From Phycisphaerales bacterium (GTDB taxonomy: Bacteria > Planctomycetota > Phycisphaerae > SM23-33 > FEN-1343), in contig PMYD01000034.1 in assembly GCA_003171335.1 (NCBI GenBank), forward strand, positions 1 through 64,000: a stretch of DNA of 64,000 nt, given 5' to 3'. The notes beneath the pieces were generated by a model. That model saw only the letters and a list, made by a program, of their open reading frames with translations, made no database searches and was not told where the DNA came from. Shown here piece after piece: positions 1-64,000 of this stretch (its first letter is position 1; each line of letters begins with the position of its first letter). A program made the position numbers and the translations under genes.

Positions 1-88
1 ATTCTGCAATTTGCAATTCCCCCCGACCCCGACCGGAGTTGCGTCCGGCCGGCGACTGTGCCTTGGCAAGTGAATAGCGACCGTTCGA

Positions 89-1138
89 TTACGAGCGTTC
101 GGCGTCGAGATCCGGTTCGTCGCCGGAATCGGATGGGCCGGCGGCGGAGCCCTGGATGGCCAGCGCGACGGCCGGGCCCATCATGTCGGCCAGGTCGGCC
201 TCCTCGGCGGTGAAGCTGTGGCCGGCCTTGCGGTAGAGCACGATCAGGCCGATCAACTGGCCCTCGTGCGGCAGCAGGGGCATAAGCATGAAGGACAGGC
301 CTTGGACGTGCGGGGCCAGCCACTGCGGGAAGAGCCCGGCGTGCGTGGCCGCATCCAGCCGCGTCACCACGGGGTCAGAGAGCGCGTTGTCGGTGAGGCT
401 GTAGGCGATGCCGCGGGCCACGCTCATGCTGTCCGGCGAGGGCGTGCCGAAGCGGCCGATCACCTGCAGCTCGGCCTTGTCATCGCACACCATGGCCACG
501 CCGAAGAGGTTCGCGCCGCGCTCGGCGTAGAAGCCGAAGACCTGGCGGAAGACATCATCGTCGTTGCGGCAGTTCAGCAGTTGCCGCTGGAACTTAATCA
601 GCTCCTCCTGCCGGGCAAACTGGCCCGAGAGCGTGCGATAGGCGCTGGCCAGCGCGGCACAGGTCGTGCCAATCTGCTGGCGTGCCTGGTGGCGGCGGTG
701 GTTCAGCTCGTGGGCCAGCGCCCGCAGCCGGTGGTTGCGGCCGACCAGCCGCGAGAGATCATCGCGATGGGCCAAGGCGCGGCGGATGGTGTCGGTCAGC
801 CGCGGCAGGTCCAGCGGTTTGGTGAGGAAGTCGGCGCAGCCGCGGCGGCAGGCCTCGGTGGCCGAGTGCACATCGGCCCGGCCGGACATGAGCACGGCCG
901 GCACATCGCCCACGCGGCGGCGCAGCCGGTCGAGCATATCGAGGCCATCCCCATCGCCCAGCCGCAGGTCGGCCACGATCAGGTCGGGCCGCTCGCGCTC
1001 GGCGGCGGCGCAGGCGTCGGCCGCCGAACAGGCCGACTCGACGGTGTGGCCCTGGCGGCCCAGGGCATCGCGCAGCACTTCGCAGATGTCCGGTTCATCG
1101 TCCACCACGAGGATTCGCGCTGGGGTGGTGAGGTTCAT
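89..1138 (-). CDS. Response regulator: N-terminal receiver domain plus C-terminal GAF-like domain
   Basis: ORF 89..1231; probable start at MNLTTPARILVVDDEPDICEVLRDALG overlaps the stop of the upstream kinase; receiver motifs (VVDDE, DLIVADL, FLTKPL). Confidence 0.85.
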   Translation of the reverse strand: MNLTTPARILVVDDEPDICEVLRDALGRQGHTVESACSAADACAAAERERPDLIVADLRLGDGDGLDMLDRLRRRVGDVPAVLMSGRADVHSATEACRRGCADFLTKPLDLPRLTDTIRRALAHRDDLSRLVGRNHRLRALAHELNHRRHQARQQIGTTCAALASAYRTLSGQFARQEELIKFQRQLLNCRNDDDVFRQVFGFYAERGANLFGVAMVCDDKAELQVIGRFGTPSPDSMSVARGIAYSLTDNALSDPVVTRLDAATHAGLFPQWLAPHVQGLSFMLMPLLPHEGQLIGLIVLYRKAGHSFTAEEADLADMMGPAVALAIQGSAAGPSDSGDEPDLDAERS

Positions 1139-3438
1139 CACGGGGCCGGCTCCTGCTCGAGGTTGGCATCCTTGCTGGGTGGCAACTGAATGAACACGCT
1201 GGTGCCCTGGCCCGCGGCCGAGGTGATCCACATCTTGCCGCCGGCCAGTTGCACGAAGCGGCGGGCGCGCGTCAGGCCCAGGCCGCGGCGGCGGCCCGCC
1301 GGCCGCTGCGAGAAGAAGGGCGTGAAGGCCTTGTCCAGCGTGTCGGAATCCATGCCGACGCCCTGGTCGGTGATGCGGATGACCACCATGCCGGCCAGCT
1401 CATCCAGCCCCGCGTCGATCTGGGCGTGCGGGTTGGCGGTGTAGGCGGCGTGGGCGTTCATCAGCACCTCGGTGAGCACCTCGAGGATCTGCTCGGGATC
1501 GGCCCAGACGGCCGGCGTGTTGGCGGCCACGCGGATCTTCACCGCCAGGTTGCTCATGGCGGCCACCTGGCGCACGGCGGCCAGGGCCTGGTCGATCAGC
1601 CCCTTCACCTCGCACGACTGGCTGTGCGGCTCGGGGGGCCGGGCGAATTCCATCATCTCGGTGACGATGTCGCTGATCTTCTGCGCTTGGTCGGCGACGA
1701 TCTGCCAGGTCTGGCGGTCGGCGGCGGCGGCCGATTCGGCCATGAGCTGGGCCCGCCCGGCGATGACGGCCAGCGGGTTATTGATCTCGTGCGCGGCGCC
1801 GGCGGCCATTTCGCCCACGGCGGCCAGCGTGCGGGATTCGGTGAGCGCTTTCTGGGCGGCGTACAGCCGCTGCGACGACTCGGCCAGTTGCTCGGCCAGG
1901 ATGTTGGCGTTCTCGCGGCTTTCGATCATGGCGGCGGCGAAGGCCATGGCCACGCTGACGGCCTGGGCGGTCTGGCCCGCCAGGTCGGCCTTGGCCGCCC
2001 CGGCCGACCAGAAGAGGCCGCCCACCCAGCGCTGGCCGCAGACCAAGGGGTAGTGCGAGAGCGTGGCCTGGCCCAGGGAATCGGGGACATGCTTCATGTC
2101 GGCGATCCGCTCCAGCACCTCTGAGCCGGTCAGGGCGTTTTCGGGGGGGGCTTCGGGCGGCAGCGGGACGGCCGCGGGCACCAGGTCGATGGCCGGCTCG
2201 GGCGCGCCGATGTCGGTGCCCAGGACGATCGTGCTGTCGGCGCTGGAAAAGACGTACGCGGCCACGGGCTCGGCGGCGCTCGCCGTCAGCTCGCCCACCT
2301 GGGCCCAGGTGCGGGCTAAAAGGCGGCACAGGTCGTGCAGCGAGTCGGTCTGCGAGAGGTTCTGCCCGAACTGCCGCAGCAGCATGAAGGCCTTGACCTG
2401 CATGGCGGCGTCGGCGGCGCGGCGCTGCAGCCGGCGGTTGAGCCTGTCGAGTTCGCTGTTCGCATCGGCCAGGGCCGCGCGATACAGGCTTTCCGTGGTG
2501 GTCTCGCCCATGCCCAGCGTGCGGCTGCGATGCTCGATGAGCGAGGGCAGCCGCTCGAGCGTCTCGGCCAGGGCGGCGGCGGTGACGCCCAGCTCGCTGG
2601 CCAGCCGCGCGGAGTTGGCGGGGTAGGTGAAGTTGCCGCTGTAGCCGAAGCGCTGCTCGCGAACCAGCGTGTCGGCCAGTTGCACCAGGGCGATGGCCTG
2701 GCGGCCGGCAATCATCTCGGGCAGCGCCTCGATGGGCTGGTGATGCAGCCAGACGGTCTGCTCGACCGTCTCGGGCAGGTGCCACTGCTGCATGAGCCGC
2801 CGGCCGGCCACCGTGTGATCCAGGCCGAGGATCTGCCGCTCGTATTCGGCGATGTTGCCGGCCTGGGAATTGCACGCCTGGACGACCCGCGCATAACTCT
2901 TGGGCAGGCACTGCTCCAGGGCGAGTTTGCCGATGTCGTGCAGCAGGCCGCAGATGAACAGTTCTTCCGGATCGATGCCCGTGCGGACGCGGCGGCCCAG
3001 CAGCTCGGCCGCACAGGCCACCGCCAGGCAGTGCTTCCAGAATTCGCGGCGGTTGAGGCCGCCGGCCTCCGGGGTCTCCTGGCCGAACATCTCGAAGACC
3101 TTGATCGACAGCACCGCCGAGCGCACCGCCTCAAAGCCCAGCAGCACCACCGCCTTGCCGACGGTGCGGGCCTCCTTGCGAAGCCCGGTATCCGCCCGGC
3201 TGGCCAGGGAGAGGATGCGGGCCGTGAGGCTCTGATCAGCGCGGATGAGGTTGATGACCTCTTCGGTCTGCACCTCGCTGGAGGTGGTCAGCCGCAGCAG
3301 CTTGGTGGCCACTTCGGGCAGCGTGGGCACCGACTCCACCTGGCGGAGGATCAGTTCGACCTGGCGGGTCTTCAGCTTTTCCGCCACATCGGCCGGGTTT
3401 TGCGGGTTTGTGGGCACAGGTTTTGGAACGTCCAGCAT
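1138..3438 (-). CDS. HDOD domain-containing sensor histidine kinase (HDOD, GAF-like region, HisKA/HATPase)
   Basis: N-term VPTLPEVATKLLRLTTSSEVQTEEVINLIRADQSLTARILSLA and FICGLLHDIGKLAL typical of HDOD; C-term AAGAAHEINNPLAVIAGRAQL and GLGLTRARRFVQLAGGKMWI typical of histidine kinase. Confidence 0.9.
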   Translation of the reverse strand: MLDVPKPVPTNPQNPADVAEKLKTRQVELILRQVESVPTLPEVATKLLRLTTSSEVQTEEVINLIRADQSLTARILSLASRADTGLRKEARTVGKAVVLLGFEAVRSAVLSIKVFEMFGQETPEAGGLNRREFWKHCLAVACAAELLGRRVRTGIDPEELFICGLLHDIGKLALEQCLPKSYARVVQACNSQAGNIAEYERQILGLDHTVAGRRLMQQWHLPETVEQTVWLHHQPIEALPEMIAGRQAIALVQLADTLVREQRFGYSGNFTYPANSARLASELGVTAAALAETLERLPSLIEHRSRTLGMGETTTESLYRAALADANSELDRLNRRLQRRAADAAMQVKAFMLLRQFGQNLSQTDSLHDLCRLLARTWAQVGELTASAAEPVAAYVFSSADSTIVLGTDIGAPEPAIDLVPAAVPLPPEAPPENALTGSEVLERIADMKHVPDSLGQATLSHYPLVCGQRWVGGLFWSAGAAKADLAGQTAQAVSVAMAFAAAMIESRENANILAEQLAESSQRLYAAQKALTESRTLAAVGEMAAGAAHEINNPLAVIAGRAQLMAESAAAADRQTWQIVADQAQKISDIVTEMMEFARPPEPHSQSCEVKGLIDQALAAVRQVAAMSNLAVKIRVAANTPAVWADPEQILEVLTEVLMNAHAAYTANPHAQIDAGLDELAGMVVIRITDQGVGMDSDTLDKAFTPFFSQRPAGRRRGLGLTRARRFVQLAGGKMWITSAAGQGTSVFIQLPPSKDANLEQEPAP

Positions 3439-3482
3439 CTCCGTGAAGTCGGCCAGTTCTTAACGACTGTCAACCGCGAGAC

Positions 3483-4151
3483 TCAGGCTTCCACCAGTTG
3501 GGTGATCCGCTCGATGACCTTGGCGATGTTGAACGGCTTCTTGATGAAGTCATTCGCGCCGGCGGCCATCAACTGATCGATCTCGCCCTGGTTGATCAGG
3601 CCGGAGATGATCAGGATGCGGATCTCCGCCAGCTCGGGATTCTCGCGGATGGTTCGGCACACGACGTTGCCGTTGATGTCCGGCAGCATGTAGTCGAGGA
3701 TGACGATGTCGGGCCGGAAGCTTTGCGTCTGCACGCCGGCGTCGTAGCCGGTGGAGGCGGTGGCCACCTCGAAGCGGCCATCGCGCTTCAGCACGTCGAC
3801 GAACAGTTCGACGATCTCCGGGTCATCATCCACCACCAGCACGCGCGTCTTGCCGGTGCCCAGGGCCTCCAGCGGAATGGAGTTGGCCTTCATGAACTTC
3901 ATCAGCTCGTTGCGCGGAATGCGGCGGAACTTGCTGCCGGGTACGCGAAAGCCCAGCAACTGGCCGTTGTCGAAACACCGGATGATCGTCTGCTGCGACA
4001 AGTTGCAGACCTCTGCCGCTTCGCCCGTGGTGAAAACCTTCTTGTGATTCACGTTGCTCTCTCCGTGTGGGCGCGTAGCGCCCGGTCCGTTTACAGCGCT
4101 GTGGACGGCGGATTGTCCATCCGCGGCCACACGCTTGACATCGTCGGTCAA
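3483..4151 (-). CDS. Response regulator with N-terminal excisionase/MerR-like HTH and C-terminal receiver
   Basis: VFTTGEAAEVCNLSQQTIIRCFDNGQLLGFRVPGSKFRRIPRNELMKFM (HTH) followed by RVLVVDDDPEIVELF...IVILDYMLPD...FIKKPF. Start may be at MNHKKVFTT. Confidence 0.85.
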   Translation of the reverse strand: MTDDVKRVAADGQSAVHSAVNGPGATRPHGESNVNHKKVFTTGEAAEVCNLSQQTIIRCFDNGQLLGFRVPGSKFRRIPRNELMKFMKANSIPLEALGTGKTRVLVVDDDPEIVELFVDVLKRDGRFEVATASTGYDAGVQTQSFRPDIVILDYMLPDINGNVVCRTIRENPELAEIRILIISGLINQGEIDQLMAAGANDFIKKPFNIAKVIERITQLVEA

Positions 4152-4439
4152 CCCGGAACCCTTAAATACCCTAAGCCTTACAAATTACCAAGTCATGTTC
4201 AACTTAACATGAATTTCTTCGGCAAAAGAGGTGTTTAGCGCTGGAGTATTCGAAATGCGTTCCAACACAGAATACAAGAACTTGTTTTGCAGCCACTTAT
4301 GCGAGTCTAGCAGCGCCAGGAAAATACCTTATGCCGGGCCGCGGGTGGGTCTGTGACGGTTGGAATGGATTTTCGCTCTGGCGGGGGAAGACCTTACATA
4401 ACGAACAAACGGGGGTTTTCTTTGGGAATCCGCGCAAAA

Positions 4440-4469
4440 CAACAGACAGGCATCCGTGCCTGTCTGTTG
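4440..4469 (-). terminator. Rho-independent-type hairpin downstream of flgM-like gene
   Basis: CAACAGACAGGCA-TCCG-TGCCTGTCTGTTG perfect 13-bp stem; on the minus strand followed by TTTT. Confidence 0.7.
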
Positions 4470-4508
4470 CTCGATCATGCCGGTTTGGGCAACCGGGCGA
4501 ACTGGGAC

Positions 4509-4781
4509 TTACATTTCGTTGAGCATGCGATCGATGGCGGTATTGAGTTTCGCCGGCGTTTCATAGGTGCCGGCCTTGATCTCTCCCTTCACGCGGGCGA
4601 CCAGGTCGCTTCGCACATCGGGAACCGCCGCCAGCTTGGCGGCCAGGCGCGCCTGGGGGCTGATTTCAACGGTGTCGCCGGCCTGAGCACTTGCGGCGGC
4701 TGGACCGGTGGACCGGGAGGTCGAATTGGGTTGAATGGGTGTCGGACCCTGGGTCGGAATGATGCCACTGACGTTCGACAT
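4509..4781 (-). CDS. flgM: FlgM-like anti-sigma-28 factor
   Basis: MSNVSGI...GDTVEISPQARLAAKLAAVPDVRSDLVARVKGEIKAGTYETPAKLNTAIDRMLNEM matches FlgM-family pattern (DxVxISxxA...R.ekV..lK..I..GtY.....lA..ml). Confidence 0.75.
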   Translation of the reverse strand: MSNVSGIIPTQGPTPIQPNSTSRSTGPAAASAQAGDTVEISPQARLAAKLAAVPDVRSDLVARVKGEIKAGTYETPAKLNTAIDRMLNEM

Positions 4782-5143
4782 ATAGTCCTCGCGAAAGGCC
4801 CGCGCCTGCACCTCCGCGGGCGTTGAGCAACCGTTTTGGACGGCCGACCTTCCCTGGTAAAGCCGTGGTGCCGGTCTTCCGATCGCTCGCTGCTAACTAC
4901 TAGGCTTTTCGCCGCCGCCGGGTTTACAAGGCCCCGCGGCTCACATGCATCCTTGCATGTAGTTGACCTATCGACTTGGGCGAAGGAAATCCTTGAAGCA
5001 ATTGACATTTTGAAAACTTCTCATAAATGCTTTACAGATAAAAGGTTATATCACAAGCGGAGATGAACAATGAGGTGCAGTTTACATTTCTAGCGCAAAA
5101 TTTGCCGGCCAAAAGTTCCCCGTTCCTTTGCAGCTTTCCCAGC

Positions 5144-7003
5144 TTAACGCGCATCATCCTTTTCGGCGTGGAGCACCGCATGAAGATGCACGGCCAGCAC
5201 GTTGATATCCGCCGGCGTGATACCGCTGATGCGCAGCGCCTGGCCGAGCGTTCGCGGGCGAATTTCCGCGAGCCGCTGGCGGGCCTCGTGGCGCAGATGG
5301 GCGATGGCCGCATAATCCAGGCTCGGCGGAATGAGCCGGCGGTCGAGCTGGGTCATCTGGGCCACTTGCCGCTGCTGGCGGCCGACATAGCCGGCGTAGA
5401 GACAGTCGGCGGCGACGATTTCCACAGCGCGCGGCGCGCTGGCCGCCAGGCCGCGCAGCTCGCCGGCCGCCGCGGAGTCGCCGGCGGTTTGCAGCACATG
5501 AGCGAGCGCCATCTGCGGATTGGCCAGCCGCTCGGCGAGCGATTGGCCGTCGATGCGGATTTGGCGCAGCAGCGCCATCGCGCGGTCGGCGGCGGCGGCC
5601 AGGGCGCTGAACGCGGCCAAGCGCGCTTCATCCGCCAGGTGCACCGACCGGGCCAGCTCGGTCAGCCGCATGTCGGCGTTGTCGGCGCGGAGCTGCAGGC
5701 GATGCTCCGCGCGGCTGGTGAACATGCGGTAGGGCTCCAGCACACCCTTGGTCACGAGGTCATCGATCATGACGCCGATATACGCCTGCTCCCGGCCCAG
5801 CACGATTTCCCCCTGGCCGCGAAGCTTCCGCGCGGCGTTGGCGCCAGCCATCAGTCCCAGTGCGGCGGCCTCCTCGTAGCCGGTCGTGCCGTTGAGCTGG
5901 CCGGCGAGATAGAGCCCGGCAACCGTCTTGGTTTCAAGCGTGGAGGCAAGCTGGGTGGGGGGTACGTAGTCGTACTCGATGGCGTAGCCGTGCTGCAGGA
6001 TCTGGGCGTGCTCCAGCCCTTCGACGGCGTGGATCATGGCCTCCTGCACATCGACGGGCACGCTGGTGGACAGGCCGTTGATGTACACCCAATTGGTATC
6101 GCGGCCTTCGGGTTCCAGGAAAAGCTGGTGGCGGTCCTTGTCGGCGAAGCGGACGACCTTGGTCTCGATGCTGGGGCAGTACCGCGGGCCGGTGGCCGTG
6201 ATCTGCCCGGAATACATGGGCGAGCGGGCCAGATTGTCGCGGATGACGGCGTGCACGCGAGGATTGGTGTTTGTGATCCAGCAGGGCGCCTGCCGCGGCA
6301 GGAAGCTGGCCGGGTCGGTCAGCAGGCTAAAGGGGACAGGCTGCGCATCGCCATCCTGGCGCTCGCACTTCGAATAGTCAATGGATTCGGCGGCCAGGCG
6401 GGCGCACGTCCCGGTCTTGAGTCGTCCCAGCGTCAGGCCGGCATTTTCGCGGAGCGACTGGCTGAGCTTGCCGGCCGCACTTTCGCCGATCCGCCCGCCG
6501 GGCCAGGTGCGATCGCCGCGGTGGAGCACGCCGGACAAGAACGTGCCGGCGGTGAGCACCACCGCGGGCGCCAAAATCTCCTGGCCATCGGCCAGCCGCG
6601 CACCCCGCACGTGCCCATTTTCCACGAGCACGGCCGTCACTTCGCCCTGGATGATTTCCAGGTTGGCCAGACTGGCCAGGTGGGCCTGCACGAATCGCTC
6701 ATAGGCGTGGCGGTCGCTCTGGCACCGCGGGCCCCAGACGGCCTTGCCCTTGGAGCGGTTGAGCATGCGGAACTGCATGGCCGTGGCATCGGCCGCCAGG
6801 CCCATCACGCCGCCCAGGGCGTCGATCTCGCGGACGATCTGGCCCTTGCCGATGCCGCCGATAGCCGGGTTGCACGACATGCGGCCGATGGCGCGCACAT
6901 CCATCGTCACCAGCGCCGTCTGGCACCCCATGCGTGCGGCCGCCGCCGCGGCCTCGATGCCCGCATGTCCGCCGCCGACGACAATAATGTCCGGCCTAAC
7001 CAA
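5144..7003 (-). CDS. mnmG: tRNA uridine-5-carboxymethylaminomethyl(34) synthesis enzyme MnmG
   Basis: DIIVVGGGHAGIEAAAAAARMG, CNPAIGGIGKGQIVREIDALGG, LAGQLNGTTGYEEAAALGLMAG. Confidence 0.95.
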   Translation of the reverse strand: MVRPDIIVVGGGHAGIEAAAAAARMGCQTALVTMDVRAIGRMSCNPAIGGIGKGQIVREIDALGGVMGLAADATAMQFRMLNRSKGKAVWGPRCQSDRHAYERFVQAHLASLANLEIIQGEVTAVLVENGHVRGARLADGQEILAPAVVLTAGTFLSGVLHRGDRTWPGGRIGESAAGKLSQSLRENAGLTLGRLKTGTCARLAAESIDYSKCERQDGDAQPVPFSLLTDPASFLPRQAPCWITNTNPRVHAVIRDNLARSPMYSGQITATGPRYCPSIETKVVRFADKDRHQLFLEPEGRDTNWVYINGLSTSVPVDVQEAMIHAVEGLEHAQILQHGYAIEYDYVPPTQLASTLETKTVAGLYLAGQLNGTTGYEEAAALGLMAGANAARKLRGQGEIVLGREQAYIGVMIDDLVTKGVLEPYRMFTSRAEHRLQLRADNADMRLTELARSVHLADEARLAAFSALAAAADRAMALLRQIRIDGQSLAERLANPQMALAHVLQTAGDSAAAGELRGLAASAPRAVEIVAADCLYAGYVGRQQRQVAQMTQLDRRLIPPSLDYAAIAHLRHEARQRLAEIRPRTLGQALRISGITPADINVLAVHLHAVLHAEKDDAR

Positions 7004-7802
7004 TCAGCTCCCGCACCTTCTGCTCGATATTGGCCGCCCGCATGAGCGATTCGCCCACCAGGATGTTCCGCACGCCGACGGCCCGCAACCGCTCCAGGTC
7101 GCGGCGGCTGTGGATGCCCGACTCGCTGACCAGGACCCGCCGGTCCTCGACCATTTCCGCCAGGCGCAGCGTGGTGCCCAGGTCGGTGCGGAAGGTGGCC
7201 AGGTCGCGGTTGTTGATGCCCAGCAGCACGTACCCGCCGCGGGGAAAGCCCACCAGGCTGCGCACGGCCAGCAGCTCATCCGCATCGTGCACTTCGACGA
7301 GGCAGGTCAAGGTGAGCTGGCTGGCCAGGATGATCAGGTCCATCAAGTGGCCGCTCTTGAGGCAGGCGGCGATCAGCAGCACGGCGTCGGCCCCGGCCAC
7401 GCGGCTCTGGTAAACCTGGTAGGGGTCGATGATGAAATCTTTCCGCAGCACCGGAAGCGGGACGGCGGCCTTGACCTGCTGGATGTACTCCAGCTTGCCC
7501 TGGAAGAACTGCTCATCCGTCAGCACGGAGAGCGCGCTGGCGCCGGCGGCGGCGTAGGCGCGGGCAATGGCCACGGGGTCGAAATCCTCGCGGATCACCC
7601 CGGCGGAGGGCGAGGCCTTTTTCACCTCGGCGATCAGGTTGGCCGCCCGCTGCGGCTCGGCCGTCAGGGCGGTGTAAAAGTTGCGGCAGCGGGGCAGGGC
7701 GCCGGCGGCGGCGGAGAGTTCTTCAAGGCTCGTGCGGCTGCGCGCCTGCGCCACCTCATTGCGTTTAACCTGGATAATGCGCTCTAATATGTTTTCCGTC
7801 AT
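6996..7802 (-). CDS. trpC: Indole-3-glycerol phosphate synthase
   Basis: IAEVKKASPSAGVIREDFDP, SVLTDEQFFQGKLEYI, VLRKDFIIDPYQVYQSR, GINNRDLATF, VSESGI. Confidence 0.95.
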   Translation of the reverse strand: MTENILERIIQVKRNEVAQARSRTSLEELSAAAGALPRCRNFYTALTAEPQRAANLIAEVKKASPSAGVIREDFDPVAIARAYAAAGASALSVLTDEQFFQGKLEYIQQVKAAVPLPVLRKDFIIDPYQVYQSRVAGADAVLLIAACLKSGHLMDLIILASQLTLTCLVEVHDADELLAVRSLVGFPRGGYVLLGINNRDLATFRTDLGTTLRLAEMVEDRRVLVSESGIHSRRDLERLRAVGVRNILVGESLMRAANIEQKVRELIG

Positions 7803-7823
7803 TACAACCAGTCCTCGAGGTCA

Positions 7824-8753
7824 TTGATGGTCCTGCTTCACCGCATTGTACTGTTCGCCTTGCCGCAGGCAACGCAGGGCACCGCCGCCGCCCATGAGCG
7901 GATCACCGGCGGTGACGCGTTTCTGCTGACCGTCAACGCCCTCGGCCTGATCGTGCTGGCGGCGATCGTGGTCCGCCGGCTGGGCCGGCCGGACAAGCTC
8001 CTGCTGATTAACACCCCGCCGCGGCACAATCACATGGGGCTTATCCACATCGTGGCGCTGCTGCTGGCCCAGCAACTGCTGGGCGGGCTGCTGGTGCTGG
8101 CCACCGGCCTGCTGCTTCACCAGCCGGTGGAGCACGGGGGCGAGCCCCAGGCGCAGACGTTGATCCTGGGCGGCATCCTGGTGAATCTGGCCACGCTGGC
8201 GGTGGTGCTGGCGGTGGGGCAGGCGGTGTTCGTGCGCGGCCTGCAGCACGGGTTAGGCTTCACCGGCCGGCACTGGATCTGTGACAGCCTGCGCGGCGGT
8301 GCGGCGGCGCTGGCGGTCTTTCCCATCTGCACGGGCCTGGCGTGGGTTTCCAGCAAGATAGTGCCGATCACCCATCAGCATCTTCATCCGCTGCTCCAGT
8401 TTGTCGAGAGCGAGCACCACCAGCCGGCCTGGCTATGCCTGGGGTTCCTGCTGGCGGTGGGCATCGCCCCGGTGGTAGAGGAGGCGTTTTTCCGCGGCAT
8501 GATCCAGTCCGCCCTGCGGCGCTGGCTGGGCGGCCCCTGGCGGGCCATCTTCCTGACCAGCCTGATCTTCGCCCTGGTGCACGTGGACTGGTCCAGGCTG
8601 CGGGGCTTTGAAGTGGTGCCGCCGCTGCTGGCCCTGTCTATCACGCTGGGCTACAACTACGAGCGGACCGGCCGGCTTCTGCCCAACATGGTCACGCACG
8701 CCCTGTTCAACGCCGTGAACATCATTGGTGCGGCCTGGGGGACGAGCACGTAG
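7824..8753 (+). CDS. CPBP family intramembrane metalloprotease
   Basis: APVVEEAFFRGMIQSALR and downstream HALFN motif, multiple TM segments. Confidence 0.85.
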   Translation: MMVLLHRIVLFALPQATQGTAAAHERITGGDAFLLTVNALGLIVLAAIVVRRLGRPDKLLLINTPPRHNHMGLIHIVALLLAQQLLGGLLVLATGLLLHQPVEHGGEPQAQTLILGGILVNLATLAVVLAVGQAVFVRGLQHGLGFTGRHWICDSLRGGAAALAVFPICTGLAWVSSKIVPITHQHLHPLLQFVESEHHQPAWLCLGFLLAVGIAPVVEEAFFRGMIQSALRRWLGGPWRAIFLTSLIFALVHVDWSRLRGFEVVPPLLALSITLGYNYERTGRLLPNMVTHALFNAVNIIGAAWGTST

Positions 8754-8770
8754 CAAGAACGGCGAACCTG

Positions 8771-8960
8771 AAGACCACAAAGGTCACAAGCACCTAGCAA
8801 GAGATAAACGGCGAACACAAAGATCACAAAGATCACAAAGGGGAAAGTGTAACGAAAGCAGAAGCTGGAATGTTTGCCCCTGCCGCTTGCTCGCTCTTGT
8901 CTTTTTGCTCGCTCTTGCCTTTCTTCGTGATCTTCGTGGTCTTTGTGATCTTTGTGTCTG
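8771..8960. repeat. Low-complexity inverted repeat cassette (arms CACAAAGATCACAAAG / CTTTGTGATCTTTGTG)
   Basis: Left arm 8771..8840, right arm about 8921..8960. Confidence 0.8.
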
Positions 8961-9256
8961 TCTTTTTCTTGTTACGTGCCCCCTGCGCAGCAAGAAGGGC
9001 CAAACGATGGTCTCGGCAGTGCAAGCCCGGCGCTATGGAGTCGAGCTTAAGAGCGATTTTTCGCTGCCGGTACTATCGAAGGCCCTTCAAGCAGTTCTGC
9101 ACCTCTTCAGTCAAGGCGAAGAGCAATTTGCAAGTGCCTTTGAGCGAAGGCACCTGCCTTGAGCGTAATGGCATTATAGGGCACCTTGCGTTTTTCCGCC
9201 AGTGCCTCTCTGGAAAAAACCTGTCATAAATTCCAATGGCAGCTAGCGTGTTGGGC

Positions 9257-10693
9257 TTAGTGCCCCGGCGGGGAAAGGGCCGTTTCCGGCACGTAGTTTT
9301 GCTGCCAAATCAAGAAATCAGCGCCATTTACGCGCCCGTCCCCATTCGCGTCGCCGTCGGTCAGCGTGGCCCCGCTGGCCATAGGATAATGGGCTTGCCA
9401 GATCAAAAAATCCTTTCCGTTCACCCGCCGATTGCCGTCAAAATCGCCCGGGATGGGTGGCAGGGTGAAGCCCGTCTGGAGGCGAAGCTGGCCGGCCGCC
9501 GCATCGAAGATGATGAAATCGAAGTACCCCGTGGAGAAATTCAGGCCGGCCAGCGGATTGTTCGGATCCACCGTCACCGACGGCAGCAGCAGATTGAGGC
9601 CGAACACGCCATCCAGGCCCGGCACATCCACGATCAGCACATCGACGTTCTGCCACACCAGCACATCCTGCGTGTTCTGCGCGGGCAGGCGGATCTCATT
9701 GACGGTCACCACCGGGGCGTTCACCGCCGCCCCCACGCCGCCGACGGGCAGCACGATGCCGCCCTGGGCGGCCCACTGCGTCGTAAAATCGGCCAGCGAC
9801 ATGCCGTTGGGCACCAGCCCCAGCGACCAGGCGGTTTGCAGGCTCAGGAAGGAGGAACTGGCGCCGCTGTCGAACAGCCAGTGCTGATTCTGCAACATCC
9901 GCTTCGTTCCGCCTGCCGGGGTGTGCAGCAGACCGATCTGTGTGAACGCCGGGTTGTTGCCCTGGCTGGGCCGCGTTTCACCAATGGCCAGCGGGCCGGT
10001 GAAGTCCTGCAGGGTCAGCGCGAAGGTGAGGTTGGTGGCGGGGATATTGGCATCCCCGGCCGCCAGCAGGCTGGTATTCATCGGCGCGAGATCGGCCAGG
10101 GGACTGGGGTCCACCACCATCACACGCTGCTGAATGACCGGCGTGCCGACGATGTTCACCGGATCGGGACCCAGCACGTCGGTAAGCTCGCCCACGCCAA
10201 TCGCGCGGCGGACCCACAGGTTCATGGCCCCGTAATCGACGAACTGGCTGGCGTACGATGCATATATCGACCCATCCACGGTGTCGATGGGGCCATTGAG
10301 CAGCCGGATGCCCAGCGGCCAGGTGACATCGCCTGTCTCGCCGCCGCCGATGCCGGTGTCGGTGTAGTGGCCGATGAACTGGCCGGGTGTCTTGCCATCC
10401 AGCCCCAGCGACAGGACCAGTTGGCCGAGCAGGTCATCCGAGTAGCCCACGGCGTTGAGGTAGCTGATGACCGCGGCGGAGGAGGCCCCGGTATCGACGA
10501 AGGCGGTGATCACCACCGGCACGCCGCTGTCGGTGATGACACTGCCGTTGTGCATCAGCACGGCGGTTATCCGCGGCTGGTCGGCGGCCGAGGCGGGCAC
10601 GGAGGGCTCGCCGTAGTTGTTGAGCACCACGTCGTGAGCGATGGCCGCCGCCGGGGCAACCAGCAGGAGGGCCAGCAGGATAAGTTGGCGCAC
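9257..10693 (-). CDS. Secreted two-lobed aspartic-protease-like protein with C-terminal dockerin type I-like repeats
   Basis: GTG start gives signal peptide (V/M)RQLILLALLLVAPAAAIA; VDTGASS and FDSGASS motifs; C-term DFDGNRRVNGKDFLIWQ and DGDANGDGRVNGADFLIWQ. Confidence 0.7.
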   Translation of the reverse strand: MRQLILLALLLVAPAAAIAHDVVLNNYGEPSVPASAADQPRITAVLMHNGSVITDSGVPVVITAFVDTGASSAAVISYLNAVGYSDDLLGQLVLSLGLDGKTPGQFIGHYTDTGIGGGETGDVTWPLGIRLLNGPIDTVDGSIYASYASQFVDYGAMNLWVRRAIGVGELTDVLGPDPVNIVGTPVIQQRVMVVDPSPLADLAPMNTSLLAAGDANIPATNLTFALTLQDFTGPLAIGETRPSQGNNPAFTQIGLLHTPAGGTKRMLQNQHWLFDSGASSSFLSLQTAWSLGLVPNGMSLADFTTQWAAQGGIVLPVGGVGAAVNAPVVTVNEIRLPAQNTQDVLVWQNVDVLIVDVPGLDGVFGLNLLLPSVTVDPNNPLAGLNFSTGYFDFIIFDAAAGQLRLQTGFTLPPIPGDFDGNRRVNGKDFLIWQAHYPMASGATLTDGDANGDGRVNGADFLIWQQNYVPETALSPPGH

Positions 10694-10780
10694 CACGGGA
10701 GCCTCCTTTTGTGACCATTCTACCACGAAACGCGCAGCGGCAGGGCCAAATTGCAGGCGCTGCAGGAGCGGGGTCGGGGG

Positions 10781-10934
10781 AATTTCAAATTGCAAATTGC
10801 AAATTGCAAATTAGGGAAACGGCCGGAAAGTGGCACAGGCTTTCCAGCCTGTGTCTTTCCAGCACCGGCCACAGGCTAGAAAGCCTGTGCCACCATCCCT
10901 CCGGCCGTTAAATTTGAAATTTGCAATTTGAAAT
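10781..10934. repeat. Nested inverted repeat: AT-rich outer arms and inner GTGGCACAGGCTTTC hairpins
   Basis: Outer AATTTCAAATTGCAAATTGCAAATTGCAAATT versus AAATTTGAAATTTGCAATTTGAAAT; inner GTGGCACAGGCTTTCCAGCCTGTG versus CACAGGCTAGAAAGCCTGTGCCAC. Confidence 0.85.
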
Positions 10935-10943
10935 CTGCAGTTC

Positions 10944-12086
10944 TTACGGCCGGATCTCGACCTTGCTCATGCCGTCGTACATCAGGCCGAAGAGTTCCTC
11001 GATGTCCTCATCGGACAGGCGGATGCAGCCGCTGGAGGCGTCGTGGCCGATGCTCTCGGGCTCGTTGGTGCCGTGGATGCCGAAGCCGGGCAGGTCGGGC
11101 GTGCCCACCTCGGCGGCCTCCAGGCCGATCCAGTCGCCGCTGCGGCCCAGCGGGTAGCCCGGCTGGCCGAAGTAGATCATCTTGCCGCCGACGGGCGAGG
11201 TCCACGGGGCCTGGGGCACGCGGCCGCCGGGCTTGACCATGAACTTGCCCACGGGCGTCTTGCCCGCCAGGCCCAGGCCGATGCGGTAGCTCTTGATGAA
11301 CATGCCGGCATGGTACAGGTCCAGCGTGTACGTGTGCTTGGTGACGATGGCGTCAAAGGGGCCTCTCACCAGCTTGATGCGCTGGCCGGCGCGGAGCTTC
11401 TTGACGTTGGCGATGCCGTTGATCCGCTGGATGGCGGTGTCGTTGACGAAGAGCTTCTCATTCTTGACGACCTTCACCAGCACATCGCCGTTTTTCAGCG
11501 TGTAGTAGTAGGCGTCGGCATCGCCGGGATACACCTCGGGCCCGAAGACGACCTTCTGGGCGATCTCGGTCAGCCGGTTGCGGCAGGGGGTGGTCAACTC
11601 GGCCGGCAGCGCGCCGGAGGCCAGGGCCGTGCTCAGGTGGGCGCGAGCGCCCAGAAGGTCGCCGGCGTTGAGCGCGGCCAAGCCGCTGTTGTACTGCTGC
11701 TGGGCCAGGCGGGCCTCCGGCGACAGGGCCGGGTTGGAGGCCGGCTGGCTGCTGGGGAGAATCATGCCGACGGGCATGCCGGCGGGCAGGCTTGTGGGGC
11801 GGGGGCCGGCGGCCTGACTGGCCGGCGGCGGCAGCATGGTGCTGGGCTGAGTCGCCGCCGCTCGAATACCGCCCGCGACGGCCGGCATGGAGGCGGCAGC
11901 GCCCATCGCCGACGGCGACGGGGCGGCGGGCATCGAGGCCGGCGCACTGCCGGGCGTGATGGGTCGAAGCGGCCCATACGTGCCGGCCGGGTCGGCGGCG
12001 CCGGCGGCGGCCACCACGCACAGCATCGCGGCCAGGGATGAGGCGAGAATCCATCGCGACAGGTGAGGCATACGTTGATTCAGCAC
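10944..12086 (-). CDS. L,D-transpeptidase (YkuD domain) family protein
   Basis: GFGIHGTNEPESIGHDASSGCIRLSDEDIEELF catalytic motif; N-terminal signal-like segment. Confidence 0.9.
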   Translation of the reverse strand: MLNQRMPHLSRWILASSLAAMLCVVAAAGAADPAGTYGPLRPITPGSAPASMPAAPSPSAMGAAASMPAVAGGIRAAATQPSTMLPPPASQAAGPRPTSLPAGMPVGMILPSSQPASNPALSPEARLAQQQYNSGLAALNAGDLLGARAHLSTALASGALPAELTTPCRNRLTEIAQKVVFGPEVYPGDADAYYYTLKNGDVLVKVVKNEKLFVNDTAIQRINGIANVKKLRAGQRIKLVRGPFDAIVTKHTYTLDLYHAGMFIKSYRIGLGLAGKTPVGKFMVKPGGRVPQAPWTSPVGGKMIYFGQPGYPLGRSGDWIGLEAAEVGTPDLPGFGIHGTNEPESIGHDASSGCIRLSDEDIEELFGLMYDGMSKVEIRP

Positions 12087-12140
12087 GGGTCAGTCCTTTG
12101 CATCTCTTCAATAGCGGCCGATCATCCATGAACAAAGCCA

Positions 12141-12430
12141 GACACGAAGTTCACAAAGATCACGAAGAACACGAAGAAAAGCAAAGAATAAGAGCCAAAA
12201 AAAAGAGGTGAGAAAGCGAATCGAGGCGACTCAAAACTGAATTGGGACCTCTTAAAAGCGGCATGGGCGTCTCGCCCATGAGTCCCACGGGCGTCTCGCC
12301 CGTGGCGAAATGGAGAAACCTGCCGGAAGCACGGCCAAGATGGCTGTGCTACTCACGGGCGAGACGCCCGTGCCACGGGTTCCGTTCTTTGTGCCCTTTG
12401 TGATCTTTGGGGTCTTTGTGGTCGCTTGGT
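12141..12430. repeat. Nested repeat cassette: CACGAAGAW outer arms enclosing GGGCGTCTCGCCC palindromes
   Basis: Outer arms 12141..12186 and 12382..12430; inner GGCATGGGCGTCTCGCCCATG...CACGGGCGAGACGCCCGTG 12260..12378. Confidence 0.8.
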
Positions 12431-12453
12431 CTAGGAAAACGATCAGCCGGTTT

Positions 12454-13020
12454 TCAAAACCGAAGCACTTCCTCATCGGTCACGATCATCTTGACGCTCT
12501 GGTCGTGCGGCTCGGCGGACAGGTCGTCGACGAGTTGCTCGCGCAGCGCCAGGCCGCAGCTCTTGGCGGCCAGGCCGTTCTGGGCGAGGAAGCGGTCGTA
12601 GAAGCCGCCGCCGCGGCCCAGCCGCCGGCCGTGGCGGTCGAAGGCCACGCCGGGCACCACCACCAGGTCCAGCATCTCCAGCGGGATGGGCCTACCCTCG
12701 ATGGGCTCCTGCACATCGTGCTGGCTCACTCTCATGTTGGTATCCAGCGAGGTGATCTCCACCGGCATCATGCGGCGGTGCTCCCAAAGCACCTGGGGGG
12801 CGCAGACGGTCTTGTTCATCTGCCAGGCGGCCAGGGCCAAGGCGGCGGTGTCCACCTCATCCGGCAGGGAGAGGAAGATCATCACGACATCGGCCGAGAG
12901 GAATTCCGGCTGCTGCACCAGGTGCTTGCACGCCGCCAGGCTGCGGGCGTACCGCACCATCGGGGTTATCTCGGCCATCTGGCGACGCAGTTGTTTGCGA
13001 AGTCGGCTCTTCATATTCAT
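12454..13020 (-). CDS. 5-formyltetrahydrofolate cyclo-ligase
   Basis: LRKQLRRQMAEI..., VPGVAFDRHGRRLGRGGGFYDRFL. Confidence 0.9.
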   Translation of the reverse strand: MNMKSRLRKQLRRQMAEITPMVRYARSLAACKHLVQQPEFLSADVVMIFLSLPDEVDTAALALAAWQMNKTVCAPQVLWEHRRMMPVEITSLDTNMRVSQHDVQEPIEGRPIPLEMLDLVVVPGVAFDRHGRRLGRGGGFYDRFLAQNGLAAKSCGLALREQLVDDLSAEPHDQSVKMIVTDEEVLRF

Positions 13021-13209
13021 AAGCTGAGGAGGAACGAAGACTGGAGGCCGGAGGCTGGAGGCTGTGGGAACAGCCGGAAAAACGCGCCGCCCCGTCCTGT
13101 TCGGTCCGTTTGCGTCTCGGAGATCTCAGAATGACAGCTCTTGTTCAAGAACCCGTTATTCTACCACACAACGCGGCGTTCTTCATCCCGCCTTTCCTCC
13201 TGTTTCCAG

Positions 13210-13260
13210 CCTTGAGCACTTCGGCTTCGCTCAGTGCCCTGAGCTCGTCGAAGGGCCTGG
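13210..13260. repeat. CTTCGGCTTCGCTCAGTGCCCTGAGCTCGTCGAAGGGCC repeat-type element overlapping the rarA 3' end
   Basis: Recognisable GC-rich dispersed repeat (its translation gives ..GPSTSSGH). Confidence 0.65.
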
Positions 13261-14613
13261 GGCCTTCCGCAACTGCCGCACGTACTCGAGGTAGGCCGCA
13301 ATGTGCCGTTCGTAGCCGCGATCGGTCGGCGTGTAGTACGTCTTGTCGACCGTCAGGTAGTCCTGGTCGGGGCTGATGCCGCCGGCGAAGTTGTGGCTGT
13401 ACTGGTAGCCCACCGAGGCCCCCTCGGCCTTCATGCCCGGGTGGGGCGCATTCTTCAGGCGGGCGGGCACCGGCAGGGTACGGTTTTCGCGGACATCGTC
13501 AAGCGCGGCGTTAATGGCCGAGGTGGCCGAGTTGCTCTTGGGGGCGGTGGCCATGTAGATCACCGCCTGGGCCAGCGTGAGCTGGCACTCGGGCAGGCCG
13601 ATCCGCTCGGTGATGTCGAAGGCCGCCGCGGCCACGGAAATGGCCCGCGGGTCGGCGTTGCCCACATCCTCGCTGGCCAGGATGGCGATCCGCCGGGCGA
13701 TGAAGCGCGGGTCCTCGCCGGCGGCGATCATCTTGGCCAGCCAGTACACCGCCGCATCAGGGTCGCTGCCGCGCATGGATTTGATGAAAGCGCTGGCGGT
13801 GTCGTAATGCTCATCGCCGGCGCGGTCGTACACGACGGCCTTCTGCTGGATGGACTCGGCGGCGACGGTGAGGTCGAAATGCACCGGCACGCTGGCATCG
13901 CCGACAGCGCGAAGCTGGCTCATCACGCCCACTTCCAGGGCGGTCAGGGCGCGGCGGGCATCGCCATCGCTGATGGTGGCCAGGTGCTCCAGGGCGGCAT
14001 CATCGGCCGTGATGGCGTATTTGCCCAGGCCGCGCTCGCTGTCGGAAAGGGCCCGCCGCAGCAGGGCCACGATGTGCGCCTTGGAAAGCGGCTCGAAACG
14101 GAACACGCTGGAGCGCGACAGCAGCGGCGAGTTGATGACGAAGAACGGGTTTTCCGTCGTGGCGCCGATGAGGATGATCGTGCCGTTCTCCACATCCTCC
14201 AGCAGCACATCCTGCTGGGCGCGGTTGAAGCGGTGCAGTTCATCGATGAACAGCACCGTCCGCCGGTCGCGCGTGGCCAGGGCCGCGCGGGCCTGGTCCA
14301 TCACCTCGCGGACCTCCTTAACGCCGGCCGAGGCGGCGTGCAGGGCGCGGAACTCGCACGAGCCGCGGGCGGCGATGATGAACGCCAGGGTGGTCTTGCC
14401 CGTGCCCGGCGGGCCGTGAAAAACCAGGCTGGTCAGCCGGTCGGCCAGGATCATCCGCCGCAGCATCCGCCCCTCGCCGAGGAAACTTTCCTGGCCGATG
14501 AACTCCTCCAGCGTTCGGGGGCGCATGCGAACCGCCAGCGGGGCGTTGCGCCGGATGGCCTGCTGCTCGGAGGGTTTGAAGAGGTCATCAGCCATGGTTC
14601 CATCATATGTCAA
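13231..14613 (-). CDS. rarA: Replication-associated recombination protein A (AAA+ ATPase)
   Basis: SLVFHGPPGTGKTTLAFIIA, VLFIDELHRFNRAQQDVLLEDVENGTIILIGATTENPFF, ASEDVGNADPRAISVA. Confidence 0.93.
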   Translation of the reverse strand: MTYDGTMADDLFKPSEQQAIRRNAPLAVRMRPRTLEEFIGQESFLGEGRMLRRMILADRLTSLVFHGPPGTGKTTLAFIIAARGSCEFRALHAASAGVKEVREVMDQARAALATRDRRTVLFIDELHRFNRAQQDVLLEDVENGTIILIGATTENPFFVINSPLLSRSSVFRFEPLSKAHIVALLRRALSDSERGLGKYAITADDAALEHLATISDGDARRALTALEVGVMSQLRAVGDASVPVHFDLTVAAESIQQKAVVYDRAGDEHYDTASAFIKSMRGSDPDAAVYWLAKMIAAGEDPRFIARRIAILASEDVGNADPRAISVAAAAFDITERIGLPECQLTLAQAVIYMATAPKSNSATSAINAALDDVRENRTLPVPARLKNAPHPGMKAEGASVGYQYSHNFAGGISPDQDYLTVDKTYYTPTDRGYERHIAAYLEYVRQLRKAPGPSTSSGH

Positions 14614-14643
14614 AGGAGCCAGGATGAGTACGCCGTGCTTGTG

Positions 14644-15348
14644 TCATCTCTGTGCCGGGCCGAGGTGCGTTCGAATGGCCCTGGCCAGGGTTTCGAGGAT
14701 TTCATCGCGCTGCACCTGGCTCGAATCGCCGTTGGGGATCACGACATCGGCGAATTGCCGCGTGGGCAGGATGAACTCCAGGTGCCGGGGCACGACGCAC
14801 TCCTGGTTATAGGCCAGGATCGTCTGGCGGTCGCCGCCGTAGCCGATGGCCAGGTTTCGCTCGGTGCGGCGGTGGAGCATGGCCGCCAGACCGATATCGA
14901 CGAAGACCTTGATGTGCATCAACTCGCGCATCTGTGGAAAGTACAGGGCGAAATGGCCATCCAGGATCACGATGCCTTGCCCGGCGACCTGCCGGGCGAA
15001 GGCGAGCATCTCATCCACCCGCAGCGATTGCGGCGTGTTGAAATCGGGCCGATGTTCGGCGTGGTGGGCGGAGAAATACCTGGGCATCTGATCGATGGGC
15101 TTGAAGAACCGGTCCAGCCCGATGATCTCCGCCGGCAGGGGCAAAATGCTGTCGCGCAGCCGCTGGGCGATGGTGGTCTTGCCCGAGCCGCTGCCGCCGG
15201 CCACGCCAATGCAAAGCCCGTCGGAGCGCTTGCCGGCCAGAAGCGCGGCGAGATGGCCGTCAAGGCAGGCTGGAGACTGGCCTGCTACGCCGGCGGCTAC
15301 GCAGGCCAGCCTCCAGCCTTTGGTCTCGTCGGCGCAAGGGCCTGTCAT
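14644..15348 (-). CDS. Uridine kinase / phosphoribulokinase family protein
   Basis: CIGVAGGSGSGKTTIAQRLRD, VILDGHFALY, KVFVDIGLAAMLHRRTERN. Confidence 0.8.
   Translation of the reverse strand: MTGPCADETKGWRLACVAAGVAGQSPACLDGHLAALLAGKRSDGLCIGVAGGSGSGKTTIAQRLRDSILPLPAEIIGLDRFFKPIDQMPRYFSAHHAEHRPDFNTPQSLRVDEMLAFARQVAGQGIVILDGHFALYFPQMRELMHIKVFVDIGLAAMLHRRTERNLAIGYGGDRQTILAYNQECVVPRHLEFILPTRQFADVVIPNGDSSQVQRDEILETLARAIRTHLGPAQR
15267..15319. repeat. Inverted repeat inside the uridine-kinase-like N-terminus
   Basis: AGGCTGGAGACTGGCCTGC ... GCAGGCCAGCCTCCAGCCT (one mismatch). Confidence 0.8.
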
Positions 15349-15463
15349 TTCAGGGGCTACCTTTTAATGCCGCCCGCTTTGGCCCGGATGCAAAAAAAGT
15401 CCAATCCTCGCCTCGCCGATACACGTAAATAGTGTAACGCTCGAGAAACGTGGAGGCTATCAC

Positions 15464-17302
15464 ATGTGTGGAATCGTCGGTTACATCGGCCGCAAGCGGG
15501 CGAAGACTGTTCTGATCGAGGGGCTCAAGCGGCTGGAGTACCGCGGCTACGACTCGGCCGGCCTGGCCGCGGTCGTGGATGGCCACCTGGCCGTGTGCAA
15601 AAGCCCCGGGCGAATCTCCAACCTGGAGGCCCTGCTGGCCGAGCGGCCGGAATTCGCCGAGTCCCATATCGGCATCGCCCACACGCGCTGGGCTACGCAC
15701 GGGGCGCCCAACGAGGTCAACGCCCACCCGCACCTCTCGGATGACAAGCAGATCGCCCTGGTCCACAACGGCATCATCGAGAACTACTCGCCGCTTAAAC
15801 AGTTGCTCGAGAGCAAGGGCCACGTGTTTGTCAGTGAGACGGACACCGAGGTGCTGGCCAACCTCATCGCCGAGTTTTATCGCACCTCCGGCACGCTGGA
15901 GCTGGCCGTGCAGCAGGCCCTGCGCGAGGTGACCGGCACGTACGGCATCGCCGTGCTGAGCGTGCGCGAGCCGGACCGGCTGGTCGTCGCCCGCAAGGGC
16001 AGCCCGCTGATCATCGGCGTGGGGCAGGAGGAATACGTGGTCGCCTCCGACGCCTCGGCCATCGTCGAGCACACCGCCAACGTGGTGTACCTGAACGACA
16101 ACGAGATGGCCGTCATCAACGGCTGCGGCATGCGCACCATCACCATCGACAACGTGCCGGTGAGCAAGCAGGTCGAGCAGATCGAGTACAGCCTCGAGGA
16201 AATCGCCCTGGGCGGCTACGAGCATTTCATGCTCAAGGAGATCTTCGAGCAGCCCGAGGCCATTCGCAACTGTCTGCGCGGCCGGCTCGACCTGCGCGAA
16301 GGCCGTGTGCAACTGGGCGGCCTGGAGGCCATCAGCCGCGAGCTGGTCAAGGCGCGGCGGGTCATCTTCACCGGCTGCGGCACGGCCTGGCACGCGGGCT
16401 TGATCGGCGAGTACCTCTTTGAGGACCTGGCCCGCATCCCCGCCGAGACGGAATACGCCAGCGAATTCCGCTACCGCAACCCGATCGTGGAATTCGGCAC
16501 GGCGGTGGTGGCCATCAGCCAGTCGGGCGAAACCGCCGACACGCTGGCGGCGCTGCGCGAGGCCCGCGACAAGGGCGCGCTGGCCCTGGGCATCGTCAAC
16601 GTCGTGGGCTCGACCCTGGCCCGGCAGACCGACGCCGGCGTGTACCTGCACGCCGGGCCGGAAATCGGCGTGGCCTCCACCAAGGCCTTCACCTGCCAGG
16701 TGGTGGTCGAGGCGCTGCTGGCCCTGTACCTGGGCCGCCGGCGGTACATGTCGCAGGAATACATGGCCGAGATGATGCAGGGCCTCTTGGCGATTCCCGA
16801 CCAGATCACCTCGGTGCTGGAGCAGTCCGACCAGATCCGCGAGGTGGCCGGCAAGTTCATCGACTGCGAAAACTGGCTGTTCCTGGGCCGCGGCTACAAC
16901 TACCCCGTGGCCCTGGAAGGGGCCCTCAAGCTCAAGGAAATCAGCTACATTCACGCCGAAGGCTTGGCAGCGGCCGAGATGAAGCACGGGCCCATCGCGC
17001 TCATTCACGAGGGCATGCCCGTGGTGGTCGTCACGCCGGCGTGCATGACGTACGACAAGATCCTCTCCAACATCGAGGAGGTTCGCGCCCGCGGCGGCAA
17101 GATCATCGCCGTGGCCACCGAGGGCGACCGCGAGATCCACAAGTACGCCGAGCACGTTTTCTACGTGCCCGACTGCCCCAAGTCGCTCCAGCCGCTGCTG
17201 ACGGTGATTCCGCTGCAGCTCCTGGCGTATCACGCCGCCGTGCTTCGCGGCTGCAACGTGGACAAGCCGCGGAACCTGGCCAAGAGCGTGACGGTGGAGT
17301 GA
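15464..17302 (+). CDS. glmS: Glutamine--fructose-6-phosphate aminotransferase (isomerizing)
   Basis: MCGIVGYIGRKRAKTVLIEGLKRLEYRGYDSAGLA; SIS domains; C-term DKPRNLAKSVTVE. Confidence 0.97.
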   Translation: MCGIVGYIGRKRAKTVLIEGLKRLEYRGYDSAGLAAVVDGHLAVCKSPGRISNLEALLAERPEFAESHIGIAHTRWATHGAPNEVNAHPHLSDDKQIALVHNGIIENYSPLKQLLESKGHVFVSETDTEVLANLIAEFYRTSGTLELAVQQALREVTGTYGIAVLSVREPDRLVVARKGSPLIIGVGQEEYVVASDASAIVEHTANVVYLNDNEMAVINGCGMRTITIDNVPVSKQVEQIEYSLEEIALGGYEHFMLKEIFEQPEAIRNCLRGRLDLREGRVQLGGLEAISRELVKARRVIFTGCGTAWHAGLIGEYLFEDLARIPAETEYASEFRYRNPIVEFGTAVVAISQSGETADTLAALREARDKGALALGIVNVVGSTLARQTDAGVYLHAGPEIGVASTKAFTCQVVVEALLALYLGRRRYMSQEYMAEMMQGLLAIPDQITSVLEQSDQIREVAGKFIDCENWLFLGRGYNYPVALEGALKLKEISYIHAEGLAAAEMKHGPIALIHEGMPVVVVTPACMTYDKILSNIEEVRARGGKIIAVATEGDREIHKYAEHVFYVPDCPKSLQPLLTVIPLQLLAYHAAVLRGCNVDKPRNLAKSVTVE

Positions 17303-17316
17303 GAGAGAGGAAAAGG

Positions 17317-17450
17317 CGAATATCGAATATTGAACAAGGAACTCTGAATGATGAAGTCAGAACCGAGTGGCCTTGCCGCAGCGGCCGCCGGCTAAAGATC
17401 GAGTCTTCACTTCAACATTCGATATTCCTTGTTCGATATTCGATATTCGT
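17317..17450. repeat. Inverted repeat with CGAATATCGAATATTGAACAAGGAA arms
   Basis: Left 17317..17362, right 17405..17450. Confidence 0.85.
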
Positions 17451-17509
17451 TTTTCTTCCCCGGCCGAGCCGCCGCCTCGCCGATCCTGGAGCATCTCTTC
17501 ACTGCAGCC

Positions 17510-18304
17510 TCACGCATTCACTCCCGGCGCATGATGTTCCACCGCCAGCTTGCCGCGGATCGTGTCCAGCTTCGTGGCGCAGTCGCCGATGTTGCTGACC
17601 AGCAGGATCATGGGCGAGCGGCTGTGATCGGCGAAGGTGACGACGATCTTGCCGAATCCCAGCAGCCGCTCGAGGAAATTGCTGGTGTCGATGCGGACGC
17701 TGAAGTTTTCGCGGTCGATCAGTTCGTCCGACTCGGTGGGGCCGCTCTTGATGTTCAGGTAGTTGTGCGTGATGGCCACGTAGTAAAACAGCCCCTTGAG
17801 CCACGAGATGCCGATGGCCGCCAGGAACATCAGGCCGATCACCAGGTAGCCCGTGGCGTTGATCGCCGGGTTGAAGTTCTTGAAAACGTTCAGGAACGGC
17901 ATGAGCCATTCCAGGTACGCCAGCCACAGGAACAGGGCCAGGAAAGTCAGGGCGGTGATCAGCAGGAGCTTCAGGTTGACCTCGTATTCCTCCACGAGGA
18001 AATTGATCACGAACACCGTGATCCACACGGGCGCCACGACCGGGGCCAGGGGGCCTTCAGGCCAGAAGTGAGCCAGGCCCGCCGCCAGGAGCGAGGCGAA
18101 GATCGTCGGCAGGTACAGAACCTTGTTGGACCAACTGAACAGCACCAGCCAGGTCGTGATATCCGGATCGGCCTGGAGCTGATGGTCCATGCGGTGGCGT
18201 GTGCGGAAGGTGCTGCGCATCACCAGCACGACCAGCAGGCCCAGCACCACCAGGGCGCCCGGGGCCGCGAAAACCGCCCATTTCTGCCAGGTCCAAGTGT
18301 CCAT
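17510..18304 (-). CDS. Uncharacterised multi-TM membrane protein
   Basis: Start at MDTWTWQKWAVFAAPGALVVLGLLVVLVM; several hydrophobic segments; soluble C-terminus. Confidence 0.7.
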   Translation of the reverse strand: MDTWTWQKWAVFAAPGALVVLGLLVVLVMRSTFRTRHRMDHQLQADPDITTWLVLFSWSNKVLYLPTIFASLLAAGLAHFWPEGPLAPVVAPVWITVFVINFLVEEYEVNLKLLLITALTFLALFLWLAYLEWLMPFLNVFKNFNPAINATGYLVIGLMFLAAIGISWLKGLFYYVAITHNYLNIKSGPTESDELIDRENFSVRIDTSNFLERLLGFGKIVVTFADHSRSPMILLVSNIGDCATKLDTIRGKLAVEHHAPGVNA

Positions 18305-18380
18305 CAGGGTTCTCCGATAGGGGCAAACGTTATATCGGCGTGCTGTGAGTTGCAAGTGGAACGATCTGCAGGGTTCAGGC

Positions 18381-18734
18381 CGCAAATCCCAAATTCCAAT
18401 TTCCAAATTCCAAACAAGCACCAAATCACAAAGGGGAGGAAAAGTCTTGGCAGGTGGTCGCCCGCCAACTTTAAACCGTTTAAAGTACGGTCAGGTTCTG
18501 TTAGGGACGCCACCTTTAAACCGTTTAAAGGTGGGTTGGGTTCCGTTAGGGCTGATTCGTCCAACTGGGTTGAGAATTCGTCCGTGTGGAAGTTAGATTT
18601 TTAAAAGGGGTTACAAGCCAGGCGACCTTCGGGTACACCTGGGCTAGACAGATTCGGGGCCATCCCCCCTTTGAGTTTTGGGATTTGGTGCTTGGAATTT
18701 GTTTTGGATTTGGGATTTGGAGCTTGGGATTTTC
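18381..18734. repeat. Inverted repeat cassette (CAAATTCCAAACAAGCACCAAAT / GGATTTGGTGCTTGGAATTTG) enclosing GTTTAAAC-type palindromes
   Basis: Arms 18381..18438 and 18665..18734; inner palindromes 18468..18486 and 18510..18534. Confidence 0.8.
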
Positions 18735-18770
18735 TCTATCCGTGCAGCGGGAGCATCAGCGAAATGAAAT

Positions 18771-19160
18771 TCAAGCGCACGGCGCGGCGACCATGTTCTG
18801 GGCGAACTGGCGCAGCCATTGGAAATCGAAAACCTTGGGCTGGCGAAGCGGGCTGAGGAAGCGCACGCCCACCTCCGCGTAGGGGCAGTCGCCGTGCCGG
18901 ACCACGCGCACCACGCGGCCGCGAACGTCGATCCGCTTTCCGCGCATGGGCCAGAACGTGCGCTGGCCGGCGGCGATCTCCAGCAGGTCCTGCCGATGCG
19001 GCGCCGGCGCCAGCGGCATGAGCAGTCGAGCCCCGCTGTCGGACAGATCGACCACCCGGACATCCACCGGCCGGCCATCATCCAACATCGCCCGACCCGC
19101 CCAGTTCACCGCGGATCGGTAAAAGCCGCGTCGCTCGTATGCCATCTCGCGTCCGCCCAT
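18771..19160 (-). CDS. PilZ domain-like protein
   Basis: RRGFYRSAVNWAGRAMLDDGRPVDVRVVDLSDSGARLLMP ... VGVRFLSP. Confidence 0.65.
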   Translation of the reverse strand: MGGREMAYERRGFYRSAVNWAGRAMLDDGRPVDVRVVDLSDSGARLLMPLAPAPHRQDLLEIAAGQRTFWPMRGKRIDVRGRVVRVVRHGDCPYAEVGVRFLSPLRQPKVFDFQWLRQFAQNMVAAPCA

Positions 19161-19301
19161 GTAAGTAGTCTAGACACGACACCAGAGTATTTATCGGACT
19201 TCTTCGCACAGCGCTTGAAGGAAAGGAAATGGGGGGGGAATGTGCACGGGCAAGGATGCTTCCCCGCCCGGCGGTTGCTTCTGGTCGCTGCAAGGAATAC
19301 C

Positions 19302-20504
19302 ATGACCTTCCCCATGACGTGCCTCGGCACCATCCTGGCGATTCTGTGCGGCGGCGTCTGTCTGGTCTGGCTGGGCCGCCACCGGGAGATTTCGCGCGCC
19401 CGGCGGCATAACCCGCGGCTGACGCCGTGGGATGCCCGCCCGCCGGCGGGGGGGCGGCCGTTCGTGTCGCTCCTGGTCGCCGGCAAGGATGAGGCCCAGA
19501 ACATCGGCGCGTGCGTGCGGTCGCTGCTGGCGCAGGACTACGGCGATTTCGAGGTCTTCGTCATCGACGACCGCAGCAGCGACGGCACCGCCGAGCTGGC
19601 CCGCCAGGCGGGCGATGATGATGACCGGCTGCGCGTGCTGGAGGTTCACCAACTGCCAGCCGGCTGGGCGGGCAAGAATAATGCCATGGCGCATGGCATC
19701 GCCCAGGCCGCCGGCGACTGGCTGTGCATGACCGATGCCGACTGCCGCTTCCTCTCGCCCGCCGCCTTGAGCGTGGCGATGGGCTATGCCCTGGCGGAGA
19801 AGGTGGATTTCCTCTCCGTTTTGCCCAACCTGGAGATGCAAGGCTTCTGGGAGAACGTCATTCAGCCGGTGTGCAGCGGCATCATGGTCTTCTGGTTCAA
19901 CCCGGCCAAGGTGAACGACCCCCGGAAGCGGCAGGCGTACGCCAACGGGGCGTTCATGCTCATCAAGCGGTCCATGTACCAGCGCATCGGCGGCCACGAG
20001 GCGGTCAAGGACAAGCTGATGGAAGACCTGGCCATGGCCCAGCGCGTCAAGGCGGATGGCGGCGTGCTGCGCGTGGTGCAGAGCGATGGTCTGGTCAGTG
20101 TGCGGATGTATACCTCGCTGGCGAGAATCCTCAACGGCTGGAGCCGCATCTTCTTCGCCACGTTCGGCACGAAACGCCGGCTGGCCGTCAGCCTGGGCGT
20201 GCTGCTGATCATGGGCCTGCTGCCCTACGCCACGGCCGCGGCCGGCTGGGCGCTGTGGGCGACTGCCGGAAAGACCGTTTGGCTGGCCGCCGCACTGGCC
20301 GGCTCGGCGGCGGCGGCAGCGCAGGTCAGCGTCATTTACCGTTTCTACCGGCTGGCCGGGGCGTGCGCTGGGCTGTGCTGGACGTACAGCCTGGGCTGCG
20401 TGATGGCCGTGCTGGCGATCTTGAAATCCTTCAGCAAACACCGCCGCGGCACCGCCGTGCACTGGCGCGGCACGGCCTATGTCGGCAGCAAGCAAGCCAC
20501 ATGA
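19302..20504 (+). CDS. Glycosyltransferase family 2-like protein
   Basis: FVSLLVAGKDEAQNIGACVRSLLAQDYGDFEVFVIDDRSSDGTAELARQ; C-terminal TM segments. Confidence 0.88.
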   Translation: MTFPMTCLGTILAILCGGVCLVWLGRHREISRARRHNPRLTPWDARPPAGGRPFVSLLVAGKDEAQNIGACVRSLLAQDYGDFEVFVIDDRSSDGTAELARQAGDDDDRLRVLEVHQLPAGWAGKNNAMAHGIAQAAGDWLCMTDADCRFLSPAALSVAMGYALAEKVDFLSVLPNLEMQGFWENVIQPVCSGIMVFWFNPAKVNDPRKRQAYANGAFMLIKRSMYQRIGGHEAVKDKLMEDLAMAQRVKADGGVLRVVQSDGLVSVRMYTSLARILNGWSRIFFATFGTKRRLAVSLGVLLIMGLLPYATAAAGWALWATAGKTVWLAAALAGSAAAAAQVSVIYRFYRLAGACAGLCWTYSLGCVMAVLAILKSFSKHRRGTAVHWRGTAYVGSKQAT

Positions 20505-21757
20505 CCAGCGAGGCGTCAGATCGTGCTTTCCCGCCGGCGCTGGCCCCGGCGGATCCCGTCGAGGGGATGGTTCCAGCCGCCGGCGAGTTCGAGGCGCCGC
20601 ACCTGAGCGAATCCCAGCGCCGCCGGGGCATGATCTTCCTATGCCTGGCCGTGGCGGGCGTGAGCTTCGCCTTGGCGCTGCAACTGGGGCTCAACGCCAA
20701 CTTTCTGGCCGACGAGCTGCACGTGTCGGGCCTGCAGATGGGCCTGGTGGAGGCGGTGCGCGAGACCTGCGGCATCACGGCCTTCGCGGTGCTGGCGCTC
20801 CTGGCGGGGATGGCCGAGCCGGTGATCGGCACGATCGTGCTGGTGGTGGTGGCGCTGGGGCTGGGCGCGTATTCGGTAGTCCCCACGTTTACCTGGGTGG
20901 TGCTGATGAGCCTGGTGTGGAGCCAGGGGTTGCACATCTGGATGCCGCTGCCCAACTCCATGGCCATGGCGTTTTCGCAGCGCGATCGCATCGGCCACCG
21001 CATGGGCCAGGTGCAGGCCGCCGGGGCCGTCGGCACCGCTATCGCCATCGTGGCGGCCCTGAGGCTGACGGCCCTGCGCGTGCACATTCGCCCGCTGTAC
21101 GTGCTGGCCGGGGCGGCGGCGCTGATCGCGGCGGCGGCGTGCCTGGGCATTCCGCGCGGCGTGAAGGTGCCCGGCCCGCGTATCGTCATCCGCCGGCAGT
21201 ACTGGCGGTACTACCTGCTGAGCTTCCTGGAGGGCTGGCGCAAGCAGATGTCGATCACCTTCGCCGGCTTTCTGCTGGTCAAGCAGTTCAATGCCCCGGT
21301 GACGCACATCCTGGCGATGTCGGGAATCGTGCAGGTGGTGGGCTACTTCGCCTCGCCGCGCGTGGGCAAGCTGATCGACCGCGTGGGCGAGCGGCGGGTG
21401 CTGACATTCTACTACGTGTGCCTCTCCGTGCTCTTTCTGGGCTACGCCTTGATACCCAACCGCAACGTGCTGTACGGCATTTATCTCATCGACAGCGCGT
21501 TCTTCGTCTTCGGGATGGCCATCTCCACCTACGTCGGCCGGATTGCCCCGCACGCCGAGCGCACCGCCACCTTGAGCATGGGCATCGCGTGTAACCACGT
21601 GGCCGCCGTGCTGATGCCCCTGGCCAGCGGCCTCCTGTGGAATACGCTGGGCTACCAGTGGGCCTTCTTCATCGGCGTCCTGGCTGCCGTGACGAGCATC
21701 CCCGTCGTGCAACTGCTGCCGGGAAAGAAGAGGCTGATTGACAGACCAGTCCCGTAG
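20501..21757 (+). CDS. MFS transporter
   Basis: About 12 hydrophobic segments; overlaps the upstream stop (ATGA); ORF ends inside a CCAGTCCCGTAGGGACGG repeat. Confidence 0.8.
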   Translation: MTSEASDRAFPPALAPADPVEGMVPAAGEFEAPHLSESQRRRGMIFLCLAVAGVSFALALQLGLNANFLADELHVSGLQMGLVEAVRETCGITAFAVLALLAGMAEPVIGTIVLVVVALGLGAYSVVPTFTWVVLMSLVWSQGLHIWMPLPNSMAMAFSQRDRIGHRMGQVQAAGAVGTAIAIVAALRLTALRVHIRPLYVLAGAAALIAAAACLGIPRGVKVPGPRIVIRRQYWRYYLLSFLEGWRKQMSITFAGFLLVKQFNAPVTHILAMSGIVQVVGYFASPRVGKLIDRVGERRVLTFYYVCLSVLFLGYALIPNRNVLYGIYLIDSAFFVFGMAISTYVGRIAPHAERTATLSMGIACNHVAAVLMPLASGLLWNTLGYQWAFFIGVLAAVTSIPVVQLLPGKKRLIDRPVP

Positions 21758-21939
21758 GGACGGCTTAAGGTAGCCCAGCACTTCAGTGCTGGGTGTCTGA
21801 GGCCGTGATGAGGCCAGTCCCGTAGGGACGGCGGAGCGTTAGATAGCGAGTTCCGCCGTCCCTACGGGACTGGAAAACAGATGGGGGCTATTCCCAGGAC
21901 TGAAGTCCTGGGCTATTATCCGCCGTCCCTACGGGACTG
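21744..21939. repeat. REP-like cluster: four CCAGTCCCGTAGGGACGG copies (2 direct, 2 inverted) and two CCCAG(C/G)ACT-centred palindromes
   Basis: Copies near 21746, 21814, 21854 (inverted), 21921 (inverted); AGCCCAGCACTTCAGTGCTGGG and CCCAGGACTGAAGTCCTGGG. Confidence 0.85.
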
Positions 21940-22028
21940 TTCCCGTTTGGGCGGCGAGCCCAGCGCGCTATCGACAAATCACCGCCGCGGCGACCTGGGA
22001 CGCCGGCATGCGAACAAGGAGATGAGCG

Positions 22029-22178
22029 ATGTCAAGCAACCAGATCCAATGCGCCAACCGCGACAAGAACAAGGCCGCCTGCCCGTGCAAAGCCGTCACA
22101 TGCGCCCGCCACGGTGTCTGCTGCGAGTGCATCGCCAACCACCGTGCGGCCGGCAATAAGCCGGCGTGCATGAAGTAG
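22029..22178 (+). CDS. Small cysteine-rich protein (49 aa), resembling the DUF6485-type small proteins
   Basis: MSSNQIQCANRDKNKAACPCKAVTCARHGVCCECIANHRAAGNKPACMK*; below the length cutoff of the supplied ORF track. Confidence 0.6.
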   Translation: MSSNQIQCANRDKNKAACPCKAVTCARHGVCCECIANHRAAGNKPACMK

Positions 22179-22203
22179 GGGGGCTTTCGCGGCCGCTGGC
22201 CAG

Positions 22204-22623
22204 CTAGCCTTCCTTCTTCTTCAACTCCAGCGCTGTCGAATTGAGGCAGAAGCGCAGGTGCGTGGGCGGCGGGCCATCCTCGAAGATGTGGCCGAGGTGG
22301 GCGTTGCAGCGGCTGCAGTGCACTTCGGTGCGTTTCATGAGGTGGCTGCGATCGACGTCGGTCTCCACGGCCGCCTCGTCGATGGGCGCAAAGAAGCTCG
22401 GCCAGCCTGTACCCGAATCGAACTTGGTGTCCGAGCTGAAGAGCGCCTGGCCGCACGCCACGCAGTGGTACGTGCCCGCGGCGTGCTCATCCCAGTATTT
22501 GCCGGTGAAGGCGCGTTCGGTGCCGTGCTGGCGGGTGATGCAAAACTGCTCGGGCGTGAGCTGCTGGCGCCACTGGTCTTCCGTTTTGTTGATCTTTTCT
22601 TTGTCGGTTTTGGCGTTGTTCAT
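22204..22623 (-). CDS. msrB: Peptide-methionine (R)-S-oxide reductase
   Basis: [36 protein letters not shown] ... [35 protein letters not shown]. Confidence 0.95.
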
Positions 22624-22809
22624 GCGCGTTTTCCCTTCCTGCGATTGTAGGCCCGGACAGATGGGGTATCATGGGGCCAAGCCGAGAAAGGTGAACTATG
22701 GTTGGCATGCTGAGCAAAGCGGACTTGCCAACATCCATCCTGACACCCCGCACGCTGGTCCGGCTGGCGGTGCAAAAATTCAGCTTGTTCAATCATCCTG
22801 GGAGCGTTT

Positions 22810-23217
22810 ATGAAAATTGAACAAATGAGCGAGGCCATGCTGACGGCGTTGATCGAGTCGCTGCCGGCCGAGATTACGATCATCGACGCCAACGACGAGG
22901 TGGCCGGCTGGAACAAGCACGACAAGCGGCTGTTTCACCGGCCGCTGAGCTCGATGGGCCTGAACTTCCGCCAGTGCCACCCTGAGGCAAGCCTGCCCCT
23001 GGTGGAGAAGATCATCAGCGAGATGAAGTCCGGCCAGCGCGATAAAGCCCAGTTCTGGATCGACATGGGCGTGCCGTACGACACGGCCAAGCACAAGATC
23101 CTCATCGAGTTCTTCGCCCTGCGCGACCCGGCGGGCAAGTACCTGGGCTGCATGGAGTACACGCAGGATGTCGAGCCTATCCGCCGCCTGGAAGGGCAGA
23201 AGCGATTGCTCGATTAA
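22810..23217 (+). CDS. PAS domain protein (DUF438 C-terminal-like)
   Basis: ALIESLPAEITIIDANDEVAGWNKHDKRLFHRPLSSMGLNFRQCHPEASLPLVEKIISEMKSGQRDKAQFWIDM...YLGCMEYTQDVEPIRRLEGQKRLLD. Confidence 0.8.
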   Translation: MKIEQMSEAMLTALIESLPAEITIIDANDEVAGWNKHDKRLFHRPLSSMGLNFRQCHPEASLPLVEKIISEMKSGQRDKAQFWIDMGVPYDTAKHKILIEFFALRDPAGKYLGCMEYTQDVEPIRRLEGQKRLLD

Positions 23218-23252
23218 CGCGTCGGGCCGCGTTTCATGACGCGTTGTGCCGG

Positions 23253-23421
23253 GGTGCCGTGGCTGCATCTTTTCGCAGCCACGCGTCATCAGAATGAGCT
23301 TACGATGCCGGGTACAGTGGGTGAATCTGTGCGCTGACGCGTGGCTGCAAACGAACGCAGCCACGGCACCCAGCGAAGGGGCACGCAGCGTGCGGCCGGC
23401 ACAGCCGAGGGCGGCTGTGCC
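23253..23421. repeat. Nested inverted repeats plus GGCACAGCCGAGGGCGGCTGTGCC hairpin
   Basis: GGTGCCGTGGCTGCatcttttcGCAGCCACGCGTCA versus TGACGCGTGGCTGCaaacgaacGCAGCCACGGCACC; hairpin 23398..23421 repeated at 48498..48521. Confidence 0.85.
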
Positions 23422-23513
23422 ACACATTCTTCTTGCTTCAACCGGGGCCGTGCGATAAGGGCTACTGCTGTGCGCGCGTGCCAAAATCCGCCGCCACGCC
23501 GCGCGAGGAACCG

Positions 23514-24941
23514 ATGCCGAGGACGCTGCTCTATCTTGCCGTGTTATGGATCAGCCTCATTATCGCCGGCTGCGGCCGGGGCGATGGCCCCAAACCCTTG
23601 ACGACCCAGGCCGTCGATGCCGCGCTGGCGCCGCCGGTGATGGAGGCGCTGCGGGTGCAGGCGGCGGCGATTCACCACCCGATGCTCCAGCCGCTGGAGA
23701 TCCAGCCCGATGAGCCGCTTTCGCCGGATGAGGCGGCGGTGCTCGCGGTGCTGGCCAATCCGTCGCTGCGGGCGGTGCGCGATGAACGCAAGCTGGCCGA
23801 TGCCCAGCTTCTCCAGGCGGGCGTGCTGCCTAACCCGGTACTGACGATCGGCAATGACTTTCCCTACACCGGCCCGGACCATCGCACCGCCTACAGCTTC
23901 GGCCTGGCCTGGGAGGCCACCGCCCTGGTGGCCCGCCCGGCGAAGCTCGCCGAGGCCAGGACCCACCGCGAGTCGGTGGATCTGGATATCGCCTGGCAGG
24001 AGTGGCAAGTCGCCCAGTCGGCCAAGGGCGCGGCGTGGAAGGTGCTGTCGCTGAAGGAGCAGGAATCGGCGGCGATGCAGGCCAACGACGACCTGTTGAC
24101 CAATCTGCAGCGCATTCGCAAGGCGGTCGACCTGCGGCAGAAGACCGCCGTCGATCTGGCCGCCGCCGCCGCGGCTCAGCAGGAATCATGGACGGCGGTG
24201 CTGGAAACCCAGCGCGACCTGCACAAGCAGGAACTGGCCCTCAAGAAGCTGCTGGGCCTGCCGGCCCAGGCTCAAATCAATTTGCGGCCGGGAGATTTGC
24301 CCGAGTCGGCCGCCCTACCCCCAGCCCAGGAGCTGCAGACCGGCATCGAGGATCGCCGGCTGGATCTGCTGGCCCTGCGCCGCGGCTACGACAGCCAGGA
24401 GGCCGCCGTGCGCGCCGCCGTGCTGGGGCGGTTCCCGAAGATCACCCCCGGTGGGGCCACCGCCCGCGACACCGCCGGGGCGTACACGTACGGGTATTCG
24501 CTGGGCATCGATCTGCCGATCTTTGACCGTAACCAGGGCGCCATCGCCACGGAGAAGGCCACGCGGCAAAAATTGTTCGACGAGTTCACCACGCGCGTGT
24601 TCGAGGGCCGCAGCGAGATTGCCGTCTCTCTGGAAGAGATCCGATCCCTGGGTGTGCAGATCGCCTCGGGCGAGTCGGCCCTGGCGGTGCAGAAGGACCT
24701 GGTCGCCCAGTACCAGCGCGCCGTCGATACCGGCAACGCCGACGTGCTGAGCTACTACTTGGCCCGAAACGACCTGAACAAGCGGCGAATCGAGATTCTC
24801 AAGCTCAAGCAGGAGCGGATTGACGCCTGGATCGAGCTGGAAAACGCCAGCGGCATGTACCTGGGCCGCACGGCGGCGGCCACAACGCGGCCGCCAACAC
24901 CGACATCATCGGCGCCGGCAGGCGAAGGAGTTGCGCCATGA
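23514..24941 (+). CDS. TolC family outer membrane efflux lipoprotein
   Basis: Lipoprotein signal MPRTLLYLAVLWISLIIAGCG; long coiled-coil pattern; first gene of an HlyD/RND operon. Confidence 0.85.
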   Translation: MPRTLLYLAVLWISLIIAGCGRGDGPKPLTTQAVDAALAPPVMEALRVQAAAIHHPMLQPLEIQPDEPLSPDEAAVLAVLANPSLRAVRDERKLADAQLLQAGVLPNPVLTIGNDFPYTGPDHRTAYSFGLAWEATALVARPAKLAEARTHRESVDLDIAWQEWQVAQSAKGAAWKVLSLKEQESAAMQANDDLLTNLQRIRKAVDLRQKTAVDLAAAAAAQQESWTAVLETQRDLHKQELALKKLLGLPAQAQINLRPGDLPESAALPPAQELQTGIEDRRLDLLALRRGYDSQEAAVRAAVLGRFPKITPGGATARDTAGAYTYGYSLGIDLPIFDRNQGAIATEKATRQKLFDEFTTRVFEGRSEIAVSLEEIRSLGVQIASGESALAVQKDLVAQYQRAVDTGNADVLSYYLARNDLNKRRIEILKLKQERIDAWIELENASGMYLGRTAAATTRPPTPTSSAPAGEGVAP

Positions 24942-26173
24942 AGCTGAGCAGCAGCGCGAAGCTAATACTCATGATTGCCGTCGTCGCGGTGATCGGTCTG
25001 TTGATCGGCTACGCGATTGGCAAGGCCGGCGGCGGTGCGGCCAAGGGCAAAGAGGAAGCCAAGGAGGCCGTTACCGCCGAGGTGAAGGTGGTGAAGGCGG
25101 CCGAAGGCACGATCGAGCAGTCCGTGGCGGCCTATGGCTCGGTGATCGCCTCGCCGGAGGATGTGCAGGGGCTGACCGTGCCGTTCGAATGTCGCGTGCG
25201 CCGCGTGCTGGTGGTGGCGGGGCAGGCGGTCGAGGCCAAGACGCCGCTGATCGATATCGAGCCCAGCCCGGAAGCCGCCCTGTCGCTATCGGATGCCCGC
25301 ACGGCCTTGCAGGCCGCCCAGCGCGATTTTGGGCTCGTGCAGCAGCGCGTGGAGATGAAGCTGGCCACGCAGAGCGACCTGTCCACAGCGCAGCAGACGC
25401 TGCGGCTGGCCCAGTCCAAGCTTGAAAGCCTCTCCAGCCGTGGCATTGAGGCCAAGAAACTGACCGCCGGCCTGGCCGGCCTGGTGAGCAAAGTGGAGGC
25501 CGAGGAAGGCCAGGTGGTCGCCGCCGGCACGGCGCTCATGGATGTGGTGCCGGCCGAGCGCGTGCAGGTTCGCCTGGCCGTGGAGCCTTCGGCGGCGGGC
25601 GCGCTAAAAGTGGGCCAGAAGGTCCACGTGCATGCGGTGAATGAGAAAGATGTCCCCGGCGCTGATGGCGCTGTCCGGCTCATCACGGACCGGATTAACC
25701 CCACCAGCCGGCTGGTGGATGTGTATGTGACCTTGCCGCCGGGCGCGCCCTTGAAGCTGGAGACGTTCGTTCACGCCAACATCGTGGTGGCGACCAAGAT
25801 GGCGCTGATCGTGCCGCGCCAGGCCGTGCTGCCGCAGGAAAGCAAGCAGGTGCTTTTCACTGTCGAGGGCAAGAAGGCGGTCCGGCACGAGGTGGAAACC
25901 GACCTGGAAGATGAGAAGAACGTCGAGCTGCTCGGCGAGCAGGTGAAGGTCGGCGATGCGGTGGTCGTGCAGGGCAACGCGGAACTTAAGGGTGATATGG
26001 CGGTCGAAGTCCTGGACGGCCAAAGCGAGTCCCAGCCGGCCGCCAGCGAGAAGCATTCTGGCGAAGAAAAATCCTCCGGTGACGAAAAATCCGCCGGCGG
26101 CGAAAAACCCAACGCGGACGGGAAGTCCACCGGCGGTGAAGCCGCACCGGGCGGCCAGGGGAGCGCGGGCTGA
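24938..26173 (+). CDS. Efflux RND transporter periplasmic adaptor subunit
   Basis: N-terminal TM, barrel-sandwich hybrid pattern, overlap with neighbours (ATGA). Confidence 0.88.
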   Translation: MKLSSSAKLILMIAVVAVIGLLIGYAIGKAGGGAAKGKEEAKEAVTAEVKVVKAAEGTIEQSVAAYGSVIASPEDVQGLTVPFECRVRRVLVVAGQAVEAKTPLIDIEPSPEAALSLSDARTALQAAQRDFGLVQQRVEMKLATQSDLSTAQQTLRLAQSKLESLSSRGIEAKKLTAGLAGLVSKVEAEEGQVVAAGTALMDVVPAERVQVRLAVEPSAAGALKVGQKVHVHAVNEKDVPGADGAVRLITDRINPTSRLVDVYVTLPPGAPLKLETFVHANIVVATKMALIVPRQAVLPQESKQVLFTVEGKKAVRHEVETDLEDEKNVELLGEQVKVGDAVVVQGNAELKGDMAVEVLDGQSESQPAASEKHSGEEKSSGDEKSAGGEKPNADGKSTGGEAAPGGQGSAG

Positions 26174-29100
26174 TGTTCACCGAGTGGATCCATTCTCATC
26201 ATCGCTCCATCCTCTTCCTGCTGGTGGTGCTGGCGGTGGGGGGGCTGGCCAGCAGTTTGAATCTGCCGGTGGCGCTGTTTCCGGCGGTGCATTTTCCGCG
26301 CGTGGTGGTGGATTTCGATTCGGGCGACCGGCCCGGCGAGCGCATGGCCGTCGAGGTGACCTACCCGGCCGAGGAGGCGGTCCGCGCGGTCGAGGGCGTG
26401 CGCAGCATCCGCTCCATCACCAGCCGCGGCAGCGCCGAGATCTCGATCAACTTCGACTGGTCGCAGGACATGACGGTCGCCATGCTCCGGGTGGGTTCGG
26501 CCGTCACGCAGGCGATGCCGAAAATGCCGGCGGGCACCACGTTCAACGTGCGGCGGATGGACCCGACGGTCTTCCCGGTCATCTGCTACAGCCTCACCAG
26601 CGACACCCGGAGCGGCGTGGAGCTGTACGACCTGGCGCAATACCAGATCCGGCCCGTGCTCACGGCCGTCAACGGCGTGGCCCTGATCGACGTGCTGGGC
26701 GGGGGCAAGGAGGAGATCCGCGTCGATGTCGACCCGGCCAAACTGGCGTCGTTCGGCCTGTCCTTGGAGGAGGTTAGTGAAAAGCTGTCCGCCGCCAACG
26801 TACTGACCGCGGTGGGCAAGCTGGAGGACCACTACAAGCTGTACCTGGTGCTGGCCAGCACGAGCTTCGACAACCTGGCGCAGATTCGCGCCACGGTGCT
26901 GCGCAGCGACAACGCCGGCGTGGTGCGGCTGCGCGATGTGGCCGAGGTTCGCAACGACGCCGAACCCGCCTGGTCGCGCGTCACCGCCGACGGCCACGAC
27001 GCCGTGCTCTTCCAGATTTTCCAGCAGCCGGCCGGCAACACCGTGCAGATCGCCCGCGACGTGAAGAGCCGCCTGGCCGAGCTGGCCAGCCGGCTGCCCA
27101 AGGATGTCAAGGTCGCCAACTGGTACGACCAGAGCTTGCTGATCGTCGATTCCGCCCGCAGCGTCCGCAACGCCGTGATCGTGGGCGTGGTGCTGGCGGT
27201 GCTGATTCTGCTGCTGTTCCTGCGCAATGTGAAGACGACGCTGATCGCGGCAATCATCGTGCCGGCGGTGCTGGCGGTGACCGTGCTGGTGCTGTACGCG
27301 CTGAAGATGAGCTTCAACATCATGACCCTGGGCGGCATGGCCGCGGCGGTGGGGCTCATCATCGACGACACGATCGTGCTGGTGGAGCACATCATCCGCC
27401 GGCTGCGCGGCGGCGAAGGCTCCGCCGGCCAGCGCGTGCGCATGGCGGCGGCGGAGTTCGCCCGGCCGCTGACGGGCTCGTCCGCCTCGACGATCATCAT
27501 CTTCGCCCCGCTGGCGTTCCTGACGGGCGTGACGGGGGCCTTTTTCAAAGCGCTCTCGCTCACCATGGCGGCCAGCCTGCTGGTGTCGTTCTTCGCGGCG
27601 TACCTGGCGGTGCCGCTGCTGGCGGGGAGGCTGCTGGGCCAGAAGGACATCCACCAGAAAGAGCACGGTCCTGTCACCGAATTCTTCCACGGGCTCTACC
27701 GGCGGCTGATGAGTCGGCTGATGCCCTCGCCGTGGCTGGTGCTCTTCGGCGTGGCGCCGCTGCTGGTGGCGGGGTTCCTGTGCTACCAGCACACCGGCTC
27801 GGGCTTCATGCCCAAGATGGATGAGGGCGGGTTTATCCTCGATTACAAGGCCGCCCCCGGCTCCTCGCTGACGGAGACCGACCGGCTGCTGCGGCAGGTG
27901 GAGGAGATTCTCCAGAAGACGCCCGAGGTAGAGACCTACTCCCGCCGCACGGGGCTTCAGCTTGGCGGCGGCGTGACCGAGGCGTTTGAGGGCGACTTCT
28001 TCGTCCGCCTCAAACCGTGGCCCCGGCGCGGCATCGAAGAGGTGATGGACGAGGTGCGCGGCAAGGTCGAGAGCGGCGTGCCGGGACTGGAAATCGAGTT
28101 GCTGCAGCTCATGGAGGACGTGATCGGCGACCTGACGGCCGTGCCGCAGCCCATCGAGATCGCGCTCTTTAGCGATGATGGCAACGTGCTGGCCGAGCTG
28201 GCGCCCAAGGTGGCCGAGGCCATTAAGAAGGTGCCCGGCGTGGTGGACGTGAATGCCGGGTTGGCGATCGCCGGCGATGCCTTGGATATCAAGGTCGATC
28301 GCGTGGCGGCCAGCCTGGAGGGCATGGATGCCGAGTCGGTTTCCAAGACGCTGACCACCTGCCTGGAGGGCACGGTGACCACCCAGGTGCAGCGCGGGCC
28401 CAAGATGGTGGGCGTGCGCGTGTGGATTCCGCAGGGGTACCGCAGCCGCGAGAAGAGCATCGGCGAGCTTCAGCTTCGCGCGCCGGATGGCCACATGGTG
28501 CCCTCCGCCCGCATTGCCAAGGTCATTCCGATCACCGGCCAGCCGCAGATCAAGCGCGATGATCTGAAGCGCATGATCGCCGTCACCGGGCGCATCAGCG
28601 GCCGCGATATGGGCTCGACCATCCGCGACATCAAGGATGTACTCGCCCAGCCTGGGCTGCTGCCGGGCAATCTCTACTACCGCCTGGGCGGCCTGTACGA
28701 GCAGCAGCAGATCGCCTTCAAGGGCCTGCTGCTTGTGCTGGCGGCGGCGGTGGTGCTGGTGTTCCTGCTGCTGCTCTTTATGTACGAGCGCTTCCGCGTG
28801 GCTTGGGCCATGCTGCTGACCACGCTGCTGGCGACGGCGGCGGTGTTCATCGGGCTGTGGCTGACGGGCACCGAATTGAACATCACCTCCATGATGGGCC
28901 TGACGATGGTCGTGGGCATCGTGACGGAGGTGGGCATCTTCTACTTCTCCGAATACCGCGATCTCCCGGAGCAGGCCGACGAGCACGAGCGCTTCATCCT
29001 GGCGGGCCTCAACCGCATGCGGCCCATCGCCATGACCACGCTGGCGGCCATCCTGGCCCTGCTGCCGCTGGCCCTGGGGCTGGGCCAGGGCTCCTCCATG

Positions 29101-29202
29101 GAGCGGCCGCTGGCCATCGCGATCATCGCCGGCCTGATGGCGCAACTGCCGCTGGCGCTGATCGTGCAGCCGGCCTTGCTGCGGATCCTGCGCGTGCGCT
29201 GA
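26173..29202 (+). CDS. Efflux RND transporter permease subunit
   Basis: 1009 aa; GMAAAVGLIIDDTIVLVEHI; MMGLTMVVGIVTEVGIFYFSEY; repeated 6+6 TM plan. Confidence 0.93.
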   Translation: MFTEWIHSHHRSILFLLVVLAVGGLASSLNLPVALFPAVHFPRVVVDFDSGDRPGERMAVEVTYPAEEAVRAVEGVRSIRSITSRGSAEISINFDWSQDMTVAMLRVGSAVTQAMPKMPAGTTFNVRRMDPTVFPVICYSLTSDTRSGVELYDLAQYQIRPVLTAVNGVALIDVLGGGKEEIRVDVDPAKLASFGLSLEEVSEKLSAANVLTAVGKLEDHYKLYLVLASTSFDNLAQIRATVLRSDNAGVVRLRDVAEVRNDAEPAWSRVTADGHDAVLFQIFQQPAGNTVQIARDVKSRLAELASRLPKDVKVANWYDQSLLIVDSARSVRNAVIVGVVLAVLILLLFLRNVKTTLIAAIIVPAVLAVTVLVLYALKMSFNIMTLGGMAAAVGLIIDDTIVLVEHIIRRLRGGEGSAGQRVRMAAAEFARPLTGSSASTIIIFAPLAFLTGVTGAFFKALSLTMAASLLVSFFAAYLAVPLLAGRLLGQKDIHQKEHGPVTEFFHGLYRRLMSRLMPSPWLVLFGVAPLLVAGFLCYQHTGSGFMPKMDEGGFILDYKAAPGSSLTETDRLLRQVEEILQKTPEVETYSRRTGLQLGGGVTEAFEGDFFVRLKPWPRRGIEEVMDEVRGKVESGVPGLEIELLQLMEDVIGDLTAVPQPIEIALFSDDGNVLAELAPKVAEAIKKVPGVVDVNAGLAIAGDALDIKVDRVAASLEGMDAESVSKTLTTCLEGTVTTQVQRGPKMVGVRVWIPQGYRSREKSIGELQLRAPDGHMVPSARIAKVIPITGQPQIKRDDLKRMIAVTGRISGRDMGSTIRDIKDVLAQPGLLPGNLYYRLGGLYEQQQIAFKGLLLVLAAAVVLVFLLLLFMYERFRVAWAMLLTTLLATAAVFIGLWLTGTELNITSMMGLTMVVGIVTEVGIFYFSEYRDLPEQADEHERFILAGLNRMRPIAMTTLAAILALLPLALGLGQGSSMERPLAIAIIAGLMAQLPLALIVQPALLRILRVR

Positions 29203-29314
29203 TGGCAATTGTGGCTCAGGGGCGAAACTTTCGCCCCTGGGCCGGGCTCAGTTGCCTGCTTCCCTTCTCGCCACAAGCCACAATATGTAGTGGTGTGGGC
29301 CGGGTCATGCAGAA

Positions 29315-29932
29315 CACCTCCGGAATTTCCGGACGTGGTGGACCCCCGCGCATTCGGAAAGGCGCTAACGTTCCTACTAGCCAAAAAAATTCTTGACAAA
29401 CAGCAAGAGCATGGTATTCTATACTAGCCGAGGCGCTTTACACTCAGGTTCGTAGCTACGCATTAGCGCCGGTGGTCGATGAGGACCCTTCGTGCGGCAA
29501 TGAATGCCACACGCGGTGCAATTGACAATCAAAAAAGGGATGTGCGGTCAAGAGCGATGCCTGGTGCAATCTGTAAGTACCAAGCAAGAAGCGACTTAAC
29601 GGAATTCGTTACGGATAATTGAACTGCGTAATTTCCGCAGTTGTCTCGGCGGGTTCCGGAAGAAGAGAGAGTTCGCCTGCTCCAAGCCGCCGGCGCGTTA
29701 CGGATAATGGAACTGCGGAAATTCCGCAGTTGCTTGACTCACCTCCGGAAATTCCGGAGGTGAGTATCCCCTCCGCGACTCCGAACTTGTCGGAGTCAAC
29801 TGCGGAAATTCCGCAGTTGACCCTAACATCATGCGAATCACGTCCGGAATTTCCGGACGTGGTGGACCGGCCGTAGGTCCGGGAAGCGGGCAACCCTAAC
29901 AGACCCCGATCGTACTTTAAACGGTTTAAAGT
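29315..29932. repeat. Cluster of variable-arm odd-length palindromes
   Basis: 29315..29337, 29621..29643, 29710..29732, 29737..29765 (ACTCACCTCCGGAAATTCCGGAGGTGAGT), 29777..29797, 29797..29819, 29839..29861, 29914..29932. Confidence 0.9.
29393..29425 (+). promoter_or_regulatory. Possible sigma70-like promoter
   Basis: TTGACA (29393) - 16 nt - TATTCT (29415); TATACT overlaps at 29420 with 21-nt spacing. Confidence 0.4.
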
Positions 29933-30000
29933 TGGAAGCGACTCGCCGGCATAGACTTTAGATGGCCGGGTTTGGCCCCGGCCCAAGGGGAGCGGAGTCT

Positions 30001-30771
30001 ATGTCTGAGGCATCCATCGCCGCGCTGTCGGCCGTGGGGCTTTTCATTGGGGTGCTGCTGTTCCTGGAAGGCGGCATCCGCCTGGGCCGCGCCCAGAGCC
30101 GCCGCGCGGGCGGCAGCCTCGAGGGCGGCACAGGCGTGATCGATACGGCGGTGCTGGCGCTGCTGGGGCTGCTGATCGGCTTTACGTTCAACGGGGCTTA
30201 TGCCCGCATGGAAAGCCGCCGGGCGCTGATCGCGCGTGAGGCCAACGCCATCGGCACGGCCTACCTGCGGCTGGATCTGCTGCCCGGTGAGGCGCAAAAG
30301 GTGCTGCGTCCCTTATTCCGTCAGTACCTGGAGGCGCGCCTGCGCTCGTACGAGGCGATCATGGCCGATGTGCCGGGGTATCGGGCGGAATTGGGCCGGC
30401 TGCAGGGCGAAATCTGGACGAAGGCCGAGGTCGCCTGCCGGCAGGTGCCCGGGCCGCCGGTGACGATCGTGGTGCTGCCGGCGATCAACGAGATGATCGA
30501 TATCACCACCACGCGCGAGATGGTGGCCATGACGCGCGTGCCCGGCGTGATCATCACGCTGCTTTTTGCCGTCTCGCTCATCTCGGCGCTGCTGGCCGGT
30601 TATGCCATGTCGACGTGGATGCGGCGGAGCTGGCTGCACATGATTCTCTTTGCGGCCATCATCGCCATCAGCATCTACGTCATCCTGGACCTGGAAAACC
30701 CGCGCATCGGCCTGATCCGCCTGGATGCCGCCGACGTGGTGCTCCAGCACCTGCTCGAGAAGATCAATTGA
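30001..30771 (+). CDS. Bestrophin-like (DUF4239-type) membrane protein
   Basis: Two N-terminal and two C-terminal TM segments; FNGAYARMESRRALIAREANAIGTAYLRLDLLP. Confidence 0.65.
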   Translation: MSEASIAALSAVGLFIGVLLFLEGGIRLGRAQSRRAGGSLEGGTGVIDTAVLALLGLLIGFTFNGAYARMESRRALIAREANAIGTAYLRLDLLPGEAQKVLRPLFRQYLEARLRSYEAIMADVPGYRAELGRLQGEIWTKAEVACRQVPGPPVTIVVLPAINEMIDITTTREMVAMTRVPGVIITLLFAVSLISALLAGYAMSTWMRRSWLHMILFAAIIAISIYVILDLENPRIGLIRLDAADVVLQHLLEKIN

Positions 30772-30792
30772 AAGCAGGGACCTCTGTGTGAG

Positions 30793-30910
30793 TGGCATGG
30801 GCGTCTCGCCCATGAGTCCCACGGGCGTCTCGCCCGTGGCAAATGGAGAAACCGCCGGAAGCACGGCCAAGATGGCCGTGCGACTCACGGGCGAGACGCC
30901 CGTGCTACGG
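30793..30910. repeat. GGGCGTCTCGCCC palindrome cassette
   Basis: GGCATGGGCGTCTCGCCCATGAGTCCCACGGGCGTCTCGCCCGTGG ... CTCACGGGCGAGACGCCCGTG. Confidence 0.85.
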
Positions 30911-30917
30911 GTTTGCC

Positions 30918-31565
30918 TCAGGCCGGCTGCGTCGACGCGGGCAAATCCACCTCCACGTGGGCCAGGTCCTGCGTCAGTTGGGTCAGGATCTCGCGATACG
31001 CCGCGCCCAGCCCCGCGGCCATGCCTTCGGAGGCGCTGCCGGCAATGGGGGATTCGGCGTGGTAGGTTTTCTGGAAGAGCACCCGGCCGTCCACGGCGGT
31101 GTCGTCGATGAGGAAGAACGCCGCGGTCATCACGGCGCGGGGGTTTTTGCTATCGGTGAAGTCGCCGTACATCTCCCGCACGTTGCCTTCCAGGATGATC
31201 TTATCCGCCAAGCGGCTGTCGGAGCCCACCACCACGGCGTAAAGACCGGCACCCTTCATCCAGTCCACCAGCACGCCGGTTAAAAGCCCCGTGGGGGCGA
31301 CGATGAAGCCGTGGTAGTAGTCGCTTTCAAATCGTGATGCGCCGGTCTTGTACACGAACGACTGCTGGTTATAGGGACTGGCGATGAGCAGGTCGTAGAT
31401 CCGCAGCGTCAGCGGGCTCACCGGCCGGCCCGCCGCCGTGGGCTTGCCGGCCTCGATGGCGTAGAACGTCTTATCGGGGTAGGGCCGCGAGAGGTTGCAG
31501 CCGCACAGGCCGGCGCACAGCAGCACCAGGAGGCGGCCGGCGGTAGTTCGCATGGCACGGGTCAT
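30918..31565 (-). CDS. ABC-type transport auxiliary (PqiC-like) lipoprotein
   Basis: LLVLLCAGLCGCNLSRPYPDKTFYAIEAGKP...LTLRIYDLLIASPYNQQSFVYKTGASRFESDYYHGFIV. Confidence 0.7.
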   Translation of the reverse strand: MTRAMRTTAGRLLVLLCAGLCGCNLSRPYPDKTFYAIEAGKPTAAGRPVSPLTLRIYDLLIASPYNQQSFVYKTGASRFESDYYHGFIVAPTGLLTGVLVDWMKGAGLYAVVVGSDSRLADKIILEGNVREMYGDFTDSKNPRAVMTAAFFLIDDTAVDGRVLFQKTYHAESPIAGSASEGMAAGLGAAYREILTQLTQDLAHVEVDLPASTQPA

Positions 31566-32032
31566 TTGGAGGCTCCTGTCTTGCCCCGGGGGCTGATCTT
31601 CGGCGGCGGCTCGCCGAAGAGGACGCCCGAGGGATTCGCCTTGGCATTTTCCGTGATCGCCGTCAGGTTCTCCGACAGCCGGCGGAGGTTTTCCACCAGC
31701 AACTCAATGTCGCGCTGCTGCGAGCTCAGGATGGTGTTGATTCGCCGCGTGACTTTAAGCGCCTCGACCATGGCCGGGGCGGCGTTGCCGGCCGTCTGCG
31801 CCAGGCCGGTGAGGATCTGGTTCATCTGCTCGCCGGACAGCAGCGCCTTGAGGTCCGCATTGGCATCCAGGGGGCCGGCGATCTTGAGGCGCAGCGTCTG
31901 ATCGCTCTGTGGCGTGAACGACAGTTCCAGCGGGGCCTGCGTCGCTTGCGATGATTCCGTGCTATCGTTGCCCAAAGCTCGTTCCTTGCCCCAGCAGGGA
32001 CAATCTTGCCCTTCCAAAAGTCTATGCGGCAA
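31562..32032 (-). pseudogene. Possible C-terminal remnant of an MlaD/MCE-family substrate-binding protein
   Basis: Helical C-term RRINTILSSQQRDIELLVENLRRLSENLTAITENAKANPSGVLFGEPPPK resembles MCE-protein tails; no N-terminal TM/MCE domain found; overlaps the PqiC-like gene. Confidence 0.4.
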
Positions 32033-32284
32033 GAGAGGCTCAGCGGCCGGAACATTGACCGCCGGCAGCGCGCAGATGTGGTCCCAGAACCACCGCGGTC
32101 ACCCCCGCTGAGGGCCCCCGACAGCTCGGCCGCGGGGGGGCGGCCTTGCGTGGTGCGGCCGGCGGGGTAGAATCAAGATGTCGGAAGCCGGGGTCAAGGC
32201 AGCCGCTTGGCCTGCAAAAGGAGCCGGCGGCCCATCGTTCGGGGCGGCAACCAAATTCTCAGAACAGATAGGAGATTGAGGAGC

Positions 32285-32749
32285 ATGAAAGGCAACGACC
32301 GACTCGTGACAGCGCTGAACGGGCTGCTGAAAGATGAACTGACCGCGATCAATCAGTACATGGTGCACGCGGAGATGTGCAGCAACTGGGATTACGATGA
32401 GCTGCATGACATGATCCAGAAGCGGGCCATCGTCGAGATGAAGCACGCCGAGGAATTGATCGAACGGATCCTGTTTCTCGAAGCCAGGCCCGTCGTCGGT
32501 GAGCTTGGACCCATCAACATCGGCCCCGACGTGCCGCAGATGTTCGTCAACGACCTGAACGCCGAGATGACCGCCGTCAAGGGCTACAACGCGGCGATCA
32601 AGCTGGCGCTCGAGGTGGGCGACAACGCCACCAAGGAAATCCTCGAGCACATCCTCAAGGATGAAGATGGTCATGTGGACGAGATCGAGGGCCAGCAGGA
32701 CCAGATCCAGCAGATGGGTACGCAGCTCTACCTGTCGACGAAAAACTAG
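32285..32749 (+). CDS. bfr: Bacterioferritin
   Basis: MKGNDRLVTALNGLLKDELTAINQYMVHAEMCSNWDYDELHDMIQKRAIVEMKHAEELIERILFLEARP. Confidence 0.9.
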   Translation: MKGNDRLVTALNGLLKDELTAINQYMVHAEMCSNWDYDELHDMIQKRAIVEMKHAEELIERILFLEARPVVGELGPINIGPDVPQMFVNDLNAEMTAVKGYNAAIKLALEVGDNATKEILEHILKDEDGHVDEIEGQQDQIQQMGTQLYLSTKN

Positions 32750-32778
32750 AAGCGCGTGCGGCGGATGCCACCGTAACG

Positions 32779-32861
32779 GATAATGGACATGACAACTGTT
32801 GTCATGTCCATTATCTGTAACGCGGAGGGCTGGTCGGCACGTCCGGAATTTCCGGACGTGC
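32779..32861. repeat. Two variable-arm palindromes, including a 37-nt perfect palindrome
   Basis: GATAATGGACATGACAAC-T-GTTGTCATGTCCATTATC (32779..32815); CACGTCCGGAATTTCCGGACGTG (32838..32860). Confidence 0.9.
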
Positions 32862-32967
32862 ATCATCCACGGCGCATGGCGACCTCATTGCCCTCGTCAA
32901 GCACATCCCTGCTCCCTAGGCTACAATAGGGTCAACGGTTACGATCGCCGGCCGGAAAAGGAGAGGT

Positions 32968-33399
32968 ATGCCAGGTCTGCTCGCTGATGGCGTGGAGTTA
33001 TGGCCGCTGGCGCTGTATTTCGTGGCGGTGGTGGTGCTGGCCGGAGGCATCCTGGGCCTGTCGTACGTGCTGGGGGAGCGGCACCGCGAACGGGCGACAG
33101 GAATGCCGTATGAGTCGGGGATGATTCCCACCGGCTCGGCCCGAGTGCGCATGCCGGTGGAATTTTACCTCGTGGCGCTGTTCTTTGTGATCTTCGACCT
33201 GGAGGCGGTCTTCATATTCGGCTGGGCCATCTCCGCCCGGCAGCTTGGCTGGGCGGGCTATGTCGAGGTGGTGATCTTCATCGCCGTGCTGGTGTCGGCC
33301 CTGGTGTACCTGTGGAGGCAGGGGGCGCTGGACTGGGGCACGGCGCGAAGGGCAGGTGCAGACAGGGACAGGAGCGGCCGCCGCCATGGCGACGAATGA
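32968..33399 (+). CDS. nuoA: NADH-quinone oxidoreductase subunit A
   Basis: [40 protein letters not shown]. Confidence 0.93.
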
Positions 33400-34015
33400 G
33401 CGCGACAACAGGGCGGCCCAGGATGCCCGTTACCTGCCCGAGCCGCTGGTGCGGCGGAATATCCTGCTTTCGCGACTGCAGGACCTGCTGGCCTGGTCGC
33501 GCAAGCGTTCGTTGTGGCCATTCAATTTCGGCCTGTCCTGCTGCTATGTCGAGCTGGCCACCAGTCTGACCAGCCGGTACGACCTGGCGCGGTTTGGGGC
33601 CGAGGTGATTCGCTCCTCGCCGCGCGAGGCGGACCTGATGGTCATCGCCGGCACGGTGTTCGTGAAGATGGCCCCGGTGATCCGGCACCTGTACGAGCAG
33701 ATGATGGCCCCGCGCTGGGTGATCTCGATGGGCTCGTGCGCCAACTCCGGCGGCATGTACGACATTTACAGCGTGGTACAGGGGGTGGACCGCATCCTGC
33801 CGGTGGATGTGTACATCCAGGGTTGCCCCCCCAGCCCCGACGCCTTCATGCACGGGCTGATGCTGATGGCCGACCTGGTGGGCAAGGAGAAGCGGCCTTT
33901 AAGCTGGGTGATCGGCCCGCAAGGCATTTACAAGCCCAAGATGCCTATCCAGCGTGATCTGCTTCGCCCCCAGCGCGCCCGGCAGGGCGAGCTGCGTTCG
34001 CCGGATGAGGTGTGA
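33386..34015 (+). CDS. nuoB: NADH-quinone oxidoreductase subunit B
   Basis: [64 protein letters not shown]. Confidence 0.95.
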
Positions 34016-34038
34016 GAGTGGGTTGCGGAGAAAGGCAG

Positions 34039-34206
34039 GAACACGAAGAGCACGAAGAGCACGAAGAACACGAAGGAAGACAAAGAGAAGAAAGTGAATA
34101 GGAAGAAGCGAATAAGAGAACGAATAAGAGGAAACAAATAAAAAGGAATTTTTAGCATTAGTTTTCACTTTGTGCTCTTTGTGATCTTTGTGCTCTTTGT
34201 GTTCGC
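34039..34206. repeat. Inverted repeat cassette (AACACGAAGAGCACGAAGA / GTGCTCTTTGTGATCTTTGTG)
   Basis: Left 34039..34076, right 34167..34206, between nuoB and nuoCD. Confidence 0.8.
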
Positions 34207-34238
34207 CTTTTTTGACGGTTGGACGGTTGGACCCGGAA

Positions 34239-35990
34239 ATGACGGAACAGACCCAGACCGTGCAGGATGAACTCCAGGATCTGCTGGGGGCCGATGACCT
34301 GGTTCCCCAGCCGACGATGGATGGTTTGCCCACGTTCTGGGTGCCGGCGGGGCGCATCCGCGAGGCGCTTCAGTATCTCAAGTGCCGCGCGCCAAAACCG
34401 TACCGCATGCTGTACGACCTGACGGCCATCGACGAGCGCGAGCGGCGGGTGCGCAAAGACCAGCCGTCCAGCGAATTTACGGTCGTGTACCACCTGCTGT
34501 CGCTGGAGCGGAATGAGGATGTCCGGCTGAAGGTGCCGTTGCGGGCCGGCCAGTCTTCCGTGCCCACCATCACCGACTTGTGGCCCGCCGCGGATTGGTA
34601 CGAGCGCGAGACGTGGGATATGTTCGGCGTGACTTTTGCCGGCCATCCGCGGCTGCGGCGGATCCTCATGCCGCCCTGGTGGCAGGGGCACCCGCTGAGA
34701 AAGGACCACCCGGCCCGCGCCACGGAGATGCCGCCCTTTGAGATGAGCGAAGAGCGCCAGTGGGAATGGCAGGAGATGATGCGCTTCGACCCCGGCCAGT
34801 GGGGTTTAAAAGAGCAGGAGGGCGAGTTCGAGTCGATGTTCATCAACATCGGCCCGCACCATCCCGGCACGCATGGCCTCTTGCGGATCATCCTCCAGCT
34901 CAGAGGGCAGGAGATCGTCGACGCCGTGTGCGACATCGGCTACCACCACCGCGGCGCTGAAAAAATGGGCGAGCGCCAGAGCTGGCACACGTACATCCCC
35001 TACACCGACCGCGTGGACTATCTAGGCGGCGTGCTGAATAATTTTCCCTACGTTTTGGCGGTGGAGAAGCTGGCGGGTATCGACGTGCCCGATCGGGCCA
35101 AGGTCATTCGCATCCTGCTGGCCGAGCTGTTTCGGATCATCAGCCACCTGGTCTTCTACGGCACGCTGGCCCAGGACCTGGGGCAGATGTCGCCGGTGTT
35201 TTACATGTTCAACGACCGCGAGCGGGCCTTCGACATCGTCGAGGCCATCACCGGCGCCCGCATGCACCCGGGCTGGTTTCGCATCGGCGGCGTGGCCCAG
35301 GACCTGCCGGCCGGCTGGGACAGCCTGGTGCGCGAGTTCCTGCGGTACCTGCCCCGAAAGCTTAAGGAATACGACCGCATGGTGCTGGGCAACCGCACCT
35401 TCAAGCGGCGCACGCAGGGCATCGGGGCCATCAGCGTGGAAGAGGCCATCGAATGGGGCGCCACCGGGCCCATGCTCCGTGCGGCGGGGCTGGAGTGGGA
35501 TTTCCGCAAGAAGCGGCCGTACGGCGGCTACGAGCAGTTCAGCTTCGACATTCCCACGGGCACCCGCGGCGACAGCTACGACCGCGCCATCGTGCATATC
35601 GAGGAAATGCGCCAGAGCTTGCGCATCATCGAGCAGTGCCTCGAGAACATGCCGGCGGGGCCCTATAAGGCCAACCATCCGCTGGCCACGCCGCCGCCCA
35701 AGGAACGCACGATGCAGGATATCGAGACGCTCATCACCCACTTCCTGGGCGTGAGCTGGGGCCCGGTGATCCCCGCCGGCGAGGCGGCGGTGGGCGTGGA
35801 AGGTTCCAAAGGCAACAACACGTACTACCTCATCAGCGATGGCGGCACGATGTCGTACCGCACGCGGATAAGAACCCCCTCCTTTCCGCACATTCAGATG
35901 CTGCCGATGATGTGTCGGCGCCTCCAGGTGCCCGATCTGATCGCCATCCTGGGCAGCATCGATTACGTGCTGGCGGATGTGGATCGGTGA
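34239..35990 (+). CDS. nuoCD: NADH-quinone oxidoreductase subunits C/D (fused)
   Basis: N-term 30-kDa-like ([26 protein letters not shown]) fused to 49-kDa-like ([25 protein letters not shown]...[13 protein letters not shown]). Confidence 0.95.
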
Positions 35991-35998
35991 GGAAGGCG

Positions 35999-36094
35999 TG
36001 GCATGGGCGTCTCGCCCATGAGTTCCACGGGCGTCGGGCCCGTGGCGAAGAAAAAGAAACTGCCGGAAACACGGGCGAGACGCCCGTGCCACGA
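35999..36094. repeat. GGGCGTCTCGCCC palindrome cassette between nuoCD and nuoE
   Basis: TGGCATGGGCGTCTCGCCCATGAGTTCCACGGGCGTCGGGCCCGTGG...CACGGGCGAGACGCCCGTGCCACG. Confidence 0.85.
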
Positions 36095-36107
36095 AATGGG
36101 ATCGATC

Positions 36108-36572
36108 ATGCTGAGCGATGAAGTGAAAAAGGAGATCGACGCCGAGGCGCGGCACTACCCGCAGCGCCGCGCCGTCGTGGCCGAGGCGCTCAAGGCCGTG
36201 CAGGCCCGGCGCGGCTGGGTGGATGATGAGTCGCTGCGCGATGTGGCGGACTACCTGGGCCTGTCGTTCGATGAGGTCGACTCTATCGCCACGTTTTACA
36301 ACCTCATCTTCCGCCAGCCGGTCGGCCGGCATGTGATCCTTATCTGCGACAGTGTCAGTTGCTACTTGACCGGCTACGAGAAGCTGCTGGACCACCTGAA
36401 GAAAAAGCTGGGCATCGCCCTGGGCCAGACCACCGCCGATGGGCGCTTCACGCTGCTGCCCAACGCCTGCCTGGGCCTGTGCGAGCAGGCCCCGGCGATG
36501 ATGATCGACAACGAGACGTACGGCCATCTCACGGCCGCACGGATTGATGAAATTCTGGGCAAGCACGAGTGA
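36108..36572 (+). CDS. nuoE: NADH-quinone oxidoreductase subunit E
   Basis: 2Fe-2S ligand pattern CDSVSC and CLGLC; GWVDDESLRDVADYLGL. Confidence 0.93.
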   Translation: MLSDEVKKEIDAEARHYPQRRAVVAEALKAVQARRGWVDDESLRDVADYLGLSFDEVDSIATFYNLIFRQPVGRHVILICDSVSCYLTGYEKLLDHLKKKLGIALGQTTADGRFTLLPNACLGLCEQAPAMMIDNETYGHLTAARIDEILGKHE

Positions 36573-37849
36573 CCATGATTGAGGATAAGCCCCTGACATC
36601 GCGGATGCGCAGCGATGGGCGAGCCGTGAGCCTGCAGGAGTACGTGGCGGCCGGCGGCTACCAGGGCCTGCGCGCGGCGCTGCAGCTCTCGCGCCACCAG
36701 GTGATCGAGCAGGTGGCCCATTCCAATCTCAAGGGCCGCGGCGGCGCGGGCTTCCCCACGGCCAAAAAGTGGGGCCTCATACCCACGGATCTGGCGCGCC
36801 AGCCGCGGTACTTCGTCGTGAACGCCGACGAGATGGAGCCCGGCACGATGAAGGACCGCCTGCTCATGGAGGGCGATCCGCACCAGTTGATCGAGGGCAT
36901 GATCATCGGCTCGTACGCCGTGTACGCCTCCGTGGCGTACCTGTTCATCCGCGGGGAATACCGCCAGAGCAACGAGGTGATGAAGCAGGCCATCGCCGAG
37001 GCGTACCAGGCGGGCTACCTGGGCCAAAAGATCCTGGGCAGCGACTTTGGCCTCGACCTGCACGTGCACACCTCGGCCGGCCGGTACATGTGCGGCGAGG
37101 AGACGGCCACGCTCAACGCCCTGGAGGGTAAGCGCGCCATCCCGCGCTTCAAGCCGCCGCACCCGCCGGTGGTGGGCGTGTGGGGCAAGCCCACGGCGTT
37201 CAATAACGTGGAAACCATCTGCTGCGTGCCGCACATTCTGCGCGAGGGCGCGCATTATTTCCGGTCGCTCAGCCGCACGGAGGATGGCGGCACGAAAATC
37301 TATGGCGCTTCGGGCCGCGTCAAGACCCCCGGCCTGTGGGAACTGCCCATGGGCACCTCGGCGCGCGAGATCATCTTCGAGCACGCCGGCGGGGTTCCCG
37401 ACGGCTGCCGATTCCGCGGCTGCCTGCCCGGCGGCGCATCGACGGCCTTCCTGCTGGAAGATCACCTCGACGCCCCGATGGACTTCATGAGCCTCCAGGC
37501 CCACGGCAGCCGGCTGGGTACGGGCACGCTGGTCGTGCTGGATGATACGGTCTGCCCGGTGGGTATGATGCTGAGCCTGGAGATCTTCTTCGCCCGCGAA
37601 TCGTGCGGCTGGTGCACGCCCTGCCGCGAGGGCCTGCCCTGGATCGCCGCCATGCTGGAGGCGCTGGAGAAGGGCCAGGGCCGCCAGGAGGACCTGCATA
37701 TTCTCCAGGAGCACTGCGATTTGCTGCTGTTAGGCAGGACGTTCTGCGCCCTGGCGCCGGGGGCGGTCGACCCGCTGCGCAGCGCGCTGAAGTATTTCCA
37801 CGACGATTTCCGCCGGCATGTCATCAACCGTCGGTGCCCCTGGAGCTGA
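36569..37849 (+). CDS. nuoF: NADH-quinone oxidoreductase subunit F
   Basis: LKGRGGAGFPTAKKW, NADEMEPGTMKDR, RYMCGEETATLNALEG, ESCGWCTPCREG. Confidence 0.96.
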   Translation: MTMIEDKPLTSRMRSDGRAVSLQEYVAAGGYQGLRAALQLSRHQVIEQVAHSNLKGRGGAGFPTAKKWGLIPTDLARQPRYFVVNADEMEPGTMKDRLLMEGDPHQLIEGMIIGSYAVYASVAYLFIRGEYRQSNEVMKQAIAEAYQAGYLGQKILGSDFGLDLHVHTSAGRYMCGEETATLNALEGKRAIPRFKPPHPPVVGVWGKPTAFNNVETICCVPHILREGAHYFRSLSRTEDGGTKIYGASGRVKTPGLWELPMGTSAREIIFEHAGGVPDGCRFRGCLPGGASTAFLLEDHLDAPMDFMSLQAHGSRLGTGTLVVLDDTVCPVGMMLSLEIFFARESCGWCTPCREGLPWIAAMLEALEKGQGRQEDLHILQEHCDLLLLGRTFCALAPGAVDPLRSALKYFHDDFRRHVINRRCPWS

Positions 37850-37852
37850 TGC

Positions 37853-40594
37853 ATGCTGACGATCTACATCCATAATGAGCCCTACCGCGTGAAGGCCGGC
37901 ATCAATCTGCTGGAGGCCTGCCTGTCGCTGGGCTTCAACGTGCCGTATTTCTGCTGGCACCCGGCCATCAAGTCGGTGGGGGCCTGCCGGCAATGCGCGG
38001 TGAAGGTGTTTAAAGGCCCCGAGGACACCAGGGGCACGCTGCTGATGTCCTGCGTGGTGCCCGTGGCCGACGGCATGCGCATCTCCATCGACGACCCCGA
38101 GGCGGTACATTTCCGCGCGCGGGTTATCGAGTGGCTCATGCTCAACCACCCGCACGATTGCCCGGTCTGCGATGAAGGCGGCGAGTGCCACCTCCAGGAC
38201 ATGACCGTGATGACCGGCCACGTGCAGCGACGGACGCGCTTCCCCAAGCGCACGCACGTGAACCAGGATCTCGGGCCCTTCGTCGCCCACGAGATGAATC
38301 GCTGCATCCAGTGCTATCGCTGCCAGCGCTTCTACTGCGATTACGCCGGCGGCCGCGATTTCGGCGTCTTCGGCTGGCACGACGGCGTGTACTTCGGCCG
38401 CGCCCAGAGCGGCACGCTCCAGAGCGAATTCGCCGGCAATCTTGTGGAGGTCTGCCCCACGGGCGTCTTTACCGATAAGTCGCTGGCCCAGCATTACACC
38501 CGCAAGTGGGACCTGACCACCGGGCCCTCCATCTGCGTGCACTGCGGCCTGGGCTGCAACACGATTCCCGGCGCGCGGTACGGCCAACTGCGCCGAGTTT
38601 ACAGCCGCTTCAACAGCCAGGTGAACGGCTACTTCCTGTGCGACCGGGGACGGTACGGCTACGAGTTCGTCAACAGCGACCGCCGCATCCTTCAGCCCCG
38701 CCTGCGCCAGGAGGATGGCTCGCTGGCCCCAGTCGCCAAAGCGCAGGCCCTGGCCTTTGTCGGCCAAGCGCTACAGCGCGGCAAAGCCATCGGCATCGGT
38801 TCGCCGCGGGCATCTCTGGAGACGAATTTCGCGCTGCGGAAGCTGGTGGGCGCGGAGCATTACTTCCAGGGCGAGTCGGCCCAAAAGTCAGCGATATCGG
38901 AGGCCATTCTCGATTGCCTGCAGCGCGGGCCTACGCCGACGGTGTCACTCCATGAGGTGGAGACGTGCGATGCGGTGCTGCTGCTGGGCGAGGATGTCTT
39001 GAACACCGCCCCCATGCTGGGTCTGGCGATTCGCCAGGCCTCGCGGAACCAGCCGCTGGAAGAGGTGGCCAGGCTGAATGTGCCCTTCTGGCTGGATCTC
39101 GTCGCCCGCCTGATCACGCAGGACCAGATCGGCCCGATCTTCATCGCCGCCACCGGCGCCACGCGGCTGGATGGGCTGGCCCGCCAGATTTATCGCGCGG
39201 CCCCGGATGACCTGGCCCGGATCGGCCTGGCCATCGCCCACCTGGTCGATCCAACCGCACCGGAAGTCAGCCGGCTGCCGGATGATGCCTTCTCCTTCGC
39301 CCACCCCGTGGCCGAGGTTCTCAAGGCCGCCAAGCGGCCGCTGATCGTGTCGGGTCCGAGCCTGGGCAGCGTCGAACTGATTCACGCGGCGGCCAACGCC
39401 GCCTGGGCGCTGACGCGGGCCGGCAAGGATGCCCGTCTATGCTACGCCGCCGAGTCGTGCAACAGCCTGGGGGCCGCCATGCTCGGCGGCGGCGATCTGA
39501 CGGCGGCACTGGAGCTCCTGCGGTCGGGCCAGGCGGACACGGTGCTGATCGTGGAAAACGACCTGCGCCGCCACATGCCCGAAAACGATTTCGAGGAGCT
39601 GCTGTCGTTGGCGCGGTGCGTGATTGCCGTCGATCATCTCGAACAGGCCACCACGCAGCGGGCGCATTGCGTGCTGCCGGCCGCCACGTTTGCCGAGGCC
39701 GAGGGCACGCTCATCAACAATGAGGGGCGGGCCCAGCGGTTTTACAAGGTGCTGCCGCCGCCGGCGGCGGTGCAGGAAAGCTGGCGCTGGATGGGCGAGT
39801 TGTGGGTCGCCTCGGGCCGCGGCGAGGCATCGCCCTGGCCGAACTTTGACGCCATCGTGGCGGCGCTGGCGAGCGAGTTTGCGATCTTCAAGGATGTGCC
39901 CGCCCTGGCGCCGCCGGCCAGTTTTCGCCAGGTGGGCCAGAAGATCGGCCGCCAGCCGCACCGCTACAGCGGCCGCACCGCCGAGACGGCCGACCAGACC
40001 GTCTTTGAGCCGCCGCCGCCGGAGGATGCGGATTCCGCGCTGGCCTTCTCCATGGAAGGCACGCCGCTCGAACCGCCCTCAGCGCTCATCCCGCGATATT
40101 GGGCGCCAGGCTGGAACAGCCTCGCGGCCCTCAATAAGTTCCAGATCGAAGTGGGCGGTCCCCTGCACGATGGCGACCCGGGTCAGCGGCTCATCGCCCC
40201 CAAGCCGTACCCGCAGAGCCCGTATTTCAAGGATTTCGTGTCGCCCTTCGCCCGCCGGCCCCAGCAGTTCCTGGTCGTGCCACATCACCATATTTACGGC
40301 TCGGAGCCCCTCAGCGCCGCCAGTGCGCCTGTCGCCAGCCTGTGCCCCAAGCCGTACATCGCGCTCAATGGGGCCGATGCGGCCGCAGCGGGTATTGCCG
40401 GCGCGGATCAGGAAGTGGTCCTCTCACTGGCCGGCGCCTCGCTGCGGCTGAGCGTGATTCTCGATTCCACCCTTGCCGCAAGTCTGGCGGCCGTGCCGGC
40501 GGGAATCGCGCCCTTCGAAGGCCTGGACCTGCCGGCGTGGGGCACAATCGCGGCCGCGCCGGCCGGCGGTCAACGTGGGGGAGGCGGCTCATGA
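37853..40594 (+). CDS. nuoG: NADH-quinone oxidoreductase subunit G
   Basis: FCWHPAIKSVGACRQCAVK, HPHDCPVCDEGGECHLQDM, MNRCIQCYRCQRFC-type Fe-S motifs. Confidence 0.95.
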   Translation: MLTIYIHNEPYRVKAGINLLEACLSLGFNVPYFCWHPAIKSVGACRQCAVKVFKGPEDTRGTLLMSCVVPVADGMRISIDDPEAVHFRARVIEWLMLNHPHDCPVCDEGGECHLQDMTVMTGHVQRRTRFPKRTHVNQDLGPFVAHEMNRCIQCYRCQRFYCDYAGGRDFGVFGWHDGVYFGRAQSGTLQSEFAGNLVEVCPTGVFTDKSLAQHYTRKWDLTTGPSICVHCGLGCNTIPGARYGQLRRVYSRFNSQVNGYFLCDRGRYGYEFVNSDRRILQPRLRQEDGSLAPVAKAQALAFVGQALQRGKAIGIGSPRASLETNFALRKLVGAEHYFQGESAQKSAISEAILDCLQRGPTPTVSLHEVETCDAVLLLGEDVLNTAPMLGLAIRQASRNQPLEEVARLNVPFWLDLVARLITQDQIGPIFIAATGATRLDGLARQIYRAAPDDLARIGLAIAHLVDPTAPEVSRLPDDAFSFAHPVAEVLKAAKRPLIVSGPSLGSVELIHAAANAAWALTRAGKDARLCYAAESCNSLGAAMLGGGDLTAALELLRSGQADTVLIVENDLRRHMPENDFEELLSLARCVIAVDHLEQATTQRAHCVLPAATFAEAEGTLINNEGRAQRFYKVLPPPAAVQESWRWMGELWVASGRGEASPWPNFDAIVAALASEFAIFKDVPALAPPASFRQVGQKIGRQPHRYSGRTAETADQTVFEPPPPEDADSALAFSMEGTPLEPPSALIPRYWAPGWNSLAALNKFQIEVGGPLHDGDPGQRLIAPKPYPQSPYFKDFVSPFARRPQQFLVVPHHHIYGSEPLSAASAPVASLCPKPYIALNGADAAAAGIAGADQEVVLSLAGASLRLSVILDSTLAASLAAVPAGIAPFEGLDLPAWGTIAAAPAGGQRGGGGS

Positions 40595-41553
40595 ACCCCA
40601 TCCTCTTCCACCTGCTGACGATCGTGATCCTTCTGGCCGCGCTGCTGACGGTCGCCTCGATGCTCATCTGGGGCGAGCGGCGGCTGCTGGCTCTGTGGCA
40701 GGACCGCTACGGCCCTAACCGCGTGGGGCCGCTGGGCCTGGGGCAGGTGGTGGCGGATATCGTCAAGATCCTCGCCAAGGAAGACTGGATTCCGCCCTTC
40801 GCCGACAAGGCCGTCTTCCAGATCGCCCCCGGCGTCATTCTCGTGGCCACGATGACCGCCTTCGCCGTGGTGCCCTTCGCGCCGGGCCTGGCGGTGGCCG
40901 ATGTGAACGTGGGGTTGCTCTTCTTCCTGGCGATGTCCTCCATGTCCGTGTACAGCGTGGCCCTGGCCGGCTGGTCGAGCAACGACAAGTATTCGCTCCT
41001 GGGCTCCATGCGCGCCATCAGCCAGATGGTCAGCTACGAGGTCTTCATGGGCCTGTCGCTGATGGGCGTGGTCATCCAGGTGGGCTCGTTCCGCCTGGGC
41101 GACATCGTCCTGGCGCAGCAGCGGCTGTGGTTCGCCCTGCCGCAGTTCCTGGGGCTGGTGGTGTTCTTCATCGCCGGCCTGGCCGAGACGCGGCGGATTC
41201 CCTACGACCTGCCCGAGGCGGAGAATGAGTTGGTGGCCGGCTATCACACCGAGTATTCCGGCATGAAATTCGCCAGCTTCTTCCTGGGCGAATACGTGGG
41301 CGTGACGCTGTTCTCCTCGCTCGTGACGACGCTGTTCCTGGGCGGCTGGTTGGGACCGGTGCTGCCGCCCTTAGTGTGGTTCATTCTGAAAACCGTGCTC
41401 TTAGTGTGCCTGTTCATCCTGGTTCGCGGCTCGCTGCCGCGGCCGCGGTACGACCAGCTCATGGCCATGGGCTGGAAGATCATGCTGCCGCTGTCGCTGG
41501 CCAATCTGCTGGTGACCGGCGCGATCGTGCTGGCCCGCGAAGGAGCGCGCTGA
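40591..41553 (+). CDS. nuoH: NADH-quinone oxidoreductase subunit H
   Basis: ERRLLALWQDRYGPNRVGPLGLGQVVADIVKILAKEDWIPP, GLAETRRIPYDLPEAENELVAGYHTEYSGMKF. Confidence 0.96.
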   Translation: MNPILFHLLTIVILLAALLTVASMLIWGERRLLALWQDRYGPNRVGPLGLGQVVADIVKILAKEDWIPPFADKAVFQIAPGVILVATMTAFAVVPFAPGLAVADVNVGLLFFLAMSSMSVYSVALAGWSSNDKYSLLGSMRAISQMVSYEVFMGLSLMGVVIQVGSFRLGDIVLAQQRLWFALPQFLGLVVFFIAGLAETRRIPYDLPEAENELVAGYHTEYSGMKFASFFLGEYVGVTLFSSLVTTLFLGGWLGPVLPPLVWFILKTVLLVCLFILVRGSLPRPRYDQLMAMGWKIMLPLSLANLLVTGAIVLAREGAR

Positions 41554-42069
41554 ATGTTTACCGCCATCCGCACGCTCTTTCAGGTTTTCCTGCACGGCTT
41601 TCGCCGCCGCTACACGGTGCAGTATCCCGAACAGCGGCGGTACCTGCCGCCGCGCTGGCGCGGGCGGATCATTCTCTCGCGCGACAAGAAAGGCAACGAG
41701 CGCTGCGTGGCGTGCTACCTGTGCGCGGCGGCCTGCCCGGTGGGTTGCATCGCGCTTGGGGCCACGCAGGATGAGCATGGAAGGCGGTACCCGGAATTCT
41801 TCCGCATCAATTTCTCGCGCTGCATCTTCTGCGGCTACTGCGAGGAGGCCTGCCCGACCTACGCCATTCAGCTCACGCCGGACTACGAGATGAGCGAGTA
41901 CCAGCGGCCGGGCATGGTGTATGAGAAGGAGGACCTGTTGATCGACGGTGAAGGCAAATACAAGGACTACGACTTCTACCAGGTCGCCGCCGTGAGCATC
42001 AAGGATAAGGGCAAGGGCCAGGGCCTAAACGAGCGGCCGCCGGTCGATGTGCGGGGGCTGCTGCCGTAG
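41554..42069 (+). CDS. nuoI: NADH-quinone oxidoreductase subunit I
   Basis: Two 4Fe-4S motifs [16 protein letters not shown] and [16 protein letters not shown]. Confidence 0.95.
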
Positions 42070-42118
42070 GAGTGGCAAGGTGCGTTTCGTCGTGGCGAAA
42101 GAAAGGAAACGGCCGGAA

Positions 42119-42166
42119 ACACGGGCGAGACGCCCGTGCGACTCACGGGCAAGATGCCCGTGCCAC
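42119..42166. repeat. Short GGGCGAGACGCCC palindrome cassette between nuoI and nuoJ
   Basis: ACACGGGCGAGACGCCCGTGCGACTCACGGGCAAGATGCCCGTGCC. Confidence 0.8.
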
Positions 42167-42177
42167 AAAAGGAAAAA

Positions 42178-42702
42178 ATGAACGCAACCTTCTACATCTC
42201 GGCCGCTGTGGCAGTGCTTTCGACGATCCTGGTGATCGTCAGCCGCCGGGCGGTGCACGCGCTTTTGTACTTCATCGTCTCGCTGCTGGCGGTGGCGGCG
42301 ATGTTCTACGTGATGGGCGCGCCCTTCGTGGCCATGCTCCAGGTGATCATTTACGCCGGGGCCATCATGGTGCTGTTCCTGTTCGTGATGATGATGATCA
42401 ACCTGGGCGTGGATGTGCGCGGTCCCGAACAGGCCTGGCTGCGGCCCTCGCGGCTGGCCGGGCCGGCCGTGCTGGCGGGGGTGCTCGTGGCTGAGCTGGT
42501 GTACGTGCTGGCGGCGGGCTGGAAGCATAGCGCGGCCCCCGTCGAGGTGCCGCCGGAGCAGGTGGGCCTGGCGGCGTTCGGGCCGTACGTGCTGGGCGTG
42601 GAACTGGCCTCGCTGCTGCTGCTGGCGGGGCTGGTGGGCACGTATCACCTGGCGCGCGGCCGCCGTGAGGACAAATCGCCCAAGGAGGAGCAACCAAGAT
42701 GA
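42178..42702 (+). CDS. nuoJ: NADH-quinone oxidoreductase subunit J
   Basis: RRAVHALLYFIVSLLAVAAMFYVMGAPFVAMLQVIIYAGAIMVLFLFVMMMIN. Confidence 0.93.
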   Translation: MNATFYISAAVAVLSTILVIVSRRAVHALLYFIVSLLAVAAMFYVMGAPFVAMLQVIIYAGAIMVLFLFVMMMINLGVDVRGPEQAWLRPSRLAGPAVLAGVLVAELVYVLAAGWKHSAAPVEVPPEQVGLAAFGPYVLGVELASLLLLAGLVGTYHLARGRREDKSPKEEQPR

Positions 42703-43007
42703 CCACAGTGCCCATGATGCACGCCATGATCGTCGCCGCCATCCTGCTGGGGCTGGGGCTGACGGGCCTGCTGGTGCGGCGGAACATCATGTTCACGCTG
42801 CTGTCGATCGAGATCATGCTGAACGGGGCCGGCCTGGCGTTCATCGCCGCCGCCGCACACTGGAAGCAGGCCGACGGGCAGGTGATGTACCTGTTCATCA
42901 TCACCATGGCCGCGGTGGAAGTGGCGGTGGGGCTGGCGCTCGTGCTGCAAATGTACCATCACCTGCGGACGCTGGACCTGGATGCGGCCAGTTCCATGAA
43001 AGGATGA
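42699..43007 (+). CDS. nuoK: NADH-quinone oxidoreductase subunit K
   Basis: LGLTGLLVRRNIMFTLLSIEIMLNGAGLAFIAAA ... VMYLFIITMAAVEVAVGLAL. Confidence 0.94.
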   Translation: MTTVPMMHAMIVAAILLGLGLTGLLVRRNIMFTLLSIEIMLNGAGLAFIAAAAHWKQADGQVMYLFIITMAAVEVAVGLALVLQMYHHLRTLDLDAASSMKG

Positions 43008-43013
43008 TCAACC

Positions 43014-44897
43014 ATCGAGCTGCTGTGGCTCATCCCGGCGCTGCCGTTGGCGGGCTTTGTAGCCCTGGTGGCGGGCCGCGCGCTGAGTAAGCGCCTCGTG
43101 GCGTGGATCGGCGTGGGCTCCGTGGCGGCCAGCATGGTCGTAACGCTCCTCGTCGCCGCCGGCTACTTCGCCCATCGTCCGCCAAACGGCGTATATAGCC
43201 AGACCCTGTGGACGTGGATCCGTATCGGCGACTTTGCGCCGGTGATCGGCCTGCACCTCGATGCCTTGTCGCTGGTGATGATCGTCGTGGTGACGGTGGT
43301 GGCGTTCCTCATTCACCTGTTCTCCAGCACGCACATGGAGAATGAGGAAGGCTACGGCCGGTTCTTCGCATACATGAACCTGTTTGTCTCCAGCATGCTC
43401 ATCCTGGTCCTGGCCGATAACCTGCTGCTGCTGTACCTGGGCTGGGAAGGTGTGGGCCTGTGCAGCTACCTGCTGATCGGCTTTTGGTACCGCATTCCGG
43501 CCAACGGCCATGCGGCCATGAAGGCGTTCATCATCACCCGCGTGGGCGATGCGGCCATGGCGGTGGGCCTCTTCCTCATCTTCTGGTCGCTGGGCACGCT
43601 GGATATTTCGCAGATCTCGCAGCGCGCACCCCAGCAGTGGCCCGCGGGCTGCGGCCTGGCGGTGGCGGCGGCGGCGCTGCTCCTCGGTGGGGCGGTGGGC
43701 AAGTCCGCGCAGCTTCCGCTGCAAACCTGGCTGCCGGATGCTATGGCGGGTCCCTCGCCCGTCAGCGCGCTCATTCACGCCGCCACGATGGTGACGGCCG
43801 GCGTGTACCTGATCGCGCGCATGAACGCGCTGTTCGCGCTGGCGCCGGTGGTGCAGGGCGTGATCGTGGTCATCGGCGCCGCCACCATGCTGCTGGCGGC
43901 GTTCAGCGCACTGGCCCAGCACGACATCAAGCGCGTGCTGGCGTACTCGACGATCAGCCAGATCGGCTACATGTTCATGGCATTAGGGATTGGGGCCTGG
44001 GGGGCGGCGATTCTGCATTTCGCCAGCCATGCGTTTTTCAAGGCGCTGCTCTTCCTGGCCGCCGGCGTGGTCATTCAGCGGCTGGGCGATGAGCACGACA
44101 TGTTCCGCATGGGCGGCTTGCGCAAGCAACTGCCGCTGGTCTTCTGGACTTTTCTCGCCGGCGCGCTGTCGCTCTCGGCGGCGCTGCCGATCCTCACCGC
44201 CGGCTCGTACAGCAAGGACACCATTCTCACGCTGCTGCACGCGGTACCCGGCGGCAAGACTGCCCTGGCCGCGGGCCTGCTGGGCGTGATCGTGACATCC
44301 ATCTATACGTTCCGCATGGTGTTCCTGACCTTCTTCGGGCCGGCGAAGATGCAGGCCGAGCGGACCAACCGCCTGCCCGAGTCGATCCCGCTGGTCCTGC
44401 TGGCCCTGGTGGCCGCGTTTGGCGGCGTGGCGGGCCTGGCGGGTCAAAATGCGAACTGGCCGGGGCTCGTCCAATTCGTCCAGGGCGGTTCTTCGGTCGC
44501 CCCGGCGGCGGGCGAGGCGGCCATCTCGCACGTCGCCCTCGGCGCCATCGCCGCCTCGTGGCTGGGCCTGGCCATCGCCGCGGCGCTCTACCTGCGCCGC
44601 CGGCCCGCGCCGGCCGGCGAAACCGAATCCGCCCTGCACCGCCTGCTGGCGGCGGGCTGGGGCTTTGATGCGCTGTACGACCGGCTCTTCGTCCGCCCGT
44701 GGCTGTGGATCGCGCGGGTGAACAGGTCCGATATTGTGGACTCCTTTTACGAGGCGATTGGACAGGCCACTGTCGCGCTGCACGGCATGATGTCCGGCAG
44801 CCAGACCGGCCGCACGCGCCAGTACGCCACGGGCGTGGCGCTGGGGACTATCCTGTTCATCGCGCTCATGGTGCTGCTACGATTCTGGCATTCTTAA
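43014..44897 (+). CDS. nuoL: NADH-quinone oxidoreductase subunit L (non-canonical ATC start proposed)
   Basis: In-frame N-term ATC-ELLWLIPALPLAGF; GPSPVSALIHAATMVTAGVYLIARM; no ATG/GTG/TTG between the nuoK stop and TTG at 43047. Confidence 0.85.
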   Translation: MELLWLIPALPLAGFVALVAGRALSKRLVAWIGVGSVAASMVVTLLVAAGYFAHRPPNGVYSQTLWTWIRIGDFAPVIGLHLDALSLVMIVVVTVVAFLIHLFSSTHMENEEGYGRFFAYMNLFVSSMLILVLADNLLLLYLGWEGVGLCSYLLIGFWYRIPANGHAAMKAFIITRVGDAAMAVGLFLIFWSLGTLDISQISQRAPQQWPAGCGLAVAAAALLLGGAVGKSAQLPLQTWLPDAMAGPSPVSALIHAATMVTAGVYLIARMNALFALAPVVQGVIVVIGAATMLLAAFSALAQHDIKRVLAYSTISQIGYMFMALGIGAWGAAILHFASHAFFKALLFLAAGVVIQRLGDEHDMFRMGGLRKQLPLVFWTFLAGALSLSAALPILTAGSYSKDTILTLLHAVPGGKTALAAGLLGVIVTSIYTFRMVFLTFFGPAKMQAERTNRLPESIPLVLLALVAAFGGVAGLAGQNANWPGLVQFVQGGSSVAPAAGEAAISHVALGAIAASWLGLAIAAALYLRRRPAPAGETESALHRLLAAGWGFDALYDRLFVRPWLWIARVNRSDIVDSFYEAIGQATVALHGMMSGSQTGRTRQYATGVALGTILFIALMVLLRFWHS

Positions 44898-47005
44898 TCC
44901 TGGTTCCGCTTGTAGCGGCGCTCGCGGCCGTGCCGGTGAGCCGGCGCGGCGCTACCGCCGTGCGCGCCCTGGCCCTGGCCGCGATGGCGGTTGAACTGGT
45001 TCTGGCGGTGGGGGCGTGGATCTATTACGGCCGCCTGGGCGCTGTGGGCGCGCCGGGCGCGTGGCTCGTCGAACTGAACTGGCCGTGGATCGCCCCCTTG
45101 GGCATTCGCCTCCACCTGGCGATGGATGGCCTGAGCCTGCTGATGGTGCTGCTGACGGCCTTCCTGGGCCTGTCCAGCGTGGTCGTCTCCTGGCGCGAAA
45201 TCACGCAGCGCGTGGGTCACTTCCACCTGCACCTGATGCTCGTCCTGGCCGGCGTGGTCGGCGTGTTCCTGGCGGTGGACCTGTTCGCGTTCTATTTCTT
45301 CTGGGAGCTGATGCTTATTCCCATGTACTTCCTCATCGACCTGTGGGGCCATGAGGACCGCCACCGGGCGGCGGTGAAGTTCTTCCTGTTCACGCAGTTT
45401 GGCGGCCTGGCGATGCTGCTGGGTATTCTGGCCCTGTATTTCGCGCACGCCTCCCAGACGGGCCAGTACAGTTTCGACCTGGCGGATCTCGCCAGGACGA
45501 ACCTGGCGCCGGCCGCGGCGATGCTCATGATGCTGGGCTTCTTCCTGGGCTTTGCCGTGAAGCTGCCGGCCTTCGGCCTGCACCCGTGGCTCCCCGCGGC
45601 GCACACGCAGGCGCCGACCGCCGGCAGCGTCATCCTGGCCGGGCTGCTCCTGAAGACCGGGGCGTACGGCCTCTTGCGTTTCGCCGTGCCGCTGTTTCCC
45701 GAGGCGGCGCGCCAGTTCGCGCCGGTGGCGATGGCGCTGGGCGTGGCGGGCATTCTTTACGGCGCGGTGCTCGCCTTTGCCCAGAGCGATCTGAAGCGGC
45801 TGGTCGCCTACACGAGCATCAGCCACCTGGGCTTCGTGCTGCTGGGGGTGTATTCGTTCAACGTGCTGGCCCTGCAGGGGGCGGTCATGCAGATGCTCTG
45901 CCACGGGCTGAGCACCGGCGCCCTGTTCATCATCGCCGGCCTGCTCCAGGACCGCCTGGGCACGCGCGAGATGGGCCGCATGGGCGGCCTGTGGGCCGTC
46001 GCGCCAAAAATGGGTGCGGCGGCGATGGTGTTCGCCATGGCCTCGCTGGGGCTGCCGGGGCTGGGGAATTTCATCGGCGAATTCCTGGTGCTGCTGGGGG
46101 CGTTCAAGGTGAATGTGGCACTGACGGCTGTGGCGACCGCCGGCCTGGTGGCGGCGACGATTTATTCGCTCTGGCTGATCCAACGGGTCTTCTTCGGCCC
46201 GTCCGCCGAGCCGCCGGCCATGGAGGACCTGCGGCCGCACGAGTCGCTGGTCCTGCTGGCGATGGTGGCGGTGCTGCTGTGGCTGGGGCTCTTCCCGCAG
46301 GCCGTGCTGGAGACGTCCCGGGCAGCGATGGAATATGTTGCCGGGACGCAAGTTACGGCAACTGCGGAAATTCCGCAGTTGAGCACGCCGGGTGCTCGGA
46401 TCAAGGGCGCGACTCCAAAATTTATGGAGTGGACTCCGACATTGTCGGAGTCAACTGGAGAAATTCTCCAGTTGAGAATGCTAGGGGTTCGGATTGAGGG
46501 CGCGACTCCAAAATTTATGGAGTCGATTCCGACAAAGTCGGAGTCAACTGGAGAAATTCTCCAGTTGGGCGTGCCGAGGGCTCGGATTGAGGGCGCGACT
46601 CCAAAATTTATGGAGTCGACTCCGACAAAGTCGGAGTCAACTGAGGAAATTCCTCAGTTGAGCGCGCTGAAGGCTGGGATTGAGGGTGCGCCTAGGGAAT
46701 CCCGAGAATTGACCCCGAGAAGCGAAGAGGGATCGCGCTTCAGATTACAATTGACCTCAGGCACACGGCTTATGTCGTTCGATGGTTGCTTGCCCGTCCC
46801 GCTGTCAGCCCCCTGGCGTGGTCGATTCGACCACGTGTCACGTCCGGAATTTCCGGACGTGCCGGTGGCAAGGACCGCTGGCGTCAGGCCTGTGTGCGGG
46901 CTAGCACGTCCGGAATTTCCGGACGTGCCGGTAGTGTGCGAGTTAGCACGTCCGGAATTTCCGGACGTGATGGCCCTGGCCGTCCCGAAAGGGGGCCGGC
47001 GATGA
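44882..47005 (+). CDS. nuoM: NADH-quinone oxidoreductase subunit M with a long repeat-derived C-terminal tail (ATT start proposed)
   Basis: ATT-LAFLILVPLVAALAAV N-term; KLPAFGLHPWLPAAHTQAPTAGSVILAGLLLKTGAYGLLRF; conserved part ends near 46350, then about 220 codons of palindrome array before the TGA overlapping nuoN. Confidence 0.85.
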   Translation: MLAFLILVPLVAALAAVPVSRRGATAVRALALAAMAVELVLAVGAWIYYGRLGAVGAPGAWLVELNWPWIAPLGIRLHLAMDGLSLLMVLLTAFLGLSSVVVSWREITQRVGHFHLHLMLVLAGVVGVFLAVDLFAFYFFWELMLIPMYFLIDLWGHEDRHRAAVKFFLFTQFGGLAMLLGILALYFAHASQTGQYSFDLADLARTNLAPAAAMLMMLGFFLGFAVKLPAFGLHPWLPAAHTQAPTAGSVILAGLLLKTGAYGLLRFAVPLFPEAARQFAPVAMALGVAGILYGAVLAFAQSDLKRLVAYTSISHLGFVLLGVYSFNVLALQGAVMQMLCHGLSTGALFIIAGLLQDRLGTREMGRMGGLWAVAPKMGAAAMVFAMASLGLPGLGNFIGEFLVLLGAFKVNVALTAVATAGLVAATIYSLWLIQRVFFGPSAEPPAMEDLRPHESLVLLAMVAVLLWLGLFPQAVLETSRAAMEYVAGTQVTATAEIPQLSTPGARIKGATPKFMEWTPTLSESTGEILQLRMLGVRIEGATPKFMESIPTKSESTGEILQLGVPRARIEGATPKFMESTPTKSESTEEIPQLSALKAGIEGAPRESRELTPRSEEGSRFRLQLTSGTRLMSFDGCLPVPLSAPWRGRFDHVSRPEFPDVPVARTAGVRPVCGLARPEFPDVPVVCELARPEFPDVMALAVPKGGRR
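46359..46969 (+). repeat. In-frame palindrome array inside nuoM: 93-bp tandem module x3 plus three CACGTCCGGAATTTCCGGACGTG copies and others
   Basis: Palindromes at 46359, 46411, 46432, 46452, 46504, 46525, 46545, 46597, 46618, 46638, 46817, 46839, 46905, 46947; module starts 46411/46504/46597 are exactly 93 bp apart. Confidence 0.93.
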
Positions 47006-48435
47006 CGCTGGAGCAGATCCGCGCCCTGCTGCCGCTCATCATCCTGGTGGGCGCCGCCGTCGCCATCATGCTGGGCCTGGCCGTGCGGCGAAACCACGCC
47101 TTTACGGTGGCCGTGGCCGTCGGGTCTCTGGCGGCGGCGATCCTCAGCCTGGCCTTAGGGCCGACCGTGGCCACGCCCATCACCCCGCTTTTGAGGCTGG
47201 ACGGCTTCTCGGTCTTCTTCAGCGGCCTGATCCTGGCCGCCTCGCTCTTCGTGGCCGTGCTTTCCCACGGCTACTGGAACCGCCGCCGCACCGTCATCAG
47301 CGAGGAGTTCTACATCCTGCTGCTCCTGGCGGCGGCCGGCTCGGTCACGCTGACGATGGCGGTACATTTCGCCTCGTTCTTCCTGGGGCTGGAAATTCTC
47401 TCCGGCTCGCTCTACGCCATGATCGCCTACGAGCGCGACCGCCAGGCGGCCGTCGAGGCGGGCATCAAGTACCTCGTTTTGGCCGGCGGCTCATCGGCCG
47501 TGCTGCTCTTTGGCATGGCGCTGGTGTACGCCCGAACCGGCACGCTCGACATGGCCGCGGCGGCCGCGAAATTGGCCGGCGCCCTGGATGTGCTGACGCT
47601 GGCCGGCGTGGCGATGATCCTGGTGGGCATCGGCTTCAAGCTGGCCCTGGCGCCCTTCCACCTGTGGGCCGCCGACGTGTACGAGGGCGCCCCCGCGCCC
47701 ACGGCGGCGTACGCGGCCACCGTCTCCAAGGGCGCCATCTTCGCCCTGCTGGTCCGCCTGGCGGCGGCGATGGACATCCAATCCAACCCGCCGTTCCAGG
47801 CCACGCTGGCGGCGGCGGCGGTGATCACGATGTTCGCCGGAAACCTGCTGGCCCTGCGGCAATCGAACCTGAAGCGTCTGCTGGCCTACTCCTCCATCGC
47901 CCACATGGGCTATCTGCTGGTGGCCTTCCTGGCGGCCGGCACGCTGGGCCGGACAGCCGTCGGGTTCTACCTGGCGGCGTACATTATCACGACGCTCGGG
48001 GTCTTCGCCGTGATGATCGTATTATCGGGGACGGAACGTGACGCCGACCGGCTGGAAGATTATATCGGCCTTTCCCGCGCCCACCCGCTGCTGGCGGCGG
48101 TCTTCGCCGGCATGCTGCTGTCGCTGGCGGGATTGCCGCTGACGGCCGGCTTTGTGGGAAAGTTTTACCTGCTGGCGGCGGGCGTCGGCGCACACCTGTG
48201 GGTGCTCGTCGCCGCGCTGGTCATCTCCAGCACGATTTCACTCTTCTACTATCTGCGGTTCATCGCCGCCGCCTACGCCCAGCCGGCCGCCCCGCCCGCG
48301 CTGCCGGCGGCAGTCGCCATGCCTCGCCTGGCGCGCCTGGCCATCGCCGTGCTGGTGATTTTGCTGCTGTGGCTGGGCGTTTACCCCGCCGCCGTCATTC
48401 GCGCCATCCAGGAGGCCGTGGCGATTGGGCGATAG
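47002..48435 (+). CDS. nuoN: NADH-quinone oxidoreductase subunit N
   Basis: MTLEQIRALLPLIILVGAAVAIM; FKLALAPFHLWAADVYEGAPAPTAAYAATVSKGA. Confidence 0.93.
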   Translation: MTLEQIRALLPLIILVGAAVAIMLGLAVRRNHAFTVAVAVGSLAAAILSLALGPTVATPITPLLRLDGFSVFFSGLILAASLFVAVLSHGYWNRRRTVISEEFYILLLLAAAGSVTLTMAVHFASFFLGLEILSGSLYAMIAYERDRQAAVEAGIKYLVLAGGSSAVLLFGMALVYARTGTLDMAAAAAKLAGALDVLTLAGVAMILVGIGFKLALAPFHLWAADVYEGAPAPTAAYAATVSKGAIFALLVRLAAAMDIQSNPPFQATLAAAAVITMFAGNLLALRQSNLKRLLAYSSIAHMGYLLVAFLAAGTLGRTAVGFYLAAYIITTLGVFAVMIVLSGTERDADRLEDYIGLSRAHPLLAAVFAGMLLSLAGLPLTAGFVGKFYLLAAGVGAHLWVLVAALVISSTISLFYYLRFIAAAYAQPAAPPALPAAVAMPRLARLAIAVLVILLLWLGVYPAAVIRAIQEAVAIGR

Positions 48436-48437
48436 GG

Positions 48438-48521
48438 TGTGCAGCTTTGCTGCACACGCGCTGCAGGTTCGGCTGATAGCATGTCCCTTCGGAATCCGGC
48501 ACAGCCGAGGGCGGCTGTGCC
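48438..48521. repeat. Hairpins GTGTGCAGCTTTGCTGCACAC and GGCACAGCCGAGGGCGGCTGTGCC downstream of nuoN
   Basis: Direct reading; second hairpin identical to 23398..23421. Confidence 0.8.
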
Positions 48522-48665
48522 ACACCGTGTCGGTCGTGATGTGTGATGGCGGATGAGCTTCGCCTGGGCCGGCCCTATTGCGGCGGCTGCTGGCCATTCG
48601 GTATGATCGCTGCCTCAACCGTGGCCGTTTCGTTCCATCCCCGTAGTGTCAAGGAGTCCGGCTTG

Positions 48666-50951
48666 ATGGACAATGCAGACAGCGCCGTTCGGCCGGCGGA
48701 CCATATCTGGAAATTCTTCCGCGCCGGCGGGTTCTGCCAGGTCCGCCTGGACAGCGGGCGGGACCTTTTGGCGCTGGACCAGCTCGACCAGAAGCTGTGG
48801 GCGGCGCTGTCCTGTCCCACCCAGGGGCTGGAGCTGGATGTCCGCACGCTGGAGCTTATCGACGCGGACAAGGATGGCCGCATTCGCGTGCCGGAGATCC
48901 TGGCGGCGACGAAATGGGCGTGCGAGCTGCTGAAGAACCCCGACGTTTTGCTGCACGCCTCGCCGCTGCTGCCTCTAGCGGCGATCAACGACCAGACGGA
49001 GGAAGGCCAGCGCGTGCTGCATTCGGCGCGGCACATCCTCGACAACCTGGGCAAGAAGCAGGCGGTCGAAATCGGCGTCGAGGACACCACCAGCACCGAG
49101 CGTATTTTCGCCCAGACGATCTTTAACGGGGACGGCATCATCACCGAGGACGCCGCCGAGGGCGACACGCGGGCCGTCATCGCCGACATCATCACCTGCC
49201 TGGGCGCCGAGACCGACCGCAGCGGCAAGGGCGGCGTCAGCCAGGCCAAGGTGAACCAGTTCTTCGCCGAGTCGCAGGCCTTTTCCGACTGGTGGACCAC
49301 CGCCGAGCAGAAGGCGGCGGACATCCTGCCCTTAGGCCAGGACACGCTCGCCGCCGCCGACGCCCTGGCGGCGGTGAAGGCCAAGATCGACGACTTCTTC
49401 GCCCGCTGCCGGCTGGCGGCCTTCGATGCGCGGGCCCTGGTGGCCTTGAACCGCCAGGAGTCGGAATACCTGGCCATCGCCGCCAAGGATTTCACGATCA
49501 CCGCGGCCGAGGTGGCGGGCTTCCCGCTGGCCCGCGTGGAGGCGAGCAGGGCGCTACCCCTGATCAAGGGGGTCAATCCTGCCTGGGCCGACGCCATCGC
49601 GCTGTGGCGCGACAAGGTGGTGCGGCCGCTTCTGGGCGAGAAGGACGAAATCACCGAGCAGGAGTGGTCTACAATCAGCGCACGCTTCGTGGACCTGTCG
49701 GGCTGGCTGGCCCTCAAGCCCAAGACGATGGTGGAGCACCTGGGCCTGGCGCGCGTTCGCGAGATCCTCGCCGGCGGCCACCGGGAGAAGCTCACCGAGC
49801 TGATCGCCCGCGACCAGGCGCTGGAGCCCGAGGCCAGCGCCATCGCCGCGGTGGACAAGCTCGTGCGGCTGAATCGCGACCTGTACCAACTGCTGAACAA
49901 TTTCGTGGCCTTCCGCGATTTTTACGGCCGGCGCGACCTGGCGGCCTTCCAGGCCGGAACGCTGTACCTCGACCAGCGGGCCTGCGAGCTGTGCATCCGC
50001 GTGCTGGATGTGGGTAAGCACGCGGCGCTGGCACACCTGAGCGGCATGTACCTGGCCTACTGCGATGTGGTCCGCAAGGCGACCAGCGAGACGATGACCA
50101 TCGCGGCGGCCTTCACCGCCGGCGATTCGGACAACCTGATGGTCGGCCGCAACGGCGTGTTCTACGACCGCAAGGGGCAGGACTGGGATGCGACGATCGT
50201 CCGCATCGTGGATAACCCGATCAGTTTCCAGCAGGCGTTCTGGGCGCCGTATAAGCGGGTGATCCGCTGGGTCGAGGACCAGGTGGCCAAGCACGCCGCC
50301 GCGGCGGATGCCTCGACCCCCAATCAGATGACGGCCGCCGCCACGCTGGCCGGCAGCACGCCGCCGGCCCAGGTGGCCACCAAGTCGAAGTTCGACGTGG
50401 GCGTCGTGGCCGCCCTGGGCGTGGCCGTGGGCGGCCTGACGGCGGCGTTAGGGGTCGTGCTCCAGGCCTTCTTCGGCCTGCGCTTGTGGATGCCTGCCGG
50501 CCTGCTGGCGCTGGTGCTGCTCATCTCGGGGCCTTCCATGCTCATTGCGTACCTCAAGCTTCGCCAACGCAATTTGGGTCCCTTGCTCGACGCCACAGGC
50601 TGGGCCGTCAACTCCAAGGCCAAAATCAATATTCCCTTCGGCCGCTCGCTGACCACGACGGCCAAGCTGCCGCTGGGGGCGATTGCCGACCTGGTGGACC
50701 CGTTCGTCATCAAGCGGCACTGGAAGGGCAAGGCCTTTGCCGCGGTGGTGGTGATTCCGCTGCTGTTGTCGCTGTGGTTCTTCGGCGCGTTTGAACGAGC
50801 CATGCCCGGCTTTCTGCCCCAGTCGTGGTGGGTGCGGCATCGCCAAATGGCGCCCAAGGATCCCGCGGCCGGCCAGATGACGACGGCGGCTACGATGCCC
50901 GCGGCTACGCTGCCCGCCGCCAGCGCGCCGGCGACGGGGTCGGCGCGATAG
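48666..50951 (+). CDS. Conserved-looking unknown protein with EF-hand-like loop and C-terminal TM region
   Basis: MDNADSAVRPADHIWKFFRAGGFCQVRLDSGRDLLALDQLDQKLWAALSCP...LIDADKDGRIRVPEIL; TM GVVAALGVAVGGLTAALGVVLQ and LRLWMPAGLLALVLLISGPSMLIAYLKL. Confidence 0.8.
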   Translation: MDNADSAVRPADHIWKFFRAGGFCQVRLDSGRDLLALDQLDQKLWAALSCPTQGLELDVRTLELIDADKDGRIRVPEILAATKWACELLKNPDVLLHASPLLPLAAINDQTEEGQRVLHSARHILDNLGKKQAVEIGVEDTTSTERIFAQTIFNGDGIITEDAAEGDTRAVIADIITCLGAETDRSGKGGVSQAKVNQFFAESQAFSDWWTTAEQKAADILPLGQDTLAAADALAAVKAKIDDFFARCRLAAFDARALVALNRQESEYLAIAAKDFTITAAEVAGFPLARVEASRALPLIKGVNPAWADAIALWRDKVVRPLLGEKDEITEQEWSTISARFVDLSGWLALKPKTMVEHLGLARVREILAGGHREKLTELIARDQALEPEASAIAAVDKLVRLNRDLYQLLNNFVAFRDFYGRRDLAAFQAGTLYLDQRACELCIRVLDVGKHAALAHLSGMYLAYCDVVRKATSETMTIAAAFTAGDSDNLMVGRNGVFYDRKGQDWDATIVRIVDNPISFQQAFWAPYKRVIRWVEDQVAKHAAAADASTPNQMTAAATLAGSTPPAQVATKSKFDVGVVAALGVAVGGLTAALGVVLQAFFGLRLWMPAGLLALVLLISGPSMLIAYLKLRQRNLGPLLDATGWAVNSKAKINIPFGRSLTTTAKLPLGAIADLVDPFVIKRHWKGKAFAAVVVIPLLLSLWFFGAFERAMPGFLPQSWWVRHRQMAPKDPAAGQMTTAATMPAATLPAASAPATGSAR

Positions 50952-50985
50952 CAGGGGCGGGCGAACGCCGTAAGAGAAAAAAGCA

Positions 50986-51195
50986 TGGCAGGGATGCAGG
51001 GGATAAAGGCAAGAGAAGAAGAGGCAAGAAGGCAAACGGCCGGAGAAGGCAAGAAGAGATAGGTGAGAAGAGAAAGGCAAGCTGGAAAGGCCAGAGATGA
51101 AGGCAGGGAGAAGAAGAGCGGAAAACGGCGGGGATCTTAACGCTTTGGTTTTTCCCTTTGTCTTTATCCCCTGTATCCCCTGCATCCCTGCTGCC
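50986..51195. repeat. Inverted repeat (GGCAGGGATGCAGGGGATAAAGGC / TTTATCCCCTGTATCCCCTGCATCCCTG)
   Basis: Left 50986..51010, right 51165..51195. Confidence 0.8.
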
Positions 51196-51262
51196 TTTCT
51201 TCAAGGTGCGGGCGTTGCCCCTACCATGACTCGATGACCCGCGCAGCCAGAGAGGACCAACC

Positions 51263-52372
51263 GTGAAGGTAACGATTCCAGACGAGCTGAAATCAACCAT
51301 TCCGCAGACGCCCTGGGGCAAGATTCTCAGCGCCACGCCGATTGTGATGGCGGTCCTGGCCACGATGCTGGCGGGGCTGGCCTCCAGCGAGATGACCAAG
51401 GCCCAGTACGACCGCTCGCTGGCGGCCCAGCAGCAGTCCAAGGCGGGCGATCAGTGGAGCTTCTTCCAGGCCAAGCGGCTGCGCGCGGCCACGCAGCGCG
51501 GCACGCTCGATCTGCTGACGACCTCGGCCGACATCGGTCCGCTGAACGCCGCGCTGCTCAAACGCTCGGTGGGGCAACTGCCCGCGCAGTTGGATTCCAC
51601 CAGCGCGCAGCTCGCCGCCGCCACGCGCCCGCAGGATGAGGCGCTGGGCGAGTATGCCCAGGCGCTGCCGCAGCGAAAGACCGAGGCCGAGCAGGTGAAG
51701 ACGGAACTGCTGGCGGCGCTGGAGACCCCCCCGTCCGGCGCCGCCCTGACCGCCTTAGAGCAGGCCCAGATGCCGGAGATCGGACCCGAGCCGAGTATCG
51801 ATCCGAATCTCAAGGCGGCGATGGCCGCGATCAACAGCCCGGCCGGCGAGAAGGAAGTGGCGCCGCTCGTGGCGAAGGTGAATGACAAGATGCTGGATGA
51901 GGCGCTCACTGCCGCCAAGGCCCGCGCCGATGCGTTCGATGCGGCCACCGCGCCGGTGGGGCAGGTGATCGGGAAGATCGAGGCGCTGCTGGCCCGTCAG
52001 ACAGCGCTGCTCCAGGAGGCCCGCGCGGCGCTGCTGGCCGGCGGGGCCGTGCCGAACGTGGCCGCCGCCCCGAACCGCGAGTTCATCGCCGCGCGGCTGC
52101 GGTACATGGCCGCCCGGTATGACATGGAGGCCAAACTGAACCAGGCCATCGGCCAACTGTACGAGGTGCAGGTGCGGAAGAGCAACCTGTCCGCCGAGCG
52201 GCACCACGTGCGCAGCCAGCGCTTCTTCTTCGGCATGCTGGCGGCGCAGTTGGGTGTGATCGTCAGCACCTTCGCCATCGCCGCGCGGAAGCGCAGCCTG
52301 CTGTGGTCGCTGGCCGCCGCCGCCGGCCTGGCGGCCGTCGCGTTTGGGGCGTACGTGTATCTGTTCGTGTAG
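51263..52372 (+). CDS. Membrane protein, DUF4337-like
   Basis: N-term TM then KAQYDRSLAAQQQSKAGDQWSFFQAKRLRAATQRGTLDLL; two C-terminal TM segments. Confidence 0.6.
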   Translation: MKVTIPDELKSTIPQTPWGKILSATPIVMAVLATMLAGLASSEMTKAQYDRSLAAQQQSKAGDQWSFFQAKRLRAATQRGTLDLLTTSADIGPLNAALLKRSVGQLPAQLDSTSAQLAAATRPQDEALGEYAQALPQRKTEAEQVKTELLAALETPPSGAALTALEQAQMPEIGPEPSIDPNLKAAMAAINSPAGEKEVAPLVAKVNDKMLDEALTAAKARADAFDAATAPVGQVIGKIEALLARQTALLQEARAALLAGGAVPNVAAAPNREFIAARLRYMAARYDMEAKLNQAIGQLYEVQVRKSNLSAERHHVRSQRFFFGMLAAQLGVIVSTFAIAARKRSLLWSLAAAAGLAAVAFGAYVYLFV

Positions 52373-52423
52373 AACCATCAGCCCGCCGAAGGGATAGGGG
52401 ACGACCCCGCCCAGCGCGTATCT

Positions 52424-52548
52424 GGTGCCACGGGTGTCCGCACCCGTGCGCTGTGCGCGCTGCGGCAGATGATGGTCCGCTGGGATTCCACCCGACCTTC
52501 GCTCCGCCCGGGCGGCTCCTGCGCACGGCTGCAGACAGCCGTGGCACC
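52424..52548. repeat. Inverted repeat with GGTGCCACGG/CCGTGGCACC ends and internal hairpins
   Basis: GGTGCCACGGGTGTCCGCACCCGTGCG ... CGCACGGCTGCAGACAGCCGTGGCACC. Confidence 0.75.
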
Positions 52549-52589
52549 GGCCGCATCTCTTTCTCTTGTGCCGGTACAATGGTCGCAGG

Positions 52590-54071
52590 ATGCTCTCAAG
52601 GAGCCCCTGCGTGGCCGACCCTGACGCCGTAGCGCCGCTGCGCCTGCCGCCGGCCGATGTGATTGTTGTGGGCTCCGGCCCCAACGGTCTGGCGGCGGCC
52701 ATCGCGTGCGCCCAGGCGGGGCTCAAGACCCTGGTGGTCGAGCAGGCCGCGACCTTCGGCGGCGGCTGCCGGTCGGCAGCACTGACCTTGCCGGGCTTCA
52801 CGCACGATGTATGCTCGGCGATTCACCCGCTGGGAATCGCATCCCCGTTTTTCAGCCAACTCGACCTGGGCCGCTTCGGATTGACCTGGATCCAGCCTTA
52901 TAGCCCCCTGGCCCATCCCTTTGACGATGGCTCCGCCGCCGTGCTGGAGCGTTCCATCGCCGACACGGCCGCCACGCTGGGCGAGGATGGCCCAGCGTAT
53001 CGCGGGCGGATGGGGCCGCTGGTCGACCGCTGGAACGAGATTCTGTCGGCGGTCCTGGCGCCGCTGCACCTGCCGCACCACCCGATCCGCCTGGCTCGCT
53101 TCGGGTTTAGCGCGGCCCGCTCGGCGAGGCACCTGGCGGAAAGCTGGTTTGCCGGCTCGCGGGCCCGCGGCCTGTTTGCGGGCTTGGCGGCCCATTCCTT
53201 CCTGAGCCTGGATGCGCCGCCCTCGGCGGCGTTTGGGCTGGTCCTGGCGATGGCCGGCCATGCCGTCGGCTGGCCCATGCCGCGCGGCGGCTCGCAGGTG
53301 CTGGCCGATGCGCTGCTGGCGTGTCTTGAGGCGGCCGGCGGTGCGGCGGTGGCGGGTGTGGCCGTGCAGGATCTCGACCAATTGCCGCCGTCGCGGCTGG
53401 TTTTTCTCGATGTGACGCCGCGGCAGGCATTGCGCCTGGCGGGCCGGCGGCTGAGCGGGTTGTACCGCCGGCAGTTGGCGCGATACCGCTACGGGCCGGG
53501 AGTCTTCAAGGTGGACTGGGCGCTGGCCGGGGCGATTCACTGGCAAGCCGCCGCCTGCCGCCGGGCGGGCACGGTGCACCTGGGCAGTACGCTGGAGGAG
53601 ATCGCCGCGGCCGAGGCGCAGGTGGCGCGCGGCGAGCTGCCCGAGCGGCCGTTTGTTCTGCTGGCGCAGCAGAGCCTCTTTGATCCCACGCGGGCGCCGG
53701 CCGGCAAACACACCGCCTGGGCGTATTGCCACGTGCCCAACGGGAGTAGCGCGGACATGACGGCCCGCATCGAGCGACAAGTCGAACGCTTCGCCCCCGG
53801 CTTTAGCGAACTCATTCTCGCCCGGCACACGCGCAGTGCCGTGGAGCTTGAGGCCTATAACCCCAACTATGTCGGCGGCGACATCAGCGGCGGGGCCATG
53901 AACTGGCGGCAGCTTTTCTTTCGCCCGGCCGTGCGGCTCAATCCCTACGCCACCGGTGCGGCCGGTCTCTATCTCTGCTCCGCCTCCACGCCGCCGGGCG
54001 GGGGCGTACACGGCATGTGCGGCTACCTGGCCGCACGGGCGGCAATCTCCGGGTGCGGCCGTGGCGGATAA
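52590..54071 (+). CDS. FAD-dependent oxidoreductase (phytoene desaturase-like)
   Basis: DVIVVGSGPNGLAAAIACAQAGLKTLVVEQAATFGGGCRSA; C-term GLYLCSASTPPGGGVHGMCGYLAARAAI. Start could be GTG at 52611. Confidence 0.85.
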   Translation: MLSRSPCVADPDAVAPLRLPPADVIVVGSGPNGLAAAIACAQAGLKTLVVEQAATFGGGCRSAALTLPGFTHDVCSAIHPLGIASPFFSQLDLGRFGLTWIQPYSPLAHPFDDGSAAVLERSIADTAATLGEDGPAYRGRMGPLVDRWNEILSAVLAPLHLPHHPIRLARFGFSAARSARHLAESWFAGSRARGLFAGLAAHSFLSLDAPPSAAFGLVLAMAGHAVGWPMPRGGSQVLADALLACLEAAGGAAVAGVAVQDLDQLPPSRLVFLDVTPRQALRLAGRRLSGLYRRQLARYRYGPGVFKVDWALAGAIHWQAAACRRAGTVHLGSTLEEIAAAEAQVARGELPERPFVLLAQQSLFDPTRAPAGKHTAWAYCHVPNGSSADMTARIERQVERFAPGFSELILARHTRSAVELEAYNPNYVGGDISGGAMNWRQLFFRPAVRLNPYATGAAGLYLCSASTPPGGGVHGMCGYLAARAAISGCGRGG

Positions 54072-54089
54072 TGAACATCGTGTGTGCAG

Positions 54090-54256
54090 AAATTCCAAAT
54101 TCCAAATTCCAAATTCCAAATCCCAAACAAATTCCAAGCACCAAATTCCAAAGGGGAACAAAGGCGCCGCCTGGAGCAGCGCGAGGTCCGCTGGCGGGAT
54201 TTGGGATTTGGAATTTGGAGCTTGTTTGGAATTTGGGATTTGGGATTTGGGATTTT
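54090..54256. repeat. Inverted repeat cassette (CCAAATTCCAAATCCCAAAC / GTTTGGAATTTGGGATTTGG)
   Basis: Left 54090..54155, right 54197..54256; shares AAGCACCAAAT..CAAAGGGG edge with 18381..18438. Confidence 0.85.
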
Positions 54257-54342
54257 TTGACTCAGTGTTTGCGGCCGCCGGGAAGATAATTCGTGGCAAT
54301 CCCGAGAAACGAGAGAGACTTGGCTTTCAATAAGGAACGCCC

Positions 54343-56010
54343 ATGGCGCCGCAGTTTGTGTTTTCGATGTTGGATGTCTCCAAGAGCTTCGACGACAAGC
54401 CCGTGCTGCAGGGCATCAGCCTGTCGTTTTTCTACGGGGCCAAGATCGGCATCGTGGGCGAGAACGGCTCGGGCAAGAGCACGCTGCTGAAGATCATGGC
54501 CGGCGTGGACAAGGATTTTCACGGCGAGGCCACGCTGGCCAAGGGCATGCGCGTGGGGTATGTGGCCCAGGAGCCGATCCTCGACCTGGAAAAAACCGTC
54601 CGCGAGCACCTGCGCGAGGCCATGAGCCCCATCCAGAGTCTGCTGGACCGGTACAACGCCATCTCCGATAAGCTCGGCGATGCCGGCGACGAGATGGACA
54701 AGCTGCTGGAGGACATGGGCAAGCTCCAGGAGCAGATTGACGCGTGCAGCGGCTGGGAAATCGAACGCATGATGGATATCGCCAGCGATGCCCTCGTGCT
54801 GCCGCCGGATGATATGGTGCTGAAAACCTGCTCCGGCGGCGAGCGGCGGCGCGTGGCGCTGTGCAAGGTGCTGCTGGGAAAGCCCGATTTGCTGCTGCTG
54901 GATGAGCCGACGAACCATCTCGACGCCGAGACGGTGGCCTGGCTGGAGACGGCGCTGCGCGAATACACGGGCACGGTGATCATCGTCACCCACGACCGGT
55001 ATTTTCTCGACAACGTGACCCAGTGGATTCTCGAACTGGAGAACACCCGCGGCTTGCCCTTCGAGGGCAACTACTCCTCCTGGCTGCAGCAGAAGTCGGA
55101 CATCCTGCGCATCCAGGAGAAGCGCGAGAGCCAGCGGCAAAAGGTTTTGGCGCGAGAGCTGGAGTGGATCAACGCCGGCACACAGGGCCGGCGCAAGAAG
55201 AGCCAGGCCCGCATCCGCGATTATGAAACCCTGGCCGGGGCGGCCACAATCGACCACGACAGCGATGCCGTCATCCAGATCGCCCCGGGCCCGCGCCTGG
55301 GCGACCGCGTGCTGCGCGTGGACAAGCTGTGCAAGGGCTACGACGGCCTGACATTGCTGAAGGACTGCGATTTCGACCTGCCGCGGGGGGCCGTGGTGGG
55401 CGTGATCGGTCCCAACGGCACGGGCAAGACCACGCTCTTCCGCATGATCATCGGCCAGGAGAAGCCCGATAGCGGCGGCATTGAGGCGGGGCCTTCGGTC
55501 GTCATGTCGTACGTGGACCAGCACCGCGATGCGCTAGATTCCGCCAAGACCATCTTCGAGGAAATCACCGATGGCCTGCCCACCGTCGAGCTGGGCAAAA
55601 CGAGCATGAACTCGCGGGCCTACGTCTCGCGGTTCAACTTCCGCGGCACGCAGCAGCAGAAAAAGGTGGGCGAGCTTTCCGGCGGCGAGCGAAACCGAGT
55701 GCACCTGGCCAAGCTGCTGCGGCGGGGGGGCAACTTCATCCTGCTGGATGAGCCCACCAACGACCTGGACGTGAACACCATGCGTGTGCTGGAGCAGGCG
55801 ATCATCGATTTTCCCGGCTGCGTTATGGTTATCAGCCACGACCGGTTCTTCCTGGACCGCATCTGCACGCACCTGCTCATCCTGGAAGGCGATGGGGCCA
55901 CGCGCTGGTTTGAGGGCAATTTCGAGGCGTACGAGGAGCAAATCCGCAAGGAAAACCCCGACCGCATCGCCCACCGCCGCGGAAAGTACAAGCGGCTGAC
56001 GTTGAAGTAG
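54343..56010 (+). CDS. ettA: ABC-F family ATPase, EttA-like
   Basis: Two ABC domains (GENGSGKSTLLK; GPNGTGKTTLFRMI), two ABC signatures (SGGERRRVALCKVLL; SGGERNRVHLAKLL), ABC-F linker, 555 aa. Confidence 0.9.
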   Translation: MAPQFVFSMLDVSKSFDDKPVLQGISLSFFYGAKIGIVGENGSGKSTLLKIMAGVDKDFHGEATLAKGMRVGYVAQEPILDLEKTVREHLREAMSPIQSLLDRYNAISDKLGDAGDEMDKLLEDMGKLQEQIDACSGWEIERMMDIASDALVLPPDDMVLKTCSGGERRRVALCKVLLGKPDLLLLDEPTNHLDAETVAWLETALREYTGTVIIVTHDRYFLDNVTQWILELENTRGLPFEGNYSSWLQQKSDILRIQEKRESQRQKVLARELEWINAGTQGRRKKSQARIRDYETLAGAATIDHDSDAVIQIAPGPRLGDRVLRVDKLCKGYDGLTLLKDCDFDLPRGAVVGVIGPNGTGKTTLFRMIIGQEKPDSGGIEAGPSVVMSYVDQHRDALDSAKTIFEEITDGLPTVELGKTSMNSRAYVSRFNFRGTQQQKKVGELSGGERNRVHLAKLLRRGGNFILLDEPTNDLDVNTMRVLEQAIIDFPGCVMVISHDRFFLDRICTHLLILEGDGATRWFEGNFEAYEEQIRKENPDRIAHRRGKYKRLTLK

Positions 56011-56067
56011 AATGTCCAGCGTGGCTTCATACGCCACATAGTAGTGACGGCTTATTTGTGGAGTCTG

Positions 56068-56097
56068 GGTGCCACGGCTGCGGACAGCCGTGGCACC
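56068..56097. repeat. Perfect hairpin GGTGCCACGGCTG-CGGA-CAGCCGTGGCACC
   Basis: 13-bp stem, 4-nt loop; same ends as 52424..52548. Confidence 0.85.
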
Positions 56098-56133
56098 GGG
56101 GAATCGGGTGACATCTGAAGGTAGGGCAAGGTC

Positions 56134-57393
56134 ATGGCATTTAATGTTGGCCGTGTGCCTCTCGTGTGTTTCTGCATTGGCTTGGGTCTGGCCGCGGCGC
56201 AGGGCCGAGCGCAGACTGCCTCCGCGCCGGCGGTGAGTCAACCGTCATTGCCAAAGATGGATGCGGCCATGGCCGAGGATTGGTTAGCGCGCTGGCAGAA
56301 GAACATCCTGGCCGACTCCCGCAATCGCTATTGCGACAAGGAAATGGGCGAGGAACTCGGCTGGCTGGTCAGCCCGTTTGTGAACGGTTTCTATTACGGG
56401 TACCTGGCGACCGGGGATGCGAAATGGATCGACCGGCTGATCGACTGGTTCGACGCGGTCATCAAACGCGGCGTGAAGGAGCCCGATGGCTACATCGGCT
56501 GGCCCAAGGCGGCCGGGGCCAGCACAGAGGCTGTGCCCAACTTCACCACCGATAACCAACTGGGCGAGGCCATGCTGCTGCGGCCGATGGTGCTGATGGC
56601 CGGCGAAATCCTCAAAAATCCGGCGTTGAAAGATAAGTACGGCAAGAAGGCCCGGGAGTACATCGGGCTCTCCGAGCAGGTCTTCGAGAAATGGGACCAT
56701 CGCGGCGCCTGGCGCGAGATTCCCGCTGGCGGCGTGTGGGTCGTACCACCCTTCGGGCTGGAGGCGGCCGCCGAGGCCAATGCCAGCCATTGGACGGACG
56801 GCTACGACCGACGGACCAAAGATGGCTTCACGTTGCCGGCCAACAAGCAGAACCTCATCGCCGGCTGGCTGATCGCCATGCACGATGTGACGGGCAAGCC
56901 CATCTATCGCCAGCGGGCCAGCCAGTGGTGGAGCGTGATGAAATCACGCATGCGGCTGGGCAAGGACGGCAAGTATTTCGTGTGGAACTACTGGGATGCG
57001 GCCGGCCCGTGGGATTCCAAGGCCGATGGCTCGCTCAAGCACTGGGTGGGCGTTCATCCCAACGGCGGGTATTACGGCATCGACGTGGAGGGCATCGTGA
57101 CGGCGTACGAGCATGGCCTGGTATTCACGAAGGAAGATATCGCCCGGCTCATCGCCACCAACCGCGATTTCATGTGGAACCAGCAGGTCACCGGGGCCGC
57201 TTTCCAGCGGGTTGACGGCGGCGCGCCGGACAAGCGCTGGGCCAAGAGCCCCGGCGTGCTCTGGGCGGCTTTGGCGCCGTACGATCCGACACTGCGGAAG
57301 ATCTTCGAGGCCAACCACGACCCCGCCGACTGGGGCGGACTGGCCAGCACGCCGCAGTGGCTTGCGCGATTTGGGCCGGCAATCGCACGGTAG
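56134..57393 (+). CDS. Secreted protein of unknown function, possibly alpha/alpha-barrel fold
   Basis: Signal peptide CFCIGLGLAAAQGRAQT; Trp/Tyr/Gly-rich helical repeats (YYGYLATGDAKWIDRLIDWFDAVIKRG). Confidence 0.6.
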   Translation: MAFNVGRVPLVCFCIGLGLAAAQGRAQTASAPAVSQPSLPKMDAAMAEDWLARWQKNILADSRNRYCDKEMGEELGWLVSPFVNGFYYGYLATGDAKWIDRLIDWFDAVIKRGVKEPDGYIGWPKAAGASTEAVPNFTTDNQLGEAMLLRPMVLMAGEILKNPALKDKYGKKAREYIGLSEQVFEKWDHRGAWREIPAGGVWVVPPFGLEAAAEANASHWTDGYDRRTKDGFTLPANKQNLIAGWLIAMHDVTGKPIYRQRASQWWSVMKSRMRLGKDGKYFVWNYWDAAGPWDSKADGSLKHWVGVHPNGGYYGIDVEGIVTAYEHGLVFTKEDIARLIATNRDFMWNQQVTGAAFQRVDGGAPDKRWAKSPGVLWAALAPYDPTLRKIFEANHDPADWGGLASTPQWLARFGPAIAR

Positions 57394-57447
57394 TCCTGCT
57401 GCAGCCGCAACGGATGATGGACGTGCAGATTCAGCGACGTCCCTAGA

Positions 57448-59244
57448 TTAACTCTTCACGGCCGCATTCGTCATCGGCGGCAGTAAAACCGTGACGGTGG
57501 TTCCGCGTCCCAGGTCGCTTTGAAGTTCCACCTTGGCCCCCAGGCGCTCGGCGGCGTGCTTGACGATGGCCAGGCCCAGGCCGGTGCCGCGCAGCTTGGC
57601 GTCGCCGCTGCGGGCCGCGTCGGTCTGGTAGAAGCGTTCGAAGACCCGCGGCTGGTCCTCGCGCCGAATGCCGCAGCCCGTGTCGCTGATGCGCATGAGG
57701 ATGCCCGCCTCGCCGGTTTCAAAACCGCAGGCGATGCGGCCGCCGGCAGGCGTGAACTTGATCGCGTTTTCCACCAGGTTGCGCAAGATCAGTTCCACCA
57801 GTTTGCGGTCGGAGGCGAACGAATGCTCCGGGCCCTCGGCCTTGGCGATCAGCGTGAGGCCTTTCTCGCTCGCGCGGTCGCAAAACTGCGACCCGACCCA
57901 CTCGGCCAGGTCATCCAGGGTCATGGGCTGCATGCGCAGCGGGAACTTGGCCGACTCGACCATGTGCAGGTCGAGCAGGTCCTTGGTCATCTCCTCCAGG
58001 CGGCGGACGTGCCGGTCGAGGATGACCCTGAGCTTCGCCAGGCCGGCGGCATCGTCGGTCTCGACGGCCGAGAGCGAATCCACCGCCGCACGAATCGTCG
58101 CCAGCGGGGTGCGCAGCTCGTGCGAGGCGTTGGCCACGAATTGGGCCTTCATGGCCGCCATTTCCGCCAGGTCGGTCACATCGCGCAGCACCAGCAGGCG
58201 GCTGATCTGGGAGGGGCCCGGCGGCACCTTCACGCCGTGCGCCTCGACGACCCGCCGGCCGGCATCCGTCGAGGTCTCGAACTGGCGGCGGATGGGCGTC
58301 GTCGAGGCCCGCGCGCGGTCATGGAGATCCACCAGGTCGGGATGGCGCACGACCGCGCCGAAGGGCTTGCCTTTTAAATGCGGCTGATCGACCAGCAGCA
58401 GCTTGCTGGCCGCCTCGTTGATAAGCACGATTTGGCCCTCGGCGTTGGTAGCGATCACACCTTCGCGCAGATTCGCCAGCACGGTTTGAAAATCCTGATG
58501 CTGCGAGGCGATCTGGGCCAGCGATTTGCCCAGGCTGTCGCGCATCTCGGCCAGGGCGGCGGCCAGGTCGGCCAGGCGGCTCTGGCGGCCGACGTCCCAG
58601 CGGCTGGACAGGTCGCCCGAGGCGATTTGCCGGGCGGCCCGGGTAATCCGCCGCAGCGGGGCATACCAGCGCCAGGTGGTCAAGATGCCCAGCAGCGCCG
58701 CCGCCGCCGTGCCGGCCAGGGCGGACCAGATAATGGCATCCTTCAGCGTCGATTCCCCCTCGGCGATGGTCTTGACCGGTACGGCCAGGCGAACGGCCGC
58801 GACGACCTGGCCTTCGTGCACCAGGGGCAAGGCCGCGTAGCGGTACAAAACGCCCACGGTCTCGCTGCGGCGGATGCTCTGCCCCTCCTTGCCGGCCAGG
58901 GCGGCAATGATTTCCGGCCGGTCGCTGGTCCGGTGGTTGGCCATCTGCGCTGGATCGGCCTGGGTGTCGCCCAGGACGGCGCCGTCGGCGGCGACCACCG
59001 TCAGCCGCGTCGCGGCATCGCCCCAGAGCCGGCAGGTTTCCTGGATGCGGGGGGCCTCCAGCGGCCAGGCCTCCTGGAAATGGGCGGCGGCCCAATGCAG
59101 CAGCCGGTCCTGGCTGCGGCGGGACTCGGCCTGGTAATTCGCATCCAACTGCCGGTACGTCAGCAGCCCGACGGCCACCAGGGTGATCGCCATCACCACC
59201 AGGTTGTCCAGGAGCAGCCGGGCGAAGGTGCTGCGCAGCCTCAT
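57448..59244 (-). CDS. phoR: Phosphate regulon-type sensor histidine kinase (HAMP-PAS-HisKA-HATPase)
   Basis: FVANASHELRTPLATIRAAVDSL; GCGIRREDQPRVFERFYQTDAARSGDAKLRGTGLGLAIVKHAAERLG; next to phoB and pst genes. Confidence 0.88.
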   Translation of the reverse strand: MRLRSTFARLLLDNLVVMAITLVAVGLLTYRQLDANYQAESRRSQDRLLHWAAAHFQEAWPLEAPRIQETCRLWGDAATRLTVVAADGAVLGDTQADPAQMANHRTSDRPEIIAALAGKEGQSIRRSETVGVLYRYAALPLVHEGQVVAAVRLAVPVKTIAEGESTLKDAIIWSALAGTAAAALLGILTTWRWYAPLRRITRAARQIASGDLSSRWDVGRQSRLADLAAALAEMRDSLGKSLAQIASQHQDFQTVLANLREGVIATNAEGQIVLINEAASKLLLVDQPHLKGKPFGAVVRHPDLVDLHDRARASTTPIRRQFETSTDAGRRVVEAHGVKVPPGPSQISRLLVLRDVTDLAEMAAMKAQFVANASHELRTPLATIRAAVDSLSAVETDDAAGLAKLRVILDRHVRRLEEMTKDLLDLHMVESAKFPLRMQPMTLDDLAEWVGSQFCDRASEKGLTLIAKAEGPEHSFASDRKLVELILRNLVENAIKFTPAGGRIACGFETGEAGILMRISDTGCGIRREDQPRVFERFYQTDAARSGDAKLRGTGLGLAIVKHAAERLGAKVELQSDLGRGTTVTVLLPPMTNAAVKS

Positions 59245-59948
59245 GGGACATCCCCGGCCTCACCGGCGCTGAATTTATAGCCCACGCCGCGGACGGTCTG
59301 GATGCACTGGCGGGCCCGGCCGAGCTTTCGGCGCAGCGTGGTGATGTGCACGTCGATGGTGCGGTCGGTGACGACCGCATCCAGGCCGATCGCCTGGTCC
59401 ATGAGCTGGTTGCGGCTGAGCACCCGTCCGTTGGCCACGGCCAGGGCGGCCAGAATGCGAAATTCCGTCAAGGTCAGTGCCACCGGCTGGCCGTCGGCCT
59501 GGACCGTGTACCGCTGGCGGTCGATCAGCAGCGGGCCGGCCTTGAGCATGCCCTTGGCGGCCGGCGCTGTCGCCGTGGAACGGCGCAGCAGCGCATCGAT
59601 TCGGGCCACCAGCACCGACATGCTGAAGGGTTTGGTGACATAATCATCGGCGCCGAATTTCAGCCCCACGACGATGTCGCTCTCCTCGCTCCTGGCCGTC
59701 AGCATGATGATGGGCACGCCGGCGGTCCGCGGATCATCGCGCAGCTTGGCGGCGATCTCCGTGCCGGACATCGTGGGCAGCATGATGTCCAGCAGCACCA
59801 GGCTAGGAGGCGAGAGGCGAATCATCTCCAGCCCATCGGCCCCATCGTTGGAGACCTCCACCTGGTAGCCCTCTTTGCGCAGGCGGGCGGCCAGCAGGTC
59901 GGCCATGTCGAGTTCATCCTCGACGATAATGATGCGTTTCCTCGACAT
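59241..59948 (-). CDS. phoB: Winged-helix response regulator (PhoB-like)
   Basis: IIIVEDELDMADLLAARLRKEGY ... VLLDIMLP ... YVTKPFSM; LTLTEFRILAALAVANGRVLSRNQLMDQAIGLDAVVTDRTIDVHITTLRRKLG. Confidence 0.9.
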   Translation of the reverse strand: MSRKRIIIVEDELDMADLLAARLRKEGYQVEVSNDGADGLEMIRLSPPSLVLLDIMLPTMSGTEIAAKLRDDPRTAGVPIIMLTARSEESDIVVGLKFGADDYVTKPFSMSVLVARIDALLRRSTATAPAAKGMLKAGPLLIDRQRYTVQADGQPVALTLTEFRILAALAVANGRVLSRNQLMDQAIGLDAVVTDRTIDVHITTLRRKLGRARQCIQTVRGVGYKFSAGEAGDVP

Positions 59949-60103
59949 GCTCGGGATTTTACTGCCTCAGTCGAACAGGCCACAACGTCTGCCGCGCCGA
60001 ACTAGCGCAATCTTAACACAAGGCCAACCGCATTTTAGCGCAGTAGCCCCAAAATCGCTCGCGGGAGCGTTTTGGACAACGGAAAGCACAAAGGAGACTA
60101 AGG

Positions 60104-61012
60104 ATGATTACTCGCGGTCTGGCCGTAACGTTGGCAGCGGCATTTGTGGTTCTGGGTGTGACGGCCTACTGGGCGCAGGCGCAGACGACCAGGCCCTCCA
60201 TGCCGCCCGCCGCCGCCGCTTCCGCCCCAGCGCCCAAGGCCGCCCCGATGGACAAGGCCGCGCTTCAGATCGATGGCTCCACCACGGTCGGGCCCATCGC
60301 CGTGGAATTTGTGGAAGCCTTCAAGAAGCTGCATCCCGATGTCACCATTACCTGCAAGCAGACGGGCAGCGGAGACGGGGCGGCGGCGCTGATTGATGGT
60401 CGCTGCCAGATCGCCACCATGAGCCGCTTCATGAAGCCCGAAGAGTTCAAGTCGGCCGTGGAGAAGGGCGAAATGCCCGTGGCCCACGCCATCGCGATGG
60501 ACGGCGTGTGCATGATTGTTCACCCGTCCAACCCGGTCAAGGCCCTCACGATCGCCCAGGTGCACGACATTTACACCGGCAAGATCGCCAACTGGAAAGA
60601 ACTGGGCGGAATGGATGCGCCCATCGTCGTCGTCAGCCGCGACACATCCTCGGGAACCTACGAGACCTTCACCCATTTCGTCATGGGCAAGGACAAGCTG
60701 TTTGACAAGGTCGAGTACGTCAATGCCAATCCGCAGGCCCACGCCCGCGTTTCCACCACCGCCGGGGCCATCGGCTACGTGGGGCTGGGGTTCGTGGATA
60801 CGAAGGTCAAGGCGCTGCCGATCGATGGCGTGATGCCCAGCCGCAAGACCGTCCAGGCGGGCACGTATCCGATGACCCGGCCGCTCTTCCTGTTCACCAA
60901 CGGGTACCCCAAGCTGGGGTCCGTCGAGCATGCCTTCTGTACGTTCTATCTGACCGAACAGGGCCAGAAGATTATCGAGGCCAAGGGCTTTGTACCGGTA
61001 ACCAGCTACTAA
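60104..61012 (+). CDS. pstS: Phosphate ABC transporter substrate-binding protein
   Basis: IDGSTTVGPIAVEFVEAFKKLHPDVTITCKQTGSGDGAAALIDGRCQIATMSR; SRDTSSGTYETF; signal peptide. Confidence 0.92.
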   Translation: MITRGLAVTLAAAFVVLGVTAYWAQAQTTRPSMPPAAAASAPAPKAAPMDKAALQIDGSTTVGPIAVEFVEAFKKLHPDVTITCKQTGSGDGAAALIDGRCQIATMSRFMKPEEFKSAVEKGEMPVAHAIAMDGVCMIVHPSNPVKALTIAQVHDIYTGKIANWKELGGMDAPIVVVSRDTSSGTYETFTHFVMGKDKLFDKVEYVNANPQAHARVSTTAGAIGYVGLGFVDTKVKALPIDGVMPSRKTVQAGTYPMTRPLFLFTNGYPKLGSVEHAFCTFYLTEQGQKIIEAKGFVPVTSY

Positions 61013-61014
61013 AC

Positions 61015-61989
61015 TTGAGCCAGGCCATACAATCCGAAGGGCCAGCGGCCGAGTTTACTCGGCCGCTGCTGCTTACGCCCGGTGCCGACCGGGCTGGCTG
61101 GCTGGCGGCCAAGGCCGGCCGCGCGGCCCTGCTGTTGGTCGCCGGCGCCTCCGTGGTCGCGGTGCTGCTGATCTTTTTCTTCATTGCACGCGAGGCGATC
61201 CCCTTCTTCCAGGAGCGGGGGCTTGGCGAAGCGGCCAGCTCGACGCACTGGTATCCGGAAGATGCGACGGCGCCCCAGTTTGGCATGCTGGCCCTCATTT
61301 ACGGCTCCGTAAGCGTTACGGTCGGCGCGCTGATCCTGGCGGTGCCGCTTGGGATTCTGGCGGCGGTCGTGCTGAGCGATATCGTGCCCTTCGCCGTGCG
61401 CCAGTGCGTCAAGCCGGTCATCGAGCTGCTGGCGGCGATTCCCTCGGTGGCCTTCGGCGTGTTTGCGGTGAAGGTGCTGGCGCCGCTCATGCAAGAACGT
61501 CTGGGTTTGCCCACGGGCACAAACGCCTTGAATGCCTCCTTCGTTCTGGCCCTGATGGCCACACCCACCATCGTCAGCGTGGCGGAAGACTCCATCTGGG
61601 CCGTGGGCCGGGAGCTGCGCGAGGCCTCGTACGCCTGCGGCGCCACGCGCGCCGAGACGCTGCTCAAAGTGGTCCTGCCGGCGGCGCATAACGGCGTCAT
61701 CGCCGCCATCGTCCTGGGCATGATGCGGGCCATCGGCGAAACGATGCTGGTATGGATGGCCTCCGGCAACGCCTGCCAGGTCCCCGCGCCCTGGTGGGAC
61801 CTCTCCCAATCCGTGCGAACCCTGACCGCGACCGTGGCCGGGGAAATGGGCGAGACCGCGCGCGGATCACTCCACTATCACTCGCTGTTCGCCGTCGCCC
61901 TGGTGCTGCTGGTGTTCTCGCTGGGGCTGAACCTGCTGACCGAGCGGCTGCTGTCCAAGGCGCGGAAGAGCGCGGGGGCCCACGCATGA
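61015..61989 (+). CDS. pstC: Phosphate ABC transporter permease PstC (TTG start)
   Basis: PLGILAAVVLSDIVPFAVRQCVKPVIELLAAIPSVAFGVFAV; EASYACGATRAETLLKVVLPAAHNGVIAAIVLGMMRAIGETMLV. Confidence 0.92.
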   Translation: MSQAIQSEGPAAEFTRPLLLTPGADRAGWLAAKAGRAALLLVAGASVVAVLLIFFFIAREAIPFFQERGLGEAASSTHWYPEDATAPQFGMLALIYGSVSVTVGALILAVPLGILAAVVLSDIVPFAVRQCVKPVIELLAAIPSVAFGVFAVKVLAPLMQERLGLPTGTNALNASFVLALMATPTIVSVAEDSIWAVGRELREASYACGATRAETLLKVVLPAAHNGVIAAIVLGMMRAIGETMLVWMASGNACQVPAPWWDLSQSVRTLTATVAGEMGETARGSLHYHSLFAVALVLLVFSLGLNLLTERLLSKARKSAGAHA

Positions 61990-63611
61990 AGTACGCGCTG
62001 CGCCAAACCGCCGATAAGCTTTTCACCGTGGGGGCCCTTCTGGCGGTGGTGCTGATTGTGGCCGCACTGGCGGGCATTCTGCTGCCCATGATCTGGCGGG
62101 GCTCCAGCGCCGTGGTCTTTCGCGGCACCGTGGAATTTCGGCGGATGCAGATGGAGCAGTTCGGCCATGGCGACAGTGCGGCCGTGAACGCCGAACTGGC
62201 CCAGGTGGCGCCGATCCGGCAGAAAGCCTATGAAATCCTGGACCGCTTCAGTGCCGGGCTGGACACGACGGAACTGGTCAGCCGGATCCGTCAGATTCAC
62301 CGGCAGTTTGGCGCTCAACTGACCAACCGTGAGGTGCCGCCGGACCAGTATGAGACAGCGCGGGATTTGTCCCGGATGTTGCGCGATGAGCTGCTGGCGG
62401 CTCTGGATGCGCCCGACGGCGCTTTGGCGCTGCCGCATCTGGATGCTGTGTTGGCGCACGATCAGGATGCCGCCCTGAAAGATACCGCGGCGGGGGCCTA
62501 TTTCGATATCGCCCGCGAGTACCGCCGGATTGCCACGAGCGTCGACCTGCCGCGGCGGGAGGAGTACGCCCAGTCTCTGGCCAAGATCAGCGAGGCGATG
62601 AAGGGCTTGCTGGGCCCGCGGCCCGGCCAGCCGGTGCCGGAGGGCGGGGCCATGCAGCGCTACGGCGCCACGCGCTGGGACCAGGCCCAGCAGCAGCTCG
62701 ATCAGCTCCTGTGGGACGAGCAGTGGGTCAGCCAGGGCCCCGGAAGGCCGCTAAAAAAGGTGCTCACGCCGCGTGCGCAGCAGTTTGCCGGCACGCCGCT
62801 GGCCGAGCTGTTTCCCTACGTGCAGCAGAACGCGGCGGCCATGCTTGGCCCGCGGTGGACCTTCTACGGGCGGTTCTTCACCGATGACAACGTCAGCAGC
62901 CATTATTTCGGCGGCGTCGGTCCCGAGACTCTCGGCACGCTGCTGGTGACCGTGCTGGCGGTGGTGGTGGCCCTGCCCCTGGGCGTGGTCGCCGCCGCCT
63001 ACCTGGTGGAATGCGCGCCGGACACGCACTCGACGCGGGCGCTGCGGACCTGCATCAACACCCTGGCGGGCGTGCCCAGCATCGTCTTTGGCCTGTTCGG
63101 ACAGGCGTTCTTCATGCTCTACCTGTTGCCCAAATTCGGCCTGCGCCGGGATTCCAGCATCATCGCCGGCTCGCTGACGTTGGCAGTGCTGGTGCTGCCG
63201 GTCGTCATTCGCGCCAGCGAAGAGGCGATTCGCACCGTCCCCCGGGCCTTTCGCGAGGCGGCGCTGGCCTTGGGAGCCGGGCGTCTGCACTGCTTCCTGA
63301 CCGTCACGCTGCCGGCGGCGCTGCCGGGCATACTGACCGGATTGATCCTCAGCATGAGCCGGGCCGCCGGCGAGACCGCGCCCATTCTGTTCACGGTGGC
63401 CGTGGCCTCCGGGCCCGTGCCCCGCTCGCTGGCGCAGCCCACGCGAACGTTGTCCTACGGCTGTTACGATATGGCCGTCGGGGACAGAATCGCCATGCTC
63501 GCCCCGCACAACCTGTTCGGAATGGTCGTGACGCTGGTGGCCATCGTGCTGCTGCTCAACGCGGCGGCGATTGCCCTGCGCGGCAGGGTCGCGCGCCGGC
63601 TGCGCGGCTGA
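61986..63611 (+). CDS. pstA: Phosphate ABC transporter permease PstA with a large insertion after TM1
   Basis: C-terminal permease domain (CINTLAGVPSIVFGLFGQAFFM; AALALGAGRLHCFLTVTLPAALPGILTGLILSMSRAAGETAPILFT); about 270 aa between TM1 and the permease domain. Confidence 0.9.
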   Translation: MKYALRQTADKLFTVGALLAVVLIVAALAGILLPMIWRGSSAVVFRGTVEFRRMQMEQFGHGDSAAVNAELAQVAPIRQKAYEILDRFSAGLDTTELVSRIRQIHRQFGAQLTNREVPPDQYETARDLSRMLRDELLAALDAPDGALALPHLDAVLAHDQDAALKDTAAGAYFDIAREYRRIATSVDLPRREEYAQSLAKISEAMKGLLGPRPGQPVPEGGAMQRYGATRWDQAQQQLDQLLWDEQWVSQGPGRPLKKVLTPRAQQFAGTPLAELFPYVQQNAAAMLGPRWTFYGRFFTDDNVSSHYFGGVGPETLGTLLVTVLAVVVALPLGVVAAAYLVECAPDTHSTRALRTCINTLAGVPSIVFGLFGQAFFMLYLLPKFGLRRDSSIIAGSLTLAVLVLPVVIRASEEAIRTVPRAFREAALALGAGRLHCFLTVTLPAALPGILTGLILSMSRAAGETAPILFTVAVASGPVPRSLAQPTRTLSYGCYDMAVGDRIAMLAPHNLFGMVVTLVAIVLLLNAAAIALRGRVARRLRG

Positions 63612-63639
63612 TGGCCTTGGCGCAAGGCGGAGAGTGACC

Positions 63640-64000
63640 ATGATCGAAGTGAATGAAATGCCGCAGCGGAAGGTCCTGGCGGCAGGGACGGCCGCGAAAA
63701 CGACGGATGTCAAAATGGCTAATTATGTGCCCCAGGCGGCTGGCCCCGAACAGCAGTTGCCAGCCATCATTCGCGCCGATCGCTTCAGTCTGTATTACGG
63801 CTCGCACGCCGGGGTGAAGGATATTACCTTCGATATCTATCCCCGGGCGGTCACCGCCATCATCGGCCCCTCCGGCTGCGGCAAGAGCACGTTTCTGCGC
63901 AGCATCAACCGGATGAATGACCTGATTCCAAACACCCGCGCCGAGGGCACGCTGTGCGTCAATGATGTCAACGTGTACGATCGGCGGATCAACCTGGCCA
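63640..64000 (+). CDS. pstB: Phosphate ABC transporter ATP-binding protein PstB (truncated by window end)
   Basis: FSLYYGSHAGVKDITFDIYPRAVTAIIGPSGCGKSTFLRSINRMNDLIPNTRAEG. Confidence 0.92.
   Translation, partial: MIEVNEMPQRKVLAAGTAAKTTDVKMANYVPQAAGPEQQLPAIIRADRFSLYYGSHAGVKDITFDIYPRAVTAIIGPSGCGKSTFLRSINRMNDLIPNTRAEGTLCVNDVNVYDRRINLA

Follow-up and report, generated by a model that had tools for sequence, protein, structure and literature searches.

Arrays of candidate DNA sites for ParB- and StrR-like proteins at the end of a planctomycete nuoM gene and within the genes of the proteins themselves

Related systems

The protein family and the palindromic operators discussed here are of known kinds. 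Among described systems, the StrR-type regulators (StrR, Bbr, Dbv4, and AoStrR1) share with the proteins that we found a ParB-like N-domain joined to a helix-turn-helix (HTH), as well as palindromic sites. The consensus site of StrR is GTTCGActG(N)11CagTcGAAc (PMC8306873), and for both Bbr and AoStrR1, binding to the promoter region of the protein's own gene has been described (PMC8306873, PMC10886168, PMC7852140). One class of site in our genome, the A sites, shares its half-site and 11-nt spacer with StrR, as CAACTG-N11-CAGTTG fits CRACTG-N11-CAGTYG, which is a sequence match only. In contrast to the StrR-type systems, however, the candidate site described here lies within the coding sequence, just past the recognition helix, and differs from gene to gene; and whereas the StrR type is tied to an antibiotic cluster, the present system apparently is not, and one genome holds hundreds of extra sites.

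ParB/parS and Noc/NBS resemble this system in their fold, in the position of the specificity residue, and in palindromic sites scattered over the genome. One of the parS sites of B. subtilis is located within spo0J. The present sites are longer than parS (21 to 25 bp), many paralogs have different sites, and the ParB CTP-binding motif of the GERRxRA type cannot be recognised, the region reading DGFHR[YF]xAA in all aligned paralogs. Rickettsia palindromic elements (RPEs) offer another likeness, since in both cases a housekeeping gene contains a palindromic repeat that keeps its frame. An RPE measures about 150 bp, and nearly half of the RPEs lie in ORFs of unrelated genes (PMC10969869), whereas here we find sites of 21 to 23 bp in variable arrays, nearly all intergenic, and the in-frame insertion into many unrelated genes that marks RPEs was not seen, since outside the ParB-like family nuoM is the only carrier found. 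Finally, REP repeats with their RAYT transposases are likewise short, dispersed, intergenic palindromes in arrays, but the present sites have no consistent RAYT neighbour, and their classes follow the HTH paralogs.

In literature that mostly excluded subscription journals, we came across no account of a conserved site that lies within a gene beside the codons of the recognition helix, of covariation between such a site and the helix, or of a complex I gene extended in frame by an array of sites. One paper matching the words "within the parB gene" proved to concern cloning only.

Anatomy of the nuoM array

The window, that is, the whole stretch of 64,000 nucleotides that was analysed, belongs to contig C165 in a genome bin of 4.2 Mb (G000), and it contains the end of nuoM in the following arrangement:

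44879..46350, plus strand, nuoM core (complex I antiporter-like subunit M), whose conserved N-terminus starts at an ACG codon
46351..47005, plus strand, in-frame C-terminal extension of NuoM that holds the site array, 217 codons and TGA
46359..46381, plus strand, A site of CG type, matching the in-gene site of paralog C113 (D135 K136)
46411..46431, plus strand, B site of ATA type by site classification, with 2 mismatches
46432..46452, plus strand, B site of GAC type by site classification
46452..46474, plus strand, A site of GA type, matching the in-gene site of paralog C25, which is half decayed (H135 R136)
46504..46524, plus strand, B site of ATA type by site classification
46525..46545, plus strand, B site of GAC type by site classification
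46545..46567, plus strand, A site of GA type by site classification
46597..46617, plus strand, B site of ATA type by site classification
46618..46638, plus strand, B site of GAC type by site classification
46638..46660, plus strand, A site of AG type, matching the in-gene site of paralog C45 (N135 K136)
46817..46835, plus strand, palindrome CGTGGTCGATTCGACCACG, outside the known classes, from the palindrome search
46839..46861, plus strand, C site, matching the in-gene array of paralog C44 (G125 E135 K136)
46905..46927, plus strand, C site by site classification
46947..46969, plus strand, C site by site classification
47002..48435, plus strand, nuoN, whose ATG overlaps the nuoM stop (ATGA)

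The sequence and its ORFs bear out the earlier note's account of a nuoM frame that stays open for about 220 codons through 14 palindromes, is preserved in frame up to the TGA at 47003-47005, and keeps its coupling to nuoN through the overlap with the ATG at 47002. The recognisable part of NuoM, which had been placed as ending near 46350, is homologous to 91 related NuoM genes, Planctomycetota MAGs included, up to about residue 484-490 of the query (about 46335-46348). Past residue 490, the open frame measures 217-218 aa, compared with a median of 23 aa in the 91 relatives, a 90th percentile of 53, and a next largest value of 105. The array is lineage-specific. Its peptides, by translation, include ATPKFMESTPTK and RPEFPDVPV, and a comparison of the tail with Pfam gave no match. 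At its other end, nuoM has a conserved N-terminus without ATG, GTG, or TTG; the homologous start is the ACG at 44879-44881 (TILAFLILVP..), and the first in-frame start codon of the ORF is a GTG at 44699, within nuoL.

The 4-bp ATGA overlap with nuoN is common to many relatives, whose proteins end, for example, in ..GR or ..RP, and thus the KGGRR* of the window nuoM is probably the original C-terminus, with the site array located within the variable C-terminal stretch. This bears on the proposal that, owing to an assembly artefact or a recent loss of the stop codon, nuoM ends near 46350 in vivo and the tail is untranslated. Such a proposal would fit the end of homology at about 46348 and the tail itself, in which the codon-usage signal of the genome was looked for and not found, but chance readthrough would not restore an ATGA overlap and a ..GGRR* end that match those of relatives, and the frame is open over its entire length, so we regard this explanation as unlikely.

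Within the tail, a 93-bp module had been described as repeated three times. The three copies are real, but they are not identical: the first module deviates in its B-type palindromes, and the A-type palindrome of the third is CAACTGAGGAAATTCCTCAGTTG, both of which correct the earlier reading. The spacing of 66 and 42 bp between the C-type palindromes is real as described.

Our preferred reading, to which we assign a probability of about 0.82, is that the nuoM tail is an array of candidate DNA sites for a family of ParB_N+HTH (StrR-like) paralogs whose genes carry their own sites. The 13 classified sites would be candidate targets of at least four paralogs and of a fifth protein, which would read the B class.

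In-gene position and the recognition code

In 60 stretches of the host genome on which we studied the arrays, and leaving nuoM aside, four arrays fall within coding DNA, and all four of the genes concerned belong to a family that encodes a ParB_N domain followed by an HTH. At least 10 copies of this family were found in the host genome, and nearly every paralog has an in-frame palindrome just 3′ of the HTH codons, in the codon phase that the nuoM sites also show, with a sequence that varies from paralog to paralog:

Paralog C113, in-gene palindrome CAACTGCGG
Paralog C45, in-gene palindrome CAACTGAGG
Paralogs C150, C37, C82, and C148, in-gene palindrome CAACTGGTG
Paralog C25, in-gene palindrome CAACTGGAG, right half decayed
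Paralog C44, in-gene palindrome CACGTCCGG
Paralog C159, in-gene palindrome TTTAAAC (site ACTTTAAAC)
Paralog C168, in-gene palindrome CAGTTCAGGCT

These in-gene classes recur in the intergenic arrays and in nuoM. In the C44 gene (L163, 3834-5174), the in-gene site has grown into an in-frame array of four repeats at 84 bp, with both C and A sites, which holds sites of another paralog and is the coding counterpart of the nuoM array.

The protein encoded by C45 matches PF02195 (ParB-like N-domain) above the cut-off (E=1e-6) and an AsnC-type HTH under the Pfam cut-off (E=0.0027). Its structural model (mean pLDDT 71.5) has helices at 105-118, 124-131, and 135-148, so that residue 135 opens the recognition helix and residue 125 lies within helix 124-131, and a Foldseek search places the modelled fold closest to ParB, Noc, and KorB. 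Through a G-x-S motif, position 135 aligns with residue 173 of ParB/Noc, a proven specificity residue at which Q173 reads adenine (PMC7383237).

When we compared the half-sites with the DNA-reading residues in 65 genes, a code emerged that pairs residues 125, 135, and 137 with bases 6, 5, and 1. At position 135, E goes with C (13/13), D with C (10/11), H with G (20/23), and Q with A (5/6); at position 125, R goes with G in 29 of 29 genes, and N, S, V, and M go mostly with T; at position 137, T goes with A (37/38), and F and M mostly with C. The canonical contact rule between residue 135 and base 5 was right for 50 of 64 genes, as against 20.4±3.4 after shuffling (maximum 34 in 20,000 shuffles), and the pairing of R125 with G6 for 61 of 65, as against 32.4±4.1. 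Relatedness could have inflated part of this covariation, yet it holds in a set thinned to less than 60% identity (24/34 for the residue 135 rule and 32/35 for R125-G6), and the association between residues and sites survives control for ParB_N identity (partial Mantel p=0.0005). For instance, L410, L360, and L235 are 75-77% identical overall, and their recognition helices and palindromes differ together. Rules fixed beforehand gave 18 correct predictions out of 20 on seven new palindrome-bearing genes; the hold-out is small, and four of its genes had been inspected before they were put to the test. A single palindrome from each gene went into the first code table, and the one taken for L226 probably belonged to a neighbour. 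The in-gene dyad covaries with the DNA-reading residues, as would be expected of a self-encoded binding site. A search of the MAG for the ParB-HTH gene cognate to the B class, whose pattern matches 83 sites, found none; by the code, the reader is predicted to carry D or E at 135 together with G at 125, like the viral L410 (in-gene palindrome GACTCCGAAAGTTTCGGAGTC).

It might be argued that the palindromes form hairpins in RNA, which would serve as terminators, attenuators, or mRNA stabilisers and came to lie in coding DNA by chance, given that the inverted repeats between genes are perfect and that some arrays lie 3′ of genes. However, in 44 of 58 in-gene dyads the bases on either side of the centre are complementary, a pair that an RNA hairpin could not form, and among the mismatches of these dyads, G:T (66) is no commoner than A:C (61). 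We rejected the hairpin reading on these two counts; the helical spacing, the covariation with DNA-reading residues, and the 15 of 47 arrays that lie between divergent genes also speak against it and make it very improbable. Judged by sequence, the palindromes show the behaviour of DNA sites that follow a code of recognition between protein and base, not that of peptide modules.

The arrangement extends to other genomes. Among 131 non-redundant foreign genes from other planctomycetes and from IMG/VR contigs, to which later virus searches added few, 47 have palindromes with arms of at least 10 bp, as against an average of 0.25 expected after synonymous recoding of the region; 42 of the 131 have theirs in the first 60 nt past HTH position 140 and 5 in the next 60 nt, with 0-1 in the other bins. 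In genes on plasmids from other phyla, namely those of Gloeocapsopsis, Chroococcidiopsis, Chlorohelix, and Rhodovastum, the palindrome is centred 25-34 nt after this position. The palindromes are unrelated in sequence from gene to gene, and thus position and symmetry are conserved and the letters are not. A perfect in-gene palindrome is present in only about half of the related genes (7/39 in the hold-out set), and the Acaryochloris and Streptomyces plasmid homologs that we checked have none. On the Chlorohelix plasmids L434 (2468-3916) and L499 (901-2346), the ParB_N+HTH coding sequence lies within a gene annotated as a DNA methyltransferase, which may point to a fusion of both; the gene of L434 carries an in-gene palindrome.

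Most of the other genomes that we checked yielded no copy besides the in-gene site. At viral loci, flanking second copies were found in 2 of 57 cases, compared with 5 of 280 in the null, so an extra promoter copy is not general and, with extra copies near phage genes this rare, neither is a network of sites. In the complete planctomycete genome G406, a triple array of 66 bp (CTCACTTATACAATTTATAAGTGAG, at C1:2697371-2697527) and single CTCACTGATACAATGTATCAGTGAG sites at four dispersed places resemble, on a reduced scale, the network in our host genome.

Helical spacing, distribution, and meaning of the sites

Palindromes with arms of at least 8 bp number 65 in the window, as against 15-24 in Markov-shuffled sequence. 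The host genome has 123 A-type sites (CAACTGNNGAAATTCNNCAGTTG; CAACTG-N11-CAGTTG), 83 B-type sites by pattern (GACTCC-N9-GGAGTC), and 15 exact C-type sites, with 0 for the reversed control in each case; the A pattern was absent from 59 relatives and the B pattern from 391 other genomes of the phylum. In the 60 stretches, nearly all arrays fall between coding segments, and 53 of the 63 arrays with at least two sites combine at least two site classes. The intergenic sites of the window include:

18465..18566, unstranded, intergenic, D sites that have their spacer in common with the array inside the gene of paralog C159
29616..29938, unstranded, intergenic, array of seven classified sites (A, B, C, and D, the latter ACTTTAAACGGTTTAAAGT)
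32838..32860, unstranded, intergenic, lone C site

The gaps that bear arrays (26 tandem, 15 divergent, and 6 convergent, compared with 124, 36, and 27 for other gaps) show no clear orientation bias. The window also has a second set of short intergenic hairpins of another build, with loops of 3-4 nt (CACGGGCGAGACGCCCGTG and variants), in many copies (10834, 12262, 30796, 36002, 42120, and elsewhere).

Adjacent sites within arrays follow a period of 10.5-10.6 bp (power 0.40, noise 0.075), which persists at 0.31 when the commonest spacing, 21 bp, is removed, whereas the 3-bp periodicity is weak (0.11 without the 21-bp spacing). Given that 21 bp is two helical turns and also seven codons, abutting sites hold their phase for free. 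The earlier note had stressed that all spacings in nuoM preserve one phase; the 13 classified sites do share it, each being centred on codon position 1, but it comes largely from the 21-bp helical spacing and tandem duplication. Frames in which all sites have the nuoM phase contain 0.0065 stops per codon, which gives a probability of about 0.24 for 218 open codons, as against 0.2% in array frames generally. Such stop-poor frames, together with the 21-bp spacing, mean that the nuoM phase requires no special protein-compatible element, even though the tail may well owe its open frame to the coupling with nuoN.

These observations weigh on the suggestion, made in the earlier note, of a protein-compatible palindromic element system analogous to RPEs, here taken as a mobile element of the RPE or PARCEL kind that inserts in frame and is selected for compatibility with the protein. 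In-frame arrays do occur in nuoM and in the ParB-like genes, the nuoM array has one phase throughout, and copying does take place, as the D arrays at 18465-18566 and 29889-29936 have their spacer sequence in common with the in-gene array of C159. Nevertheless, the 63 other arrays examined are intergenic, no copies were found in other gene classes, nuoM being the sole gene found with an in-frame array outside the family, and just 16 of 57 arrays with at least three sites have a single phase throughout. As the sequence of the palindromes follows the recognition residues, and their spacing follows the helix with only that weak 3-bp periodicity, we give this suggestion little credence.

Spread by a RAYT (Y1 transposase), as for REP repeats, could be imagined from the small size and dispersal of the palindromes and from 13 Y1_Tnp matches in the host genome, but the site classes fit the ParB-like paralogs instead, and when coordinates were compared, the match at C44:21144 was the only one to have a known site no more than about 3 kb away, with no RAYT gene found flanked by repeats. 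We rejected this link because the Y1_Tnp places are not consistently near sites, and we consider it extremely improbable. The Y1_Tnp matches (IS200/RAYT-like) are on C168, C137, C162, C45, C44, C42, C16, C169, and other contigs, and the C44 ParB-like gene has one of them at a distance of about 2 kb.

Returning to candidate sites for ParB_N+HTH paralogs, the mechanism that we propose is as follows. In the gene of each paralog, the codons of the recognition helix are followed immediately by that paralog's own site, which is coding DNA too, and the protein, probably a dimer, would read each half-site through residue 125, at the start of helix 2, and residues 134-137, at the start of the recognition helix. 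By binding its in-gene site, each protein may control its own gene or load there, a roadblock or a loading site being most likely. In the host genome, the sites have multiplied into helically phased, mostly intergenic arrays in which the sites of several paralogs are mixed. One of these arrays occupies the nuoM/nuoN junction, and so the binding places of the network probably include the nuo operon. We infer from these sequence patterns that the proteins bind the sites, that autoregulation could operate through the in-gene site, and that nuo expression may be affected. The added NuoM peptide would be a by-product that must stay open for translational coupling to nuoN.

More broadly, we lean towards the view that there is a widespread class of ParB/StrR-like genes, each of which is its own key and lock, in which the codons of the recognition helix coevolve with a hypervariable palindrome, itself coding, that lies some 20-30 bp further 3′; specificity and site may thereby be inherited and swapped as one cassette. 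In the host planctomycete, this cassette would have grown into a genome-wide network of several paralogs that includes the end of a complex I gene. If this is true, any genome or virus sequence would reveal the DNA site of its regulator, and a single gene sequence would yield both a DNA-binding protein and its target, so that such pairs could be harvested from sequence and an HTH recognition code could be tested directly at scale. A likely site would also become available for each member of the large orphan ParB_N+HTH family of phages, plasmids, and planctomycetes. As for nuoM, operator arrays can apparently enter coding DNA and lengthen a core respiratory subunit, with translational coupling left unbroken by their spread because 21 bp makes both two helical turns and seven codons.
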